From: Thermodesulfobium narugense DSM 14796
GTDB taxonomy: Bacteria > Thermodesulfobiota > Thermodesulfobiia > Thermodesulfobiales > Thermodesulfobiaceae
Direction: 5' to 3'
Assembly: GCF_000212395.1 (NCBI RefSeq)
Contig: NC_015499.1
Span: 957,501 to 1,021,500 of the forward strand
DNA length: 64,000 bases
The notes under the pieces: generated by a model
Database searches by the model: none
Seen by the model: the letters and a program-made list of their open reading frames with translations, nothing else
What the model was told of the DNA's origin: nothing
Translations under genes and position numbers: made by a program
Shown: positions 1-64,000 of the stretch, in pieces
Numbering within the stretch: position 1 is the first letter of the stretch
Layout of the letters: each line of letters opens with the position of its first letter

Positions 1-269
1 GAGCAAAATGAATCTCTTTTGCAATCGGAGATGTCGTCGTAATATTGCCTTTCTTAGAAATAATCGAATTATCGATGTCCAATACAATTCTACCATCAGC
101 TAGTCTAAAATAATTAAAATTTGGATTACCCTTAACATCGACGAAAACCTCTACCCCATTTTCTGTTGTCTTATAAGAGATATTTTGCACTTTTGGCAGC
201 GTATCAGCATAAGAAATTCCTATATTTGTAAATAAAAAAATTAAAACTAAAAAACTAAAAAAATTTCAT
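1..269 (-). CDS. AMIN-domain exported protein, 5' part (C-terminus outside window), apparent frameshift
   Basis: The start is an ATG at 269 behind a GGGGTGAG ribosome binding site. It reads M-K-F-F and then hits TAG because of a seven-T run (plus-strand A at 257-263). With one T fewer the frame continues as a signal peptide ending near ISYADT, then a beta-rich domain with Y-F-R-L-A-D-G-R-I-V-L-D-I-D. That pattern is typical of AMIN domains, found at the N-termini of PilQ secretins and AmiC-type amidases. The body frame is open to the left edge. The protein would be exported and bind the cell wall. The one-base excess is either a sequence error or a slippage site. PilQ and amidase cannot be told apart here. 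The gene is last in the minus-strand gene run, with its own extended -10 at 360-368. Confidence 0.6.
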
Positions 270-359
270 TTCAATCTCACCCCATAAATAAAAAATAATT
301 AAAAGATTGTCGTCCAGAATATTTGAAAAAATTCTTTTGAGATAAAGTTGACCTAAAAT

Positions 360-368
360 ATTATATCA
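360..368 (-). promoter_or_regulatory. Extended -10 promoter element before the AMIN gene
   Basis: On the minus strand this reads TGATATAAT, a perfect extended -10 (TGnTATAAT), about 90 bases upstream of the ATG at 269. No good -35 is visible, as is usual for extended -10 promoters. It lies in the 117-base gap that separates the AMIN gene from the molybdopterin block, so the AMIN gene may be transcribed separately. Confidence 0.4.
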
Positions 369-386
369 TTTTGACTGTCTATGACA

Positions 387-1529
387 TTAAAAAACCTGAT
401 TGAAAAAACATGTTCTTTGTATGTATAACTTTTCATCAAAATAAAAACCTATGAATTCAGAATTTAAAAAATTACACTTTTTTAAAATAAATTTGCCATT
501 TTCAATATTCTCATTTTTATACCAAAAACTTCTTCCATTTTCAGGTTTTTCTAAAATATCACAAAAATCAACTAAATTTTCTACTTGTAGTTCTCTTTGC
601 TTAAATATCAAATTTCGTAAAATTAAATAATAAAGGGCGACACTTGCCTGTACAATTCCTGAAAAGCCTAAAATAATTTTTTTTTCACACAAATAAGCAT
701 AACTATTTTTACCCAAAGGAGTATTAAAAGTCTCAAATATTGGATTAGCTCTTTTATTTAAAACCTTTCTAATAAGATCTCTTTTTCCCTTACCTGTTGA
801 CCCAATAAAAAGAATAATATCGCTATTCAAGTTTTCTTCTAAGACCTCTTCTAAAAGAGTTACTTCGTCAGCAATTGGTCCTGAATGAATTACATTAAAA
901 CCATCAAATTGTGCTATAGGAGAAATTATCCAACTTGATAAAGGTATAACGTTAAGTTCATCACTTTTATTGACTAATTCAGTTCCAGTATTAATTATGC
1001 TTAATTTTAATCTTTTAAAAACTCTAACAAATCTAATACCTAAAAGTTCTAAAGCAAATCTATCTTTATAAGAGATTTTTCTGCCTCTTGAAAAAATTTT
1101 TTCACCTGAGGCTAGCTCACTTCCTGGATTTATCCAATTATTTTTAGTATCATCAGCTATGGGGAATACAAAATTGTCTTCAATATTTACTTCTTCTATC
1201 TTAAAAAATTTCAAATCATCATTTAATTCCATTACAGAGGAACCAGTAGCAAGAAATACACAATAACCATCATCTATAAAGAAACTCAACTCATCTTTTG
1301 GATAAATTTCCTTAATTAATTTAAATGGAGGATTACCTTTGCATAAATATCCATCATATTTACTGACAAAATATTTTGGGTAGTTTTCTTTCAAAATTAT
1401 GTCCTCAAACAATATTTCTCCTACACAATCAGAAGACAAAACTTCTTGTGAACCAAGAGGTGGCAAATATTTTAAAAGTTCTTCAACTATTTCTGAATAG
1501 TTTCTTTTTTTTTCCTCACGTTCTTGCAC
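387..1529 (-). CDS. Divergent MoeA-like molybdopterin molybdotransferase paralogue
   Basis: This 380-residue protein follows the MoeA layout, but its key motifs are altered. SKYDGY (about 56-61) stands where MoeA has S-x-D-G-[YF]-A, ATGSS is at 94-98, TGTEL at 181-185, and GSTGKGKRD (243-251) replaces the usual SGG-S-G-D loop. MoeA inserts Mo or W into adenylylated molybdopterin; the altered loop questions whether this copy is catalytic. It overlaps the 3' end of mog by 14 bases, so translation is probably coupled. It is the third and most divergent MoeA-type protein of the operon. It could be specialised for tungsten, serve as a partner subunit, or be decaying; the frame is intact over the full family length, which argues against decay. 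Confidence 0.75.
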   Translation of the reverse strand: MQEREEKKRNYSEIVEELLKYLPPLGSQEVLSSDCVGEILFEDIILKENYPKYFVSKYDGYLCKGNPPFKLIKEIYPKDELSFFIDDGYCVFLATGSSVMELNDDLKFFKIEEVNIEDNFVFPIADDTKNNWINPGSELASGEKIFSRGRKISYKDRFALELLGIRFVRVFKRLKLSIINTGTELVNKSDELNVIPLSSWIISPIAQFDGFNVIHSGPIADEVTLLEEVLEENLNSDIILFIGSTGKGKRDLIRKVLNKRANPIFETFNTPLGKNSYAYLCEKKIILGFSGIVQASVALYYLILRNLIFKQRELQVENLVDFCDILEKPENGRSFWYKNENIENGKFILKKCNFLNSEFIGFYFDEKLYIQRTCFFNQVF

Positions 1530-2013
1530 AATTTCTATCCCATCCCATTAAAATATTAATTCCGTGTTCAAGAGGATCAATAACAAAGCTTAAACACTCC
1601 TCTACTGCTTTTGCACTACCGGGCAAATTTAAAATTATTGTTTTCTTTCTAATACCACATACTCCTCTTGTAAGCATTGCTCTATTTGTTTTCTTAAGAC
1701 TAAGATTTCTCATAGCTTCAGGAATTCCAGGTATTTCTTTTTCAATAACTTTTTTAGTAGCTTCAGGGGTAATATCTCTTTCAGAAAAACCAGTTCCACC
1801 AGTTGTAAGAATTAGGTTTATTTTCTGATTAGAAAGTTCAATTAACTTTTCTATTAACAAACTCTTTTCATCTGGCAAAATTTCATAACAAGAAAGCAAA
1901 AAACCCTTCTCTTTACAAATTTCGATAATTTTTTTCCCACTAAGGTCTTCCCTTTCCCCTTTATACCCAGAATCAGATAGCGTTATCACAGCAAATGTAA
2001 CTTTTTTATCCAT
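1516..2013 (-). CDS. mog: Molybdopterin adenylyltransferase, MogA/MoaB family
   Basis: This 165-residue protein belongs to the MogA/MoaB family, which adenylylates molybdopterin before metal insertion by MoeA. The N-terminus has the family's TLSDSGYKG start. TTGGTG at 70-75 with F-S-E-R-D (D80) and T-P-E-A-T is the molybdopterin-binding loop. It lies between moaC and the divergent moeA-like gene, and overlaps the latter by 14 bases. The length matches single-domain MogA/MoaB proteins (about 160-180 residues). MogA and MoaB cannot be separated from the sequence alone; the neighbours make a role in Moco/Wco synthesis near certain. Confidence 0.9.
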   Translation of the reverse strand: MDKKVTFAVITLSDSGYKGEREDLSGKKIIEICKEKGFLLSCYEILPDEKSLLIEKLIELSNQKINLILTTGGTGFSERDITPEATKKVIEKEIPGIPEAMRNLSLKKTNRAMLTRGVCGIRKKTIILNLPGSAKAVEECLSFVIDPLEHGINILMGWDRNCART

Positions 2014-2044
2014 AACTTACACCTCAAAAAAGTTTTTATTAATT

Positions 2045-2509
2045 TTAGGTATATTCATATGTACCAGATTTGCCACCAGATTTATACAATAATTTGACGT
2101 CTTCAATAATAGCTCCTCTCTCAACAGCTTTTATCATATCATAAATAGTTAATGCCGCTAAATTAACTGCTACCAATGCCTCCATCTCTACCCCTGTTTT
2201 AAAATTAGTCTTTACTTGAGAAAATATTAAAATCCCGTTATCTTTAATCTCAAAATCTATATTAATTTGATTAATTGGTATTGGATGCGTTAATGGAATT
2301 AGCTCCCACGTTCTCTTTGCAGCCAAAATCCCAGCAACTCTCGAAGTAGAAAATATATCGCCTTTTGGAATACTTTGATCCTTAATCATATTAAGAGTTT
2401 TTTCAGACAATCTAATAAAGGCTTGAGCTTTAGCCTCTCTTACGGTATCGATCTTTTCTCCTATATCTACCATATGAGCCTTTCCTTTATCATCTAAATG
2501 AGTAAACAC
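2045..2509 (-). CDS. moaC: Cyclic pyranopterin monophosphate synthase MoaC
   Basis: MoaC works with MoaA to convert GTP into cyclic pyranopterin monophosphate, the first Moco intermediate. The protein shows F-T-H-L-D-D-K-G-K-A-H-M-V-D at the N-terminus, the A-K-R-T-W-E-L-I-P-L-T-H-P core, and E-M-E-A-L-V-A-V-N-L-A-A-L-T-I-Y-D-M near the C-terminus, all MoaC hallmarks. I place the start at GTG 2509, four bases after GGAGGG, rather than TTG 2521, which would lie inside the end of moaA. The ribosome binding site overlaps the moaA stop codon, so the two are probably coupled. Length is about 154 residues, normal for the family. Confidence 0.93.
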   Translation of the reverse strand: MFTHLDDKGKAHMVDIGEKIDTVREAKAQAFIRLSEKTLNMIKDQSIPKGDIFSTSRVAGILAAKRTWELIPLTHPIPINQINIDFEIKDNGILIFSQVKTNFKTGVEMEALVAVNLAALTIYDMIKAVERGAIIEDVKLLYKSGGKSGTYEYT

Positions 2510-2510
2510 T

Positions 2511-3485
2511 TTACCCTCCAATAGCAGACATATTTCTGTGATAAATTTCTCTTGCTTTTTGAATATATGGATGACCCTTTGGTTTAAATGACAAAGTTTC
2601 TAAAATAAATTTTTTTATTTCATCATCAGTTAAATTTGATCTAAGTCTCTCTTTCAAATTATACTCAACATCAGAAAACAAACAAAGCCTTATCATCCCA
2701 TCTGATGTAATCCTTATTCTATTACATTTTGCACAAAAGTGTTTGCTAAGCGGTGAAATAAAGCCTATAGTACCTTTTGAGTTTTTAAGCTTGTAATATT
2801 CTGCTGGTCCATTTCCAAAAGGGCCTTTAGTACTTTCAAGTTTAAAAAATTTTGATATATTGTCTTTTATTTCTTCACAGCTTATAAACTTATCTTTTTG
2901 ATCATTATCCCCAATGGGCATAATTTCAATAAATCTTACGTGTATCTCTTTATCTATCGTAAGATTTGCAAGAGCAATCAGATCATCTTGATCGTTGATG
3001 CCTTTCATAACAACTACATTTAACTTTACAGGATTAAAACCTACCGCAATAGCTTTTTCTATCCCCTCTAAAACGTCTATAAGAGTACCTTTCCTGGTAA
3101 TATTTGCAAATCTTTCACAATTTAAGGTATCAAGGCTAATATTTAATCTTCTTAGCCCTGATTTAAACAAATCTTCAGCATATATCTTTAAAAGAGAGCC
3201 ATTAGTGGTAAGAGACACGTCATCCAGGCCAATTTTTGTTATCTTTCCAACAAGCTCAACTATGTTTTTTCTTACCAAAGGTTCGCCACCTGTTAATCTT
3301 ATTTTTTTTATACCAAGTTCCTTTAAAATTTTTATAATCCTAACAATTTCCTCAAAACTTAAAATTTCTTTATGCGGAATGAAATTTACCCCTTCTTCAG
3401 GCATACAATAAACGCATCTATAATTGCACCTATCAGTAACTGAAATTCTAGCATAATCTATATTTCTTCCATATAAATCCGTCAA
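2511..3485 (-). CDS. moaA: GTP 3',8-cyclase MoaA (radical SAM)
   Basis: MoaA is the radical SAM enzyme that cyclises GTP in the first step of molybdopterin synthesis. The N-terminal cluster motif C-x3-C-x2-C is at residues 20, 24 and 27 (DRCNYRCVYC), followed by the RLTGGEPL segment. The C-terminal second [4Fe-4S] site shows C-A-K-C followed by a third cysteine in RLCLF. The protein ends in Gly-Gly, the conserved MoaA tail that reaches into the active site. Length is 324 residues, as expected. The stop lies one base from the moaC start, and the moeA-PBP gene ends two bases upstream. Confidence 0.97.
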   Translation of the reverse strand: MTDLYGRNIDYARISVTDRCNYRCVYCMPEEGVNFIPHKEILSFEEIVRIIKILKELGIKKIRLTGGEPLVRKNIVELVGKITKIGLDDVSLTTNGSLLKIYAEDLFKSGLRRLNISLDTLNCERFANITRKGTLIDVLEGIEKAIAVGFNPVKLNVVVMKGINDQDDLIALANLTIDKEIHVRFIEIMPIGDNDQKDKFISCEEIKDNISKFFKLESTKGPFGNGPAEYYKLKNSKGTIGFISPLSKHFCAKCNRIRITSDGMIRLCLFSDVEYNLKERLRSNLTDDEIKKFILETLSFKPKGHPYIQKAREIYHRNMSAIGG

Positions 3486-3487
3486 CT

Positions 3488-5392
3488 TTATACCTCCCTT
3501 ATTTTACCCGTATCAGAAAAATCATAACCGCTAAAATTTAAATTCTTATCAATGAAGGATTTGCTCTTTATCAAATCGATCAAAGCTAAAATTTTTGGAT
3601 CGCTTAAGTTATCTTTACAAATACAAAGTTCAAAATTTTCTTTTTTCCAGGGAATAAAATCTAACCCCAAAAAATCAGCAATATATTGAATGCCAAATGC
3701 AACATCTGCAACTGAACTAAGAATACTCGTAGCTGCAGCATAATGCGTAAAAACTTCATTCTCATATCCCAAAATTTGCGACGGTTTAATCCCCAACTTA
3801 CTCATTTCAAAATCCAAAAGCACTCTTGTACCAGCACCCTTTTGTCTATTAACTATTCTTAGACCTTTTGACACTATATCTTCAAGACAATTTACATTGA
3901 AAGGATTCCCCTTTTTTACCATCATACCCTGTTGTCTATATGCCAACATTAATAATATTGTATCACCCTTATCAAAATATTTTAATATATATGGAATATT
4001 ATATTCCTCAGTCTCGCTATCAAATAAATGAGTTGCTGCAACGTGGCAAAGTCCATCTTTTAAAGAAACTATGCCAGACAAACTTCCTGAAGGTGAAGAA
4101 ACAATCCTTAATTTAAAGTCTTTGTACAATTTTGACGAGATATAAGGCAAAAGTGGATCATTGCTGCCTAATACTACGATTGAATTTTCACTAAGGTCTT
4201 CTTTCTTCCAAAATATAAAATCAAAACTTTCTTGTTCGCTGCTTCCCTGTATACCCTTTTCCAAGATACAAATACCGTCAGCATACAATAAAGAAGAAAC
4301 CGAACTAGAAGACCTGGTCAAAGGATAAAAATACATTTTACTTTTAACCTTTGCTACCTGTCCTCGTATTCTCTCTTCCTCTCCAGAACTTGAGGTTAAA
4401 GGTTTGTAAATACTTACAGGGAATTTTTTAGTGAATTCTACTTTCCCACTCATCATGTTTAAAACTGGTTTAACAAAATAATCCAAAACAACTGCACATG
4501 CAGCAGAATAGCCTGGTAGACCAATAAAAATTGATTTATTAATAGAACCAAGTATAACTGGTTTTCCAGGCCTTAGATAAACACCGTGTGCAAGTAGCTT
4601 GCCATTTTTTTCTAAAATACTAGCTGTATAATCGTCTCTACCAAACGAAGATCCGCCTATCATTAATATTAAATCAAATTCAGAATATTTGTTTAAATAT
4701 TCTTGTAAAACCTCAATATTGTCTGGCAATATAGGTGTTTCTTCTACTAAAGCTTTATTTTCCTTAAGAAAATAAGATATTGCAGGTCCATTAAAATTAA
4801 AATACATGTTTTTATCTATATTTTCGTAACTATCTGTAATTTCATCGCCTGTTGCAATTATTACAGCCTTAGGTTTTTTATTTACGCTTACAACATCATT
4901 CCCAGTAGCCAGAAGTGACATAATTTCAAAAGTAGAAATCTCTTGCCCCTCATAAACAACTATCTCTCCCGGATTAAAATCCTCTCCTATAAGTCTTATA
5001 TTTTCTCCAGGATGCATAGCTTCAAATATAGTAATAGATCCGTCTGAGTTTTGTTTAGTTTTTTCTACCATTACCACACAATCAAACGGATATGGAACAT
5101 AATCGCCTGTATCAACTTCAATAAACTCATTTTTATTAACCTTAAGCGGAGAATGAACGCTCGCCTCTTTTGTAGATTTTGCAATAAGTGCATACCCATC
5201 CATAGCAGAAGACTGAAAGTTCGGGCATGCAATTTTAGCCGTAATATTCTTACTCGCAATTCTACCACCTGCATTTGCTGTTTTTATCTCTTCAGAACCA
5301 ATAGGACTTTTGTTTATAAATTTAACCTCGTTTAGCAAGAGTTCAAGAGCATCTTTAGGATCCATAAGCTTTCTATAAAGTTTTCTGGCCAT
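3488..5392 (-). CDS. moeA: MoeA fused to a C-terminal substrate-binding (PBP/LysR-type) domain
   Basis: Residues 1 to about 400 are a full MoeA with S-S-A-M-D-G-Y-A, T-G-D-E-I, GGSSFGRDD, and GKPVILG followed by GLPGYSAA. The remaining 230 residues form a periplasmic-binding-like domain related to the effector domain of LysR regulators and molybdate-binding proteins. It includes a serine-rich loop (VSSPSGSLSG) and a G-A-G-T-R segment that would bind an oxyanion. Such fusions are known and probably sense or deliver Mo/W for insertion. I use ATG 5392, behind GAGGGG, rather than TTG 5407. The gene sits between the plain moeA and moaA. There is no DNA-binding domain, so this is an enzyme rather than a transcription factor. 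Confidence 0.92.
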   Translation of the reverse strand: MARKLYRKLMDPKDALELLLNEVKFINKSPIGSEEIKTANAGGRIASKNITAKIACPNFQSSAMDGYALIAKSTKEASVHSPLKVNKNEFIEVDTGDYVPYPFDCVVMVEKTKQNSDGSITIFEAMHPGENIRLIGEDFNPGEIVVYEGQEISTFEIMSLLATGNDVVSVNKKPKAVIIATGDEITDSYENIDKNMYFNFNGPAISYFLKENKALVEETPILPDNIEVLQEYLNKYSEFDLILMIGGSSFGRDDYTASILEKNGKLLAHGVYLRPGKPVILGSINKSIFIGLPGYSAACAVVLDYFVKPVLNMMSGKVEFTKKFPVSIYKPLTSSSGEEERIRGQVAKVKSKMYFYPLTRSSSSVSSLLYADGICILEKGIQGSSEQESFDFIFWKKEDLSENSIVVLGSNDPLLPYISSKLYKDFKLRIVSSPSGSLSGIVSLKDGLCHVAATHLFDSETEEYNIPYILKYFDKGDTILLMLAYRQQGMMVKKGNPFNVNCLEDIVSKGLRIVNRQKGAGTRVLLDFEMSKLGIKPSQILGYENEVFTHYAAATSILSSVADVAFGIQYIADFLGLDFIPWKKENFELCICKDNLSDPKILALIDLIKSKSFIDKNLNFSGYDFSDTGKIREV

Positions 5393-5445
5393 ATTAACAC
5401 CCCTCAAAGATTTATAAATAATGACTCTAAAAAGAGTTTCTTAAT

Positions 5446-6648
5446 TCAATCCCAAAGATATATTTCTACTTCTTCACCTTCTAAAATAATTTCTCTATCT
5501 TCAGGAATTTTAATAATAAACTCTGATTTAGCTGCCAAAGAAATATAATCAGATTTACTTAACAAAGGAATTATAAGATTATCTTTTCTATAGCCCATAA
5601 TCAAATCAACTCTACCAGGAATAGAAAAAACAGGATCGCCTAAAATTCCTTTATTAGATTTTGGATAGTAATTCTTATCTCCACCAAGTTTTTTTAAAAC
5701 TGGAATTCCTACAAGATTAAGGTGAATCATTACAGGCAATGGATGACCAGGAAAACCTATAATTGGAATATTATTCCTTTTGCCAAGTAAAAGTGGTTTT
5801 CCTGGTTTTACAAGAAAACCGTGATAAATAACTTCTCCAAAATTTTTTATTACTTCTTCAATATAATCTCTTTCACCAACCGAACTACCCCCAGAAATAA
5901 AAATACAATCACAGTTTTCTATTGCGTATTCAAACTTTTCTTCAAGATCTTTTTTACTATCCTTTACAACACCCAAGAAAAACGCCTCAGCATATTTTCC
6001 TATCCCATTAGCAATTAATGGTCCATTAGCGTCGTATATTTTAGTAACTGATATTTTTTCCTTATAAGAAATTATTTCATCACCTGTAGATATTATTGCT
6101 ACTCTTGGTTTTCTATAAACTTTTATTGTTTCAAATCCTGCCGCAGCCAAAAGTGCACTATCCCTAAAATTAATCCTCTTTCCTTTGTTTACAAGAACAC
6201 TTCCTTCCTTAAAATCTTCACCTTTTTTTAATACGTTTTCAAAATAAGAAATTGGTTTATATATTTCAACAAAGTCTCCAGAAATTTTCGCATTCTCTAT
6301 CATTACAACACCATCAGAATTATCTGGAAGTGAACTACCAGTAGCAACCCTTACACACCCACCCTTCTTAACTTCTATAGGCGGGTCATTTACTTTTTGT
6401 TCACCTTGAAGTTTTAGCAATACGGGAGTATTTTCACTTGAACCAAAAGTTTCTTCTGAAAAAACCGCAAAACCATCAACACTTGACCTATTTGACATTG
6501 GCAAAGAAAACTTTGAAAACACATCTTCAAAAGAAACTCTATTATTCAGTTCAAAAACATTTATTTCTTCATAAACCTCAATGGGTAAAAAAAGTTCACA
6601 AAAACTTAAAGCTTTTTGATATGATGACAGTTTTAGAAATTTAATCAT
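5446..6648 (-). CDS. moeA: Molybdopterin molybdotransferase MoeA
   Basis: A 400-residue MoeA with all main motifs intact: S-S-V-D-G-F-A, RVATGSSLPDNSDGVVMIE, ISTGDEI, SGGSSVGERDYI, GKPLLLG and GFPGHP. MoeA inserts molybdate (or tungstate) into adenylylated molybdopterin to complete the cofactor. It opens the Moco block directly after the MBL hydrolase and precedes a second MoeA carrying a binding domain. Having canonical, fused and divergent MoeA in one operon suggests division of labour between metals or target enzymes. This copy looks the most canonical. Confidence 0.95.
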   Translation of the reverse strand: MIKFLKLSSYQKALSFCELFLPIEVYEEINVFELNNRVSFEDVFSKFSLPMSNRSSVDGFAVFSEETFGSSENTPVLLKLQGEQKVNDPPIEVKKGGCVRVATGSSLPDNSDGVVMIENAKISGDFVEIYKPISYFENVLKKGEDFKEGSVLVNKGKRINFRDSALLAAAGFETIKVYRKPRVAIISTGDEIISYKEKISVTKIYDANGPLIANGIGKYAEAFFLGVVKDSKKDLEEKFEYAIENCDCIFISGGSSVGERDYIEEVIKNFGEVIYHGFLVKPGKPLLLGKRNNIPIIGFPGHPLPVMIHLNLVGIPVLKKLGGDKNYYPKSNKGILGDPVFSIPGRVDLIMGYRKDNLIIPLLSKSDYISLAAKSEFIIKIPEDREIILEGEEVEIYLWD

Positions 6649-6680
6649 ATTTTCTACAACTTCCTATACATTCTTTGGCA

Positions 6681-7292
6681 CTATAGAAATGAAATGAAAT
6701 AAGGGTTATTTTTTTGTTCACGTTTCAAAGAAGTTGATGGACCATGACCAGGTAGCACAATATAATCAGCTTCTATTTCAGATAATCTTCTTAAAGTTTT
6801 CTTCATAGAATCCTTATCTCCACCAGGCAAATCCATTCTACCAATTGAATCTTTAAAAAGTGTGTCTCCTGTAAACATATAGTTTCCTATTATATAAATA
6901 ACCGATCCAGGAGTATGACCAGGAGTTTCTAGTATTGTTATATCATGATTGTCTAACTTGATTATACCTTCTTGAATATAAAGGTCAGCTTTAACACTGT
7001 AAGAAATTCCAAACTGCCTTGAAAGGTTAAGTTCAGGATTCTCAATAATCTCTTTTTCATTAATAGATGCAATAATTTTAGGATCAAATTTTTCTTTTAG
7101 CATATTTACTGCCATAATGTGGTCTGCATGCCCGTGAGTCAAAAGAATCCACTTTAATTTCCCACCATCAAATTCTTTTAAAATCTTTTCGCCTTCGTCA
7201 CCAGGATCAATAAGAGCTATGCTTTTGTCATCAAACTCAATAATATAACAGTTTGCACCAATAAACCCTACCATGAGAGCTTTAATTTTCAT
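6681..7292 (-). CDS. MBL-fold metallo-hydrolase, glyoxalase II-like
   Basis: A single-domain metallo-beta-lactamase fold protein of about 203 residues. The metal site is T-H-G-H-A-D-H, with further ligands in ETPGHTPGS, FTGDTLF and VLPGHGPST. Proteins of this short type hydrolyse thioesters such as S-lactoylglutathione or persulfide-type substrates; the substrate is not shown by the sequence. I favour ATG 7292, eight bases after GAGG, over upstream GTG 7301. It lies between rph and the Moco genes and is probably co-transcribed with them, without an obvious functional tie. Confidence 0.85.
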   Translation of the reverse strand: MKIKALMVGFIGANCYIIEFDDKSIALIDPGDEGEKILKEFDGGKLKWILLTHGHADHIMAVNMLKEKFDPKIIASINEKEIIENPELNLSRQFGISYSVKADLYIQEGIIKLDNHDITILETPGHTPGSVIYIIGNYMFTGDTLFKDSIGRMDLPGGDKDSMKKTLRRLSEIEADYIVLPGHGPSTSLKREQKNNPYFISFL

Positions 7293-7314
7293 CATTAACA
7301 CCTCAATTTCAATC

Positions 7315-8040
7315 TTAACGTGTAAGCTTTAATACTTTCTTTTGTATGGCTATTATCTTTTCTATCCCACTATAAGCAATATAAAGTATCTCGTTCAACT
7401 TCTCTTTGGAAAATGGTTTTTTCTCAGCAGTTCCTTGAATTTCTATAATTTCTCTGTTTTCGTTAGCAATTATATTAAGATCTACATCAGCAATCACGTC
7501 TTCTTCAAAGTTTGGGTCTAATATAACTTCATCGTTTAAAACTGCAACAGAAACAGCTGCTACATAATATTTTAGTGGACTAGTTTTTATTAACCCATAT
7601 TCTTTTAATTTTCTTAATGCAAGTACAAGAGCAACAAAACCACCTGTTATACTAGCACATCTTGTACCTGCATCAGCTTGAATTACTTCTGCATCTATAT
7701 ATATTGTCCTTTCGCCAAGAAGACTTAGATCTACAGCGCTTCTTAGTGATCTGCCTATTATCCTTTGAATTTCTTGATTTCTGCCAGAAATTTTACCAGA
7801 AGTGCTCTCTCTAACATTTCTATCTTGTGTAGCTCGAGGTATCATACTATACTCACTAGTAATCCATCCGCTGCCAGAACCTTTTAAAAAAGGTGGAACT
7901 TTATCCTCGACAGAAGCATTACAAATAACTTTAGTATTACCAAAAGAGATCAAAACACTCCCTTCAGGATAGATTAAAAAATCCTTAATAATTTCAATAT
8001 GTCTTAATTCATCATTTTTTCTTGACTTATCAAGTCTAAT
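7315..8040 (-). CDS. rph: Ribonuclease PH, probable ATT (AUU) start codon
   Basis: RNase PH trims tRNA 3' ends phosphorolytically. The body shows the family's G-S-G-W-I-T-S-E-Y-S-M, R-A-T-Q, R-N-Q-E-I-Q-R-I-I-G-R-S-L-R and D-A-D-A-G-T-R-like segments. The first canonical start in frame (TTG 7953) would remove about 29 conserved residues. Upstream the frame reads I-R-L-D-K-S-R-K-N-D-E-L-R, aligning with the usual M-R-x-D-G-R-x-x-D-E-L-R. No ATG, GTG or TTG lies between there and the in-frame stop at 8071-8073. ATT at 8038-8040 sits nine bases after GAGGAG, so I infer an AUU start. The product has 241 residues, normal for RNase PH. Confidence 0.85.
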   Translation of the reverse strand: MRLDKSRKNDELRHIEIIKDFLIYPEGSVLISFGNTKVICNASVEDKVPPFLKGSGSGWITSEYSMIPRATQDRNVRESTSGKISGRNQEIQRIIGRSLRSAVDLSLLGERTIYIDAEVIQADAGTRCASITGGFVALVLALRKLKEYGLIKTSPLKYYVAAVSVAVLNDEVILDPNFEEDVIADVDLNIIANENREIIEIQGTAEKKPFSKEKLNEILYIAYSGIEKIIAIQKKVLKLTR

Positions 8041-8062
8041 TTTTAAACACTCCTCTCGAATT

Positions 8063-8959
8063 TTACTTTTCTAATTTATCTAGCGATTTGTAGTATTCCT
8101 TTTTTATAGTTTTTTCAGTTAATTTAGCATAAATATTTGTAGTATTAATATTTTCGTGACCCAAAATTTCTTGAATATACTTTAATTCTACTCCTTGATT
8201 GAGCAAGAAGGTCGCTAAAGAGTGCCTAAGTTGGTGAGGTGTAATACTTTTTCCAGTTTGAGTTTTCCATGTATTAGACACAATATATCTAATCATTCTT
8301 TCACTAATTCTACTCTTTAGTCTTGAAATAAAAAGATACCTACATTTTGTTTTTAGCTTTAGTCTCTCAGTAATATATTGTTTCAAAAAATTTTTTGTAA
8401 AATTTGTAAAAAAGACAACTCTCTCTTTGTTTCCCTTTCCAATTACCCTAATTTCATTTCTATCAAGATTAATATCTTCTAGCTTTATATTTTTTAATTC
8501 ACTTATTCTTATACCTGTATTAAACAACAAAAGAATAATAAGAGAGTTTCTAAAACTGTAAAAATTACTGGATGTAAAATTCTTGTTAATTACATCAGCT
8601 ACATCAGAATAATTTAAATACTTTGGAAGTATTCTATCCTTTTTTGGATTTTTTAAGGTTAAAGATAATTTGTTATTTATAACGTTAAACTTATAAAGAT
8701 AATTTAAAAATGACTTAACTGCAGAAATTTTTCTTGAAACAGAACTTTTTTTTAATAATTTTGAATTTTGATCTTCTATCAGCCAATCATAAGTTAACTT
8801 TGTTATTTCAAGTTCATTTAAATTATTTTTTGAATTTTTTAAAAATTCAAACCAGCTAATAAGGTCACTTCTATATGCTCTAATAGTATTATTAGAGCAT
8901 AGCTTACTAAACTGTAAATAATCTAAAAAATCTAAAATCTGATCTTTATTTATTTTCAT
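8063..8959 (-). CDS. xerC: Tyrosine recombinase XerC/XerD
   Basis: A 298-residue tyrosine recombinase with an N-terminal SAM-like core-binding domain (about 1-100) and a C-terminal catalytic domain. The catalytic residues are visible: Arg in TGIRISELK, H-x-x-R in PHQLRHS, His in GHENINTTNIY and the nucleophile Tyr in IYAKL. Xer recombinases resolve chromosome dimers at dif sites. Position after topA-trmFO matches the usual topA-trmFO-xerC (codV) order, which supports a housekeeping XerC-type role over a phage integrase. It overlaps trmFO by 14 bases. XerC and XerD cannot be distinguished here; a single Xer may serve this organism. Confidence 0.92.
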   Translation of the reverse strand: MKINKDQILDFLDYLQFSKLCSNNTIRAYRSDLISWFEFLKNSKNNLNELEITKLTYDWLIEDQNSKLLKKSSVSRKISAVKSFLNYLYKFNVINNKLSLTLKNPKKDRILPKYLNYSDVADVINKNFTSSNFYSFRNSLIILLLFNTGIRISELKNIKLEDINLDRNEIRVIGKGNKERVVFFTNFTKNFLKQYITERLKLKTKCRYLFISRLKSRISERMIRYIVSNTWKTQTGKSITPHQLRHSLATFLLNQGVELKYIQEILGHENINTTNIYAKLTEKTIKKEYYKSLDKLEK

Positions 8960-10286
8960 AGTCGTATTTGAAATCAGAAAGATATTTATTTAAGTCATGT
9001 AAAGACCTCTTTACATATTCTTCGTATCTTCTTTTCTTGTCCATCTTCTTTAAAATGGGTGGCAATAAACCAAATGATACGTTCATTGGAGCAGGCTTTT
9101 CAACTGAAACACTAATAATATGATTTATCAAAGAACCTAAAACTGTTGTTTTTGGTAAGACGAGATGAGGTTTTCCTTGAATTTTCAGATGTAAATTTAT
9201 TGCAGCCAATAATCCTGTTGCAATCGCCTCAACATAACCTTCTGTTCCAGTAATCTGCCCTGCAAAAAACAGATTGTTAAACTTTTTTGACTCTAAACTT
9301 TCTTTAATTAACGAGGAAGGGTTAAAATAAATATTTTTATGCATTACTCCGTATCTTACAAATTCTGCATTCTTTAGGGCAGGAATAAGCCTAAATATTT
9401 TATCTTGTTCTTTAAAAGGGAGTCTGGTTTGAAATCCAACCATATTAAATAAAGTTTTATCTTTATTTTCAGGTCTAAGCTGAACTACACAATAGGGTTC
9501 TTTATTTGTTTTAGGATCTTTTAACCCCCTTGGCTTTAATGGACCATACAAAAGAGTATCTCTACCTCTTCTAGCCAATTCTTCTATTGGCAAGCAACCT
9601 TCAAAATATCTTTCTTCATCAGGAAAATGACTTCTTATACTGTCTGCTTTTATAAGTTCTTCATAAAAGAAATCATATTCTTTCTCTGACATGGGACAGT
9701 TTAAATATGCGCTATCTCCTTTATTATACCTGTTTGCCCAGAATGCAAAATTTAAATCGATAGAATCATACTTTATAATAGGTGATGTAGCATCATAAAA
9801 GTACAAGTCTTTACTACCCAAAAATTTTTGAAAATATTTAAACAAATTTTCAGATGTTAAAGGTCCAGTTGCTACTATAGTAAAAGTGTTTTCCGGAATC
9901 TCTCTCACTTCTTCCCTAATAACATTAACATTGGGATAAGAGAGTATCTTATTAGTAACATGCCTGGAAAACTCTTCTCTATCAACTGCAAGTGCTTGCC
10001 CAGCTTCTACTGAGGAAACTTCAGCTAATCTTATAAGGTTAGATCCTAAGATTTTAATCTCTTCTTTAAGCAAGCCTGAAGCCGAGAAAATATTTTTATT
10101 CCCTAATGAATTACTGCATACAAGTTCCGCAAATAGATCCGTTTTGTGAACAGGAGTTTTGACTTTCGGTCTCATTTCATAAACGTTAATCAAATATCCT
10201 TTTTCTAGCAAAAAAAGAGCTGCTTCGCTTCCTGCTAAACCTGCGCCTATTATATTAATTCTATCTCTCTCTTTGTTAAAATACAT
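8946..10286 (-). CDS. trmFO: Methylenetetrahydrofolate-tRNA-(uracil-5-)-methyltransferase TrmFO
   Basis: TrmFO makes 5-methyluridine at tRNA position 54 using methylene-THF and FADH2. The N-terminus has the FAD-binding IIGAGLAGSEAA motif, followed by the family block Y-E-M-R-P and E-L-V-C-S-N-S-L. The segment F-A-G-Q-I-T-G-T-E-G-Y-V-E-A near the C-terminus is diagnostic. Length is 446 residues, as expected. It is directly downstream of topA and overlaps xerC, a conserved order in Firmicutes and relatives. Confidence 0.96.
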   Translation of the reverse strand: MYFNKERDRINIIGAGLAGSEAALFLLEKGYLINVYEMRPKVKTPVHKTDLFAELVCSNSLGNKNIFSASGLLKEEIKILGSNLIRLAEVSSVEAGQALAVDREEFSRHVTNKILSYPNVNVIREEVREIPENTFTIVATGPLTSENLFKYFQKFLGSKDLYFYDATSPIIKYDSIDLNFAFWANRYNKGDSAYLNCPMSEKEYDFFYEELIKADSIRSHFPDEERYFEGCLPIEELARRGRDTLLYGPLKPRGLKDPKTNKEPYCVVQLRPENKDKTLFNMVGFQTRLPFKEQDKIFRLIPALKNAEFVRYGVMHKNIYFNPSSLIKESLESKKFNNLFFAGQITGTEGYVEAIATGLLAAINLHLKIQGKPHLVLPKTTVLGSLINHIISVSVEKPAPMNVSFGLLPPILKKMDKKRRYEEYVKRSLHDLNKYLSDFKYDYENK

Positions 10287-10289
10287 TTT

Positions 10290-12470
10290 CTATTCTTTTA
10301 TAGGTTCTTCAACCTTAAGGTTTTCGCTAATACCCGGTAGTTTGAAACTATAAAAATCACAATCCTTATTCACACACTTATAATATGGTTTGCCTTTTTT
10401 ACTAAAAGTCCTAATTAATTGACCACCACACTTTGGACACCTTTGTTCAACCTTCTTTCCATAAGGAAGAGTCCCCTTACATTCTGGGTATCTTGAGCAA
10501 GCTAAAAACTTTCCAAATTTGCTTCTCTTCTCAACCATTTTGCTGCCACATATTGGGCATTCAACATCTGATTCTTTAACATCAATTTCGTTTTTCTTCA
10601 AACTTTCTTCATTGCTATTTTGTTCACTATTAGAAGAGTCCTCAAAGGGTAATTTGCCTTTACACTCTGGATATCTTGAGCAAGAGTAAAATCTGCCAAA
10701 TTTACTAATTCTTAGTTTCATATCAGAACCACATATTGGGCATTTTTTCTCTGAAGCCAAAGAGCTAAGAACTTCACTTGAAGTTTCTTCAAAATTATGA
10801 AGACTCATTTCAAACGGTTGATAAAAATTCTTAAGAAGTTTTACCCTATCCTCTTCATTAAAAACTTTATCTAGGTCGCTTTCCATTTTTGCAGTAAATT
10901 CATAATCCACAATGTTAGGAAAGTATTTAATTAATATATCTGTTACTTCTTCACCAATTTTTGTAGGAATTAAAATTTTCCCCTCCTTTCTAACATAATT
11001 TCTCTCTTGAAGAGTGATGATAGTAGGTGCATATGTAGAAGGCCTACCAATACCAAGCTCTTCTAATCTTTTTACAAGAGTAGCCTCAGTATATCTAGGA
11101 GGTGGGGAAAGAAATCCTTCAATTTTATCAATAGAAATTATTTCATAAAGCTTTCCCTCTGTTAATTTAGGAAAAACTTCATCATTTTCTTCAGTTTCTT
11201 TTTCTTCGTCCCACAAAACCATATATCCAGGGAATTTTAAATTTAAAAACCTGGCGAAAAAATTATAATTTTTGGCTTCACCTTTAATCTCAAGAGAATC
11301 ATAGATTGCGTTTGCCATCTGGCTTGCCATAAATCTTTTCCAGATGAGATCGTATAAAAGATAATATTCTTTACCAAGATACTGCTTTATTTCGTCCGGC
11401 AATCTAAAAACCGAAGTGGGTCTTATAGCTTCATGTGCTTCCTGACTGCCTTTATTCTTTTTTGGATAATATTTTTTATAAAAGTCTTCTCCGAATAATT
11501 TTATAATTAACTCCTTTGCACTTTCTTGTGCTTCAAGAGAAACGTTGAAAGAATCTGTTCTCATATATGTAATTAATCCTGTGCTTCCTTCAGGACCAAT
11601 TTGAAGACCTTCGTATAATGATTGAGCTAATTTCATTGTTTTCTTCAAGCTAAAACCGTGTTTTTTTTGCGCCTCTTGCTGAAGAGTGCTAGTGATAAAA
11701 GGAAAGGGGGAACTTTTTTTCTTTTCTTTTGTTTCTAAACTTTTTATAGCAAGTTTTGCTCCATCTAATCTTTTAAGAACTTCCTCAGCTTCATTTTCAT
11801 CAAAAAATTTTACAGGATTATATTTTTTATCACATAACTTCAATGTAAACTCTTTGTTGTTGTCATCTAAACATTTGATCTGAAAGGTATAATATTTTTT
11901 TATTTCAAAATTTCTTATTTCTCTTTCTCTCTCAACTACCATCCTTAGCGCAACTGATTGGACTCTGCCTGCAGAAAGCCCTCTTTGAAGAGTTTTCCAG
12001 AGGAACGGAGATATCTTGTATCCTATTATTCTATCTAAAATCCTTCTTGCCTTTTGTGCTTCAATAAGTTTTGTATCTAAATCTCTTGGCTGCTTCATTG
12101 CTTCTTTTACAGCCTTTTCAGTAATTTCATTGAAATAAACTCTTTTGTATTGACCATCCTTTAAATTGAGGACTTCTTTTAAATGCCATGCTATTGCCTC
12201 GCCCTCCCTATCAGGATCTGGAGCAAGGTAAACTATTTTTGCATCCTTCACCTCTTTTCTTAAATCCTCAATAAGTTTACTTTTCTCTTTCATAATTCTG
12301 AAAGTCGGTTCAAAATTGTTATCTATATCAATACCAAGTCTCGTTTTTGGCAAGTCGCGAACATGACCCTTCGATGCTAAAATCTTTAAAGACTTGCCAA
12401 GAATCTTAGAAAGAGTTTTTGTTTTTGATGGAGACTCAACAATCATTACTTTCTTCTTACTTTCAGACAT
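10290..12470 (-). CDS. topA: DNA topoisomerase I
   Basis: A type IA topoisomerase of 726 residues that relaxes negative supercoils. It shows the N-terminal Toprim domain (IVESPSKTKT, then DPDREGEAIAWHL), the catalytic tyrosine in TYMRTDS, and S-A-G-R-V-Q-S-V-A. The C-terminus carries three four-cysteine zinc ribbons; the first two have C-P-I-C-G-S and C-S-R-Y-P-E-C-K-G, the last is shorter. ATG 12470 is chosen because it lies five bases after GGAGG; the alternative TTG is one codon upstream. The start overlaps the stop of the ILEI-domain gene (TGATG), indicating translational coupling. Confidence 0.96.
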   Translation of the reverse strand: MSESKKKVMIVESPSKTKTLSKILGKSLKILASKGHVRDLPKTRLGIDIDNNFEPTFRIMKEKSKLIEDLRKEVKDAKIVYLAPDPDREGEAIAWHLKEVLNLKDGQYKRVYFNEITEKAVKEAMKQPRDLDTKLIEAQKARRILDRIIGYKISPFLWKTLQRGLSAGRVQSVALRMVVEREREIRNFEIKKYYTFQIKCLDDNNKEFTLKLCDKKYNPVKFFDENEAEEVLKRLDGAKLAIKSLETKEKKKSSPFPFITSTLQQEAQKKHGFSLKKTMKLAQSLYEGLQIGPEGSTGLITYMRTDSFNVSLEAQESAKELIIKLFGEDFYKKYYPKKNKGSQEAHEAIRPTSVFRLPDEIKQYLGKEYYLLYDLIWKRFMASQMANAIYDSLEIKGEAKNYNFFARFLNLKFPGYMVLWDEEKETEENDEVFPKLTEGKLYEIISIDKIEGFLSPPPRYTEATLVKRLEELGIGRPSTYAPTIITLQERNYVRKEGKILIPTKIGEEVTDILIKYFPNIVDYEFTAKMESDLDKVFNEEDRVKLLKNFYQPFEMSLHNFEETSSEVLSSLASEKKCPICGSDMKLRISKFGRFYSCSRYPECKGKLPFEDSSNSEQNSNEESLKKNEIDVKESDVECPICGSKMVEKRSKFGKFLACSRYPECKGTLPYGKKVEQRCPKCGGQLIRTFSKKGKPYYKCVNKDCDFYSFKLPGISENLKVEEPIKE

Positions 12471-13498
12471 CAAAACCTCCCATTTTGCGGCAGTGAAAAA
12501 ACTAAGATTTTAGAATCAGGACTCAAGCCATCAAGATAAATTGTCGGAAGTGGTTTTTTATTAATTAGTTTAATAAAGCTTGATTCATCTAATTTCTCTG
12601 GGGGAACATAATATAACTCTGATATAGTTGAAGATCTTTCTTCAAGTGCTTTTTTTTCTTTTACATCAAGAATAAATACATGGCTATATCCATAATACCC
12701 AAGAGGAACCAAGTGCAATCCCATTTGATTTAGAAGCATATAGGAATCACTATCCATTTTTCTTGTAGCTTCTATATTTATTACACCCAGCAAAAAAGCA
12801 TTTTTTGGTACAGATTGAAGGTAGTTAACCAGGGCAGCATTTTCTTGATGATGAAAAGATGTATCGAAATTGCCTTGACTAATTATTTTGCCATTATTTG
12901 GATCTATAGCAATCAAGAAGTAGCCTAGATTTTTAGGGAAATATTTTTTTCCATCAATTTCAATATAGCTTCCACTTTTAAGACCATAACTTACAAGCTT
13001 TACTTCACATCTCAACTTATCTTTAAAAGGATAGATACCTGGTCCGAAAATAACATTATAACCAAAATTTTCTAAAAATTCTCTTGCCTGAGTAAACTTT
13101 ATATTATTTGGTAAATATGGTATTACACCTTTTTCGATGGCATCTTTTAATGTTCCATCAAAAACCTTTTTCACATTTTCATTGGGTTGTAAATTATCAG
13201 AAACAAACAACCCAATTTCTTTAATTCCACTTATGTGTTCACTAGAAATAAAGTCAGCTAAATCCTGAATCGTCTCAAATTTTTTTTTGCTTGTAAGAAT
13301 CAAATCTTTAATTTTACTTAAAGATGATTGTTCACCAAGAACAACTACCATTCCATTCCCCAATCTCAAACTTAAAGTGCTTTCCTGTGAATAGGCAGCT
13401 GTTTTAAGAAAGACAAAGTTGAGTATAAATACAAAAACAAAAAAATAAAAAATAAGACTAACAACTCTATTAGGAGAAAAGCCTTTTATAAATTTCAT
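12470..13498 (-). CDS. Exported ILEI/FAM3-like domain protein
   Basis: An N-terminal hydrophobic segment (about residues 12-35) looks like a signal peptide or anchor. The C-terminal half (about 165-277) has G-S-Y-I-E-I-D-G-K-K-Y-F-P, I-D-P-N-N-G-K-I, F-D-T and a K-N-A-F-L-L-G-V-I segment. That order is typical of the interleukin-like EMT inducer (ILEI/FAM3) fold, in animals a secreted signalling and surface-glycan domain. Its bacterial role is unknown, perhaps carbohydrate binding at the envelope. I do not recognise the N-terminal half. I favour ATG 13498 (GAGG seven bases before it), which overlaps the end of hemC; ATG 13537 is also possible. It lies between hemC and topA with coupled junctions. 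Confidence 0.7.
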   Translation of the reverse strand: MKFIKGFSPNRVVSLIFYFFVFVFILNFVFLKTAAYSQESTLSLRLGNGMVVVLGEQSSLSKIKDLILTSKKKFETIQDLADFISSEHISGIKEIGLFVSDNLQPNENVKKVFDGTLKDAIEKGVIPYLPNNIKFTQAREFLENFGYNVIFGPGIYPFKDKLRCEVKLVSYGLKSGSYIEIDGKKYFPKNLGYFLIAIDPNNGKIISQGNFDTSFHHQENAALVNYLQSVPKNAFLLGVINIEATRKMDSDSYMLLNQMGLHLVPLGYYGYSHVFILDVKEKKALEERSSTISELYYVPPEKLDESSFIKLINKKPLPTIYLDGLSPDSKILVFSLPQNGRF

Positions 13499-14363
13499 TA
13501 GCAACCTCATTTTTATCCTTTTTAAAATCTTCTTCAAATAAAACTCTTCTTATATTACCATCTTTTTCTATAAAAGCAGAAATTTTAAAAGATTTGTTTT
13601 TAATAGGACAAACATAACAGCCAAAGGGAATTTGACACCCACCACCAATCAGCTTTAAAACCCTTCTTTCGATATCTGTTGAAATTCTTGTATTAAAATC
13701 ATCTAAAAATTTTATAATTTTGGCAAACCTATTGAAATCCTTTCTCCTTCCTTGAATAGCAAGAGCACCCTGTGCTACGGCAGGAACAAAGGTAAACGGA
13801 TCAAGAGTAATGTAATTTCTTTTTATTCCAAGCCTATTTAAAGCAGCTTTTGCCATTATAAGATAATCACAGAAACCTTCATCAAGTTTTTTTAATCTAG
13901 TATCAATATTTCCTCTTATATCCTTAATTTCTTTAAATGTAAAGAAATTATTTAAAAGAGATATCCTTCTTAGACTGCTAGTTGCAAATACTGAGTTTGG
14001 ACTAATATCATCTAAATTTTCAATACTTAATTCTTTTCTTGGTACAATCACATCAGATGGATCTTCTCTTACAGGAACAGCGAAAATTTCTAGTTCGCTT
14101 ACAGCTTCTGCAGGCATGTCTTTCATACTGTGTACAGCTAAATCTATATCTTTATTCAAGAGTGCCTCTTCAATTTCTTTAACAAACAATCCTCTTTCAG
14201 GAGCTTCGTGTAGTGCAACCATAAGTTTATCGCCTGTAGTTTTAATGATCTTTATTTCTATTTTAATTGTACTATCAAATTTGTTAATAAATTCGGCTAC
14301 ATATCTTGCCTGAGTAAGAGCGAGTTTACTTCCGCGAGTACCAATTACGATTCTTTCGATCAA
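13470..14363 (-). CDS. hemC: Porphobilinogen deaminase (hydroxymethylbilane synthase)
   Basis: HemC joins four porphobilinogens into hydroxymethylbilane in tetrapyrrole synthesis. It starts I-G-T-R-G-S-K-L-A-L-T-Q-A, has H-S-M-K-D-M-P and T-S-S-L-R-R segments, and a dipyrromethane-attachment cysteine in GGGCQIPFG. Length is 297 residues, as expected. The start is TTG 14363, nine bases after AAGGAG. It follows hemX by 12 bases in a hemA-hemX-hemC order seen in many Gram-positives. hemB and hemD are not in the window. Confidence 0.95.
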   Translation of the reverse strand: MIERIVIGTRGSKLALTQARYVAEFINKFDSTIKIEIKIIKTTGDKLMVALHEAPERGLFVKEIEEALLNKDIDLAVHSMKDMPAEAVSELEIFAVPVREDPSDVIVPRKELSIENLDDISPNSVFATSSLRRISLLNNFFTFKEIKDIRGNIDTRLKKLDEGFCDYLIMAKAALNRLGIKRNYITLDPFTFVPAVAQGALAIQGRRKDFNRFAKIIKFLDDFNTRISTDIERRVLKLIGGGCQIPFGCYVCPIKNKSFKISAFIEKDGNIRRVLFEEDFKKDKNEVANEIYKRLFS

Positions 14364-14375
14364 ATGAGTTCTCCT

Positions 14376-15188
14376 TTACCTAAAATTGTGGAAGGTAATA
14401 GTAAAATAACTAAGAAAAATTGATAGAAAAGTTAAAATTGTAGAAATCAAGACCAACAAGGAAAGTTTTTCTGTCATCACTCTAGTTTTTTTTCTTACTA
14501 TTATATATATTAAAAACATTAACCATAATACAACATTAAACACATTGTTTGGATCAATCAAATAGAAACCATTATATATTTCTTTTAATATTAAAAAACC
14601 AAGAAATATTGAAACGGTTAAAAAACCAAATCCTAAAGAAATAAAAGTCAAAATCTTTTTATCAAGCTCTGGCAGCGAAGGCAAAAGTTTTATAAAGGGT
14701 CCAAATCTTTTATGTTTCACCCTCCATCTTTCGTAAAAGAAAAAGAAAGAAAGTATAAAAGAAGATAAAAATAAAGTTTGAGCAATAGATGCAAAAATAT
14801 AATGATAAAATAAAAGGATATGAGGGAAATTTTTATTATAAATGTTTGTAGCAATAATTATTTGTGAAAATTCGAATATTTCTGAGTGAATAAGAAAAAA
14901 TAAAGAAAATAAAATAACAAATAGAGCAATAATTCTCCAACTTTCTTTAAAATTAAAGTATATAAAAACAAGCAACAAAAAAGTACTAATTAATTTTTCG
15001 TAAATGAAAATATTAATATAAAAAAACTGTAAACTCAAAAACAATCTTATAATATAAACCCCTAAATCAAAAAAACAAAGCAAAGCCAAAAATATAGAAA
15101 AATATATATTGATTTTATTTTTTTTGAAAACATTTAAAATAGAGAAAAAAATAGACAGAACAATTAAGTCGATAGCTACTAAAATCAT
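14376..15188 (-). CDS. hemX: HemX/CcsA-like integral membrane protein
   Basis: A 270-residue protein with about eight hydrophobic membrane segments and little soluble sequence. Its location between hemA and hemC, with ATGA overlap of its start with the hemA stop, matches HemX. That CcsA-family membrane protein influences glutamyl-tRNA reductase levels in Bacillus. The sequence resembles cytochrome c assembly (CcsA/CcmC-type) proteins in layout. The tryptophan-rich haem motif WGxxWxWD of true CcsA is not evident, so a HemX-type role is preferred. The symbol rests mainly on gene context. Confidence 0.7.
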   Translation of the reverse strand: MILVAIDLIVLSIFFSILNVFKKNKINIYFSIFLALLCFFDLGVYIIRLFLSLQFFYINIFIYEKLISTFLLLVFIYFNFKESWRIIALFVILFSLFFLIHSEIFEFSQIIIATNIYNKNFPHILLFYHYIFASIAQTLFLSSFILSFFFFYERWRVKHKRFGPFIKLLPSLPELDKKILTFISLGFGFLTVSIFLGFLILKEIYNGFYLIDPNNVFNVVLWLMFLIYIIVRKKTRVMTEKLSLLVLISTILTFLSIFLSYFTITFHNFR

Positions 15189-16480
15189 TTTGACTCCTTG
15201 TGTTTACCAAAATCTGGCAATAGTGAATCAGAATTTAAATTAAATAAAAGTTCCGTTATATTAATTATATTTTCTAAATTCTTATCATTGATGTGTCGTT
15301 TTAATTGGACAGTTGGATTGTGTAATATTTTTTTTACTATAGCCTTAGTCATAGCATCTATTTGTTCAATTTCTTTCTCTGAGAGCTTTCCTTCTAACTT
15401 AGAAAGAGTTTTTTCTACTTCAGCCTTTCTAATTTTTTCTGCACCTATTCTAATTCTTGAAATAGTAGGAATAATTTTATTAAGATAGCACCAGTGATTA
15501 AATAATTTTAACTCTTCTTCAATTATTTCTTCTACTCTAGGTACTTCTTTCAATCTTTTATTTCTATTTTTTTCGACAACTTTAGTTAAATCGTCAATAT
15601 TGTACAAAAAAACGTTTTCTAAGTTATTAACTTTTGGATCTATGTCTCTCGGAATAGCAATGTCAATCATAAATAAAGATTCAGCTCTTTTGCTTGTACT
15701 TTTTTTAACTAAATCAAAAGGAAAGATGTAATCACAAGAACCAGTAGAAGAAAGTACAATATCAACTTCGTTTAATATTTCAAATCTTTTTTCGAAATCT
15801 AAAAATTTACCGTTAAATTCATTAGAAATTTCAATTCCTTTTTCCTTACTCCTATTGCTAATAAATATATTTGAAACACCATGATTCTTTAAAGTTTTTA
15901 AAAAAAGTTTAGACATTTTGCCCGCGCCAACTACCAAAATTTTCTTTTTTTCTATGGATCCAAAAATTGAATTAGCAAGTTCAATAGCAACAGTTGCAAC
16001 GCTTAAGTTGCCCTTTCCTATTTGAGTTTCTGTTCTTACTCTTTTTCCAACTCTTATAGCTTGAGAAATCAAATGATTTAATATCAAACCGCTAAACTTA
16101 TTTGTGCTCGCAACTTCCTGAGCATCTTTAATTTGAGAAAGAATTTGACTTTCTCCTACTACTAAAGAGTCAAGACTGGAGGCTACAATAAACAAATGCT
16201 TAGCAACTTGAATATCTTCAAAATAATAAGTAAATTTTCTCATAGACTCTTTGGGAATATTCGCAATATATGAAAAAAATTCTATTATATCTTTTTTGGG
16301 ATTCACACATATAACTTCAGTTCTATTGCATGTAGAAATAATAATTGCTTCATCAGGTTCAACAATAGAAAAAAGAGTTTTTAAACCTGAAATTAAACTA
16401 TTGTAACTTGGAAAAGAGATTTTTTCCCTGATATCTACTGTTGCGCTCTTATAGTTAAGGCCCAACAATTTTAATTGCAA
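15185..16480 (-). CDS. hemA: Glutamyl-tRNA reductase
   Basis: HemA reduces glutamyl-tRNA to glutamate-1-semialdehyde, the committed step of C5 tetrapyrrole synthesis. The N-terminal catalytic domain has S-T-C-N-R-T-E with the active-site cysteine. Next come G-E-S-Q-I-L-S-Q and the NADPH-binding V-V-G-A-G-K-M, and a C-terminal helical dimerisation domain. Length is 431 residues. The start TTG 16480 overlaps the end of the precorrin-2 dehydrogenase gene by 10 bases, and the stop overlaps hemX, so the tetrapyrrole genes form one transcription and translation unit. Confidence 0.96.
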   Translation of the reverse strand: MQLKLLGLNYKSATVDIREKISFPSYNSLISGLKTLFSIVEPDEAIIISTCNRTEVICVNPKKDIIEFFSYIANIPKESMRKFTYYFEDIQVAKHLFIVASSLDSLVVGESQILSQIKDAQEVASTNKFSGLILNHLISQAIRVGKRVRTETQIGKGNLSVATVAIELANSIFGSIEKKKILVVGAGKMSKLFLKTLKNHGVSNIFISNRSKEKGIEISNEFNGKFLDFEKRFEILNEVDIVLSSTGSCDYIFPFDLVKKSTSKRAESLFMIDIAIPRDIDPKVNNLENVFLYNIDDLTKVVEKNRNKRLKEVPRVEEIIEEELKLFNHWCYLNKIIPTISRIRIGAEKIRKAEVEKTLSKLEGKLSEKEIEQIDAMTKAIVKKILHNPTVQLKRHINDKNLENIINITELLFNLNSDSLLPDFGKHKESK

Positions 16481-17091
16481 TTTTCAATCATCGCCTTAAT
16501 TTCAGACAGGCTTTTCCCTCTTCGAAAATATTTAAAAGCTTTACGCGAACAATTAAGTAATATTTTTTCTTTTTCTTCCGGAAGATAATTTCTATTTTTA
16601 ATATCTTCTCTTAAAGATTCTAAATATTTAATAATGCTATCAAAATTTGAATTAAAATCCTTCTCAAATTCTTCCCTAAAAACTCTTGATAATGATGGTG
16701 CTTTACCAAATGTAGAAAAAGCAATCAAAAAATTTTCGTAGGATATTATAGATGGCACTATAAAGGCACAAAGTTCAGGATCATCTACTACATTCACAAG
16801 TTTATTATTTCTTCTTGATTCTAAAGAGATCAATTTATTCACATCCCTTTTATTTGTCGCTGCAATTATTATGTCAAATTTTAGGGTGTCACCATTTTCA
16901 AAACATTTTTTTAAATAAACAAAGTTATTCTTTTTAATTTCTTTCTCCATCTCAGAACATATTTCAGGAGCAATAATAGTTATATTTGTGGAGAATTTTT
17001 TGAATAACAAAACTTTTCTATATGCCACCTTTCCTCCACCAATAACTAATATAGCTTTATCATCTAAATTTACTAAAAATGGAAAGTACAT
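16471..17091 (-). CDS. Precorrin-2 dehydrogenase / sirohydrochlorin ferrochelatase (CysG N-terminal-like)
   Basis: A 206-residue, Met8/SirC-type protein that oxidises precorrin-2 to sirohydrochlorin with NAD, and in some members also inserts iron to give siroheme. It has the Y-F-P-F-L-V-N-L start, the NAD-binding V-I-G-G-G-K-V-A-Y-R-K, and N-V-V-D-D-P-E-L-C-A-F-I-V-P. Siroheme is needed for sulfite and nitrite reductases and for the alternative heme pathway, fitting an anaerobic sulfur or nitrogen metabolism. It sits immediately upstream of hemA. The uroporphyrinogen-III methyltransferase partner is not in the window. Confidence 0.92.
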   Translation of the reverse strand: MYFPFLVNLDDKAILVIGGGKVAYRKVLLFKKFSTNITIIAPEICSEMEKEIKKNNFVYLKKCFENGDTLKFDIIIAATNKRDVNKLISLESRRNNKLVNVVDDPELCAFIVPSIISYENFLIAFSTFGKAPSLSRVFREEFEKDFNSNFDSIIKYLESLREDIKNRNYLPEEKEKILLNCSRKAFKYFRRGKSLSEIKAMIENCN

Positions 17092-17097
17092 CTTATT

Positions 17098-17775
17098 CTA
17101 TTTCTTCCAGTCATAAACTACCATATTGGATGGAATCTTAAAGTAATCGTCAGAAACAGGGAATCCCCAAACCAAATCAGTTATCGTAATATGAGTAGTC
17201 CCTTTAGAAGAAGTTAAATCTGCTTTTCTTACATAATGAGTCCATTTACCCACCCATACTGTAAGTTCTTTCCCTTCAATCTTTTTCTGCATTTCATAGC
17301 AAGTTTCGCCTTCAACTTCCTCTTCACCAATTTTTTTAAAACTATCATCTTTCATTACTTGTTCACCATAAGTAGGAAGTATGAAAAACTCATTAAGTTC
17401 TTTTGTATACTTTGGGAATTTGTCTGCTTCAAATCTTATAGCCCTTTGTAAAACTGGTAACATAAAGTATACTGATCTATCCTTGCTAAGTGCAAGAATT
17501 TGAGTTTGTTGACCTAAAAATAAAGGACCATTAAAACTAATGAGGATTTTCCCAGGCTTAAGATAAATGTCTGCAGATTTTGCTTTTTTGTATTTAAACG
17601 AGTCAAAATTAATTTTAAAAGTCATATCAGGTACATCTTCAAGTTTACTAAACACATCAGGAGCATTTTGTTCTGTTTTTGAACTCTCTTCCACCTTTGT
17701 ACCCTTTTCTGCAAAAGCAAGGTTGGCAGAAATTAATAAACTTAAAAACAAAAGCAAAATAACCAAGAACCTCAT
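17098..17775 (-). CDS. Exported LolA-like outer-membrane lipoprotein-sorting family protein
   Basis: A 225-residue protein with a clear N-terminal signal peptide ending near A-F-A. The mature part is a beta-rich, half-barrel type sequence with repeated strands: K-S-A-D-I-Y-L-K-P-G-K-I-L-I-S, E-G-E-T-C-Y-E-M and K-L-T-V-W-V-G-type turns. This is typical of LolA/LolB-fold or DUF4412-type periplasmic proteins that carry lipids or lipoproteins. It implies a diderm envelope. It sits between argF and the tetrapyrrole genes. The exact cargo cannot be read from the sequence; assignment to the LolA-like superfamily is tentative. Confidence 0.65.
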   Translation of the reverse strand: MRFLVILLLFLSLLISANLAFAEKGTKVEESSKTEQNAPDVFSKLEDVPDMTFKINFDSFKYKKAKSADIYLKPGKILISFNGPLFLGQQTQILALSKDRSVYFMLPVLQRAIRFEADKFPKYTKELNEFFILPTYGEQVMKDDSFKKIGEEEVEGETCYEMQKKIEGKELTVWVGKWTHYVRKADLTSSKGTTHITITDLVWGFPVSDDYFKIPSNMVVYDWKK

Positions 17776-17798
17776 AAGTTGATAACCTCCAGAATAGT

Positions 17799-18728
17799 TT
17801 ACTTTAACAAAATTTTATCAGATAAATAACCACTGTATATTGACCACAAAAGAGCCTTTTCACTATGTAATCTGTTGTGGGCCTGTTTAAAAACCCTCGA
17901 TCTTTCTCCCTCTAAAACATCTTCACTAACCTCAAGCCCCCTATAAGCCGGCAAACAGTGTAAAAATATAGCATCTTCTCTTGCATGAGAAAAAAGTTCT
18001 TTGTCAACAATATACTTTTTAAAGTCATTAATTCTTTTTTCCTTTTCTGCTTCCTGACCCATGCTAATCCAGGTATCAGTATATACAACAGAAGCTCCTT
18101 TTACAGATAAAACAGGATCGTTAGTAAACTTGATAAAATCAAAATTACTATACTTTTCCTTAAATTCTTTTTCAAGTTCATACCCTTCTGGAGTAGCTAT
18201 AGTCAATTCAAAGCCAATTATGCTAGCAGCTTCCACTAAAGACCTGGCTACGTTGTTGCCATCCCCAACATAAGCCCACTTTAAATTCAAAGTTCTAAAC
18301 TCTTGATAGACTGTTAGCAGATCTGCAAGTATTTGTACAGGATGATTATAATCAGTTAAAGCGTTAATAATTGGTATGGTCGAATAATTTGCTAACTCTA
18401 TTAAAGAATCATGGCTGTAAAGTCTTGCAACTATCCCGTGAACATAACCACTTAGCACTCTGGCAGTATCCTTTATAGGTTCACCCCTTCCTATTTGGAG
18501 TTCATCCTTGCCAAGAAAGATAGTGCTTCCACCAAGGTCTCTAATAGCAACCTCAAAAGAGACTCTTGTTCTAGTTGAATGCTTTAAAAAAATTAAAGCA
18601 ATGATTTTTTGTTTTAAAACATCACCAAGCAAAAATCTATTTGTAGAGAGCTTATCTGAAAGTTTTATAATCTCTTTTAATGAGTGATTGTCAAAAACTG
18701 TCAAATCTAAGAAGGATTTCTTATTCAT
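17799..18728 (-). CDS. argF: Ornithine carbamoyltransferase
   Basis: ArgF makes citrulline from ornithine and carbamoyl phosphate in arginine synthesis. The carbamoyl-phosphate site S-T-R-T-R-V-S-F-E-V-A is near residue 50, N-H-P-V-Q-I-L-A-D is mid-protein, and the ornithine-site H-C-L-P-A-Y-R-G is near the C-terminus, which separates it from aspartate carbamoyltransferases. ATG 18728 is chosen because it follows AAAGAGGTG and overlaps the queD stop as ATGA. An upstream in-frame start at 18776 would lie inside queD. Length is 309 residues. No other arg genes are nearby. Confidence 0.95.
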   Translation of the reverse strand: MNKKSFLDLTVFDNHSLKEIIKLSDKLSTNRFLLGDVLKQKIIALIFLKHSTRTRVSFEVAIRDLGGSTIFLGKDELQIGRGEPIKDTARVLSGYVHGIVARLYSHDSLIELANYSTIPIINALTDYNHPVQILADLLTVYQEFRTLNLKWAYVGDGNNVARSLVEAASIIGFELTIATPEGYELEKEFKEKYSNFDFIKFTNDPVLSVKGASVVYTDTWISMGQEAEKEKRINDFKKYIVDKELFSHAREDAIFLHCLPAYRGLEVSEDVLEGERSRVFKQAHNRLHSEKALLWSIYSGYLSDKILLK

Positions 18729-19102
18729 CTTTGCACCTCTTTTTGATATTTTGCACAAGTTGTTTGTGATTCCCAAACAGTAATAGAGTTAACATTCAAT
18801 CCTCTATAATTTTCTAAAAATTTTTCAAATTCATCAAATATATACTTTGATAAATTTTCTGAAGTGGGGCTAAATGGAACAACGTCATTTAAAAGTTTAT
18901 GATCAAAAGTATCTAAAATCTCTTTTAACTTCTTTTTTATAATTCTAAAATCAATCAACATTCCAAATTCATCAAGCGAATTACCAGAAATTTCAACGCT
19001 TACTTTAAAGGTATGCCCATGAAGAGGCTCAAATTCAATTTCCCCATTACGGGTTAAAAAATGAGCAGAAGAAAAGCTATCTTCAACTATAAGAGTATAC
19101 AT
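18725..19102 (-). CDS. queD: 6-carboxy-5,6,7,8-tetrahydropterin synthase (QueD/PTPS family)
   Basis: QueD converts dihydroneopterin triphosphate into carboxytetrahydropterin on the way to queuosine. At 125 residues it has the zinc ligands in F-S-S-A-H-F and L-H-G-H-T-F-K-V, and the family D-F-R-I-I-K-K-K and F-D-H-K-L-L-N-D segments. Other members of the PTPS family act in folate or biopterin pathways. The catalytic cysteine that marks QueD lies, in most members, about 4 residues before the zinc histidine region and is not obvious here, so the specific reaction is less certain than the family. The other que genes are not in view. Confidence 0.8.
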   Translation of the reverse strand: MYTLIVEDSFSSAHFLTRNGEIEFEPLHGHTFKVSVEISGNSLDEFGMLIDFRIIKKKLKEILDTFDHKLLNDVVPFSPTSENLSKYIFDEFEKFLENYRGLNVNSITVWESQTTCAKYQKEVQR

Positions 19103-19163
19103 CTATGTTTTCTCCATTTCACTTAATATTCTTAACAGCATACATTGATAATATTAACATATT

Positions 19164-22100
19164 CTACGGAAGATATACCCCCATATTTCTTAGGATTTGT
19201 TTAATCTTTGCTCCATCTATATCCTTTAGTGGCAAGTTTGATTTTATCGACTCTGCAGCCAAAAGGCCACCAGCTTCACCAACGCTCATCATAGTAGATT
19301 GAACTCTGAATGATGCCATTGCAAGTGGTTGTGCGCTGATAGTTCTTCCGACAATTATCAGGTTATCAACTCCTTGAGGAATCAAGGTCCTTAAGGGTAT
19401 TTCATAAGGAATAATCGGTAGTTGAAAACCTCCAGGTCCTCCGTAGGGATTATGAATATCAACGCCATAAAAACATAGTGCAATGCCATCATAAAAGTAT
19501 CTTCCTACCAAAATATCTTTCTCTTGAAGCGTGTATTCCCCAAGAAAGTGTCTTGATTCCCTAACTCCGATTTGAGGCCCTGAAGATAAAATCCTATAAT
19601 TATATTTTTTCTCAATTTTGGAAAAAATATCCCACATTTGTTCTCTACCAATCATTTCTGCATTAGAAAATTTATCAATATTAAGTGGGTTTGCATAAAC
19701 TCTAGTTTCATTTACTAAGACTTTACCGCTAGAAAGAACCCATACTCCTTTTTCTCTTTTTGGGCCAGTTGGGTACATTGTAAACATTGTTGTTAGTGGC
19801 ATGATTTTGTGATCCCATGTTCTTCCAAAAACATATTGAACACCTGCTTTAGCAGCAATATCTCCATCGCCTGTTGCATCAATTACCCTTTTCCCTAAAA
19901 TAGCTACACAGTCGTACGGTCTTTTAATTACTACTCCAAGTACTTTCTTCGAATCCATAACAGGCATTAGGGCAAAGGAGTCGAAATAAACTGTAATGTT
20001 TTTTTCATTATGAACCATATTTTGATAAATTGATTTTGCAATCTCAGTATCAAAAAGTCTACCAGTATTTGGCAGATTTTTTGAACCATAAAGCATTGTT
20101 CTTACTTCTTTAAAAATTACTCCAACAGAACCAGGTTCAAAATAACTAACCCCCCCTGCAGTTCCCATTCCACCAAAAAATGGGTACTGTTCTATAAGAG
20201 CTACTTTCATACCCATTTTAGCAGCCATAATTGATGCAGCAAATCCGCTAGGTCCTCCGCCAACAACAACAACATCATACCTTTTTAAAACAGGAACTTC
20301 TTCTTGACTTACATGAAAAGTATTCTCTGGATTACTAGTTTCAGTGTTTTGTAGTGAAGCTAAAATTTCTTCTATATCTTTCTCAGGAGTATATGGATTA
20401 TCAGGCAATAAGAATTCATTGTTTTTAACTTCTTTAAATTCATTACCTGATCCCTTCAAAACCAAACTTATAGGCGATACTCCTGGCACAAATGTGTGAT
20501 TTGAAAGAATATAGTTTGCGTACATGTTTCTAAGATACTCTTCAGCATCAATATATTCGGTAGAGTTTTCTACCGGCCTTTCCAAACTAAAAGATAAGAC
20601 TTTTTGATCATTAAAAGCAGTGTTAATATTTTTGTAATTAGAATTTATTACTGAAAAGTTTAATACAGCTCTGTCAAAGTTTAAAATTGAAGGATCTATT
20701 GTCCCTAAAAGAAGAGAATTATTAGAAGCATCTATTACGATTTTTGAGCGTATTATTTGATGTCCGCCCTTAGAGATAAATAATGTGTATTTATAACCAT
20801 CTTTACTAAACACGTTCAATGGATAAGAGTGAAATAAAACCGGGATCTTGTTGTCTTTAGCAAATTTATCAAGAGCAAACTTTAATATTTCTGTATCAAC
20901 ATATTTGTCATTTGAAATGTTTTTGTAGTAAGTATTTTGAATATTTTTGATAAAATTTCCAAAACTATTAGTTAACTCAGAAAATGGTAAAGGTGAAAAA
21001 CCTTGAGTAAATTTCCCGCCAAGAAAGGGAGCACTATCAATTATCATTACGCTTTTACCAGATTCTTTTATCTGTTTTGCCACTGTAAGTGCACTAATTG
21101 ATCCACCAAAAATTAAGACATCAACTTTGTCAGAACATTTAAGATCTTCAGAAGGAATAATAACCTTATTGTTTTCTAATTTAGCGTAAGTCACTTTGTC
21201 TTGAGTATATGATACTATTTTTTTATCTGCAGGAAGGGTTCCATCATCAGTAAAAGCATAAACCTTACCATCATCAGAACCTGCAATGATCATGTTGTTT
21301 ATTGGAACAACGTTTGATCTAATTGGTCCACCTGCGTACAGTCTCCAGATTAGCTTGCCATCGGTTATATTTAAAGCATAAATCCCACCATCATATGTAC
21401 CAAATAATAAACTGTCTTTAGTAGCAGTAACAGAAGAAGATGGATAGCTATTGGTTTTAAACTTCCAAAGTAGTTTGCCATAAGGGTTTAGTGCGTATAC
21501 ATACCCATCACAAGAAGGAAGATAAACATTTCCATCAGGAGTAACTGCAGCAGAATTGAGAATTGCATCATCGGTTTTGTAAGTCCATAAAATTCTCCCG
21601 TTTTCAAGATCAATACTATAAAAATTGCCAGAAAAATCACCAATATAAACCCTTTTATCAAAAATAGCAGGAGCTGCTCTGATGATGTTAGATAATTTTA
21701 ATTTCCATAAAATTTTACCGTTCTCTTCCGACAAACAATATAAAACCTTATCTTCGCTACCAACAATCACCCTACCACCTGAAACAGCTGGAGTAGCCAT
21801 TTCATGTTCTCCCAAAAATTTTGACCAAATTTTTTTTCCAGTAATGGAATTATATGAATATATGTTCCCATCCAAAGATGTTATAAATACCATATTCTTA
21901 TCTATGACAGGACTAGAACGAATTCCTCTCCATAAAGGATTTGAAAAATATACATATCCATTATTTGGGTCAATAGATGAAAGTCCATATTTCCCAACCA
22001 TTCCAGCATAAACCCTATCATCTTCTAGGGCTACAGAACCAAAACCGCCTTCACCTGTAGACCATATTAAATTACCATTGTTTAAGTTTAATTTAAGAAG

Positions 22101-22376
22101 TTCTCCCCCTAAAACGTTTACATAAACAAAACCATCCTTTACAGCTGGGCTGCCTACAATCCAACCCTTAGCATTATAGGCCCATTTTACTTTAGGATGA
22201 AGGGGAATTTTTACATCAGAATATCTTATACCAGCTTGGTCGTAACCTGATTGTAACCAACTTCCTGAATAAATAATATTATTCTTTTTATTTAACAATA
22301 ACCCGATAAAAAAAATTATAACAATTGTAATAATAAATGATAAAAATATTAAAAAATTGTACTTAAAATTCTTCAT
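19164..22376 (-). CDS. Membrane-anchored PQQ-type beta-propeller fused to two FAD-dependent oxidoreductase domains
   Basis: This 1070-residue protein has three parts. Residues 8-28 form a hydrophobic anchor. Residues 40-380 hold about eight PQQ-type propeller repeats with the G-x-[VI]-Y-[AS]-[LI]-x4-G-[KR]-[IL]-[LI]-W pattern (near 90, 170, 210, 250, 290, 330 and 370). Residues 417-600 form a first Rossmann flavin domain with a weakened GGSISA motif and F-L-G-G-K. Residues 699-1060 form a second, intact FAD_oxidored domain with VVVGGGPSGFAAS, FFGGMGTAGG, I-D-A-T-G-D-G-D-I-A-A and V-G-R-T-I-S. The combination is unfamiliar to me and its substrate is unknown. It lies between dprA (ATGA overlap) and queD. 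The frame is intact and composition matches its neighbours. Confidence 0.85.
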   Translation of the reverse strand: MKNFKYNFLIFLSFIITIVIIFFIGLLLNKKNNIIYSGSWLQSGYDQAGIRYSDVKIPLHPKVKWAYNAKGWIVGSPAVKDGFVYVNVLGGELLKLNLNNGNLIWSTGEGGFGSVALEDDRVYAGMVGKYGLSSIDPNNGYVYFSNPLWRGIRSSPVIDKNMVFITSLDGNIYSYNSITGKKIWSKFLGEHEMATPAVSGGRVIVGSEDKVLYCLSEENGKILWKLKLSNIIRAAPAIFDKRVYIGDFSGNFYSIDLENGRILWTYKTDDAILNSAAVTPDGNVYLPSCDGYVYALNPYGKLLWKFKTNSYPSSSVTATKDSLLFGTYDGGIYALNITDGKLIWRLYAGGPIRSNVVPINNMIIAGSDDGKVYAFTDDGTLPADKKIVSYTQDKVTYAKLENNKVIIPSEDLKCSDKVDVLIFGGSISALTVAKQIKESGKSVMIIDSAPFLGGKFTQGFSPLPFSELTNSFGNFIKNIQNTYYKNISNDKYVDTEILKFALDKFAKDNKIPVLFHSYPLNVFSKDGYKYTLFISKGGHQIIRSKIVIDASNNSLLLGTIDPSILNFDRAVLNFSVINSNYKNINTAFNDQKVLSFSLERPVENSTEYIDAEEYLRNMYANYILSNHTFVPGVSPISLVLKGSGNEFKEVKNNEFLLPDNPYTPEKDIEEILASLQNTETSNPENTFHVSQEEVPVLKRYDVVVVGGGPSGFAASIMAAKMGMKVALIEQYPFFGGMGTAGGVSYFEPGSVGVIFKEVRTMLYGSKNLPNTGRLFDTEIAKSIYQNMVHNEKNITVYFDSFALMPVMDSKKVLGVVIKRPYDCVAILGKRVIDATGDGDIAAKAGVQYVFGRTWDHKIMPLTTMFTMYPTGPKREKGVWVLSSGKVLVNETRVYANPLNIDKFSNAEMIGREQMWDIFSKIEKKYNYRILSSGPQIGVRESRHFLGEYTLQEKDILVGRYFYDGIALCFYGVDIHNPYGGPGGFQLPIIPYEIPLRTLIPQGVDNLIIVGRTISAQPLAMASFRVQSTMMSVGEAGGLLAAESIKSNLPLKDIDGAKIKQILRNMGVYLP

Positions 22377-23413
22377 AAAATTTTGTAACTTCCCCCAAAC
22401 TCTTCAATTTTATTTTTTAATGTAAGCTCTGTTAATATAAGTATTAAATCTTGAGGTTTTAAATCTTCAATTTTAGAAGAAATTAATTCAAATGGAGTAT
22501 AACTCGTAGAATTTAAACATGAAAGAACTCGTTCTTCATGAGGTGTTAGAATATCAAGTTGCTCTTGTTTATAATTTTCTTTTACAATTTTGTATCCAAA
22601 TTCATCTAATATGTCTTCAAAAGACCTCACTAAAATAGCACCGTTCCTTATAAGAGTGTTAGTTCCAAAGCTTTTTGGAGAATTTACAGGGCCGGGAAGA
22701 GAAAATACATCTCTCCCAAGATCTAAAGAAAAACTTGCAGTCAAAAGCGCACCGCTTTTTTTCTCTGCTTCAACAACCAGTATACCTTTAGAAAGAGCTG
22801 CTATAATCCTATTTCTTTGAGGAAAAGAATAAGTTGTTGGACTTTCCTTAAAAGAATATTCACTAACCAATAGTCCTGTTTCTGATATTTCAATTTGAAG
22901 TTCTCTGTTCTCAATCGGATAAAATATATCTAATCCGTTACCAAGTACTGCAATAGTCTTTCCTCCTACTTCTAAACAAGATCTGTGAGCATATTCATCG
23001 ATACCTCTTGCCAAACCAGAAACAATAGTAAACCCAAAACTTGAAAGTTGTTTAGAAAATTCTATTACTTGAGATTTCCCGTATGCAGTTGCCCTTCTTG
23101 AACCTACTATAGATATTATCTTTTCACTTTTTAAAAGATCTACATTGCCCTTGCAATAAAGTAAAACTGGCGGATCGTTTAAATGCTTTAGACTTTCAGG
23201 ATATTTTTTTGAAATATAAGGAATTAATTCAGTATTGGTTTTTTCTGCAAAATTTATAGTTGATTTAACTTTTTCATCTAACTTAATGTAATTTCTATCA
23301 CAAAATCCCTTAATCAAAAATTCAAGGAATGTTCTATCTTCTAATCTTTCTTTAATCTTCTTAAATGGTATTTTACAAAGAGAAAGAGCTAACCATAATT
23401 CTATATCAGTCAT
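22373..23413 (-). CDS. dprA: DNA-processing protein DprA
   Basis: DprA binds incoming single-stranded DNA and loads RecA during natural transformation. The Rossmann-like core shows S-I-V-G-S-R-R-A-T-A-Y-G, V-S-G-L-A-R-G-I-D and A-V-L-G-N-G-L-D. Further on are P-Q-R-N-R-I-I-A-A-L and L-D-L-G-R-D-V-F-S-L-P-G. A C-terminal winged-helix-like region follows, for 346 residues in total. It overlaps comM by 8 bases at its start and the propeller/flavin gene by 4 bases at its stop. The pairing with comM is conserved in many phyla and suggests the organism is or was transformable. Confidence 0.95.
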   Translation of the reverse strand: MTDIELWLALSLCKIPFKKIKERLEDRTFLEFLIKGFCDRNYIKLDEKVKSTINFAEKTNTELIPYISKKYPESLKHLNDPPVLLYCKGNVDLLKSEKIISIVGSRRATAYGKSQVIEFSKQLSSFGFTIVSGLARGIDEYAHRSCLEVGGKTIAVLGNGLDIFYPIENRELQIEISETGLLVSEYSFKESPTTYSFPQRNRIIAALSKGILVVEAEKKSGALLTASFSLDLGRDVFSLPGPVNSPKSFGTNTLIRNGAILVRSFEDILDEFGYKIVKENYKQEQLDILTPHEERVLSCLNSTSYTPFELISSKIEDLKPQDLILILTELTLKNKIEEFGGSYKIL

Positions 23414-24932
23414 ATGGATCCCATTTTATATTTCTTAAAGAAATAGCCTCTGCTATATGCTGTGGTTTTACAATCTCTTCTTCATCCAAGTCAGCTATAG
23501 TTCTTGAAAGTTTTAGAATTTTATCATATGCCCTAGCAGAAAAATGGTGATTATCTATAGCATTTGCCAAAAGTTTTTTTGCATTATCATCCAAAATTAT
23601 ATATTTTTTTATCTCTTTCGGGCTAAGTTCAGAATTATTTTTGACAATTCCTTTAGTTCTTTCTAACTGAAATTTTTTTGCCTTTAATACTTCATTTTTC
23701 ATCTCTTCAGAAGTTTTGCCAGGTTTCATACCCAATAATTCTTCATTTGAAAGCCTGGGAACTTCAAGCATAATATCGAATCTATCTCTAATAGGTCCTG
23801 AAAGTTTACTTCTATACTTTTTAATGTCATTAAGAGCACAGGTGCAGGGATTAAATCTATCTTTAAAATAACCACATTTGCATGGGTTTGAACAAGCTGC
23901 TAATAAAAATTGTGCAGGAAAAGTTAACGAAGAGGAAGCTCTGCTAATTGTAATTCTGCCGTCTTCCAGAGGTTGTCTTAAAGATTCGATCAAATCTTTT
24001 CTAAATTCAAGAATTTCATCCAAAAACAATATTCCTCTATGAGCCAAGCTCATTTCCCCAGGTCTGGGTGGCGATCCTCCGCCAGCAAGACCGGCGAGCG
24101 AAATTGAATGATGAGGACTTCTAAATGGTCTTTTTCTTATAAGATTTTTTCTATTCTTCATCTCACCTATCAAACTATAAATTTGTGTTACAACTATACT
24201 TTCTTCATCATCAAGATTAGACAGAATTGTTGGAAATCTTTTCATTAACATAGACTTTCCAGAACCTGGAGGCCCCATTAAAAGTATATTGTGTCTTCCT
24301 GCAGCAGAAACTACTATTGCCCTTTTTGCCCTTTCTTGTCCTTTTACATCAGCATAGTCGATATCAAAATTAGTCTCTATCTCTTCTTCTAATTCTCTTT
24401 TTGCAAGAAAATTTTCAATTGAAATATCTCCTCTAAAGACTTCTATAACTTGATTAAGATTAGAAAAACTATAAGTTTTTACTTCTGGAACTATTGCACC
24501 CTCATGTGCGTTTTCTATAGATAGAACCAATGATTCAATGCCTAAATTTTTAGCCCCAAGAGCTAAAGAAATAGCACCTGAAACGCCACGAATCTGTCCA
24601 TCAAGCCCCAATTCACCAATAAACGCCATATTCTCAGGAACTCTTTTGATTATTCCTGCTGCCTCTAAAATTCCAACTGCAACAGGCAAATCCAAATAAG
24701 AACCTTCTTTCCTTAAGTCAGCAGGGGCAAGATTTACTGTAATTTTCTTAACAGGTATTTCACTGTAGACATGCTTGAGTGCAGTCTTAATTCTTTCTCT
24801 TGATTCTTGAATAACCGTATCAGGAAGGCCTACAATAGTAAAACCGGGATATCCAGTAGTAAAACTCACTTCAATATCAACCAAATAAGCGTCAAGTCCA
24901 TTTAAAGTAACACTTTTAATCTTTGATATCAT
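23406..24932 (-). CDS. comM: YifB/ComM family Mg-chelatase-like AAA+ ATPase
   Basis: ComM is a AAA+ helicase that extends heteroduplexes during transformation. The N-terminal Lon-protease-like domain (about 1-170) precedes the ATPase with Walker A GPPGSGKSMLMKRF and Walker B ILFLDEILEF. A cysteine cluster (ACSNPCKCGYF, then NPCTC) may bind zinc, and a C-terminal Mg-chelatase domain follows. ATG 24932 overlaps the yraN stop (ATGA) and gives the usual M-I-S-K-I-K-S-V start; TTG 24941 is the alternative. Length is 508 residues. It lies next to dprA, consistent with competence. Confidence 0.95.
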   Translation of the reverse strand: MISKIKSVTLNGLDAYLVDIEVSFTTGYPGFTIVGLPDTVIQESRERIKTALKHVYSEIPVKKITVNLAPADLRKEGSYLDLPVAVGILEAAGIIKRVPENMAFIGELGLDGQIRGVSGAISLALGAKNLGIESLVLSIENAHEGAIVPEVKTYSFSNLNQVIEVFRGDISIENFLAKRELEEEIETNFDIDYADVKGQERAKRAIVVSAAGRHNILLMGPPGSGKSMLMKRFPTILSNLDDEESIVVTQIYSLIGEMKNRKNLIRKRPFRSPHHSISLAGLAGGGSPPRPGEMSLAHRGILFLDEILEFRKDLIESLRQPLEDGRITISRASSSLTFPAQFLLAACSNPCKCGYFKDRFNPCTCALNDIKKYRSKLSGPIRDRFDIMLEVPRLSNEELLGMKPGKTSEEMKNEVLKAKKFQLERTKGIVKNNSELSPKEIKKYIILDDNAKKLLANAIDNHHFSARAYDKILKLSRTIADLDEEEIVKPQHIAEAISLRNIKWDPYD

Positions 24933-25282
24933 AAAATCCAATCATCTCCAATAATATGGACGTACTCACTATTAGGTTTGAAGTATATCAGATCAACTCT
25001 AACTATCTCATGTTCTGGTAAAACACCTTGAGAGAGTAAAAGATTATAGGCTTTTTTAATTCTTAACAACTTATTTTTGGTTATAAATTCTAGAGGATGA
25101 CCAAATCTTTCTGAACTTTTACCTTTAACCTCAACCAAAACTAATATATTATCCTTTTTTGCTAATATATCAATTTCGCCGACTCCAGTTGAAAGATTTC
25201 TCTCACAAATCATATATCCATTGCCTATAAGATAGCTACAAGCAACACTTTCATATATATTTCCTTTATCACGATTACTCAA
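24929..25282 (-). CDS. yraN: YraN/UPF0102 family nuclease-like protein
   Basis: A 117-residue single-domain protein of the UPF0102 family, with a restriction-endonuclease-like fold. The D-x(n)-E-x-K type active-site pattern is visible in G-V-G-E-I-D-I-L-A-K followed by V-L-V-E-V-K-G-K. The segment A-C-S-Y-L-I-G-N-G-Y near the N-terminus is typical. It overlaps rnhB and comM by a few bases, the usual rnhB-yraN-comM arrangement. Its cellular role is not well established; DNA processing is inferred from the fold and neighbours. Confidence 0.9.
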   Translation of the reverse strand: MSNRDKGNIYESVACSYLIGNGYMICERNLSTGVGEIDILAKKDNILVLVEVKGKSSERFGHPLEFITKNKLLRIKKAYNLLLSQGVLPEHEIVRVDLIYFKPNSEYVHIIGDDWIL

Positions 25283-25907
25283 AACATAACCTCTGTTTAT
25301 CTAAAAACCTACAAAAAGTTTTTCTATGAATTTTTGAAAGACCTTTTTTCTCAAGCACTTCCAAATGAAATTTTGTGCCGTAACCTTTATGTATATCAAA
25401 TAAATAATCGGGATAATATTTTGAAATATTAATCATATAATCATCTCTGGCAACTTTTGCAATGATAGATGCAGCAGCAACAGAGGGAACTAATCTATCC
25501 GCTTTAGGAAAAACTATATGCTTAAATGGAAAAGTTTTTAATTTTAAAGAACCGTCAAAAAAAATTGCCTCTGGCAAAAAATTCATATTTAAAATAGCTC
25601 TCTTACATGCAAGTACAAGAGCACTATAAATATTCAATTTGTCTATTTCCCAGTGGTATGCCCATCCAATAGACCAATAAGAAGCTTTTCTTTTGATAAT
25701 ATCACAAAGTTCTCTTCTCTCTTGATCTTTAAGAAGCTTTGAGTCCTTTAAGCCATCAATCATATAATCTTTATCAAAATAAACAGCCCCAACAACTAAT
25801 GGACCAGCCAAAGCACCCCGCCCCACCTCATCCATACCTAAAGATGGGAAAAAATCTATTATTGAGGAATCAAACCTATCCTTCCAGGTGGCCAAATAAT
25901 TAACCAA
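25275..25907 (-). CDS. rnhB: Ribonuclease HII
   Basis: RNase HII cuts RNA in RNA-DNA hybrids and starts removal of ribonucleotides from DNA. The active-site D-E-V-G-R-G is at residues 25-30, followed by L-A-G-P-L-V-V-G-A-V and D-S-K-L-L. V-A-A-A-S-I-I-A-K-V-A-R-D lies in the middle and D-I-H-K-G-Y-G-T near the C-terminus. The start is uncertain. TTG 25907 and TTG 25895 lie inside lepB and have no strong ribosome binding site, and no ATG precedes the catalytic block except the one within it. A GGAAGG near 25880 could serve a non-canonical start further in. Confidence 0.92.
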   Translation of the reverse strand: MVNYLATWKDRFDSSIIDFFPSLGMDEVGRGALAGPLVVGAVYFDKDYMIDGLKDSKLLKDQERRELCDIIKRKASYWSIGWAYHWEIDKLNIYSALVLACKRAILNMNFLPEAIFFDGSLKLKTFPFKHIVFPKADRLVPSVAAASIIAKVARDDYMINISKYYPDYLFDIHKGYGTKFHLEVLEKKGLSKIHRKTFCRFLDKQRLCFE

Positions 25908-26374
25908 GCCTTTCCAATAATGTTCTCTTTAGGAACAAAACCCCAAAACCTTGAGTCATCAGAATTTCCTCTATTATCTCCAAGCACAAAATAATAATTT
26001 TCAGGAACTTTTGTAGGGGGGTAGTTAAAATTATCTTTATACATAGGATGATTTTCAACTAACTTTTTACCATTTACATAGAAAACACCATCTTTTTCTT
26101 CAACTACATCGCCAGGCAAACCAATAACCCTTTTAATAAAATCCTTTGATGGATCTACAGGGTATCTAAAAACTATTACATCAAATCTTTGAATGGGAAC
26201 AAAATGATAATCTATCTTTGAAACCAAAACCCTATCTCCAGGCATCAAAGTTGGCTCCATTGAACCGCTAGGAATATAAAATATTTGGAAAAGAAAAGTT
26301 CTAACAAAAAAAGCCAAAACAAGGGCAATTACAAGAGATTCTAAAGTTTCTCTCCAGAATGGTTTCTTTTTCAA
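25859..26374 (-). CDS. lepB: Signal peptidase I
   Basis: LepB cleaves signal peptides from exported proteins at the outer face of the inner membrane. One N-terminal membrane segment (about 10-33) precedes the catalytic serine in P-S-G-S-M-E-P-T (S38) and the general-base lysine in F-I-K-R-V-I-G-L-P-G-D (K81). L-G-D-N-R-G-N-S-D-D-S-R-F-W-G closes the site. Length is 171 residues, typical of short single-anchor forms. It follows rplS by 9 bases and overlaps rnhB, a standard rplS-lepB-rnhB order. Confidence 0.96.
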   Translation of the reverse strand: MKKKPFWRETLESLVIALVLAFFVRTFLFQIFYIPSGSMEPTLMPGDRVLVSKIDYHFVPIQRFDVIVFRYPVDPSKDFIKRVIGLPGDVVEEKDGVFYVNGKKLVENHPMYKDNFNYPPTKVPENYYFVLGDNRGNSDDSRFWGFVPKENIIGKAWLIIWPPGRIGLIPQ

Positions 26375-26383
26375 TTTACTACC

Positions 26384-26734
26384 TTAAAACTTTTCTTTTA
26401 CGTGAGATGCAAGTTTTCCGATCTTATCTCTAAGATAATAAAGTTTTGCTTTTTTAGCCTTACCCTTTCGAATTACTTCAACCTTCTCAACATTAGGTGA
26501 ATGAAGCATAAAGCTTTTCTCTACACCTACTCCGTATGACACCTTTCTAACAACAAAACTCTCTCGTAAACCGCCGTTTTTCTTTGCAATAACTATACCT
26601 TCAAACACTTGAGTTCTTTCCTTTTCACCCTCTTTTACCTTGACATAAACTTTAACCGTATCACCAACATTAAATGTTGGCACAGTCTCCTTAAGAAATT
26701 TTGACTCTACCTTTTTAATAAGTTCCTGCGACAT
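26384..26734 (-). CDS. rplS: 50S ribosomal protein L19
   Basis: L19 lies at the 30S-50S interface of the ribosome. The 116-residue protein shows [13 protein letters not shown] near the N-terminus. It also has [25 protein letters not shown], and a C-terminal A-K-L-Y-Y-L-R. Length and motifs match the family exactly. It is two bases from trmD, as in most bacteria. Confidence 0.98.
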
Positions 26735-26736
26735 TT

Positions 26737-27498
26737 CTAACCTCCAGAATACAATTCTTTTAAAATTTCTGCCTTTGCTTGTGCAAAAGCAGCTTTTTCA
26801 TTCTTACTAAAGCTTCTTCCTAAAATTAAATAGGGTTTAGATTTTATAGTCTTTTTAAAAGATTCTTTCATTTGCCAAAACTTAATATTTTCGTGATGAC
26901 CACTCAATAAAATATCTGGAACTGCTTCACCAAAAATTTCTCTTGGCTTCGTATAATTTGGAGATTCTAAAAGGCAACTTGAAATTGAATCTTCCATTAT
27001 ACATTTTTCATTTCCTATAAATCCAGGTATTAACCTCAATAAACCGTCCAACAATACTACTGTAGCTATCTCACCAGAATTTAAGACATAATCACCCAAA
27101 GAAATTTCTTTTATCTCTTTTAACTTAAATATCCTTTCATCTACTCCTTTATAATGACCGCACAAGAAACATATTTTATCAAACTTTTTAGAAATTTCAA
27201 AAAGCTTTTTTTGTTTTAAAACTTCACCTCTTGGAGATGGATAGAAAAAAACCACATCGGGGCAAATACTTTCAATGTAATTGATAGCGTCCATAATGGG
27301 TTGAACCTGCAAAACTAAACCTGAAGAGCCTCCAAAGGGGTAATCATCTACTTTCTTAAACTTATTTTTTGCAAAATCTCTAAGATTAATAATATCCACA
27401 CTAAAAAGGCCCTTGTCTAAACCCTTTTTTGCAAGACCAATGCTAAAATAGGTATTAAATATTTCAGGAAATAGCGTTAAAACATAATAAGAATTCAT
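26737..27498 (-). CDS. trmD: tRNA (guanine-N1-)-methyltransferase TrmD
   Basis: TrmD methylates G37 of tRNAs and keeps the reading frame. The protein has the F-P-E-I-F start and [13 protein letters not shown]. It continues with P-F-G-G-S-S-G-L-V (usually P-Y-G-G-G-x-G-M), G-H-Y-K-G-V-D-E-R, and the knot loop [21 protein letters not shown] lies near the C-terminus. Length is 253 residues. It follows khpA directly; rimM, which is usually between them, is absent. Confidence 0.97.
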
Positions 27499-27506
27499 TT
27501 ACATCC

Positions 27507-27752
27507 TCAATTTTTCACTAAATGTTCTTTGATTTCTATGAAATAATTAATACCCTTCTTCTTTCCTACTGCCTTTAATATTTGTCTAATTGAATCTATT
27601 ATTTGTCCGTGTCTTCCAATTACTCTTCCTACGTCTTCTGGTTTAAGATAAACTTCATAAAAAACACTATTTTCTTCTACAGACTCGTTTATTAAAACTT
27701 CTGCAGGATGCTCTACTAAATTTTTTATTGTAATCTTTAAAAAATCAGTCAA
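27507..27752 (-). CDS. khpA: KH-domain RNA-binding protein KhpA
   Basis: An 81-residue single KH-domain protein. The GxxG RNA-binding loop is G-R-H-G, within G-R-V-I-G-R-H-G-Q-I-I-D-S-I-R. KhpA proteins bind many RNAs, and in Gram-positives partner with KhpB and affect cell division. Its place two bases from rpsP and before trmD is the classical position of this gene. The length fits (about 75-85 residues). Confidence 0.95.
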   Translation of the reverse strand: MTDFLKITIKNLVEHPAEVLINESVEENSVFYEVYLKPEDVGRVIGRHGQIIDSIRQILKAVGKKKGINYFIEIKEHLVKN

Positions 27753-27754
27753 TA

Positions 27755-28000
27755 TTACTCCTTCGTATTAATAAACTTTGCAAACAACTTTTCAACTGTT
27801 TCTGAGGGTTTAGCACCTTTCGAAATATAGTTATTGTACTTTTCAACATCAATTTTAAATAACGCTTTTTCTGGCAAAGGATTGTAGAATCCTATTACAT
27901 CTTGAGTTTTACCCTTTAACGGATCTCTTTTTTCAGCAACTACAATTCGATATGATGGCCTATTTTTTGAACCTACACGCTGAAGACGAATTCTAACCAC
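27755..28000 (-). CDS. rpsP: 30S ribosomal protein S16
   Basis: S16 stabilises the 5' domain of 16S rRNA. The 81-residue protein begins V-R-I-R-L-Q-R-V-G-S-K-N-R-P-S-Y-R-I-V-V and contains I-G-F-Y-N-P-L-P, both diagnostic. It lies downstream of ffh with a 31-base gap and directly upstream of khpA, the conserved ffh-rpsP-khpA order. Confidence 0.98.
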   Translation of the reverse strand: MVRIRLQRVGSKNRPSYRIVVAEKRDPLKGKTQDVIGFYNPLPEKALFKIDVEKYNNYISKGAKPSETVEKLFAKFINTKE

Positions 28001-28031
28001 TAATAATAAACCTCCTACTAAGTTTTATAAT

Positions 28032-29345
28032 TTAAATTCTTCCTATTGGAAAATTTGGTAATTTTATGCCTTTTTTTAGATTTTTTGATTTAAACATCTT
28101 TTTGAACATTTCATATTGTTTTAAAAGCTGATTTACTTCTTGGATTGAGGTTCCAGAACCTTTTGCAATTCTTCTTTTTCTGCTTGCATCTATTATTTCA
28201 GGCTTCTTTCTTTCTTTAGGAGTCATAGATAACATTACTGCTTCAATCCTTTTCATTTGCTTTTCATCTGGAATCATATTTTTCATTTGTTTTATATTCG
28301 AAAAACCAGGTATCATTGACAAAAGCTCTTCCAAAGGGCCCATTTTTCTAATCTGACGCATACTTTCTAAAAATGTATCAAAATTCCACTTCTCTATTTC
28401 TTCTGGAGGTTTTTTGCTGGTATCAATTTTGATGTCTGATACTCTTTCAATTAAACCCTCGATATCGCCCATACCTACAATTCTGTTTACCACTCTTACA
28501 GGATCAAATTTTTCAAGATTTTGTATTTTCTCTCCTACACCTAAAAAGATTAGTGGTACACCAGTAACTTCTCTTAAAGAAAAAGCTGCTCCACCTCTTG
28601 CATCACCATCAAACTTTGTTAAAATCGCTCCTGTCAAGGGGATGGTATTAAAAAAAGCTTTTGCTACTTTTGTTGCTTCTTGCCCCATCATGGAATCAAT
28701 AACTAGGATGTTATTTTTTGGCTGAAACCTCTCATTTAAAGTCTTGAGTTCATCAAGAAGTTCCTCATCAACATGTGTACGGCCTGCAGTATCAACTATT
28801 ATGAGATCATAGCCCTTAGATCTTGCAAGATTTAAAGCTCCCTCACAAGCTAAAAAGGGATCTTTATCTGTAAAAAAGGGGATCTTTATCTGCTGAGATA
28901 ATTTTTCTAATTGTAGCTGTGCAGCAGGTCTTCTTACATCAGCACCTACGAGTAAAGGTTTTTTATTTTCTTTTGTAGCAAAATAATTGGCAATCTTTGC
29001 AGAAGTTGTTGTTTTTCCACTTCCCTGAATACCTACCATCATTACCAAAGTAGGCTTTTCCGAAAAATCAATATTACCTGGCTTACCAAGAAGGTTAATC
29101 AGTTCTTCTCTAACTATATTAGAAACCAAAGTTCCAGGAGATGTTTCAGTAGTAAATTCCAAAGTGCTCAAGCGATTTTTAATTTCTTCTACAATTTTTT
29201 TAGTAGCTGATAATGCAATATCAGATTCAAGGAATAAAAGCCTTATATCTCGACAAATTTCACCAATCTCTTTTTCTGTTAATTTACCATATCCTCTAAA
29301 CTTTTTGAAAAGGCTCTGGATCTTTTCGCTAAAATCAGAAAGCAT
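28032..29345 (-). CDS. ffh: Signal recognition particle protein Ffh
   Basis: Ffh, with 4.5S RNA, targets nascent membrane proteins. The N domain (about 1-90) precedes the GTPase domain with G1 GIQGSGKTTTSAKIA, DTAGRTHVD and TKFDGDARGG. The C-terminal M domain begins near residue 320 and ends with G-S-G-T-S-I-Q-E-V-N-Q-L-L-K and a methionine-bearing K-Q-Y-E-M-F-K-K-M-F. Length is 437 residues. The stop of ftsY is one base upstream of its start, so both SRP GTPases are made from one message. Confidence 0.98.
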   Translation of the reverse strand: MLSDFSEKIQSLFKKFRGYGKLTEKEIGEICRDIRLLFLESDIALSATKKIVEEIKNRLSTLEFTTETSPGTLVSNIVREELINLLGKPGNIDFSEKPTLVMMVGIQGSGKTTTSAKIANYFATKENKKPLLVGADVRRPAAQLQLEKLSQQIKIPFFTDKDPFLACEGALNLARSKGYDLIIVDTAGRTHVDEELLDELKTLNERFQPKNNILVIDSMMGQEATKVAKAFFNTIPLTGAILTKFDGDARGGAAFSLREVTGVPLIFLGVGEKIQNLEKFDPVRVVNRIVGMGDIEGLIERVSDIKIDTSKKPPEEIEKWNFDTFLESMRQIRKMGPLEELLSMIPGFSNIKQMKNMIPDEKQMKRIEAVMLSMTPKERKKPEIIDASRKRRIAKGSGTSIQEVNQLLKQYEMFKKMFKSKNLKKGIKLPNFPIGRI

Positions 29346-29346
29346 C

Positions 29347-30222
29347 TTACGGGATCAACCCTTCTGCATATTGGACTTTATCAAAAGGTACAAGGTCATC
29401 TACACCTTCTCCTACACCAATGAATTTAACTGGAATATTAAACTTTTTTGTAATATTCAAAACATAACCACCCTTTGCAGAACTGTCTAATTTTGTAAGA
29501 ATTATACCAGTTACCTTTAAAGATTGGCTAAAAACTTCAGCCTGCTTTACAGCATTGTATCCGGTAGAAGCATCCAACACTAAAAGAACCTCAGATGGTT
29601 CACCCTCTATTTCTTTGCCTATTACCCGTTCTATCTTTTTAAGCTCTTCCATTAAGTTATCCTTTGTGTGAAGCCTGCCTGCAGTATCAATTATAATAGG
29701 ATTCCTCTTCCTACTTTTACTAGCTTTCAAACCATCAAAAACTACAGCTGCAGGATCAGAATTTTCTTTTTGAGAAATAACGTCAATATTAAGCCTTTCC
29801 CCCCAGATTTTCAGCTGATCAATTGCAGCAGCTCTGAAAGTATCAGCTGCAATAAGTATAGGGGTAGCCTTAAATTCTTCGATAGAATATTTTGCAAGCT
29901 TAGCACATGTAGTAGTTTTTCCACTTCCATTAACACCTATTAAAAGCCAAACACAAGGATGTGAATTAGTAAAAAAAAGCTGGGGTTTGCCTTCTGGCAA
30001 AAAGTCCTCTATTGCTTCTTTAAGTGCAATTTCAATGGGAGCAGCGTTTAACCACCTTTTTTTAGCATCTTTAACAATTTCTTGAGCAATATCAGCACCA
30101 ACATCAACAAGCAAAAACTTTTCTAGTATTTCATCCCAATCTATGCTTTCCATTCCTACAACAGAACTAAAAACCCTTCTTGTTTTGGTTAGCGCTTCTT
30201 TAACTTTATCGAATAGGAACAA
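29347..30222 (-). CDS. ftsY: Signal recognition particle receptor FtsY
   Basis: FtsY is the membrane-associated receptor for Ffh-ribosome complexes. The 291-residue protein has the NG core only, with G-V-N-G-S-G-K-T-T-T-C-A-K-L-A, D-T-A-G-R-L-H-T-K and T-K-L-D-S-S-A-K-G-G. It lacks the acidic A domain of Enterobacteria, as is common elsewhere. It is the first gene of the long minus-strand run and has a candidate promoter at 30284-30311. Confidence 0.97.
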   Translation of the reverse strand: MFLFDKVKEALTKTRRVFSSVVGMESIDWDEILEKFLLVDVGADIAQEIVKDAKKRWLNAAPIEIALKEAIEDFLPEGKPQLFFTNSHPCVWLLIGVNGSGKTTTCAKLAKYSIEEFKATPILIAADTFRAAAIDQLKIWGERLNIDVISQKENSDPAAVVFDGLKASKSRKRNPIIIDTAGRLHTKDNLMEELKKIERVIGKEIEGEPSEVLLVLDASTGYNAVKQAEVFSQSLKVTGIILTKLDSSAKGGYVLNITKKFNIPVKFIGVGEGVDDLVPFDKVQYAEGLIP

Positions 30223-30283
30223 CTATCTGCTTTCCTCCTTTATACTTCAAAAAATGATGAATCACTCTTAATCATAAGGAAAT

Positions 30284-30311
30284 ATTCTAACACAAAATTT
30301 AGCCTTTTTAA
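30284..30311 (-). promoter_or_regulatory. Candidate promoter for the ftsY-ffh-ribosomal run
   Basis: On the minus strand, TTAAAA (30306-30311), a 16-base spacer and TAGAAT (30284-30289) preceded by TG form a plausible promoter about 60 bases before the ftsY start. The ATGAT / ATCAT pair between it and ftsY could form a small hairpin in the leader. The match to consensus is moderate. Confidence 0.35.
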
Positions 30312-30447
30312 CTTTATTTTGAATATTTAACAGGTAGACTCACTAATAATAAAAAAAAATAGCAAAATAATCAAGTATTTCTACCTTACTTAGTAAAAAA
30401 AGATATTGAGACATTTGTTAAATTCTAAAAAAACAAAGTTAGTAAAG

Positions 30448-30660
30448 TTAGGGCTCATTTAATTTTTCTTTAACTGCTCCATTTGGGCAAACAATTGCAC
30501 AAACTCCACAACCTTGACATTTATCTGGATCAATTACTGAAAATTCAATGTCCTTTTCGCTTATAAAAATTGCTCCCGTTGGACAAATAAGAACACAAGC
30601 ACCACATGCTTCACACAAATCTGGATCTATTGAAAAAACTACTGCTATCCCCTTGGCCAA
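30448..30660 (-). CDS. 2[4Fe-4S] ferredoxin
   Basis: A 70-residue bacterial-type ferredoxin with two cluster motifs: C-E-A-C-G-A-C-V-L-I-C-P and C-Q-G-C-G-V-C-A-I-V-C-P, each C-x2-C-x2-C-x3-C-P. Such proteins carry single electrons between low-potential oxidoreductases. It is followed 25 bases upstream by a second small ferredoxin on the same strand. Low-potential ferredoxins fit an anaerobic organism with an acetyl-CoA or hydrogen metabolism; the partners are not in the window. Confidence 0.93.
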   Translation of the reverse strand: MAKGIAVVFSIDPDLCEACGACVLICPTGAIFISEKDIEFSVIDPDKCQGCGVCAIVCPNGAVKEKLNEP

Positions 30661-30685
30661 ATTTTCCTCCTTAAACCTTTAAGCT

Positions 30686-30868
30686 TTAATCTTGAATTTC
30701 TATAGCACCCATAGGACAAACAAATTCACAAAATTTACATTTTATACATTTACTACAATCAAAAAAAACTTTAAAATTTATTAAAGTTATAGCATTAACT
30801 GGACACATTAAAACACATGAATCACAACCAACACATATATAAGATTTAAAATTAATTTTGACGTGCAA
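30686..30868 (-). CDS. Small 2[4Fe-4S] ferredoxin-like protein
   Basis: A 60-residue protein with [12 protein letters not shown] and [12 protein letters not shown], the second preceded by an extra C-S-K-C. It thus has nine cysteines, one more than two [4Fe-4S] clusters need. It is first in a two-gene unit with the ferredoxin at 30448-30660 and divergent from smc. It may be a dedicated electron carrier or a cluster-binding subunit; its partner is unknown. Confidence 0.88.
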
Positions 30869-30887
30869 ATATATACCTCATTTATAT
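30858..30887 (+). promoter_or_regulatory. Candidate smc promoter
   Basis: TTGACG (30858-30863) followed 17-18 bases later by TTTATA/TTATAT (30881-30887) is a reasonable promoter, giving a leader of about 45 bases before the inferred smc start. A perfect TATAAT at 30919-30924 lies too close to the ribosome binding site to act for smc as annotated. The region is very AT-rich, so confidence is low. Confidence 0.3.
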
Positions 30888-30938
30888 GTTATCATTATAT
30901 TTCATTATATCAAAAACATATAATTTTGGAGGAGAAAA

Positions 30939-33900
30939 ATTTATCTTCAAAATTTAAGAATATTTGGTTTTAAAAGCTTTTATAAAGAATTTATATTCGA
31001 ATTTGACAAAAAGTTAAATGTAATAATTGGGCCAAACGGTTCTGGTAAAAGCAATATTGGGGAGAGTATAAAATGGGCACTTGGCGGTAGAATTTCTTCA
31101 ATCAGAGCAGATTCTTCGATTGAATTATTGTTTTCAGGATATAAGAATTTTAAACCTGTAAATTATTGTGAAGTCGAGATAAACTTTTCTGATGAATTAA
31201 AAGAAAACAATACTGAGCTAAACATAAAAAGATACATGTCAAGAGGTGGAATTAATAATTATTACGTAAACAACGTAGAAGTTCAAAAAAAACAAATGAC
31301 AGACATACTCAGGCCTTTAGGCTTAGGTTCAACTCTTTTTTTAATTATTGATCAAGGTACAGTTGATAAAATCCTAAACTTAAATTCTGATCAACTTTGT
31401 CAAATATTCTTAGAATCCTTAGGATATGGAAACTATAAAGCAGAAAAAGCTGAGTTAGAGTCAAAAATTTTAGAAAAAGAAGAGCAAATTGAAACTTTCA
31501 ACTTAGAGTTGAAAAAAAACAAATCAAGGCTAGAAGTTCTTTATAAAGACTTGAAGATATATGACATTTATGTTGAAATTTCTAATAAAATTGATTTGCT
31601 GAAAAAAGAATTAGTTTTTAGAGAATATAACGAATTAAAAAATGAGAAGCTAAATACTGAAAAAGAACAAATAGATATCGAAAAAGAGCATTCAAAACTG
31701 CTAAATTATAAAAAAGAAATTGAAAACAAATATTTAAAATTTAAAGAATTAAATGAGAACATCGAGAATGAAATAAACATAAAAAGATCTATTTTAGAAA
31801 AAATCAACGAAGAAATCCATAAGAACGAAATTTCTCTAGAAAGATTAGATGGTCAAATTAAACTACTTGAATCCAAACTTGATTCAAATATTAAAATTAT
31901 TAATACAAAAAAAGATGAAATAAAAACAATAAATTTGAATAATTCAGAAAATATCAAAAAATTAAAAAATTTAAAAGATTTTTTGCCAGATACACTTAAG
32001 GAAAAAGACCCTAGTGAAATTTTACAATTACTTAATGTTTTCGAAAAAAATATTTCAGAAATTGAAAGAAATAATTCACTATTAAAAGAGCTTGAATCCA
32101 AAAAAATAACCCTCAATCATTTCACTAATGAATTAGAGATTAATAAAGCTTCTTTAGAGAAGATATCAACTAAATTATATGAAAAACAAAAAGAACTTAT
32201 GATTTTAGAAGAACAATTTAATAATAATATTATGAAACTAAAAAATATAAATAAAACATTAGAAAAGGATCAAATATTAGAAGAAAAAAGATTAAGTGAA
32301 AAAAATGAGCTTATCAATTATTTAACAACTAAAGTAAGTGGTATTTTAGGTTTTATAGAAGACTTATATAGTACAGAAGAAAAATACAATATTGCAGTAA
32401 GCGTTGCGCTAGGCAGTTTTAAAAAATCTCTAGTTTTGCAAACTAAAAGTGAATTAAATAATCTTAAAAATGCTGTAAAAAGAATAAATAAAAATATAAA
32501 CGTTTTTGTTTTAGATCTTATACCGAATATTTCCCACCAAGATTTTAAGCAAGAAATCCTAAGAAAATATAACTTAAAACGTTTAATTGACCTTATTAAT
32601 TTTGATAGTAAATTAACAAAACTTTTTTATAACCTTATTGGAAATACTTTATTATTAAATTCTTTTGAAGAAGCAATAAAATTAAGAAATAACGAATCAC
32701 TTTGGAAGTTTAGATTAGTAACTTTAGATGGGGAAATTTTTTCAACCAATGGTCAAATACAAATTTTGGACAAAGGTCTAAAAAAGCCAATTAACTTAAC
32801 CGAATATAACGAATTGAAAGCTTCAACAGAAAATTTAAACTTAAATCTTCAAAAAGTAAAAGAAGATATCCAAAAATTAGTTCTTGAACAAAATTCTCTT
32901 AATGCTCAAATAAAAATTATATTACGAGAAAAAGAAAGATTAGAAAAAGAAATTAGCTCTATTGAGCTTACTTTGTCTAACTCAGACAACACCAAAAAAT
33001 CTTTTTATCAATTGGATAAAAACTTATACGATTTAAGAGAAAATTTACAAATAGTCTTCGAACTTAATAATGTAAATGAAAGAATCATAAATAATAAAAA
33101 GAGAGTTCTTAAACTTAATATGGAACTAGAAGAACTAGAAAATAAAAAAATAGAAACAAATAAAGAAATTAATGCTTTAAAAGAAGAACTACAGAAGGAA
33201 AGAAGATTTAAAGAAGAGTCATTACACCGTAAAACAATTCTTGAAAAAGAGATTAAACTTTTAAAAGAACAACAAACTAAATATCTAGAAACAAATTTTG
33301 TAGTAGAATCTAATAAGTTAGCACAAAGAGAATCTGAACTTTTAAAGAAAATTTTTGAAATTAATAATAAAATGCAATTATTAAAAACAAAAATAGAAGA
33401 ATTGATAAATAATAACGAATTTCTTAAAAATATTAACGATACCAACATAGAAATGTTCAAAAATAAGAATTATAAAAATTATTCAACTGAGGAACTCCAA
33501 AGTACTTTTAACATGCTTTTAAAACAAAGAGATGAATTAGGACCTATAAATTTTAAAGTTAAAGAAAATTACGATCAGTTAAAAGAGGAAATTGCTGAAC
33601 AGGAAGCAAAAATAAAGAGTATTAAAGAAATTCTTAAAGGATCAAATTTAACTATAAAATCATTAGATAACCATGTAAATAATGAACTTATCAATTCAGT
33701 ACAAAAAATAAATGAAAAATTGGACTCTTACTTTAGAGAAATCTTTAATGGAAATGCCTCATTAATATCTACCAAAAATCCTATAACAAATGGCATCTCA
33801 TTGGAAATAAAAATACCTGGCAGAAAATTTTTAAATTTGAACATGCTATCCGGTGGAGAAAGGGCTATGATTTCAATTTTATTGTATGTTTCTCTAATGG

Positions 33901-34118
33901 AAAATAATCAAACGCCTTTTTGTTATTTTGATGAAGTAGATGCATCATTGGATGAAGCAAATCTTATAAGGTTTGTAAATTTGTTAAATATACTAAAAAA
34001 AAGAAAACAACTGATCGTAGTTTCCCATCAACGTACTACAATGGAAGCAGCAGACAATTTGATTGGTATTTCAAAAAATATGGAAGGAGAAATAAGCTGT
34101 ATTACAACGAAAAGATAG
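30939..34118 (+). CDS. smc: Chromosome segregation protein SMC, probable ATT (AUU) start codon
   Basis: SMC is the condensin ATPase that organises and segregates chromosomes. From ATT 30939 the protein reads I-Y-L-Q-N-L-R-I-F-G-F-K-S-F, matching the usual M-Y-L-K-x-L-x-x-x-G-F-K-S-F. The Walker A GPNGSGKS is at residues 31-38, long coiled coils flank a hinge (about 463-620), and the signature LSGGE (970-974) and Walker B CYFDEVD are near the end. No ATG, GTG or TTG lies between the in-frame TAA before 30924 and the Walker A site; GGAGG precedes ATT by six bases. Length is 1059 residues, short for SMC (about 1180). TTG 31128 would delete Walker A. Confidence 0.93.
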   Translation: MYLQNLRIFGFKSFYKEFIFEFDKKLNVIIGPNGSGKSNIGESIKWALGGRISSIRADSSIELLFSGYKNFKPVNYCEVEINFSDELKENNTELNIKRYMSRGGINNYYVNNVEVQKKQMTDILRPLGLGSTLFLIIDQGTVDKILNLNSDQLCQIFLESLGYGNYKAEKAELESKILEKEEQIETFNLELKKNKSRLEVLYKDLKIYDIYVEISNKIDLLKKELVFREYNELKNEKLNTEKEQIDIEKEHSKLLNYKKEIENKYLKFKELNENIENEINIKRSILEKINEEIHKNEISLERLDGQIKLLESKLDSNIKIINTKKDEIKTINLNNSENIKKLKNLKDFLPDTLKEKDPSEILQLLNVFEKNISEIERNNSLLKELESKKITLNHFTNELEINKASLEKISTKLYEKQKELMILEEQFNNNIMKLKNINKTLEKDQILEEKRLSEKNELINYLTTKVSGILGFIEDLYSTEEKYNIAVSVALGSFKKSLVLQTKSELNNLKNAVKRINKNINVFVLDLIPNISHQDFKQEILRKYNLKRLIDLINFDSKLTKLFYNLIGNTLLLNSFEEAIKLRNNESLWKFRLVTLDGEIFSTNGQIQILDKGLKKPINLTEYNELKASTENLNLNLQKVKEDIQKLVLEQNSLNAQIKIILREKERLEKEISSIELTLSNSDNTKKSFYQLDKNLYDLRENLQIVFELNNVNERIINNKKRVLKLNMELEELENKKIETNKEINALKEELQKERRFKEESLHRKTILEKEIKLLKEQQTKYLETNFVVESNKLAQRESELLKKIFEINNKMQLLKTKIEELINNNEFLKNINDTNIEMFKNKNYKNYSTEELQSTFNMLLKQRDELGPINFKVKENYDQLKEEIAEQEAKIKSIKEILKGSNLTIKSLDNHVNNELINSVQKINEKLDSYFREIFNGNASLISTKNPITNGISLEIKIPGRKFLNLNMLSGGERAMISILLYVSLMENNQTPFCYFDEVDASLDEANLIRFVNLLNILKKRKQLIVVSHQRTTMEAADNLIGISKNMEGEISCITTKR

Positions 34119-34954
34119 AAAAAATTTTTCAAAAGCAGATCGATTATATTAATAATGTTATTAGTAATTTTTTAGCAAAGTTAGAGAGTATTCCCGATAA
34201 AACTAAAGAATTGATAATATATAGTGTCTTAAGCGGTGGCAAAAGAATAAGACCTATTTTTCTAATCAACGTTGTATCAGAATCAAATTACGATACAATG
34301 CTCGGTCTTAAAGAAGCTATATTAGCGCTAGAATTGATGCATTGTGCTTCCCTTATACATGATGATTTACCTGCTATAGATAATGATGACTTCAGACGAG
34401 GCAAATTAACACTACATAAAAAATACGGAGAAGGTCCTGCTATTTTGGCTGGAGATGCACTACAAATAATGCCCTTTAATATACTATCAAATATAGAAGA
34501 TACTAATTTGGCAGTTAAATTAATTAAAATTTTATCAGACAAAGCAGGAGTTAAAGGTATGATTGGAGGACAAATTTTAGACATATCAAATATAGAAAAC
34601 TTTGAACAAATTTATAATATAATGGCCTTAAAAACTGGAGCTTTATTCGAAGCAAGTCTTATGATGGGCGGTGTTGTTGGGCGATTAGAAGATAAACAAA
34701 TAAAAAATCTTGAAGAAATAGGAAAAAGTATTGGGTTACTTTTCCAAATACTAGATGATGAGAAAGATAAGAACAGTGGTGAAAAAGCAAATATATTTAG
34801 ATATGCCAATCAAGAAACTATAGATAGATTAAAAACTCAGCTTATTGATTCTATAATATTAAGTATGCTAGAAAATTTCGACACTGAGTTTTTTGAAAGG
34901 TATAAGTGGCTTTTAATTAACAAATTAGGTTTTAATGGAGAATTATTTGAATGA
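34097..34954 (+). CDS. ispA: Short-chain polyprenyl diphosphate synthase (farnesyl/geranylgeranyl type), probable CTG start
   Basis: This condenses isopentenyl and allylic diphosphates. It shows GGKRIRPIF, the first aspartate-rich motif H-D-D-L-P-A-I-D-N-D-D, G-D-A-L-Q and M-I-G-G-Q-I-L-D. The second motif is F-Q-I-L-D-D-E-K-D. The short D-D-x4-D first motif fits farnesyl-type enzymes. The first canonical start (TTG 34211) would leave only eight residues before GGKR, against about 40 usually. Upstream the frame continues to CTG 34097, which is seven bases after AAGGAG and gives 46 residues. It overlaps the end of smc and is followed by the DUF212 gene with a 20-base overlap. Confidence 0.88.
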   Translation: MYYNEKIEKIFQKQIDYINNVISNFLAKLESIPDKTKELIIYSVLSGGKRIRPIFLINVVSESNYDTMLGLKEAILALELMHCASLIHDDLPAIDNDDFRRGKLTLHKKYGEGPAILAGDALQIMPFNILSNIEDTNLAVKLIKILSDKAGVKGMIGGQILDISNIENFEQIYNIMALKTGALFEASLMMGGVVGRLEDKQIKNLEEIGKSIGLLFQILDDEKDKNSGEKANIFRYANQETIDRLKTQLIDSIILSMLENFDTEFFERYKWLLINKLGFNGELFE

Positions 34955-35387
34955 ATTTCTGGCAAATAAATTAATATGGATACCCTTTACAGCAAGTATT
35001 ATCGCTCAGATTTTAAAGATGTTTTACTATTGGAGGAAAAATCATAAAATCAATTTGAGGCACCTCACTGAAGCAGGAGGTATGCCATCTTCTCACAGTG
35101 CACTTGTTAGTTCTTTGGCTACTGTAATAGGAATCAAAGAAGGCTTAGATAGTTCATTATTTGCAGTTACAATAATTTTTGCCTTTATCGTAATGTACGA
35201 TGCTGCTGGCGTAAGACAAGCAGCTGGTAAACAAGCGAAAGTCTTAAATAAAATAATAAATGAACTTAGTCACAAATATTACTTTAGAGAAGAACACCTT
35301 AGAGAACTTATTGGACACACCCCTGTTGAAGTAATTGCCGGTTGTTTTTTAGGGATACTTGTTAGTTTGATACTTATGAAATACTAG
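34935..35387 (+). CDS. Divergent PAP2 family (DUF212) membrane protein
   Basis: A 150-residue membrane protein of the COG1963/DUF212 family, distantly related to PAP2 acid phosphatases. It has the family signature G-G-M-P-S-S-H-S-A-L-V-S-S-L-A and Y-D-A-A-G-V-R-Q-A-A-G-K-Q-A. G-H-T-P-V-E-V-I-A-G-C lies near the C-terminus, with about three to four membrane segments. It often neighbours isoprenoid genes, as here between a prenyl synthase and dxs. A role in removing pyrophosphate from prenyl lipids is plausible but unproven. Confidence 0.88.
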   Translation: MENYLNEFLANKLIWIPFTASIIAQILKMFYYWRKNHKINLRHLTEAGGMPSSHSALVSSLATVIGIKEGLDSSLFAVTIIFAFIVMYDAAGVRQAAGKQAKVLNKIINELSHKYYFREEHLRELIGHTPVEVIAGCFLGILVSLILMKY

Positions 35388-35421
35388 TTACTTGTCAGCG
35401 TTGAAAGGAGATTACTTTATT

Positions 35422-37323
35422 ATGGAAATTTTGAATAATCTAAAAGATCCAAAAGATGTTTCAAAATTAAGCATAGACGAAAAGTTAAAATTAGCAAAAG
35501 AAATAAGAAAAACGATCATCAAAACTGTTAGTAAGAATGGTGGACACTTATCTTCAAATTTAGGAGTTGTTGAATTAACAATAGCACTTCTGTCCAAATT
35601 GGATTTATCAAAAGACTTTGTTATATTTGACGTTGGGCACCAGATATATCCCTACAAACTATTGACAAACAGATTTGATAAATTTGCAACATTGAGACAA
35701 TACAATGGTATAAGCGGTTTTCCTAAAAGAGAAGAAAGCCCTTATGACTTTTTTGGAACTGGACATGCTGGTACTTCAATATCTGCTGCGCTTGGCGCTT
35801 GTATTGGAAAAGAACTGTTAAACAAAGAGGGTAAAGTGGTAGCTATAATTGGCGACGGCGCTATGACTTGTGGAATGGCTCTTGAAGCCTTTAATTATCT
35901 TGGACATACAAAATCCGACCTGACAGTGATACTAAATCACAACGAAATGTCTATCTCACCAAATGTAGGAGCACTAGCAAGAACGCTATTAGAACTTAGA
36001 ACCCATCCATTTTATAAAAATTTCAAATCAACAATAGAAACTCTTAGCAATAGATTACCAAATGGAAAAACATTTTTAGACTTCGCACTAAGATTTAGAG
36101 ATGCTTTTAAAGAAGTTCTTATTGGAAAGTGTTTCTTTGAGGAACTGGGTATAAATTATTATGGTCCGATAGATGGTCATAATCTAAAACTTCTAGAATA
36201 TACAATAGAAAGAACTCTTAATCATCCAGGTCCGAAAGTACTGCATGTAGTAACTAAAAAGGGTTACGGATACAAGATGTCTGAAGAGAACCCTACTTTT
36301 TATCATAGTGCACCTAAATTTGAAATCTCAACTGGAAAACCCATTCATAAGGATATATCTTTTACAAAAATATTTTCCGAAGAAATTGTAGAAATTGCCA
36401 GAAATGATAAAAACGTTGTTGCTATAACAGCTGCAATGCCAGATGGTACTGGTCTTACAAAATTCGCAAAAGAATTTCCTGATAGATTTTTTGATGTTGG
36501 AATTGCAGAACAACATGCAGTAACTTTTGCTGCAGGTTTGTCAACTCAAGGATTAAAACCTGTTGTTGCAATTTATTCTACTTTTTTACAAAGGGCCTAC
36601 GATCAAGTAATTCATGACGTAGCTTTACAAAATTTACCAGTAATATTTGTATTAGATAGATCTGGGTTGTGTGGACCTGATGGACCAACTCATCATGGTG
36701 CATTTGATGTTTCTTTCTTGATGCCAATACCAAACTTACATATTTTTGTTCCTTCCGATGAAATTGACCTAAAAAATATGTTAAGGCACTCTATAAATCT
36801 TAATAAACCAGTAATAATTAGATATCCAAAAGGTAAAATCTTATCAAAAAGAAGCAACGCATCGACAGATTTTGATGAACCAGAACTACTCAATAAAGGA
36901 AGCAAAATTGCTATATTATCAATAGGACCTATCTCTTGGAGATGTCTTGATATGTTAGAAAAGAACAATCTTACAAAAGAAGTAAGCATATTTGCATTCA
37001 AAAAAATAAAACCATGGAGTGAAAAAACTGAAAAAATTTTTAGAGAAATTTTAGAAACGCATCAAAAGATTATTACTGTTGAAGAAAATTCTACTATAGG
37101 CGGATTTGGTTCATATTGTCTGTTTATAGCATCAAAATTTGGACTAGCAGATAAATTCTTAGATATTTTAGGTTTCCCCGATTATTTTATGCCACATGGA
37201 GATAATGAATCAATATTAAAACAAATTGGCCTTGATGAAGAAAGTATCTTAAAATCTATAAATAATTTTCTAAATTTACAAATAACAAGTAAGAAATTAG
37301 AAAATATAGCAAAAAAATCTTAA
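35422..37323 (+). CDS. dxs: 1-deoxy-D-xylulose-5-phosphate synthase
   Basis: DXS makes DXP from pyruvate and glyceraldehyde 3-phosphate, opening the MEP isoprenoid pathway. The transketolase-like protein has F-D-V-G-H-Q, G-H-A-G-T-S-I-S-A-A-L-G, the thiamine-diphosphate motif G-D-G-A-M-T-C-G-M-A-L-E-A and D-R-S-G-L-C-G-P-D-G-P-T-H-H-G. I use ATG 35422, preceded by AAAGGAG at 11 bases; TTG 35392 also opens the frame. Length is about 633 residues. The neighbouring prenyl synthase uses its product line. Confidence 0.97.
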   Translation: MEILNNLKDPKDVSKLSIDEKLKLAKEIRKTIIKTVSKNGGHLSSNLGVVELTIALLSKLDLSKDFVIFDVGHQIYPYKLLTNRFDKFATLRQYNGISGFPKREESPYDFFGTGHAGTSISAALGACIGKELLNKEGKVVAIIGDGAMTCGMALEAFNYLGHTKSDLTVILNHNEMSISPNVGALARTLLELRTHPFYKNFKSTIETLSNRLPNGKTFLDFALRFRDAFKEVLIGKCFFEELGINYYGPIDGHNLKLLEYTIERTLNHPGPKVLHVVTKKGYGYKMSEENPTFYHSAPKFEISTGKPIHKDISFTKIFSEEIVEIARNDKNVVAITAAMPDGTGLTKFAKEFPDRFFDVGIAEQHAVTFAAGLSTQGLKPVVAIYSTFLQRAYDQVIHDVALQNLPVIFVLDRSGLCGPDGPTHHGAFDVSFLMPIPNLHIFVPSDEIDLKNMLRHSINLNKPVIIRYPKGKILSKRSNASTDFDEPELLNKGSKIAILSIGPISWRCLDMLEKNNLTKEVSIFAFKKIKPWSEKTEKIFREILETHQKIITVEENSTIGGFGSYCLFIASKFGLADKFLDILGFPDYFMPHGDNESILKQIGLDEESILKSINNFLNLQITSKKLENIAKKS

Positions 37324-37338
37324 CCTAAGGTGGTAAAA

Positions 37339-38136
37339 TTGGCAAATTATAATTTTTTAATTAAAATTAACCCCAAAAAACAATATAACTTAGATTTCTT
37401 ATATCAATTAAGTAAAAAATATAGTTTCTTTTCTATTGATAAAGAAACAAATTTAATTACAAACTTTCCGATTAAAAAAGAGGCTGATGCAATAATCACT
37501 TTTGGTGGTGATGGAACACTTTTAAGGTTAATTCATGAAATTAACCTTGAAAAACAAATACCAATATACGTTCTAGATCTTGGGAGGCTTGGTTTCTTAT
37601 CTACTGGTTCTGTTAACGAGTTAGAAGAGTTTCTCAAAAATTTTCCCTCTGTATACTCAGAAAGGATAAATCTTTTAGAGATAATGACTTTAGATAAAAT
37701 CAGATACGCACTTAATGAAATAATTTTTTCAAGATCTGATCCCTTAATGGTTCCATGGCTAATTAAAATTGACGGCATAACCTTTAAGATTTTTTCAGAT
37801 GGGATTATAGTTTCAACCTCGATTGGGTCTACTGCTTATTCTTATTCAGCAGGAGGCCCAATAGTAGAACATTTTTTTGATTGCATGATCATCACGCCAA
37901 TTTCCCCTAGAGATCCTCGCTGCAGGTCTATGGTTATTGAAAAAAAACCTGTAGAAATAGAATTTGACCCAAGATATGATACTCTTTACTATAGTGTAGA
38001 TGGACAATGTATAACGCCCTTAAAGGGCATAGAAAAATCTATAATAACGCCCTCTTCAAAATATATCACCCTTTTATTTAATAAAAAACCATCCTTTTTC
38101 AAAAAACTTAAAGAAAAGCTTACATGGGGTGCATGA
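37339..38136 (+). CDS. nadK: NAD kinase
   Basis: NadK phosphorylates NAD to NADP. The diagnostic G-G-D-G-T-L-L is near residue 57, with G-F-L-S-T in the next strand. I-D-G-I-T-F-K-I-F-S-D-G-I-I-V-S-T-S-I-G-S-T-A-Y and I-T-P-I-S-P lie downstream. I favour TTG 37339, five bases after AAGGTGG; GTG 37330 overlaps that ribosome binding site. It lies between dxs and recN, a common arrangement. Confidence 0.94.
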   Translation: MANYNFLIKINPKKQYNLDFLYQLSKKYSFFSIDKETNLITNFPIKKEADAIITFGGDGTLLRLIHEINLEKQIPIYVLDLGRLGFLSTGSVNELEEFLKNFPSVYSERINLLEIMTLDKIRYALNEIIFSRSDPLMVPWLIKIDGITFKIFSDGIIVSTSIGSTAYSYSAGGPIVEHFFDCMIITPISPRDPRCRSMVIEKKPVEIEFDPRYDTLYYSVDGQCITPLKGIEKSIITPSSKYITLLFNKKPSFFKKLKEKLTWGA

Positions 38137-38169
38137 TCTTAAACATAAATAAGTTTGAGGTATGGTCTT

Positions 38170-39855
38170 ATGCAAAATGAAATATTGAATCCAAATTTTA
38201 CTTCTGGAATAATTAAGAAATTAATAATTGATAATGCCATAATAATTGATAATATCAAAATTGAGCTTAGTTCGAAAATAAATGCATTAACCGGGGAAAC
38301 AGGTGCGGGAAAATCTTTGATAACTGGAGCTATAGCCTCATTTTTGGGAGAAAAAATCGTATTTACTCCCAAAAAAACTGAGAGTCCTTCAACTATAACC
38401 TTAGAAATTACCGGATTTTATAAAAATGAATCGGATGAGATAAAACAAGATGATATTAAAATAACAAAAATTACAAACCAAAACGGTAAAAGTACTTTTT
38501 ACGTAAACGATAAAATATCAAATTTAAAAACAATTAAATCTATTCTTGAATTTGTTGAAGTAACTGGTCAACATTCAAATCAATCAGTTCTTAAAAAGTC
38601 TTACCAAAACGAAATATTTGATTCTTTTTCAAATACTACTTCATTAAGAAAGTTATACCAGAAAGCTTTTGAAAATTATAAAGCTTTATCAGAAAAACTT
38701 TATAAAATAAATTCGAATTTAGATGAACTAAAGAACAGAAAGGAGATTTTACAAGACCTCTTAAAAATAATAGAAAAAGAGAACTTTTATCCTGGGGAAA
38801 TTAGCGAGTTAATACAAGAAAAAGATAGCCTTAAACAGTATGAATTAATAAATGAAGGACTTCAAAAAATCTTGGAAATTGTTTCGTATCCATCAAGTTT
38901 CTCTGACTATATGTCTTCAATATCAATTGAAATAAAAAAATTATCAAAATATGAAGAAATTGATGATTTGTTAAATTCTTTTATAAATTTTAAATCCTCT
39001 TATGAAAATTTTTGCGAACAAGTAGAGGCAAAAATTCAAAAAATGCCAGATTTTACAAACAGACTTATGTATATACAAGATAGACTATCTTCAGCAGAAA
39101 AAATTAGAAGAATCTTAAAGCTTCAAGAAATATCGCAAATAGAAGCAGCAAAAAATAATATTGAATCAGAAATAAATAAAATTCTAGACTTAGAAAGAGA
39201 AAAGGAACTACTAGAAATCGAATTAGAAAATTCTAAAAAAGAAATATTAAAATTATCAGGTGAGATTAGCAAAAAAAGAGCTGAAAACATAGAAACCTTT
39301 TCATACATGGTTGAAAATCAATTAAAAGACTTAGACATTCCTAATGCAAGATTTATGGCAATTTTTAGCGAACCCTTTAGCGAAATTAAGATAGATAACA
39401 AGTCCTTTTCAAAATATGGTGCAGAAGAAGTTGAATTCTACTTTAGTGCAAATCCTGAAATGCCTCTAGAAACGCTCAACAAAGTAGCTTCAGGAGGCGA
39501 GCTTTCAAGGATCGTAATTGCTCTTGAATTATTGAAAAACGAGAAGGATAAGAATTGTAAAACTTTTATATTTGACGAAATAGATGCTGGTATAGGTGGT
39601 TTTGCTGCAGTTAAATTGAGAGAAAAATTAATAGAATTGTCAAAATATAATCAAATATTGATAATTACACACCAAGCAAATATTGCAGCATGCGCAGATT
39701 TACATTTTAAAATTATAAAAGACCAAAAAAATAATATTACCCGAGTATTTGTAAAAAAATTGCATAGAGATGAGAGACTTGAAGAACTCTCAAGAATGCT
39801 ATCAGGTAATGTTAGCGAATATGGACTAAAACACGCAAAGGAGCTTCTAAAATGA
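38170..39855 (+). CDS. recN: DNA repair protein RecN
   Basis: RecN is an SMC-like ATPase acting in double-strand break repair. It has Walker A in L-T-G-E-T-G-A-G-K-S-L-I-T, V-T-G-Q-H-S-N-Q-S-V and a central coiled coil (about 150-370). The signature A-S-G-G-E-L-S-R-I-V and Walker B F-D-E-I-D-A-G-I-G-G follow. ATG 38170 lies nine bases after GAGG. Length is 561 residues. It overlaps pgeF by four bases. Confidence 0.95.
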   Translation: MQNEILNPNFTSGIIKKLIIDNAIIIDNIKIELSSKINALTGETGAGKSLITGAIASFLGEKIVFTPKKTESPSTITLEITGFYKNESDEIKQDDIKITKITNQNGKSTFYVNDKISNLKTIKSILEFVEVTGQHSNQSVLKKSYQNEIFDSFSNTTSLRKLYQKAFENYKALSEKLYKINSNLDELKNRKEILQDLLKIIEKENFYPGEISELIQEKDSLKQYELINEGLQKILEIVSYPSSFSDYMSSISIEIKKLSKYEEIDDLLNSFINFKSSYENFCEQVEAKIQKMPDFTNRLMYIQDRLSSAEKIRRILKLQEISQIEAAKNNIESEINKILDLEREKELLEIELENSKKEILKLSGEISKKRAENIETFSYMVENQLKDLDIPNARFMAIFSEPFSEIKIDNKSFSKYGAEEVEFYFSANPEMPLETLNKVASGGELSRIVIALELLKNEKDKNCKTFIFDEIDAGIGGFAAVKLREKLIELSKYNQILIITHQANIAACADLHFKIIKDQKNNITRVFVKKLHRDERLEELSRMLSGNVSEYGLKHAKELLK

Positions 39856-40619
39856 GTGAACAATTGAATTATCCTTTTATTTTCAATTCTCAATCACTTA
39901 TACAGGATGAAAGGCTTTTGCATTTAGGAATAAAACATGGATTTTCAACAAGATTAAACGGAGTAAGCCAAAAGCCATATGATAGTTTGAACTTATCTTT
40001 TCAAACAGGCGATTTGCCTGAAAATGTTATTGAAAATCGCAAAATATTAAGCTCACAAACACATGTTGAAACTAGTTGGTGTGAGGCAGAACAAATTCAC
40101 TCGTTCTACGTTGCACAAGTTTCTAGTGCAGAAACTATAAAAAGAGCAGATGGGTTAATCACTTCTAAAAACAATTTACCCCTTTTTGTAAAAACAGCTG
40201 ACTGTTATCCTGTTCTTATTACAGAAAAGAGAAGAAGCTTTATTGCAGTGCTCCACATTGGTTGGAGAGGATTATATAAAGGCATAATAGAATCTTTTTT
40301 TGATATAATAAAATTTGGAAGAATCAAACCTCAAAATCTCATTGTCTCAATTGGACCTGGGATATCATGGAAACATCTCGAAGTTGATAAAGATATTGCA
40401 GAATCATTTGAAGCTCATGAAGACCTCTCTTTTCACGTAAAAAAACATGAAGAAAAGTATTTTATTGACATAGCAGGTGGAATTGAACATATATTTAGAA
40501 AATATGACGTTTTTGATATTTGTTCATTAAAACTTTGTACATACGAAAGAGAAGACCTTTTCTTTTCATATCGCAGAAGTAAAGTTACCGGAAGACAAGG
40601 GGCAATAATATCATTTTAA
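39852..40619 (+). CDS. pgeF: Peptidoglycan editing factor PgeF / LACC1-type purine nucleosidase-like protein
   Basis: A 255-residue multicopper-oxidase-like-fold protein of the YfiH/LACC1 family. It shows K-H-G-F-S-T-R, Q-I-H-S, K-T-A-D-C-Y-P-V-L-I, H-I-G-W-R-G and S-I-G-P-G-I, carrying the metal or catalytic Cys and His. Members act on purine nucleosides, and E. coli YfiH prevents misincorporation in peptidoglycan. It is last in the smc operon and its end lies nine bases from the convergent hom stop. Confidence 0.9.
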   Translation: MSEQLNYPFIFNSQSLIQDERLLHLGIKHGFSTRLNGVSQKPYDSLNLSFQTGDLPENVIENRKILSSQTHVETSWCEAEQIHSFYVAQVSSAETIKRADGLITSKNNLPLFVKTADCYPVLITEKRRSFIAVLHIGWRGLYKGIIESFFDIIKFGRIKPQNLIVSIGPGISWKHLEVDKDIAESFEAHEDLSFHVKKHEEKYFIDIAGGIEHIFRKYDVFDICSLKLCTYEREDLFFSYRRSKVTGRQGAIISF

Positions 40620-40627
40620 AACAATGT

Positions 40628-41893
40628 TCAATCTTCATAAACTCTAAGTGTCAAGGCTATCTCTTTTACACTATCAACTAATTTTAGATCTTCTATAGAC
40701 TTATAAAAATTTTGTTCGTTACACTGATGCAAAATGAATACTAATTCGGCAAAACCTTTATCGCTTGTTTTTTGAACCATACTCTTTATACTTACATTAT
40801 GATCTGCTAGAACTTTAGCAATCTTCGCAAGAACTCCAGGATTATCTTTAACAATGGTTCTCAAATAAAATCTAGAAAATAGTTCATTTGGTTTCAATAT
40901 TATAGCTTTTGACTTTATATTACCAGAAAGCCTATGTGTATGAGAATTTCTTATATGCCAGCTAATATCCATGATATCACTTGCAACAGCTGAAGCTGTA
41001 GGATTTCCACCTGCCCCTTGGCCATAAAACATTACCGATCCTACGAAATCACCCTTTACTAATATAGAATTCATATTATTACTAACAGAAGCTAAGGGAT
41101 GTGAAAAAGGAAGTAACATTGGATATACTCTTATATCATATTTATTATCTTTAACACATGACCTTGCAATAAGCTTAATTTTATATCCCAGATCTCTTGC
41201 ATATAAAACGTCTTTAAGACTAATATTGCTTATACCCTCTGAAGAAAGCTCATTTATATCTATAAGTATACCAAAAGATACAGACGACAAGATGGCAATT
41301 TTATAAAGCGCATCCATTCCAGAAAGATCAGATTCCGGGTTAGCTTCAGCATAACCCTTTTCTTGAGCCTGTTTTAAAGCACTTTCAAACTCAAAACCTT
41401 CATCTAATTTTGTTAATATATAATTAGTAGTACCATTTAAGATACCCATAATTTCTTTTATTCTGTTTGCAGCCAAACATACCTTTAGTGGCCTAACAAT
41501 TGGAATTCCACCACCAACAGCAGCTTCAAAATATATAGGGACTCTTTTTTTATCTGCAAGAGCAAATATTTCGTTTGGATACTTTGCTAGTACTTCTTTA
41601 TTTGCCGTAACAACTGGAATATTATTTTCCAACGATTTGATGATATATTCGAGTGCAGGATGTACAGATCCGATTAATTCAACTATTATATCTGGCTTTA
41701 AAGAAAGTATTTCTTCAAAAGAAGATGCTAAATATACTTCTTTTTTCAAATGTTTAGATTTATCCCTGACAAGAGCACCTACTATTTCAAAATTTTCCCC
41801 AATTTTTTGATAAATTATATCCTTATTATTTCTAATAATATTTAAAACACTCGTTCCTACATTTCCCAATCCTAAAATAGCTATTCTAATCAC
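40628..41893 (-). CDS. hom: Homoserine dehydrogenase
   Basis: Hom reduces aspartate semialdehyde to homoserine for threonine and methionine. The NAD-binding I-L-G-L-G-N-V-G opens the protein, followed by T-A-N-K-E-V-L-A. The catalytic domain has G-G-G-I-P-I-V-R-P, G-I-L-N-G-T-T-N-Y-I-L and D-L-S-G-M-D-A. Residues from about 345 form an ACT domain (D-N-P-G-V-L-A-K-I-A), suggesting threonine feedback. Length is 421 residues. Start GTG 41893. It is 20 bases downstream of nadE. Confidence 0.96.
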   Translation of the reverse strand: MIRIAILGLGNVGTSVLNIIRNNKDIIYQKIGENFEIVGALVRDKSKHLKKEVYLASSFEEILSLKPDIIVELIGSVHPALEYIIKSLENNIPVVTANKEVLAKYPNEIFALADKKRVPIYFEAAVGGGIPIVRPLKVCLAANRIKEIMGILNGTTNYILTKLDEGFEFESALKQAQEKGYAEANPESDLSGMDALYKIAILSSVSFGILIDINELSSEGISNISLKDVLYARDLGYKIKLIARSCVKDNKYDIRVYPMLLPFSHPLASVSNNMNSILVKGDFVGSVMFYGQGAGGNPTASAVASDIMDISWHIRNSHTHRLSGNIKSKAIILKPNELFSRFYLRTIVKDNPGVLAKIAKVLADHNVSIKSMVQKTSDKGFAELVFILHQCNEQNFYKSIEDLKLVDSVKEIALTLRVYED

Positions 41894-41913
41894 TCAAAAA
41901 GCCTCCTTAAATT

Positions 41914-43572
41914 TTATATATCCTCTAACTTTGGCCTCATAGCTATTGGATACCTTCTGCCATAGCCAAAAGCTTTTCCCGTAACCTTTAAAGTAGGAGG
42001 AGCCTGTCTTCTTTTATACTCATTCTTAATAACCATTGAAACTACTTCTGTCACAGTATTTCGATCGAAACCATAAGAAATAATTTCATTTATTGATTTT
42101 GCTTCTTCAATAAATAATTTTAAAATTTTATCCAAAATTTCATAAGGTGGCAATTTTTCTTGATCATATTGCCCCGGTCTTAATTCAGCAGAAGGTTTTT
42201 TTATAAAAACTCTTTCAGGAATAACTTTTTTCTTAGAATTTATCCATCTTGCTATTTTATAAACATCTTCTTTGTATACATCTGAAATAACAGCTAAACC
42301 GCCTGCCAAGTCGCCATATAACGTTGTATAACCAACTGCCATTTCAGATTTATTCCCAGTACTTAACAAAAGCTTTCCAAATTTGTTTGAGACAGCCATT
42401 AATAAATTTCCTCTTATTCGTGCCTGAAGATTCTCTTCTGTAACATCTTTTTTATATCCTTTAAAAATATCTGCTAAAGATTCATCATAAGATTTCATTA
42501 ACGGTTCAATCGGAATTATAACGGACCTAATGTTTAGATTTTTAGAAAGTTCTAAGGCATCTTCTAAACTCTCCTTTGAATTGTAGGGGGAATTCATAAT
42601 AAGACCCATTACATTATCACTGCCAAAAGCATCACATGCTATACAAGCAGTTAATGAAGAGTCTATCCCACCACTAAGTCCTAATACTGCTCCATTAAAA
42701 TTCGTTTTTTTCCCGTACTCCTTTAAACCAAATACTAAAGCCTTATACATTAGTTCGGTAACATCAAAATTTTCATTTAAAGAATGACTTTCAAAACTTA
42801 TTATGTCGGTATCTAAATATGAAATATCTTCTTCAAAAAAAGATGCTAAATATCTTAGTTCACCCATACTCGTCATAAAAAAACTTGCACCATCAAAAAT
42901 TAATTCATCATTTGCTCCAACACAATTCACGTAAAGCAGATCAAATTTGAATTCTTTAGTAATATTTGAAAAAATTTCTTTTCTTTGATTAAACTTCATA
43001 TAGTGATATGGTGATGCTGATATATTAATTGCTAAATCAATTTTTTGCTTATCTTTATTTTTACACAGTGCGTCCTTAATAGGATTTTTGCCATATAAAT
43101 ATCCTTCCTTTCCTAACCCCCATAAATCCTCACAAATTGTTATAAGAATATTTTTGTTTGCTATATTTATAAAAAATGGACTATCTCCAGGTTCAAAATA
43201 TCTTGTTTCATCAAATACGTCATAATATGGTAAAAGAATCTTCCTTGCACAGCCAATAATTTTTCTATTTTTAGCCAAAATTCCTACATTATAAATTTTT
43301 CTACCTACTTTATCGTTTTCCTGAATAGAACCAAAAAGGATTGGGATATCTTTAGTTAAATCAACAATCAGTTCGTTATATTTAAAAGCTCTTTTGCAAA
43401 AATTATCTCTCTCTAACAAATCCTTAGGTGGATAACCAGTCACTACCATCTCAGGTAATACTACAAGATCAGCATTAACTTCTAATCCTTTTTTGTAAGC
43501 ATCCTGTATTAATTTAAAATTGTATTCAAAATTCCCAATAATGGGATTAACTTGACCAATAACTATCTTCAA
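41914..43572 (-). CDS. nadE: Glutamine-dependent NAD+ synthetase
   Basis: NadE amidates nicotinic acid adenine dinucleotide. The N-terminal nitrilase-type glutaminase domain has the Glu-Lys-Cys triad in L-P-E-M, R-K-I-L-L-P and T-I-C-E-D-L-W. The C-terminal synthetase domain (from about 275) has the ATP loop L-S-G-G-I-D-S-S-L-T, then S-T-G-N-K-S-E and P-S-A-E-L-R-P-G-Q. Length is 552 residues, the fused form. Start is TTG 43572 after GGAGG. Confidence 0.96.
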   Translation of the reverse strand: MKIVIGQVNPIIGNFEYNFKLIQDAYKKGLEVNADLVVLPEMVVTGYPPKDLLERDNFCKRAFKYNELIVDLTKDIPILFGSIQENDKVGRKIYNVGILAKNRKIIGCARKILLPYYDVFDETRYFEPGDSPFFINIANKNILITICEDLWGLGKEGYLYGKNPIKDALCKNKDKQKIDLAINISASPYHYMKFNQRKEIFSNITKEFKFDLLYVNCVGANDELIFDGASFFMTSMGELRYLASFFEEDISYLDTDIISFESHSLNENFDVTELMYKALVFGLKEYGKKTNFNGAVLGLSGGIDSSLTACIACDAFGSDNVMGLIMNSPYNSKESLEDALELSKNLNIRSVIIPIEPLMKSYDESLADIFKGYKKDVTEENLQARIRGNLLMAVSNKFGKLLLSTGNKSEMAVGYTTLYGDLAGGLAVISDVYKEDVYKIARWINSKKKVIPERVFIKKPSAELRPGQYDQEKLPPYEILDKILKLFIEEAKSINEIISYGFDRNTVTEVVSMVIKNEYKRRQAPPTLKVTGKAFGYGRRYPIAMRPKLEDI

Positions 43573-43649
43573 TATTTTCCTCCATTTTCACTGTACAAAT
43601 TAATTCAAGCAAATTCTTTTCATAATTTTTCATAATAATATATTAAATA

Positions 43650-44768
43650 TTAATTATATTTGACAAGCGAGGTAATTAAAATGTCAGTGCCTATCTTTTT
43701 TGTCTTCAACGAATCTAGTACTACTGTGTTTTGATCAATCTCAAATCCTGCTCCAGAAAATGGTGTAGGTGAATTTTTACCACCTAAAATCTTTGGAGCA
43801 ATGAAAAAGTTTAATTCATCAATTAATCTGTTTTTCAACATATGGCAAGCAAGGGAACCCCCTCCTTCAAGCAAAATTTTTATAAGGTTCTTCTTAAAAA
43901 GTTCTTTCATTAGATCTACATAAAAATTTTTTTCTTCTACTTCAAGTACCTCTACCCCTTGACTTTCAATCTGATCTGTTACCTTATTTCTAAAACCTTT
44001 TTGTATTACAAGAATTGTGTGCCCCTCATTAGGTGTATTAAAAACCATTAAATCCTTTGGAAGAGCAGCTTTTGGATCTATTATTACTCTATTTACCTTC
44101 TTTTGCACTCCTTTCAGTCTTATATTTAAAAGCGGATCATCAAAAATTGCAGTCCTATAACCAACTATAATTGCATCACACTCAGCACGAAGTTCATGAA
44201 CATATTTTCTTGATTTAACTGAAGATATATATTTACTTTTGAAATTATGGTCTGCAGTTTTACCGTCCAAAGTCATAGCACACTTATATATCAACCATGG
44301 CATTGATTTTTCCATTGCTTTAAAAAAATGCCTGTTAATAAACCTAGCTTCTTTTTCTAAGATACCCGTATAAACTTCTATCCCAGCATATTTTAATATT
44401 TCAACAGATTTTCCGTTCATTTTAGGGTTTGGATCAAGGGTAGCTATAAATACTCTTTTTATTCCAGAAGAAATTATCTTTGAAGTACAAGAAGGAGTTT
44501 TACCGTAATGAAGACATGGTTCCAATGTAACGTATAAATCAGCACCACTAAAGTCTATATATTTCGGTTTTAAGGCATTTGCTTCAGCATGGGGTTCACC
44601 GTAAGCTCTATGATAGCCCTGAGAAATAATTTTTTTGTCTTTTACCACAATACAGCCCACCATGGGATTAGGAGATGTGTAATATTTTCCATTTAATGCA
44701 AGATCTAGAGCCTTTTTCATAAAAGATTCATGCAAAACCATTTCACTTTTAACATATTTTTCCGACAT
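43650..44768 (-). CDS. ribD: Riboflavin biosynthesis bifunctional deaminase/reductase RibD
   Basis: RibD deaminates and then reduces the pyrimidine intermediate of riboflavin synthesis. The N-terminal cytidine-deaminase-like domain has H-A-E-A-N-A-L and P-C-L-H-Y-G-K-T-P-S-C zinc ligands. The C-terminal reductase domain has L-D-G-K-T-A and L-L-E-G-G-G-S-L-A. ATG 44768 lies five bases after AAGGAG and is preferred over an upstream start at 44798. Length is 372 residues. No other rib genes adjoin; it follows rlmN instead. Confidence 0.95.
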   Translation of the reverse strand: MSEKYVKSEMVLHESFMKKALDLALNGKYYTSPNPMVGCIVVKDKKIISQGYHRAYGEPHAEANALKPKYIDFSGADLYVTLEPCLHYGKTPSCTSKIISSGIKRVFIATLDPNPKMNGKSVEILKYAGIEVYTGILEKEARFINRHFFKAMEKSMPWLIYKCAMTLDGKTADHNFKSKYISSVKSRKYVHELRAECDAIIVGYRTAIFDDPLLNIRLKGVQKKVNRVIIDPKAALPKDLMVFNTPNEGHTILVIQKGFRNKVTDQIESQGVEVLEVEEKNFYVDLMKELFKKNLIKILLEGGGSLACHMLKNRLIDELNFFIAPKILGGKNSPTPFSGAGFEIDQNTVVLDSLKTKKIGTDILITSLVKYN

Positions 44769-44818
44769 AATTGCTCCTTCTACCCCCTTTTCTATCAAAT
44801 AAATTATATAAAAGCAAC

Positions 44819-45880
44819 TTAGATGCTGCTACACGCACCACTATTTAATCCACTCAAAAGAGCCAGTTGACCACATGCCCCATTTATATCCTCACCCTTA
44901 GAAAATCTAATAGTGGTTTTAATACCAAAATTATTAAGCATTTTCTCAAATAATTTTATCCTACGGATGTTTGTTTTTATTCTAACATTAGATAGTGATT
45001 GATTATACTTTACAAGATTAACGTGAGCATGAAGCCCTTTTAAGAGATCCTTTAATCTAATAATATCTTGGTCACTATCATTTATTGACTCCATCAGAAC
45101 ATATTCATAAGTTACACGTCTTTTAGAAGCCAATGCATATTCCTCAGATGCTTTAATAAGTTCACTAATACCAAAAGTTTTATTAATAGGTATAAGCTTA
45201 GATCTTATTTCATCAGTAGTTGCATGCAAAGATACAGCCAACTTTATTGGAAGACCAACTTCTTTTAATTTTTTTATACCATCAACAAACCCACTTGTAG
45301 AAATTACTATTCTTCTAGGACTAAAAGATTTCCCATTTTTATCCGTCAAAATTTTAATGGCTTTTATTACGTTATCAAAATTTAACATAGGTTCACCCAT
45401 CCCCATAAAAACTATATTGTCAATTTTTCCCATTTTAGATCTAACAAAATTTTCCACAGCCATAACTTGAAGAACTATTTCTGATACCTTTAAATTTCTT
45501 TTGAAACCAATTTTACCTGTCGAACACATTACACAACCAACCGGGCAACCTATTTGAGAAGAAATACATATTGTATTTCTATTCTTATGGTTAATAAAAA
45601 CGGTTTCAATAAAATCATTTTCGCCTAAATGAAGCAAAAATTTAAAGCTGTTATCTGCAGATTCAACTGTACTCTGAATTTTTGGAAATGATAGATCGAA
45701 ACTTGAGCTCAAGAGATCTCTTAAATTCAAACTCAGGTTTGACATTTGCATAAAATCGTAAATGTTATTTTTATATACCCATGAAAAGACTTGATTAGCT
45801 CTATATTTAGAAAAACCTAAATCTGTAAAAAATTTTTCAAGTTCACTAAAGGATAACTCAAAAAAACTCCTTTTATTCAT
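44819..45880 (-). CDS. rlmN: 23S rRNA (adenine-2503-C2)/tRNA methyltransferase RlmN
   Basis: RlmN is a dual-specificity radical SAM methylase. The cluster motif C-x3-C-x2-C is in Q-I-G-C-P-V-G-C-V-M-C. It also has M-G-M-G-E-P-M-L-N, S-L-H-A, E-Y-V-L-M, and the C-terminal catalytic cysteine in N-G-A-C-G-Q-L. Length is 353 residues. It overlaps rsmB by eight bases, the conserved rsmB-rlmN pair. Confidence 0.97.
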   Translation of the reverse strand: MNKRSFFELSFSELEKFFTDLGFSKYRANQVFSWVYKNNIYDFMQMSNLSLNLRDLLSSSFDLSFPKIQSTVESADNSFKFLLHLGENDFIETVFINHKNRNTICISSQIGCPVGCVMCSTGKIGFKRNLKVSEIVLQVMAVENFVRSKMGKIDNIVFMGMGEPMLNFDNVIKAIKILTDKNGKSFSPRRIVISTSGFVDGIKKLKEVGLPIKLAVSLHATTDEIRSKLIPINKTFGISELIKASEEYALASKRRVTYEYVLMESINDSDQDIIRLKDLLKGLHAHVNLVKYNQSLSNVRIKTNIRRIKLFEKMLNNFGIKTTIRFSKGEDINGACGQLALLSGLNSGACSSI

Positions 45881-47135
45881 CCACTTTCTCCAAACAACAT
45901 ATAAAAAAAGGTTCTAACGAAAGTGCATTCCAGTCAATATCTAACATCCCATCTTTAATAATTATATCCTGATTAATATATTTAGAAGACAAAACACCCT
46001 CAAATGTCTTAAAGTTTTTGTTTTTTTGTAAAAACTTTTCAATCTGACCTTTCCCTTCCATTTCAGTGAACGTACAAACTGAATAAACTAATTTTCCCTT
46101 CACTCTAATAAAATCTTTATAATAATTCAAAATATCCTCTTGTTTCTTGGCTAGTAACTTTATATCGCTCTCTTTTAAGTGAAAAATAATATCAGGTTTA
46201 CTATCAAGTGTGGAAAGGCCGCTACATGGTGCATCTATAAGAATTTTATCAGAAACGTCAAAAACTGTTTTTTTAGTATATAACGTAGGATTAATTAGTT
46301 TTAATTTGTATTTTTCACAAGTTTTTTTCAAGGCACTAATCCTACTTTCCGAAATATCAACTGAAATAACCTTTTTAGGCTTGTTTAAATTGTCTTTATA
46401 ATTTTTTAAAACATATTCCAAAAATACACTTTTGCCCCCAGGTGAGGCGCCTACTTCTAAAATTTTTTCTCCTGGTTTTGGTTCAAGAAGTAAGACTGAC
46501 AACATTGAACTTTCGGAAATAACAATATAACAATCTTTTGGCAAAATTCCTAATACTTCAGCAAATGATTCAGTATAATAGTAATTTTTAAAAATCCTAC
46601 CAGGATAAAGTTTTCCTGATAGTGAATTTAATAAATCTAAAATTTCTTTACTATGAGATAAAACAAAAAAACCCGTCATTGGTGTTGATACAAAATTTTT
46701 AGTAAAGCTATTTATATCTAATTTCGAATCAACTATTTGATTTATTATGAAATTTGGAAGGCTGATCTCATTTTCAATCAAGTTTTTTTCATTTTCTAAT
46801 TTTTTCAATGTTTTAAAAAATCTTTTTTCACTAAAATCTTTTTCAGGAATTGATTTATATTGGCTAAATACGATATATTTTTCTTTTCCAAGAATTTTAA
46901 GCTCCACCAGTGCCATCATTAATGCTATTACTTCACTATTTGACAATTTTTCTTTAGAAAGTTTCTCAAATAATTTATATCCACTTTTCAAAACCAGATT
47001 AACTAATAATTTAAAAAAAGCCCTGTCTCTTCCATTTAAATTAATATTTCTCGTAACAAGATGTAGATAAGCACCTTGATAAATTATTCTTTTTAAAGTT
47101 TTAAAAGCATAAAATCTCGATGCTGTAATGCTCAA
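45873..47135 (-). CDS. rsmB: 16S rRNA (cytosine-967-C5)-methyltransferase RsmB
   Basis: RsmB methylates C967 of 16S rRNA. An N-terminal NusB-like helical domain (about 1-130) precedes the methyltransferase domain. The SAM site is E-V-G-A-S-P-G-G-K-S (usually D-x-C-A-A-P-G-G-K). The catalytic cysteines are in D-A-P-C-S-G-L-S-T and Y-S-V-C-T-F. The replaced first cysteine is within family variation. Length is 420 residues. It lies between fmt and rlmN. Confidence 0.93.
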   Translation of the reverse strand: MSITASRFYAFKTLKRIIYQGAYLHLVTRNINLNGRDRAFFKLLVNLVLKSGYKLFEKLSKEKLSNSEVIALMMALVELKILGKEKYIVFSQYKSIPEKDFSEKRFFKTLKKLENEKNLIENEISLPNFIINQIVDSKLDINSFTKNFVSTPMTGFFVLSHSKEILDLLNSLSGKLYPGRIFKNYYYTESFAEVLGILPKDCYIVISESSMLSVLLLEPKPGEKILEVGASPGGKSVFLEYVLKNYKDNLNKPKKVISVDISESRISALKKTCEKYKLKLINPTLYTKKTVFDVSDKILIDAPCSGLSTLDSKPDIIFHLKESDIKLLAKKQEDILNYYKDFIRVKGKLVYSVCTFTEMEGKGQIEKFLQKNKNFKTFEGVLSSKYINQDIIIKDGMLDIDWNALSLEPFFICCLEKVDE

Positions 47136-47138
47136 ACT

Positions 47139-48056
47139 TTAAAGAAAATCTCCAATTTTTAATCTTAAACCATTTAACAAATCTTTTCCTTTTATCCTAT
47201 TTTTCCCTGGAAATTGAACTTCTAACAGAATAATGATCCCCTCTCCTGTTCCGATCTTTAAAGCATCTTTTTCTATACCTACAATTTTAGATGGCTCTCC
47301 TCTACCTTCACTAGCATAAGCCTTATAGACTAAAAGATCACCCTTACTAATTTTTGTCCTAGCAATAGGATCAGGGTTTGCAGCCAAAACCTTCCTTTCA
47401 ATCTCAATTGCCTTTTCATTAAAGGAAAATATCACTTCATCAAGCTTTAACACTTCAGCATATGTTGCTTCTTTGTGGTTTTGGGGGATCTTTTTTAAAC
47501 AACCTTTTTCGATATTGTCTAGAACATGAACAAGCAAATCTGAGCCTTCCTTTGATAAAAAATCCAATAGTTCTCCTGAACTTTTTTTTTCAGAAATTTT
47601 AAATGAAATCTGATCATATATGTCACCTGCATCCAATTCCTTAATAACTTCATGTATTGTTATCCCAAAGATGTTCTCGCCGTTTAAAATAGTCCTTGGA
47701 ACTGGAGCTATACCTCTATACTTTGGTAATAAGGAAGGATGAAGATTAATCATCTTGTATTTAAATAAATCTATTACTCTAGTTGGAATTATTTCACCAA
47801 AAAAGGCTACTACTCCTATTTCAGGATTCAATTCCTTGCAAAATTCTAAAAATTCTTTATCTTTAGTTCTTCCAACATAAAGAGGTATACAATTTTGTTT
47901 CGCAAACGTTTCAACTGGAGATGGTTTTAAAATCTTTTTTCTTCCAAAAGGAGATGGTTTTTTTGTGACTATTCCTACAATTCGATGTTTCGACTGTTCT
48001 AACCTTTCTAAAACGTTTACAGAATAAATAGGTGTTCCAAAGAAAATTAAATCCAA
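47139..48056 (-). CDS. fmt: Methionyl-tRNA formyltransferase
   Basis: Fmt formylates initiator Met-tRNA. The N-terminal formyl-transferase domain begins F-F-G-T-P-I-Y-S-V and has N-L-H-P-S-L-L-P-K-Y-R-G and G-I-T-I-H-E. The C-terminal OB-like domain follows from about 205. Length is 305 residues. It is 28 bases downstream of def, so the formylation and deformylation enzymes are made together; fhs elsewhere in the window supplies one-carbon units. Confidence 0.97.
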   Translation of the reverse strand: MDLIFFGTPIYSVNVLERLEQSKHRIVGIVTKKPSPFGRKKILKPSPVETFAKQNCIPLYVGRTKDKEFLEFCKELNPEIGVVAFFGEIIPTRVIDLFKYKMINLHPSLLPKYRGIAPVPRTILNGENIFGITIHEVIKELDAGDIYDQISFKISEKKSSGELLDFLSKEGSDLLVHVLDNIEKGCLKKIPQNHKEATYAEVLKLDEVIFSFNEKAIEIERKVLAANPDPIARTKISKGDLLVYKAYASEGRGEPSKIVGIEKDALKIGTGEGIIILLEVQFPGKNRIKGKDLLNGLRLKIGDFL

Positions 48057-48084
48057 AAATTTTTCCTCCTAAAAACTTTAATAA

Positions 48085-48582
48085 CTAATCTTTCTCAAGT
48101 TTTTCTTTTTGTTTTTTTGCTCTTTCCTCAGCAGTTTCTAAATATTCGGCCTTATCAATAAAGAGGTCACCATTTAGGTGGTCAAATTCGTGCTGAATAA
48201 CTCTAGCTTCATAACCTTCTTTGTTAAGAATTATTGTATCTCCATATATATTCTGAGCCTGAACAATTACTTTAAAAGCTCTCTCTACAGGACCAAAAAC
48301 CCCGGGGACGGATAAACATCCTTCAACATCAACCTCTGAACCCACTTTTTCAATTATTTCAGGGTTTATAACCACCTGCAGATTATCATCTATCTTATAT
48401 ATAAATAATCTGCTCAATTCTCCAACTTGAGGAGCAGCAAGACCTACACCATTATTTGAAATCATCAGGTATTCCATCTCCTCAACCAAACTCTCAAGAT
48501 TTTTATCAAATTGCAATACAGGCAAACTTCTTTTTCTCAAAAGTGAATTGGGATGTGTAATTATTTTTCTTTTGCAAATCAA
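48085..48582 (-). CDS. def: Peptide deformylase
   Basis: Def removes the N-formyl group from nascent proteins. All three metal-site motifs are intact: G-V-G-L-A-A-P-Q, E-G-C-L-S-V-P and Q-H-E-F-D-H-L-N-G. Length is 165 residues. It opens the def-fmt-rsmB-rlmN-ribD unit. Confidence 0.98.
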   Translation of the reverse strand: MICKRKIITHPNSLLRKRSLPVLQFDKNLESLVEEMEYLMISNNGVGLAAPQVGELSRLFIYKIDDNLQVVINPEIIEKVGSEVDVEGCLSVPGVFGPVERAFKVIVQAQNIYGDTIILNKEGYEARVIQHEFDHLNGDLFIDKAEYLETAEERAKKQKEKLEKD

Positions 48583-48678
48583 CTGAATGTTTCTCCTCTC
48601 AAAGTATATATTTTATTTTAACATGTCAATGAATATAGAAAAAAATAAAGCAGTTTATTAATTTTAGAAGATTAACCT

Positions 48679-49617
48679 CTATCCTAGTTCATCTGGATAA
48701 GGGTTAAGAAAAGTTTGATTCAGAATATATTTATTTTCGAACCTTAAAGACCATATTTTTAAAATTTCAATAAGTGTTCTTAAATCGACTATGTTGTTTA
48801 TGTATTTATCAGTTAAAGAAATGAAATATTTTTTTTCATTTTTATTAAGTTTATCAGAAAAATATCCATAAATATGTTGTAAAACGTTTAAATATTTTCC
48901 TTTATTCACATAACTAGCTAGTGAACTTACAAATAAATTAAAATAAATTTCTTTTATTTTTTCAAAATTATCATCTTTTTTAAACTTTGCAATAAGAGTT
49001 CCCATTGATTTTAATTTTTGTTGATTAAAAGCCATCAGTAAGTATTTATTTTCTCTGTGAAATTCCATTAATTTATTAATGTTATTCATAGTAGATTTTG
49101 AATTTCTTAAATTAGCAAGGGCAAATACTTTTATTAAAAAATTTTGTTTTATATTGACATCTCTAAGTCTTCCTTCATCTTCTATAGGATAATTAGGAAA
49201 ATTTCTTATGATTTCTGATCCGAAAATTCCTCTTCCTTTAGCGTGAAAAACCTTTGCTTCTTTATCCTTATATACTAGTGCATTACCTATTGCACAAGAA
49301 GGCGATTTTGCTTTAAGCAAAAATCCATCAAAGTCATTTAAATTTTTAAGAAAATTATCCGAAAATCTAAGCATTCCATCTGTTAAATCTTTATTTGTTA
49401 AAGTTTGAAATAATCTGATCTCATTATTAGACTTATATAATATTAATCTATCTCTAGGAACACCAAGATTTATTGAAATTTCTGGGCAAATTGGAATGAA
49501 TTCACAGTAGTTTTTAAGTTTTAAAACAAAATCATCTTTAACAAACGAGCCATTATAGCGAACTTGTTGCATATCTAAGCAAGCGCTAATTATAATTCTT
49601 GGTTTGTAAAATGTCAT
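48679..49617 (-). CDS. YbgA-type DUF523/DUF1722 protein
   Basis: A 312-residue two-domain protein. The N-terminal DUF523 (about 5-150) has I-I-S-A-C-L-D, R-Y-N-G, C-P-E-I-S-I-N-L-G-V-P-R and S-P-S-C-A-I-G. The C-terminal DUF1722 (from about 190) has K-L-M-E-F-H-R-E-N-K-Y-L-L-M-A-F-N-Q-Q. Homologues such as E. coli YbgA neighbour photolyase genes, as here. The conserved cysteines suggest a redox or metal role, but its biochemical function is not established. Confidence 0.88.
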   Translation of the reverse strand: MTFYKPRIIISACLDMQQVRYNGSFVKDDFVLKLKNYCEFIPICPEISINLGVPRDRLILYKSNNEIRLFQTLTNKDLTDGMLRFSDNFLKNLNDFDGFLLKAKSPSCAIGNALVYKDKEAKVFHAKGRGIFGSEIIRNFPNYPIEDEGRLRDVNIKQNFLIKVFALANLRNSKSTMNNINKLMEFHRENKYLLMAFNQQKLKSMGTLIAKFKKDDNFEKIKEIYFNLFVSSLASYVNKGKYLNVLQHIYGYFSDKLNKNEKKYFISLTDKYINNIVDLRTLIEILKIWSLRFENKYILNQTFLNPYPDELG

Positions 49618-49644
49618 TAAAAAATACCTCTAAAATCCTTTTAA

Positions 49645-50850
49645 TTAATTCTTTTTGAAACCCCATATAGCATGAATAGGATCTGAAAAATTTTCTTTAA
49701 AAAAATATTTATCACCTTCAGGGCGTGGATAACCTCTAATGGACAAAGTATTAATATTTCTAAACCCAGACTGAATAAAATATTCCAAAACCATACCTAC
49801 TCTTTCGAATTCGAGCAAATCTTGCCATATCTTAATGGCTTTTGGAGGAAACCACCTGTTAGAAATAGTTACAATAAAAATCCCACCGGGCTTTAATATT
49901 CTTAAAATTTCACTAAATATTTCAAAAGGATTAACCAAATATTCAATAGAAACTGTACATATAATAGAATCGAAAGAGTTATCATCGTATGGAAGTGTTG
50001 AATTAGAATTTAGATCTTGCACTATCCAATCGTCTAAAACTTTATTTTTAGATAATTCTTGTTCATTTAATCCAAGTCCACTTACTCTCTTGAACTTAAT
50101 TTTACCAGGTAAATGTGAATTCCAACTACACATGAAATCTAAAATATCGGTATCTGGTTTTAGTAATACACTATAAATTGAGGAAATATGTTCCATAGCA
50201 GTAGCATCAATATGATTTACAAATCTTGGAAAAGAATAAAATAATGAATCTTCACTTTCATCATCCCGTTTAAAAGAGTCACCAGAAAAAAAGTCAGTAG
50301 GCATATTGTTCCATCTAGCCTTCATTCCAGCTTCAAATGCAACTTTATCTATCCAATCGAAACAAGAACCACCAATTTCAGGATTTTTCGGCCTTAAATT
50401 AATTATTTTTGCACTCACAATAAAGTTATAGTTAGAAAAAGGATGATTAAAATCAACTAAAATTTTGTCCCTTTCTATTCCTATCACTCTAAAAGGTTCA
50501 AAATTATCTTTAAATATGTTTGAAATTCCTTCAATTATTCCTTTTGGATAAAATCTACCAAATTTTGGTTCAATTATTCTATCTTTTATAAATTTTTTAT
50601 TAAACTGAGAACAATTAATATAAAAAGTATTTTTTGAGTCATATTTTTCAATATATTCCCCTTTTAAATATTCTTTTTCAACAACGGATCCAACATCCGA
50701 ATTTACTAATTTGTCATAAAAATCTTTAGGAAAAATATCCCTCCAAAGGTTTAATTTAGAAATAAAATATCTATCTTCATGTGAAATATCATATGCTTTC
50801 CACTTTATGGAAAGCTCTACAACTGCATTGTAAGACGATATATCTATCAC
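49645..50850 (-). CDS. FKBP/SlyD-like domain fused to a class I SAM-dependent methyltransferase
   Basis: Residues 95-152 contain G-R-F-Y-P-K-G and V-D-F-N-H-P-F-S-N (132-140), the signature of SlyD/FKBP-type prolyl isomerases. Residues 225-400 form a Rossmann methyltransferase with D-I-L-D-F-M-C-S-W-N-S-H (235-246), an F-D-S-I-I-C-T-V-S-I-E-Y-L motif and L-K-P-G-G-I-F (319-325). The methyl acceptor is unknown. It lies between the class II photolyase and the YbgA-type gene, all on one strand. Isomerase activity may be lost, since the usual aromatic active-site residues cannot be judged here. Confidence 0.8.
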   Translation of the reverse strand: MIDISSYNAVVELSIKWKAYDISHEDRYFISKLNLWRDIFPKDFYDKLVNSDVGSVVEKEYLKGEYIEKYDSKNTFYINCSQFNKKFIKDRIIEPKFGRFYPKGIIEGISNIFKDNFEPFRVIGIERDKILVDFNHPFSNYNFIVSAKIINLRPKNPEIGGSCFDWIDKVAFEAGMKARWNNMPTDFFSGDSFKRDDESEDSLFYSFPRFVNHIDATAMEHISSIYSVLLKPDTDILDFMCSWNSHLPGKIKFKRVSGLGLNEQELSKNKVLDDWIVQDLNSNSTLPYDDNSFDSIICTVSIEYLVNPFEIFSEILRILKPGGIFIVTISNRWFPPKAIKIWQDLLEFERVGMVLEYFIQSGFRNINTLSIRGYPRPEGDKYFFKENFSDPIHAIWGFKKN

Positions 50851-50907
50851 AAAACCTCCGCAATTTACTAAAAAAGTAAAATTTAATAAATATTATAATA
50901 CACATTT

Positions 50908-52239
50908 TCAATTTCTTATATATTTATTTAACCCAAATTTTCTAATTAATGAACCCTGTGACATCCATCTAACTTTGCCAAATATTTTTCTCTCCTTAAA
51001 GGCTCTATCATGTAGACCAAAACACCAGAGTATGCCCACATAACTATTTGGATCTCTACCATCAAGTGCGTATTTGTTATTTAGATAAATCATAGCGTCA
51101 TAGGCATCCTCAATATTTTTAGACCATTCGATTATCTTTTTGCCCCAATACATTCTCATATAGTTATGAATTTTGCCTCTTTTTTTCAATTCTCGCTGAG
51201 ATGCGTTCCATATTTCGTCATGAGTTTTGCTATTTTCAAACTCTTCCAATGAATAAACATATTCTCTTTTATCATCTTTATGCTCATAAAAGGTCTTAAA
51301 GGCCCAAGCAGGCAATAAGTTTTCTAAATTATTCAGATCATTTGAATAATAAGTAAAATTGTGAGCTAATTCTCTTCTAATTACCATTTCTTCAAAAAAA
51401 GAATAATAATTCTCTGAAGACTTGTCAAAGATTTCTAAAGTATCTAAAATCTCAAGTGGACTAATATTTCCAAAGTGTAAATATGGACTAATGTTGCTTT
51501 CTGACTCTTTTTCTGGGTTATTCCTGTTATCTTTGTAGTATTTAAATTTTTTGCTAACAAAGTAATCAAGTATTTTTTTAGCTTCTTTATAACCACCAAT
51601 GTATGGTGCAGGCAAAACATTAACTAAATTCTGCTTTCTTAATTCATTTTCTATGTTATTTAAATCAACCTCAGTTTTTGGTTTTAAAAAGCTTCCATTA
51701 TATTTAATTTCCTCAAAGTCATTTCTATATTCATAAAGAAGTTTAAGTATTTTTGGCCTAATAGTATATGCTGCATATTCCTTTTTTTGACTAACGATAT
51801 TTACAGGTATGACCAAATTTGTGTCAACTTGGTAAATTGTAATTTTATTTTCAGAGTAAATAGTATTTTTAATATTTATCAAATTAGGTAAATATGACTT
51901 ATCAGTAATCATTATTTTTGCATTATCAATATAAGACTTTAATACATCTTGAAAACTCCCAACAACTATATTTATTCCAATCTGTTGAGATATAGTTTCC
52001 TCAAAAACATCCTTTAAGCCTTCAAGAAAAAACTTGAAACTTCTAAAATTTCCCTCAGGATAAGAAAAATCTACTATAATCAAAACCAATAAAGGAATAT
52101 TATGTTTATTTGATAAATATTTAGCGTATTCAAAACTGTGATTATATTTTACTCTAAAAGCTCCCTGCATCCAATATAAAATATATTTACCTACTTTTTC
52201 AAAAGTCTGAACCTTTTCTATTCTTTTATAAAATTTCAT
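50908..52239 (-). CDS. Class II CPD photolyase
   Basis: It repairs cyclobutane pyrimidine dimers using FADH and light. Class II features include Y-I-L-Y-W-M-Q near the N-terminus, E-E-M-V-I-R-R-E-L-A-H-N-F and H-N-Y-M-R-M-Y-W. The C-terminus has D-P-N-S-Y-V-G-I-L-W-C-F-G-L-H-D and I-F-G-K-V-R. ATG 52239 gives the normal start; an in-frame extension to 52365 has no homology-like sequence and overlaps the divergent DUF996 gene. Length is 443 residues. The final region is intact. Confidence 0.95.
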   Translation of the reverse strand: MKFYKRIEKVQTFEKVGKYILYWMQGAFRVKYNHSFEYAKYLSNKHNIPLLVLIIVDFSYPEGNFRSFKFFLEGLKDVFEETISQQIGINIVVGSFQDVLKSYIDNAKIMITDKSYLPNLINIKNTIYSENKITIYQVDTNLVIPVNIVSQKKEYAAYTIRPKILKLLYEYRNDFEEIKYNGSFLKPKTEVDLNNIENELRKQNLVNVLPAPYIGGYKEAKKILDYFVSKKFKYYKDNRNNPEKESESNISPYLHFGNISPLEILDTLEIFDKSSENYYSFFEEMVIRRELAHNFTYYSNDLNNLENLLPAWAFKTFYEHKDDKREYVYSLEEFENSKTHDEIWNASQRELKKRGKIHNYMRMYWGKKIIEWSKNIEDAYDAMIYLNNKYALDGRDPNSYVGILWCFGLHDRAFKERKIFGKVRWMSQGSLIRKFGLNKYIRN

Positions 52240-52318
52240 AAAAACCTCAATTTTAAAAATTTTTTCAACAATATTAAAATATATTCTACAGTCTTTTATA
52301 AAATATTGAGGAGTTGAA

Positions 52319-52882
52319 ATGCTAAATATCACAAAGGAAAAAATTCTTGGTGGAGTAGGTTCCATCTTAATTGCATTTTCTTTAATTCCGGGGATAGGTC
52401 ATTTATCTTTTATACTTGGTGTAATAATGTTTATTATATCTATATATAGCATATCAAAACTCTTAAAAGAAAGTGATATCTATTCAAATATTATAAAATC
52501 TTTTTTAATAAGCATTATAGGAATTGTTATTTCTCTTTTTCTCGGATTATACACTTTTGCATCAGTATTTTCTGGGCACTGGTATTTTGGAACAAATATA
52601 CTTTTAAGTTTCATAATTTTTTATTCATTTATAATTGCCTCTGCTGTCTTTTTTCGAAAGGGTTTAATTATGATTGCCTCACTTACTGACAACGAACTTT
52701 TCAAGACATCAGGAGATGTAATGTTCTGGAGCACAGTATTAACAATTTTCGTTATAGGATTTATCGGAATATTTATATCATGGATTCTTTTAGCTATTGC
52801 TTTTTTTACTTTACCAGATTTAATGAAAACTTCTAAGGCTGAAAATTCACAATTCGATTCAGATTATCTTAAATTTAATTAA
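52319..52882 (+). CDS. DUF996 family membrane protein
   Basis: A 187-residue protein with about five hydrophobic membrane segments and an N-terminal G-G-V-G-S-I-L-I-A-F-S-L-I-P-G-I-G segment typical of DUF996 proteins. ATG 52319 follows GAGGAG. It is divergent from the photolyase with 79 bases between starts. The family has no known function; nothing in the neighbourhood fixes it. Confidence 0.75.
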   Translation: MLNITKEKILGGVGSILIAFSLIPGIGHLSFILGVIMFIISIYSISKLLKESDIYSNIIKSFLISIIGIVISLFLGLYTFASVFSGHWYFGTNILLSFIIFYSFIIASAVFFRKGLIMIASLTDNELFKTSGDVMFWSTVLTIFVIGFIGIFISWILLAIAFFTLPDLMKTSKAENSQFDSDYLKFN

Positions 52883-53020
52883 ATGTTTTCGTAATAACAG
52901 ATCCCAATTATTTCTAATAAAAAATTAATTCAACCTTAACATTACCCTAATTTTAATCTCATAAATTAATACTAAATTTAATATTTAAAATATTTTAAGT
53001 AAACTAAAGGAGATTAGTTT

Positions 53021-54520
53021 ATGATTAAAAAGATGGTATTCCCTCATCCTTATTTCTCTTCAAATCCAAAATGGAAATGGTTTATTCTACTTACTGTTTT
53101 AATTGGAGCCACAATGTCTGCATTAGATGTAAGTATAGTAAATGTTGCCACTCCAACAATCGAAAATAGATTTGAAGTTCCAATGGCATTAGTCGAATGG
53201 GTCGTAATGGCTTACATGTTAACATTAACAGTTTTTCTACCATTTTTTGGGAAACTTGCTGATATGTTTGGAAGAACTAAAATGTATAACATTGGATTTA
53301 TTATATTTACAATTGGCTCAGCTTTGTGCGGAATTTCTCCAAATGCATATTTTTTAATATTTTCTCGAGTACTTCAAGCTGTAGGCGCAGGTTTACTCCA
53401 GGCAAACTCAGTAGCAATAATAACACAATCATTTCCAAAAAATGAATTAGGTAAAGCTATTGGAATCCAGGGAGCAGTCCAAGCCATAGCAATGTCTATA
53501 GGTCCATTTATAAGCGGTATACTCATCTCTCTTTTAAATTGGAGATTGATTTTTTATATTAATGTCCCAATAGGTATTTTCGGAACCATATTGGCACTCT
53601 TTGTCTTGCCTAAAAGTAAACGTAATTTAAACAAAAACAATAAAATAGATTTTCTTGGAGTATTTCTTTGTGCTACAGGATTAGGTTTTCTTGTGCTTGG
53701 AATAGATCAAGGAACTAAAATAGGATGGACGTCACCATTTATTATCTTTTGTTTTTTAACCTTTTTTATAATATTACCTTTATTTATTTTAAGGGAACTG
53801 AAAATTTCTAATCCTATGCTGGATTTAAGAATTTTCAAAAATTGGGATTTTTCAACCGGAAACATTACAGGCTTTCTATCATATTATGTACTTTTTTCAG
53901 TTCTTTTTTTAATGCCTTTTTATCTTGAAGATATCATGCATTACGATGCAGAAATTGTTGGCTCTTTACTTACCCCTATACCTCTTGCAATGGCATTAAT
54001 TGCACCATTTGCTGGAGCAATATCTGATAAAATTGGATCGCGAATTATGACTACTATTGGAATGACAGTCTGTGTAATAGCTACACTTCTTTTATCCTTT
54101 TTAAGTGACAACATTAATATTTATTTTTTAACATTTATATTTGTAATACTTGGTATTGGTATGGGAATTTTTACACCTCCCAATAATAGTGCAATTATGC
54201 TTTCTGCACCTAAAGATAAGCTTGGCGTCGCGGGTGGCATATTAAATATGATGAGAGCTCTAGGTCTTATATTTGGAGTAGACATATCAAGTATGATGTT
54301 CACAACTTTAAAATTAGATGTGCTCGCACAACATGGATATTTTATTGAATCAAAAGCTCCGTTTACAATTTATAGAATAGCTTTCATGAAAGGTTTTTCA
54401 GTATCAATGATAAGTCTTTTAGTGGTATGTATAATAGCTGTGATAATATCATTTACTAAAAAAAGTATAAAAAGAACCGATGTATTAGAACAAAACTTTG
54501 AAAGCGTAGATATGTTATAA
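53021..54520 (+). CDS. MFS drug-efflux transporter, DHA2 (EmrB/QacA) family
   Basis: A 499-residue membrane protein with about 14 hydrophobic segments. It has the DHA2 features A-L-D-V-S-I-V-N-V-A-T-P-T-I in helix 1, G-K-L-A-D-M-F-G-R (motif A) and R-V-L-Q-A-V-G-A-G (motif B region). These proton antiporters export drugs or other organic compounds. No emrA-type adaptor or TetR-type regulator adjoins. It ends convergently with fhs. The substrate cannot be told. Confidence 0.9.
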   Translation: MIKKMVFPHPYFSSNPKWKWFILLTVLIGATMSALDVSIVNVATPTIENRFEVPMALVEWVVMAYMLTLTVFLPFFGKLADMFGRTKMYNIGFIIFTIGSALCGISPNAYFLIFSRVLQAVGAGLLQANSVAIITQSFPKNELGKAIGIQGAVQAIAMSIGPFISGILISLLNWRLIFYINVPIGIFGTILALFVLPKSKRNLNKNNKIDFLGVFLCATGLGFLVLGIDQGTKIGWTSPFIIFCFLTFFIILPLFILRELKISNPMLDLRIFKNWDFSTGNITGFLSYYVLFSVLFLMPFYLEDIMHYDAEIVGSLLTPIPLAMALIAPFAGAISDKIGSRIMTTIGMTVCVIATLLLSFLSDNINIYFLTFIFVILGIGMGIFTPPNNSAIMLSAPKDKLGVAGGILNMMRALGLIFGVDISSMMFTTLKLDVLAQHGYFIESKAPFTIYRIAFMKGFSVSMISLLVVCIIAVIISFTKKSIKRTDVLEQNFESVDML

Positions 54521-54552
54521 GATCTAAAAGGAACTTTTATGAGTTTAAAACA

Positions 54553-56199
54553 TCAATATATTCCTTGCATCTCACCATTTTCAAATATATCAAATTTTAC
54601 AGCTTGAGGTATTTTTGGAAGCCCAGGCATAGTCATTATCTTACCAAGCACTGGAACAATAAAATTAGCCCCATGAGAAATTCTGACTTCTCTAACCATA
54701 ATTTTAAAATCCTCTGGTCTACCAATTAATTTAGGATCAGCTGATAAAGATAAAGGGGTCTTTGCCATACAAACAAAAGAATTATCCATTCCTACCAAAG
54801 AAACATCCTTAAGGTCTGCTTCTGCTTCTTGAGAATATTCTACTAAACTTGCACCATAAATAATTTTGGCAATTCGTTCAATCTTTTCTTTTGGAGATTG
54901 TTCAAGCTTATATATAAATCTTGGAGTTCTCTCTTCTTCAATCTCAACAATTTTCTTAGCTAGTTCCTCTCCTCCTTTGCCGCCTTGTGCCCAAACATCT
55001 GAAAGAGCAAACCCAACTCCCATAGATTCGACAAAATCCCTTACAATTTTGATCTCTTCTTTTGTATCTTCACTAAACTTATTTAATGCAACAACTACTT
55101 TTAACCCGAAGGCTTGCATATTTTCAATATGTTTTTCTAAATTTTGTAGACCTCTTACAAGATTTTTGTTTGAGTCTTCAACATAATTTACTTTCAAACC
55201 CCCATGATACTTAAGTGCCCGAGTAGTAGCCACTATCACCACAGCACAAACTTTTAAATCTCCAAGCCTTGCAATAATATCTAAAAATTTCTCTCCACCA
55301 AGATCGGTAGCAAATCCTCCTTCTACCACGGCATAATCTGAAAATTTTAAAGCAAGTTTAATAGATAAAATAGAAGAAGTGCCATGAGCTATATTCGCAA
55401 AGGGCCCGCCATGTACAAAAGCAAGATTATTTTCAAGAGTCTGAACCAAGTTCGGATTAATTGCTCTTCTTAATATAGCAGCCATTGCACCTTCAGCTTT
55501 CAAATCTCTAGCATAAATTGGCTTTTTGTCATATGAAAAACCAACCAAAATTTCTCCTAATTTCTTTTTTAAATCGTTAATATTCAGCGAAAGACCAAAT
55601 ATGGCCATTACTTCAGAAGCTGCAGTAATATCAAATCCTGCCTCTCTAGGAAATCCATTAGCACTTCCGCCCAAACCAACAACTATACTTCTAAGAGATC
55701 TGTCATTCATATCTATAGCTCTTCTAAACTTAATTTTTCTAGAATCAATTCCTAACTCATTTCCATGAAAAATATGGTTATCAATAAGAGATGCCAAAAG
55801 ATTATTTGCATACTCGATAGCAGGAAAATCTCCCGTAAAAAGAAGGTTTATATCATCCATAGGTACAACCTGAGCATATCCTCCACCTGCAGCTCCACCT
55901 TTGATACCAAAAATTGGACCTAGTGATGGTTGCCTTATAGAAGCAAGGGATTTATACCCTAGCCTATTTAAAGCATCTACTAAACCAATAACAGTAGTAG
56001 TTTTGCCTTCACCATAAGGAGTGGGTGTAATTCCAGTAACAAATATAAGCTTACCAAAATCTTTCATGGACTCGTATAAAAGCCTGTAATCTACTTTTGC
56101 TATATAATCACCATATGGCCTCAATGATTCCTCAGGTATTTCATATTTTTTTGAAATATCAAAAATTTTTTTTAATTTTAGCATTTTTTGAAATTTCAT
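54553..56199 (-). CDS. fhs: Formate-tetrahydrofolate ligase, 5' end possibly frameshifted
   Basis: Fhs makes 10-formyl-THF from formate, THF and ATP, a step of the methyl branch of the Wood-Ljungdahl pathway and of one-carbon supply. Diagnostic motifs are I-T-P-T-P-Y-G-E-G-K-T-T-T, R-Q-P-S-L-G-P-I-F-G-I-K-G-G-A-A-G-G-G and R-D-L-K-A-E-G-A-M-A-A. The intact frame starts at ATG 56199. An ATG at 56209, six bases after GGAG, reads M-T-D-Y-E-I-S-K-N-A-K-I-K-K, the normal Fhs N-terminus. It joins the frame only if the A8 run (plus-strand T at 56166-56173) is one base shorter. Confidence 0.94.
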   Translation of the reverse strand: MKFQKMLKLKKIFDISKKYEIPEESLRPYGDYIAKVDYRLLYESMKDFGKLIFVTGITPTPYGEGKTTTVIGLVDALNRLGYKSLASIRQPSLGPIFGIKGGAAGGGYAQVVPMDDINLLFTGDFPAIEYANNLLASLIDNHIFHGNELGIDSRKIKFRRAIDMNDRSLRSIVVGLGGSANGFPREAGFDITAASEVMAIFGLSLNINDLKKKLGEILVGFSYDKKPIYARDLKAEGAMAAILRRAINPNLVQTLENNLAFVHGGPFANIAHGTSSILSIKLALKFSDYAVVEGGFATDLGGEKFLDIIARLGDLKVCAVVIVATTRALKYHGGLKVNYVEDSNKNLVRGLQNLEKHIENMQAFGLKVVVALNKFSEDTKEEIKIVRDFVESMGVGFALSDVWAQGGKGGEELAKKIVEIEEERTPRFIYKLEQSPKEKIERIAKIIYGASLVEYSQEAEADLKDVSLVGMDNSFVCMAKTPLSLSADPKLIGRPEDFKIMVREVRISHGANFIVPVLGKIMTMPGLPKIPQAVKFDIFENGEMQGIY

Positions 56200-56261
56200 A
56201 ATCAGTCATATCGGTCTCCTAATTTTTAAATATTATTAATTACTTAATATAATTAATTTTA

Positions 56262-56273
56262 ACAAATATTTGT
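56262..56273. promoter_or_regulatory. 12-bp palindrome upstream of fhs
   Basis: ACAAATATTTGT is a perfect palindrome 52-74 bases upstream of the fhs start. It resembles a half of the AAATATTTTGTAA arm upstream of the bcp peroxiredoxin. A transcription-factor operator is possible; in such AT-rich DNA chance is also possible. Confidence 0.3.
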
Positions 56274-56308
56274 AATTTTTAAAAAGTTTTTTACTATTAG
56301 AATATTTT

Positions 56309-56326
56309 ATTACTATAAATAGTAAT
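56309..56326. promoter_or_regulatory. Inverted repeat upstream of fhs, candidate operator
   Basis: ATTACTAT and ATAGTAAT form a perfect 8-bp inverted repeat with two bases between. Additional copies of the half-site lie at 56291-56297 (TTACTAT) and 56337-56342 (ATAGTA), nearly symmetric about the same centre. The element lies about 100 bases upstream of fhs and 40 bases beyond the end of the previous gene. It lacks a T-run and high G+C, so it is not a typical terminator. Confidence 0.4.
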
Positions 56327-56366
56327 CTTTTATAAAATAGTAGGTGTTTATAAACTAAGTAAATTT

Positions 56367-56939
56367 TTAAAAAATAAAGTCTTTTATAAATGGCATTTTG
56401 ATGCTTTTGTCAGAATTAACGCTAATTTTTTTTATTTGTTCTAAAATATTTTTTTTATCATAACTTTCTAACCTGTTTAATTCATTAGTGAATTTTTTAT
56501 AAAAATTAAATGATTCAAAATTTATCCCAATTTTATAAATTATTAATAGATAAACAAGTAGTTTAAATTCTTCATCAATAGAAAAATAATCTTCTTTAAA
56601 TTTATAAAGATTAGATTTTTTTTGTTCCTCAAGATTTTCAAAACATTTAATTAACAGTCTATTTGCAAGAACTAATTTGTTTTCACCTGCTTCACTTAAA
56701 AAACCAATTAAATAATTATTTTCTTCATTTATAACTTGAAAATTAAATCTAAAAACGTGTTTTATAATTTTACTTGAAAAGTTTAATAAATTTTTTGGAA
56801 GATTCTGTTCTCTTTTTAAAATTTTATTTACATCATATTTTTCAAAAGAAAAAGTCTTGGCTATCTCGAGTTTTTTTGAAATGCTAATAAGCTCTTTAAT
56901 TGATTCTCTTAATTTTCTATTAATAGGCAAATTATTCAT
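56367..56939 (-). CDS. Uncharacterised protein
   Basis: A 190-residue, lysine- and phenylalanine-rich protein predicted to be mostly helical and soluble, with no signal peptide or obvious domain. I do not recognise a family. ATG 56939 lies ten bases after GGGGAG and is preferred to TTG 56957. It has only one cysteine, and no catalytic motif stands out. It is followed by the terminator-like and operator-like region before fhs. The good ribosome binding site and the protein-like composition support a real gene. Confidence 0.6.
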   Translation of the reverse strand: MNNLPINRKLRESIKELISISKKLEIAKTFSFEKYDVNKILKREQNLPKNLLNFSSKIIKHVFRFNFQVINEENNYLIGFLSEAGENKLVLANRLLIKCFENLEEQKKSNLYKFKEDYFSIDEEFKLLVYLLIIYKIGINFESFNFYKKFTNELNRLESYDKKNILEQIKKISVNSDKSIKMPFIKDFIF

Positions 56940-57003
56940 AGATACTATTCTCCCCAAAAATTATTTCTAACAGTAGTTAAATTATACAATTTATGAAACA
57001 AAA

Positions 57004-57041
57004 AAAGACAAGCAACAACTAAGTGCTTTTTGCTTGTCTTT
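57004..57041 (-). terminator. Rho-independent terminator of the 68-residue gene
   Basis: On the minus strand AAAGACAAGCAA, a 14-base loop and TTGCTTGTCTTT form a 12-bp stem followed by a further run of T. It begins 32 bases after the stop of the gene at 57073-57279. The T-run lies on the minus side, fixing the direction. This is the strongest terminator in the window. Confidence 0.85.
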
Positions 57042-57072
57042 ACTGGTTTTTAATTAATTTAATTTATTAAAT

Positions 57073-57279
57073 TTACGATGCAAAAGGTACTACCAAATAT
57101 TCTTCTTCATCGGGAGAAGACGTGTTTAGACACCAAACTTCAACAGAAGAAGAGTCACACTTAAAACCCTTAGAATGTATTATGTCCCATCCCTTTAACT
57201 TAGCCGATTCCTCATCCTTTGCATTTATAACTACACAAATATCTGGATCACACTTTAAGCAAACCATATAAAGGTTCAT
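57073..57279 (-). CDS. Small cysteine-rich uncharacterised protein
   Basis: A 68-residue protein with five cysteines, at residues 7, 10, 15, 41 and 50, beginning M-V-C-L-K-C-D-P-D-I-C. C-x2-C suggests metal binding, perhaps zinc, or a redox role. There is no signal peptide or membrane segment. The start ATG has a strong ribosome binding site (GGAGGGAG) and the gene is followed by a strong terminator, so it appears to be its own transcription unit. I do not recognise the family. Confidence 0.75.
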   Translation of the reverse strand: MNLYMVCLKCDPDICVVINAKDEESAKLKGWDIIHSKGFKCDSSSVEVWCLNTSSPDEEEYLVVPFAS

Positions 57280-57516
57280 CTTTCTCCCTCCTTCGCCCTT
57301 TGTTAAGCTTATTATACAATAAATATTATTTATTTAAAACATAAAAATTACTTATAAAATATTCAGAATTTTCTACAAAATTTAAGTGGAAAAATATTTT
57401 AGAAGTAATCTGTTTAAAATAAATAATTAATTAGCAAATCTAAAATTTCTGTTAATGTAAAAGAATATCTACAGAATACACAAAGTGCTGTTTAAATATT
57501 TAAAAAAGCTTAAAAC

Positions 57517-57927
57517 TTATACTTCAAATCTCTCTTCTTTTATGTACACTTGCCCAGTAAAAGAAGCAATAAGCTCTTTATTTTTATTCTTATATACTTT
57601 AACATCATAAAGTCCTAACTTTCTCGATCTGCCAGATTCAAAACATTCAGCAATAAGCTCTTCTCCTGCAAGTGATGGCTTTAAATAATTTATGTTTGCA
57701 GAAATCCCAACAGCAATTTTACCATGAGAATTTGATGCTAAAGCAAAGGCAAAATCTGCAAACGAAAATATAACTCCTCCCTGACAAATTTTTACAGAAT
57801 TTAACATGTCTTCTCTAACAATCATAGAAATTTTAGAATATCCAGTTCTAACTTCAAGTATTTTTACATTAAGCCATACTGCCACTTTATCATTTTCTCT
57901 CATAAACTTAACAATTTTCTCATTCAC
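57517..57927 (-). CDS. PaaI-like hotdog thioesterase
   Basis: A 136-residue hotdog-fold protein of the PaaI/acyl-CoA thioesterase type. It has G-G-V-I-F-S-F-A-D-F-A-F-A-L-A-S-N (the helix with the catalytic-site aspartate) and N-I-N-Y-L-K-P. The Q-G-G-V-I motif is the usual H-G-G with histidine replaced by glutamine. It is next to acetyl-CoA synthetase, 48 bases apart on the same strand, so it may release CoA from an acyl-CoA made there. The substrate is unknown. Confidence 0.85.
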   Translation of the reverse strand: MNEKIVKFMRENDKVAVWLNVKILEVRTGYSKISMIVREDMLNSVKICQGGVIFSFADFAFALASNSHGKIAVGISANINYLKPSLAGEELIAECFESGRSRKLGLYDVKVYKNKNKELIASFTGQVYIKEERFEV

Positions 57928-57975
57928 GCTGTTATCTCCTAGTTAAATAAAAAATTAATGAAATCAATAATTATC

Positions 57976-59937
57976 TTAGATCCCTGAAATTATTTTACTG
58001 ATAATTTCTATGCTATCAGGATTCTCCAAACTTGTAGTATCGCTTACAATCTTACCTTTAATAACCAATTCTCTTAAAAATCTTCTCATAATCTTTCCGC
58101 TAGGAGTTTTCGGAGTAGTTGGGACACAAAAAACATCTTTAGGAAGAGCTATTTTGCCAATTTTTTCAACAATTTTTAATTTTATTTTATTTATAATTTC
58201 TTCTTCGTTATTTTCATCTCTAACTGTAACAAAAACAACAGGCATCATACCTTTTACTTCATCAGGACTTCCTATTACAGCCGACTCTACTACTCCTTCA
58301 ACTTCCATAACTGCGCTTTCAATCTCCATAGTACTAATTCTATGCCCTGATACGTTTATAACGTCATCAGTTCTAGAAAGCACCCATATATGGCCATCAT
58401 TATCTCTCACAGCAGCATCATATGTAAAATATGTACCTGGCACTTTATAAAAATAAGTATCAAGGTATCTCTCATGATCTTTCCAAAGATCTCTAATCAA
58501 CATTGGTATTGGTTTTTTGAAAACTAGATTTCCTACTGTCATTGGTTCTACTGGGTTACCAAAATCATCAACTATGTCTAATTGTGCTCCCAAAAATTGA
58601 ATACCACATGAACCAGGTTTCATAGGGGTAAGCCATGCAGCACCTGCTAAAGGACATCCGGCAGTTTCTGTTTGGCCATAAGTATTATTTAGATATATCT
58701 TACCTTTTCCAATTTTTTCATAAACCCATTTCCAAGCTTCAGGGTTTAAAGGTTCTCCCACAAAAGCAACTACATCTAATGAACTTAGATCATAAGGCTT
58801 CAATTTTTCTTCCCCAAATTTCATCAACATTCTAGTAGCAGTTGGAGAAGTCCACCACTTGTTAACTCTATACTTTTCCAAAATTTGATAAACTCTATCC
58901 TGTTCTGGATAATCTATTGCTCCTTCATAAAAAATAGTTGTTATACCATTCGACAATGCACCAACTATACCCCAAATATGCATTGTCAACCATCCAATGT
59001 CAGCCATACACCAAAAGACATCATCTTGATGCAAATCTAAATGATATTTAGCATAAATATAGTTGTTTATTACAAAAGCATTACCCGAATGAACTACGCC
59101 TTTCGGTTTACCAGTGGTACCACTAGTATAGAAAACCAAACCAGGTTCATTTGCTTCAATAAGTTCTGGCTGAAATTCAGCTTCAGATTTTCTCATTAAA
59201 TCATCCCACCAATAATCCCTACCTGACTTCATACTTATAGGGTTTCCGCCTCTTTTAACAACAATTGAGGCTTTTATACTACTTACCTTTTCAATTGCAA
59301 TGTCAGCCTGTTCTTTGAGAGCAATAACCTTACCTCTTCTATAAATTCCATCTGCTGTAATAAATACTTGTGGCTCAAAGTGATTTAGCCTTTCTCTAAG
59401 TGCATTGGCAGAAAAACCAGAAAATACGGTATTAAATAAAACTCCCATTCTATAGCAAGCAAGAACAGCAATAACTGTCTCAGCTAGGTTTGGAAGATAA
59501 ATTGAGACTCTATCACCTTTTTTCAAACCAAAGCCTTTTAAAACATTACAAAATTTATTAACTTCACAAAGAAGCATTTTATAGGTATAAAACTTCGTTT
59601 CATAATTTTCGCCTTCCCATATAAGTGCAAGCTTATTTGCATATCCCTTTTCAATATTTCTATCTAACATATTAAAAGCTGGATTTGTTATCCCCCCTGT
59701 AAAAAACTTAAAGTTTGGAAATTCTCCTTCAATTGTTTTTGACCATGGGTGAAACCAGGACAATTCATTTGCTACATCTTCCCAAAATTTTTCTGGTTCA
59801 TCCCAGGACCTTTTTAATAAATTATTAAAGGCATCAATGCTGCCTGCATTGGTATTTTTAACTTTATCTTTATTTGGAAATATTATTTTACTTTCTTTAA
59901 TCATATTTAAAGTCTCATTTTTAGCTTCAATAGACAT
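57976..59937 (-). CDS. acsA: Acetyl-CoA synthetase
   Basis: This AMP-forming ligase activates acetate to acetyl-CoA. The A3 loop Y-T-S-G-T-T-G-K-P-K-G is near residue 270. Y-G-Q-T-E-T-A-G lies mid-protein, and the acylation-regulated lysine is in P-K-T-P-S-G-K-I-M-R-R near the C-terminus. Length is 653 residues, normal for Acs, and the large W-T-S-P-T-A-T-R-M-type segment favours acetate over longer acids. ATG 59937 follows AGGAGG. It is divergent from bcp. Confidence 0.93.
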   Translation of the reverse strand: MSIEAKNETLNMIKESKIIFPNKDKVKNTNAGSIDAFNNLLKRSWDEPEKFWEDVANELSWFHPWSKTIEGEFPNFKFFTGGITNPAFNMLDRNIEKGYANKLALIWEGENYETKFYTYKMLLCEVNKFCNVLKGFGLKKGDRVSIYLPNLAETVIAVLACYRMGVLFNTVFSGFSANALRERLNHFEPQVFITADGIYRRGKVIALKEQADIAIEKVSSIKASIVVKRGGNPISMKSGRDYWWDDLMRKSEAEFQPELIEANEPGLVFYTSGTTGKPKGVVHSGNAFVINNYIYAKYHLDLHQDDVFWCMADIGWLTMHIWGIVGALSNGITTIFYEGAIDYPEQDRVYQILEKYRVNKWWTSPTATRMLMKFGEEKLKPYDLSSLDVVAFVGEPLNPEAWKWVYEKIGKGKIYLNNTYGQTETAGCPLAGAAWLTPMKPGSCGIQFLGAQLDIVDDFGNPVEPMTVGNLVFKKPIPMLIRDLWKDHERYLDTYFYKVPGTYFTYDAAVRDNDGHIWVLSRTDDVINVSGHRISTMEIESAVMEVEGVVESAVIGSPDEVKGMMPVVFVTVRDENNEEEIINKIKLKIVEKIGKIALPKDVFCVPTTPKTPSGKIMRRFLRELVIKGKIVSDTTSLENPDSIEIISKIISGI

Positions 59938-59979
59938 CTTATACCTCCTAAAATTTTTTTAGAATAAAAATTATTTATT

Positions 59980-60007
59980 GGTATATCATAAAAATTTAAA
60001 TTGTCAG
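59980..60007 (-). promoter_or_regulatory. Candidate acsA promoter
   Basis: On the minus strand CTGACA (60002-60007), a 16-base spacer and TATACC (59980-59985) form a reasonable promoter, about 45 bases before the acsA start. The inverted repeat at 60011-60037 begins three bases upstream of its -35. Confidence 0.4.
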
Positions 60008-60010
60008 AAT

Positions 60011-60037
60011 TTTACAACAAAATAAATATTTTGTAAA
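60011..60037. promoter_or_regulatory. Inverted repeat between acsA and bcp, candidate operator
   Basis: TTTACAA (60011-60017) and TTGTAAA (60031-60037) form a perfect 7-bp inverted repeat with centres 20 bases apart. A second dyad, CAAAAT/ATTTTG, is nested within it at 60018-60033. It overlaps the expected -35 zone of the bcp promoter, whose -10 TATAAT is at 60045-60050, so a redox-responsive repressor could bind here. The regulator is not in the window. Confidence 0.4.
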
Positions 60038-60044
60038 GGAGCTA

Positions 60045-60050
60045 TATAAT
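60045..60050 (+). promoter_or_regulatory. bcp -10 element
   Basis: A perfect TATAAT lies 22-27 bases before the bcp ATG, with an AAAAGGAGG ribosome binding site between. No good -35 is visible at the proper distance; that place is occupied by the inverted repeat at 60011-60037. Confidence 0.45.
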
Positions 60051-60071
60051 ACTCAAAAAGGAGGCCTAAAA

Positions 60072-60551
60072 ATGTTTAATGAGGGAGATAAAGTAAGCGA
60101 TTTTTGTCTTAATGGGATAGATGAAAACTCAAATGAAAAAGTTTTTTGTTTTAAGGATTTAATAAAGGATAAAAAAAACCTTATTCTTTATTTCTATCCA
60201 AAGGATAATACACCAGGCTGCACAACAGAGGCGTGCGATTTCAGAGATAATATGAACTTCATATTGAAATATGCTGCTGTTGCAGGTGTTAGCCCTGACT
60301 CTATTGCGTCACATAAAAAATTTCAGGAAAGGCATAGTTTGAACTTTCCTCTTCTTTCTGATCCTGAGAAGAAGATCTTAACTCTTTTTGGCGCATACGG
60401 TGAGAAGAAAATGTATGGAAAAACAAGTATGGGAGTTATTAGATCTACATTTTTAATTACACCTGATATGGTATTGAAAAAAGCATGGCGAAATGTCAAA
60501 GCAAAAGGTCATGTCGATACTATTTTAAAATATTTTGAAAATACTGATTAA
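60072..60551 (+). CDS. bcp: Thioredoxin-dependent peroxiredoxin Bcp/PrxQ
   Basis: A 159-residue peroxiredoxin that reduces peroxides. It shows P-K-D-N-T-P-G-C-T-T-E-A-C-D-F-R-D, with the peroxidatic cysteine and, four residues on, the C-x4-C resolving cysteine of PrxQ. G-V-S-P-D-S-I-A-S-H-K-K-F and P-L-L-S-D-P follow. It is the only plus-strand gene between acsA and the MORN gene. A stand-alone peroxide-detoxification unit fits a strict or moderate anaerobe. Confidence 0.95.
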   Translation: MFNEGDKVSDFCLNGIDENSNEKVFCFKDLIKDKKNLILYFYPKDNTPGCTTEACDFRDNMNFILKYAAVAGVSPDSIASHKKFQERHSLNFPLLSDPEKKILTLFGAYGEKKMYGKTSMGVIRSTFLITPDMVLKKAWRNVKAKGHVDTILKYFENTD

Positions 60552-60627
60552 ATAATACAATAATAGTCAAATTCCATTTGATCCATCAACTAATACTTTT
60601 ATAAAAAAGACTTCCAATGAGAAAAAG

Positions 60628-60657
60628 TTATTTATAAAACAATTATTTATAAAACAA
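60628..60657. repeat. 15-bp tandem duplication
   Basis: TTATTTATAAAACAA occurs twice, head to tail, just downstream of the stop of the MORN gene. It is a perfect tandem pair in otherwise simple AT-rich sequence and has no sign of function. Confidence 0.6.
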
Positions 60658-60665
60658 TATAAAAT

Positions 60666-61691
60666 TTACAAATCACTAGGAGGCTTTGAAATAACTTTTT
60701 CAATTTTATTGAACATTTCGCCATTTATATAATCTAATCTTATTACATATGGGAAATTCAAAGTAGAAGGCTCTATCTTGTCGAACCCTAAGTGAATAGC
60801 GTTTGGAAAATTTGACTTCGTAGCAAAAGTCCAGATGCAAGAAGCATCAAAATCTTTGCCTGTACAGGTATTATAAGGACCATATTTTTGAGTAATCGAA
60901 TCCCTTAAATTAGAAAAATAGTTCATCATATCGTTTTGACTGATTTCATTTTTGTTAATGTTAATTAAAAAAACACCATAATAAAACTTGTTGTCGATAA
61001 AATATAAAAATAAATTTGCTCCTTTATCTGAAAAAGTAGTATGATAAATGTAAGTAGAAGTTTTACTATTGCTATCCTCCAATTTATTCAAGAAGCTTGT
61101 ATTTGGTCGATCCTTTATAACATCTTTCATTTCTTGGACAGATGAACCCCATTGAATTCCTATAAAACCATTTAAATCTCTTGCGATAAAGCCATTTAAC
61201 CACTCGCCTTTATAAATTCTTCCATCAGCCCAAGTATACGTACCCTGTCCATTTGGTTTATTATCTTTAAATTCGCCCTCATAGATAGAACCATCCGAAG
61301 ATTTATACATTCCGTTTCCATTCATTTGTCCGTTTTTAAAATCTGCATTAAAGGAGTCACCATCTGAAAAGTTCATAGCAGCGTGACCATTGAGGAAGCC
61401 ATTATCAAATTCGCCGACACCACTTCCTTTGTAGCCTAACCCTTTATCGTCTTGCAAAATTAAACTTATCTTGCCCTTACCCTGAGCTTTACCATTAACA
61501 CAATCACCATCCCAATTAACAGAAATAATTTTATAGCTATCAGATGACCAAAGCACCTGGCAATTTGTTTTGGGATCAGTAGCAGAACTTTGAATAGCTA
61601 AACTTTCAGTTTGGGTAAAAATAAATGAAGATAGAAAAATAGTAATCATAAAGGCTGCCTTCAAAAAAATCCCCACAATTATCCTCCTCAA
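60666..61691 (-). CDS. Exported MORN-repeat protein
   Basis: A 341-residue protein with an N-terminal hydrophobic signal peptide (about residues 5-25). Four to five MORN repeats follow between about 65 and 170, e.g. Y-E-G-E-F-K-D-N-K-P-N-G-Q-G-T-Y and Y-K-G-E-W-L-N-G. A C-terminal domain of about 160 residues is not recognised. It has a pair of cysteines in C-T-G-K-D-F-D-A-S-C that may form a disulfide. MORN repeats act as scaffolds or lipid binders; the function here is unknown. It is not in an obvious operon. Confidence 0.8.
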   Translation of the reverse strand: MRRIIVGIFLKAAFMITIFLSSFIFTQTESLAIQSSATDPKTNCQVLWSSDSYKIISVNWDGDCVNGKAQGKGKISLILQDDKGLGYKGSGVGEFDNGFLNGHAAMNFSDGDSFNADFKNGQMNGNGMYKSSDGSIYEGEFKDNKPNGQGTYTWADGRIYKGEWLNGFIARDLNGFIGIQWGSSVQEMKDVIKDRPNTSFLNKLEDSNSKTSTYIYHTTFSDKGANLFLYFIDNKFYYGVFLININKNEISQNDMMNYFSNLRDSITQKYGPYNTCTGKDFDASCIWTFATKSNFPNAIHLGFDKIEPSTLNFPYVIRLDYINGEMFNKIEKVISKPPSDL

Positions 61692-61738
61692 ATTTAATAT
61701 ATGTTATTATATCAGATCAATATAAGTATATTTAAAAA

Positions 61739-64000
61739 TTATAAAATAGTTCTTTTCTTTACCCACTGTCTCGAACAAATAGTTTGATACAGACAAAAGG
61801 CACATCTTTGTTCAGTTTTATTAGAAACAGGCAAAAAAGGCACATCTTTGTTCAAAATTTCTGAAATTAGATACTTCAAGGCATTAAAATAAGCATTATG
61901 AGTTTCATAATTAAATTGAAAGTATTTTTCATCATCAATATTTTTTAAACTCCAAGTACCAGCTATTATTTGTTCAAAGTTTATTTTTTTAAACTCTTCA
62001 AACAAAAATATATAAAATGGCAACTGAAAAGATCTAATATTCTCAAACCACAAATTTCTGTTTTCTAACGTCGGCAAAAAATTTGATTTAGGAATCTTCG
62101 AAACACCTGTTTTGTAATCTATCAAAAAATATTCGTCTTTCAACTTGTGTATTCTATCAACTCTTCCAACCAACCTTACTTTCAACTCATTAAAAGAAAG
62201 TTTTGTAGTAAACTCCTTTTCAAGAAACAAGATCTTCATACTGTTAAGTTCCTTAATATTTTTTTCTAAAACATTCCTTAATGCTAGTCTACATTGTTCC
62301 TTCTGGAGCAAAACTTCTTTTGATTCAATTTCTTGAAATTTTATATCTAAAATTTTATATATTTCTTTTAACTCATTATCAAAATCTACATTTATAAATT
62401 CAACGTTAAGCCATTTTTTGAAATAAAAATGTAAAATTTCATGAACTATATTGCCTATTTCTATGCTGCTAATATCTTCTTCTATCTCTTTGTGCTCTTT
62501 CAAATTCAAGACATAGGCAAAATAAAATGAAAGTGGACACCTTAGATATCTGTCGATAGAAGTAGGACTGAACTCAAAGTCTTTAAGAAACTTTATAATA
62601 TCATCATTTTTTTCGATAGGAACAGGATTTTCTTGGGCAAATGAAGCCTGAAAATTTATGCCTTTACTGTCAATAGGCATTTCAATAGATCCTCTTATCT
62701 TTTGTAAGTCCCAAACTATATTCTCTACAAACCTCGAAATTGTTCTTGAGTCAGAATTAGAATAAAAAAAATAAACTTCTTTAGCACTATTTATTAAATT
62801 AATAAAGTTAGTTCTTTGAAGTTCTTCTCTCTCTTTTATTGTAGGTAGATCTAAAATTCTTCTTATATCTTGCGTCAAAAAAAGTTCTTCTTTATTCACA
62901 TTTGGCAGTTTATCATCACTAATATCCAAGTAGAAAACTCTATCGAAATTAATATTTCTTGTTTCAAGTGCACCTAAAATCTGAATACCATCTAAAATAG
63001 AAGAAGAAAATGGAATCCTGGAGCTTTGCATAAAAAATTTTAACAAATTAAAGTACTGATTTAAATTTTTAAACTTAGCGTGTGAGATCCTAGTGGAATA
63101 TAAGTCGAAAAGAGTTTCATATGCATATCTAAAAAAGTTGTTTCCATAAAGATTCAGGTGCCCTAAAGATTTTATTGATATATAATCCAATAAATCAACT
63201 GCTCTCTGTATAAAATCAGGAAAATTCTTTATATTTAAAAATAATTTAATTACTTTGTTATGAATTTCAATTAGAAACTCGCTCAAAGAAGATGTAAAAT
63301 TATCTTCTGAATTAATTTTCACGTCAAAAGATTTAATAGCATCAAGAACCTCTTTAAAAATTTCTGAATTTCTTTCAAATTCGCTTAATGAAATAAAAAT
63401 TTTGTTTTTGTTCCTAATATTTTCTTGAATTTTTTGGAAAATAATTCTAGTGACAAAATTTTCTATATTTGGGAAATTTTCTGAAACAATAGAAAATTTA
63501 TCAAACTTCAGAGTTTTTATATATGGATGAAAAAGTAGATTTATATAGTCTTTAGCATAAAACTTTAAGTTATTCATTCTGGATAGTAAAATAGAAACCA
63601 TATCAAACAAAGAGTATATTGGTGTTCTTGAAAGAGGATAGCCTATTGAAACATTGTACTTTTCCCCTGCAGGAATAGCATTATATAATACAGGAAATAA
63701 ACTATTTTCAGAGGTTAATACTATAACGTCTTTATAGTTTAAAGGCTTTTTTTGCTCTAATATATTTCTCAATTTAAGAACCTGACCATTTAAAGTTTGA
63801 GATTGATATATATAAAATTTTTTGTTTTCCAAATCATAAAAATTAAAACTTTTTTTCACAAAAATGTGTGATTTTCTACTACTTAATATGTTTTTAAAAA
63901 GTTCTTCTTCGCATTTATTTAAACGTGAAAAACCTCCAATTATATAAGTTTTCTCTGGTAATTCTATTCTCTGGACAAAATTATATCTTGAAGCTCTTGT
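61739..64000 (-). CDS. addB: AddB/RecB-like PD-(D/E)XK nuclease, N-terminus outside window
   Basis: The frame stays open to the right edge, beyond GTG 63857-63859, so the real start is outside. The visible residues include I-I-G-G-F-S-R-L near the edge, common in AddB-type inactive helicase domains. The C-terminal nuclease has F-S-P-T-S-I-D-R-Y-L-R-C-P, G-R-V-D-R-I with Y-F-L-I-D-Y-K-T-G, and C-A-F-C-L-Y-Q-T-I-C. With the R-C-P cysteine these give the four ligands of the AddB iron-sulfur cluster. AddAB-type enzymes process double-strand breaks. The symbol is tentative without addA in view. Confidence 0.8.
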   Translation of the reverse strand, partial: TRASRYNFVQRIELPEKTYIIGGFSRLNKCEEELFKNILSSRKSHIFVKKSFNFYDLENKKFYIYQSQTLNGQVLKLRNILEQKKPLNYKDVIVLTSENSLFPVLYNAIPAGEKYNVSIGYPLSRTPIYSLFDMVSILLSRMNNLKFYAKDYINLLFHPYIKTLKFDKFSIVSENFPNIENFVTRIIFQKIQENIRNKNKIFISLSEFERNSEIFKEVLDAIKSFDVKINSEDNFTSSLSEFLIEIHNKVIKLFLNIKNFPDFIQRAVDLLDYISIKSLGHLNLYGNNFFRYAYETLFDLYSTRISHAKFKNLNQYFNLLKFFMQSSRIPFSSSILDGIQILGALETRNINFDRVFYLDISDDKLPNVNKEELFLTQDIRRILDLPTIKEREELQRTNFINLINSAKEVYFFYSNSDSRTISRFVENIVWDLQKIRGSIEMPIDSKGINFQASFAQENPVPIEKNDDIIKFLKDFEFSPTSIDRYLRCPLSFYFAYVLNLKEHKEIEEDISSIEIGNIVHEILHFYFKKWLNVEFINVDFDNELKEIYKILDIKFQEIESKEVLLQKEQCRLALRNVLEKNIKELNSMKILFLEKEFTTKLSFNELKVRLVGRVDRIHKLKDEYFLIDYKTGVSKIPKSNFLPTLENRNLWFENIRSFQLPFYIFLFEEFKKINFEQIIAGTWSLKNIDDEKYFQFNYETHNAYFNALKYLISEILNKDVPFLPVSNKTEQRCAFCLYQTICSRQWVKKRTIL

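Follow-up and report, generated by a model that had tools for sequence, protein, structure and literature searches.

The smc locus

The window, a 64,000-nucleotide stretch of the Thermodesulfobium narugense genome (positions 957501–1021500 of the 1,898,865 bases of its single contig, here G000), was compared with the genomes of three congeners (G001, G002 and G003), the nearest compared genomes outside the genus being related at domain level only. On its plus strand lies an smc gene, for the chromosome-organising protein SMC, which, read from an ATT codon at 30939–30941, spans positions 30939–34118 and encodes a protein of 1059 amino acids with matches to the Pfam families SMC_N, AAA_23 and SMC_hinge, all above cut-off. 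The product has the features of a bacterial SMC, namely an ABC head with a Walker A motif, a hinge and the C-terminal half of the head. Its best NCBIfam match is SMC_prok_B (TIGR02168) at 418.8 bits, yet this is below the equivalog cut-off of 567.35, and we therefore read the protein as a divergent member of the SMC group.

The open frame of smc covers positions 30924–34118 and is closed upstream by an in-frame TAA at 30921–30923, after which the codons read TTT TGG AGG AGA AAA ATT TAT CTT CAA AAT TTA AGA ATA TTT GGT TTT AAA AGC. The first ATG, GTG or TTG in this frame is the TTG at 31128–31130, inside the ATPase head, and both the GFKSF motif (30966–30980) and Walker A (GPNGSGKS, 31029–31052) are located 5′ of it. 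Direct reading thus bears out the original prediction that smc has no canonical start ahead of this TTG and that the two motifs precede it. The Shine–Dalgarno (SD) sequence GGAGG was likewise found where it had been placed, at 30928–30932, with six bases (AGAAAA) between it and the ATT. A shortened SMC beginning at TTG 31128, the codon chosen by the ORF caller as the first canonical one in frame, is extremely improbable, since this codon has no SD, its use would remove Walker A, the aligned codon in G001 is TTA and the region 5′ of it shows protein-level conservation across four genomes.

The combination of an SD and an ATT is not rare, the pattern GGAGG-N5–8-ATT having seven occurrences in the window where chance predicts 8.4, so no excess over chance, and the evidence for the smc start must consequently rest on position and conservation.

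A promoter scan 5′ of the smc start gave no consensus match on the plus strand. The spacer that separates smc from the divergent ferredoxin-like genes (30870–30924) is nearly identical in the three congeners compared whilst the flanking coding sequence has diverged. A hairpin was predicted at 30918–30950 in which the smc GGAGG pairs with UCUUC just within the gene and the ATT lies in the loop, with a stem of 11 pairs in G000 and a similar shape recurring in the congeners. A regulatory role for this structure was rejected, its stability in three species (z = −1.1, −0.7 and −0.3) being not beyond chance.

Position and conservation of the smc start codon

Aligned with the solved Smc head chains 5h66 and 3zgx (E ~2e-27), the protein read from the ATT pairs its second residue with theirs, which puts the ATT on residue 1. 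In a set of smc loci drawn from 26 further families, the position of the ATT was occupied by ATG, GTG or TTG in 23, a count that includes one locus with GTG and an upstream TTG, and in the remaining three a canonical start lay no more than two codons away. The proposal that this ATT occupies the position of the initiator Met in homologues is therefore upheld by both comparisons. Within the genus, all four genomes have ATT at this position behind GGAGG with a spacing of 6, in congener proteins whose N-termini are 77–95% identical to that of G000.

These data also bear on two ways in which the original prediction could have failed. One was a sequencing error at 30939–30941, for which nothing was found in favour and which is effectively excluded because the four genomes agree on the ATT although the surrounding bases differ. 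The other was a canonical start in a different frame, with a ribosomal frameshift into that of smc; an ATG does lie in another frame at ~30887, but an A5/A4 indel between it and smc places it in different frames in different species, the SD is located at the ATT and homologous SMCs have no extension at this point, all of which makes a conserved frameshifted start very unlikely. The smc gene hence combines a frame in which no ATG, GTG or TTG could give the full protein with a conserved SD and a candidate codon at the homologous position, and on this sequence evidence it almost certainly starts at AUU rather than at AUG, GUG or UUG.

Other genes with non-canonical starts

The ~58 genes of the window include, besides smc, two others without a canonical start. 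One is rph (RNase PH), on the minus strand at 7315–8040, read from an ATT at 8040–8038 with the SD GAGAGGAG at 8057–8050; its product matches TIGR01966 at 340 bits with profile position 4 at residue 6, and its start codon is ATT in G000 and G003 and ATC in G002. The other is a farnesyl-diphosphate-synthase-like (ispA-like) gene on the plus strand at 34097–34954, overlapping the 3′ end of smc, which is read from a CTG at 34097–34099 with the SD AAGGAG at 34084–34089 and matches the NF045485 subfamily and polyprenyl_synt. CTG and an SD are present at this start in all four genomes, and the first canonical codon is the TTG at 34211.

For a wider survey, two samples of G000, one of 464 kb and another, distinct one of 200 kb (664 kb in all, 35% of the genome), were set against stretches of G003, and genes lacking a conserved canonical start among the comparable ones (204 in the first sample and 181 in the second) were then inspected. 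Further cases were yebC, a glycosyltransferase gene, a gmhB-like gene and a GNAT acetyltransferase gene, all with ATT, an LL-diaminopimelate-aminotransferase-type (dapL-like) gene with ATC, and rsmI with CTG, the last less certain because its SD is weak. The infC gene, encoding IF3 (locus L042, G000:297995–298549, both IF3 domains present), probably starts at ATA in all four genomes, given that the in-frame GTG falls within the SD. When read from these starts, the products of yebC, infC, rsmI and the aminotransferase, acetyltransferase and gmhB-like genes align with their NCBIfam profiles from the first few positions. Sulfotransferase and GtrA-like genes (ATT) and a chromate-transporter-like gene (ATA) are possible additional cases.

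The cleanest case is yebC. Bacterial YebC begins M-x-G-H-S-K-W, an N-terminus also visible in matches to the pattern with a canonical start. With ATT, ATC or ATA at the Met position, this pattern found the real yebC in all four genomes of the genus, each time with ATT, whilst in 382 other genomes it gave 13 matches, all to unrelated sequences and none to yebC (0/382). With ATG, GTG or TTG at the same position, matches, one or more of which is not yebC judging from the residues, appeared in 42 of 60 genomes, whilst the genus gave none.

Counting smc, rph and the farnesyl-diphosphate-synthase-like gene, genes with a conserved AUU, AUC, AUA or CUG start came to ~10 of 385 comparable genes (~2.6%), an approximate figure since cases were selected by inspection, with yebC and smc in other genomes serving as the controls. 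The start of smc had been put forward as a second AUU candidate; the AUU start itself is strongly supported, but two cases understate what looks like a genus-wide habit. From the sequences sampled, smc seems to be one of at least 10 such genes in a genus that uses normally avoided start codons far above the usual bacterial frequency.

SD context and the translation machinery

In G000, an SD of 5 to 8 matching bases precedes nine of the ten non-canonical starts, the spacing being 5 to 8 in most cases, compared with 85 of 204 comparable genes that have both a conserved canonical start and an SD of at least 5 (42%; Fisher p = 0.003, where the SD had partly aided recognition of the non-canonical cases and the scoring rules differed slightly). 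A strong SD may compensate for a weak codon, by analogy with what has been reported for S. aureus cvfC1 and ccpN (PMC13009471). Enrichment of codons at SD distance was clear for ATG, TTG and GTG across 410 genes, and ATT was not above background in either the 410 or the 204 genes, the method being too weak for a minority class. TTG starts are themselves very common, with 34 of 121 SD-supported genes in G000:557501–1021500 having TTG in both G000 and G003 (ATG 66, GTG 10).

On the tRNA genes read (most of 42), a special initiator tRNA was rejected, each of the four genomes having a single initiator anticodon-loop match, GGGCTCATAACCC, which is normal. No tRNA-Ile(GAU) was found among the tRNA genes read. 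ARAGORN predicted a selenocysteine tRNA (locus L121, near G000:244503), so that an in-frame TGA may encode selenocysteine in some genes of G000. Within the window, a formyltransferase-like gene (47139–48056) and a deformylase-like gene (48085–48582) were identified by eye. In a comparison of 20 sequences, the IF3 of the genus departs from near-invariant residues such as E. coli R20 (Q), G167 (S/T) and R168 (K), and the score of its C-domain is among the lowest of 46 genomes. Several of the changes are mild, for example F at position 75, which is also found in the solved chain 5me0_Y. These divergent residues offer a lead for relaxed start selection, with a putative effect.

How the smc start may be read

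Initiation at smc would have the GGAGG hold the 30S subunit six bases 5′ of AUU 30939, where the formyl-Met initiator tRNA (anticodon CAU) would read the AUU with a mismatch at the third position. SMC would then still begin with Met, and its output would probably be below that from an AUG. We are confident that smc is translated from AUU 30939 as one instance of a genus-wide habit in which AUU, AUC, AUA or CUG serves as the start of ~2–3% of genes, for the most part with a strong SD ahead of it. That ribosomes initiate at these codons, with an output below AUG and a lineage tolerance above that of most bacteria, is what we infer from the genomes compared. A stronger version, in which dozens of genes would use AUU, AUC, AUA and CUG as a regular additional set of start codons owing to intrinsically relaxed discrimination by IF3 or the 30S P site, is conceivable and would be a tentative proposal.

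The original prediction had tied SMC levels to IF3 activity, and selection could indeed maintain the AUU as a means of raising SMC synthesis when IF3 activity drops, in the manner of infC and sigR. Consistent with this, all four genomes retain the ATT of smc, the genus has an IF3 whose own gene, infC, probably begins with AUA, and non-canonical starts are repressed by IF3 in E. coli and Streptomyces (PMC5472188). Retention of the ATT is, however, weak evidence of selection, since ordinary isoleucine ATT codons have a probability of 0.81 (G003) and 0.57 (G002) of being kept. The start of rph alternates between ATT and ATC. AUU, AUC, AUA or CUG starts occur in at least nine further genes with no apparent relation to one another, so that nothing marks SMC out for control by IF3. 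The dapL-like gene leans the other way from smc and rph, its ATC being kept in three of three genomes against 35% (G003) and 18% (G002) for ordinary ATC codons, which points towards selective keeping. We regard IF3-dependent tuning of smc as unlikely, and a specific link between IF3 and SMC as possible by analogy. The absence of an obvious common function among the affected genes favours tolerance across the lineage over a switch specific to SMC.

Comparison with known systems

Non-canonical starts as a kind are already known, and it is their density and genus-wide conservation that appear undescribed in the literature searched, where the single paper to mention Thermodesulfobium together with a start codon deals with selenoprotein prediction. 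CUG makes up 0.024% of bacterial starts (PMC11497404), and of 61,358 reconstructed ancestral AUG starts in other prokaryotes one changed to AUU (~1.6e-5 per start) and two to CUG (PMC5622118).

Among the closest parallels are the AUU, AUC or AUA starts of infC in E. coli, Streptomyces and S. aureus (PMC5472188, PMC13009471), which resemble smc in having an AUU-type start, with a strong SD in S. aureus, and the infC of the present genus looks alike; they differ in that infC controls itself via IF3, whereas any such feedback on smc would be hypothetical. In S. aureus, the starts of cvfC1 (AUU) and ccpN (AUA) were shown by Ribo-Ret and reporters and have ~10% of the activity of AUG in poor medium (PMC13009471). 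As with smc, these non-canonical starts lie behind an extended SD and are conserved within the genus; unlike smc, they are experimentally established, and they were the only two new cases reported there besides infC (PMC13009471). The E. coli pcnB gene (Binns and Masters 2002, as cited in PMC13009471) shares an AUU start with smc and, according to that citation, the start limits translation of a housekeeping gene, although it is a lone gene in an organism in which such starts are exceptional. Streptomyces sigR has a GUC start with a strong RBS, AGGAGGTG, and its repression by IF3 was demonstrated by experiment (PMC5472188). It is like smc in its strong RBS, its conservation within the genus and in that annotation missed the non-canonical start, and unlike it in the codon used and in the experimental support for IF3 repression.

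A genus in which ~2–3% of genes, widely conserved ones included, have such starts would be a natural system for studying what IF3, the 30S subunit and the strength of the SD contribute to the fidelity of start selection. Gene finders restricted to ATG, GTG and TTG would truncate or mis-start dozens of proteins of the genus, including SMC, YebC, RNase PH and IF3.

A gene for an exported-looking protein at G000:956716–957765 (window ~187–265, minus strand) has no start in its own frame. In G000 and, at a different offset, in G003, an out-of-frame ATG behind a GGTGAG-type SD precedes seven consecutive T, a hint of slippage or frameshifting.
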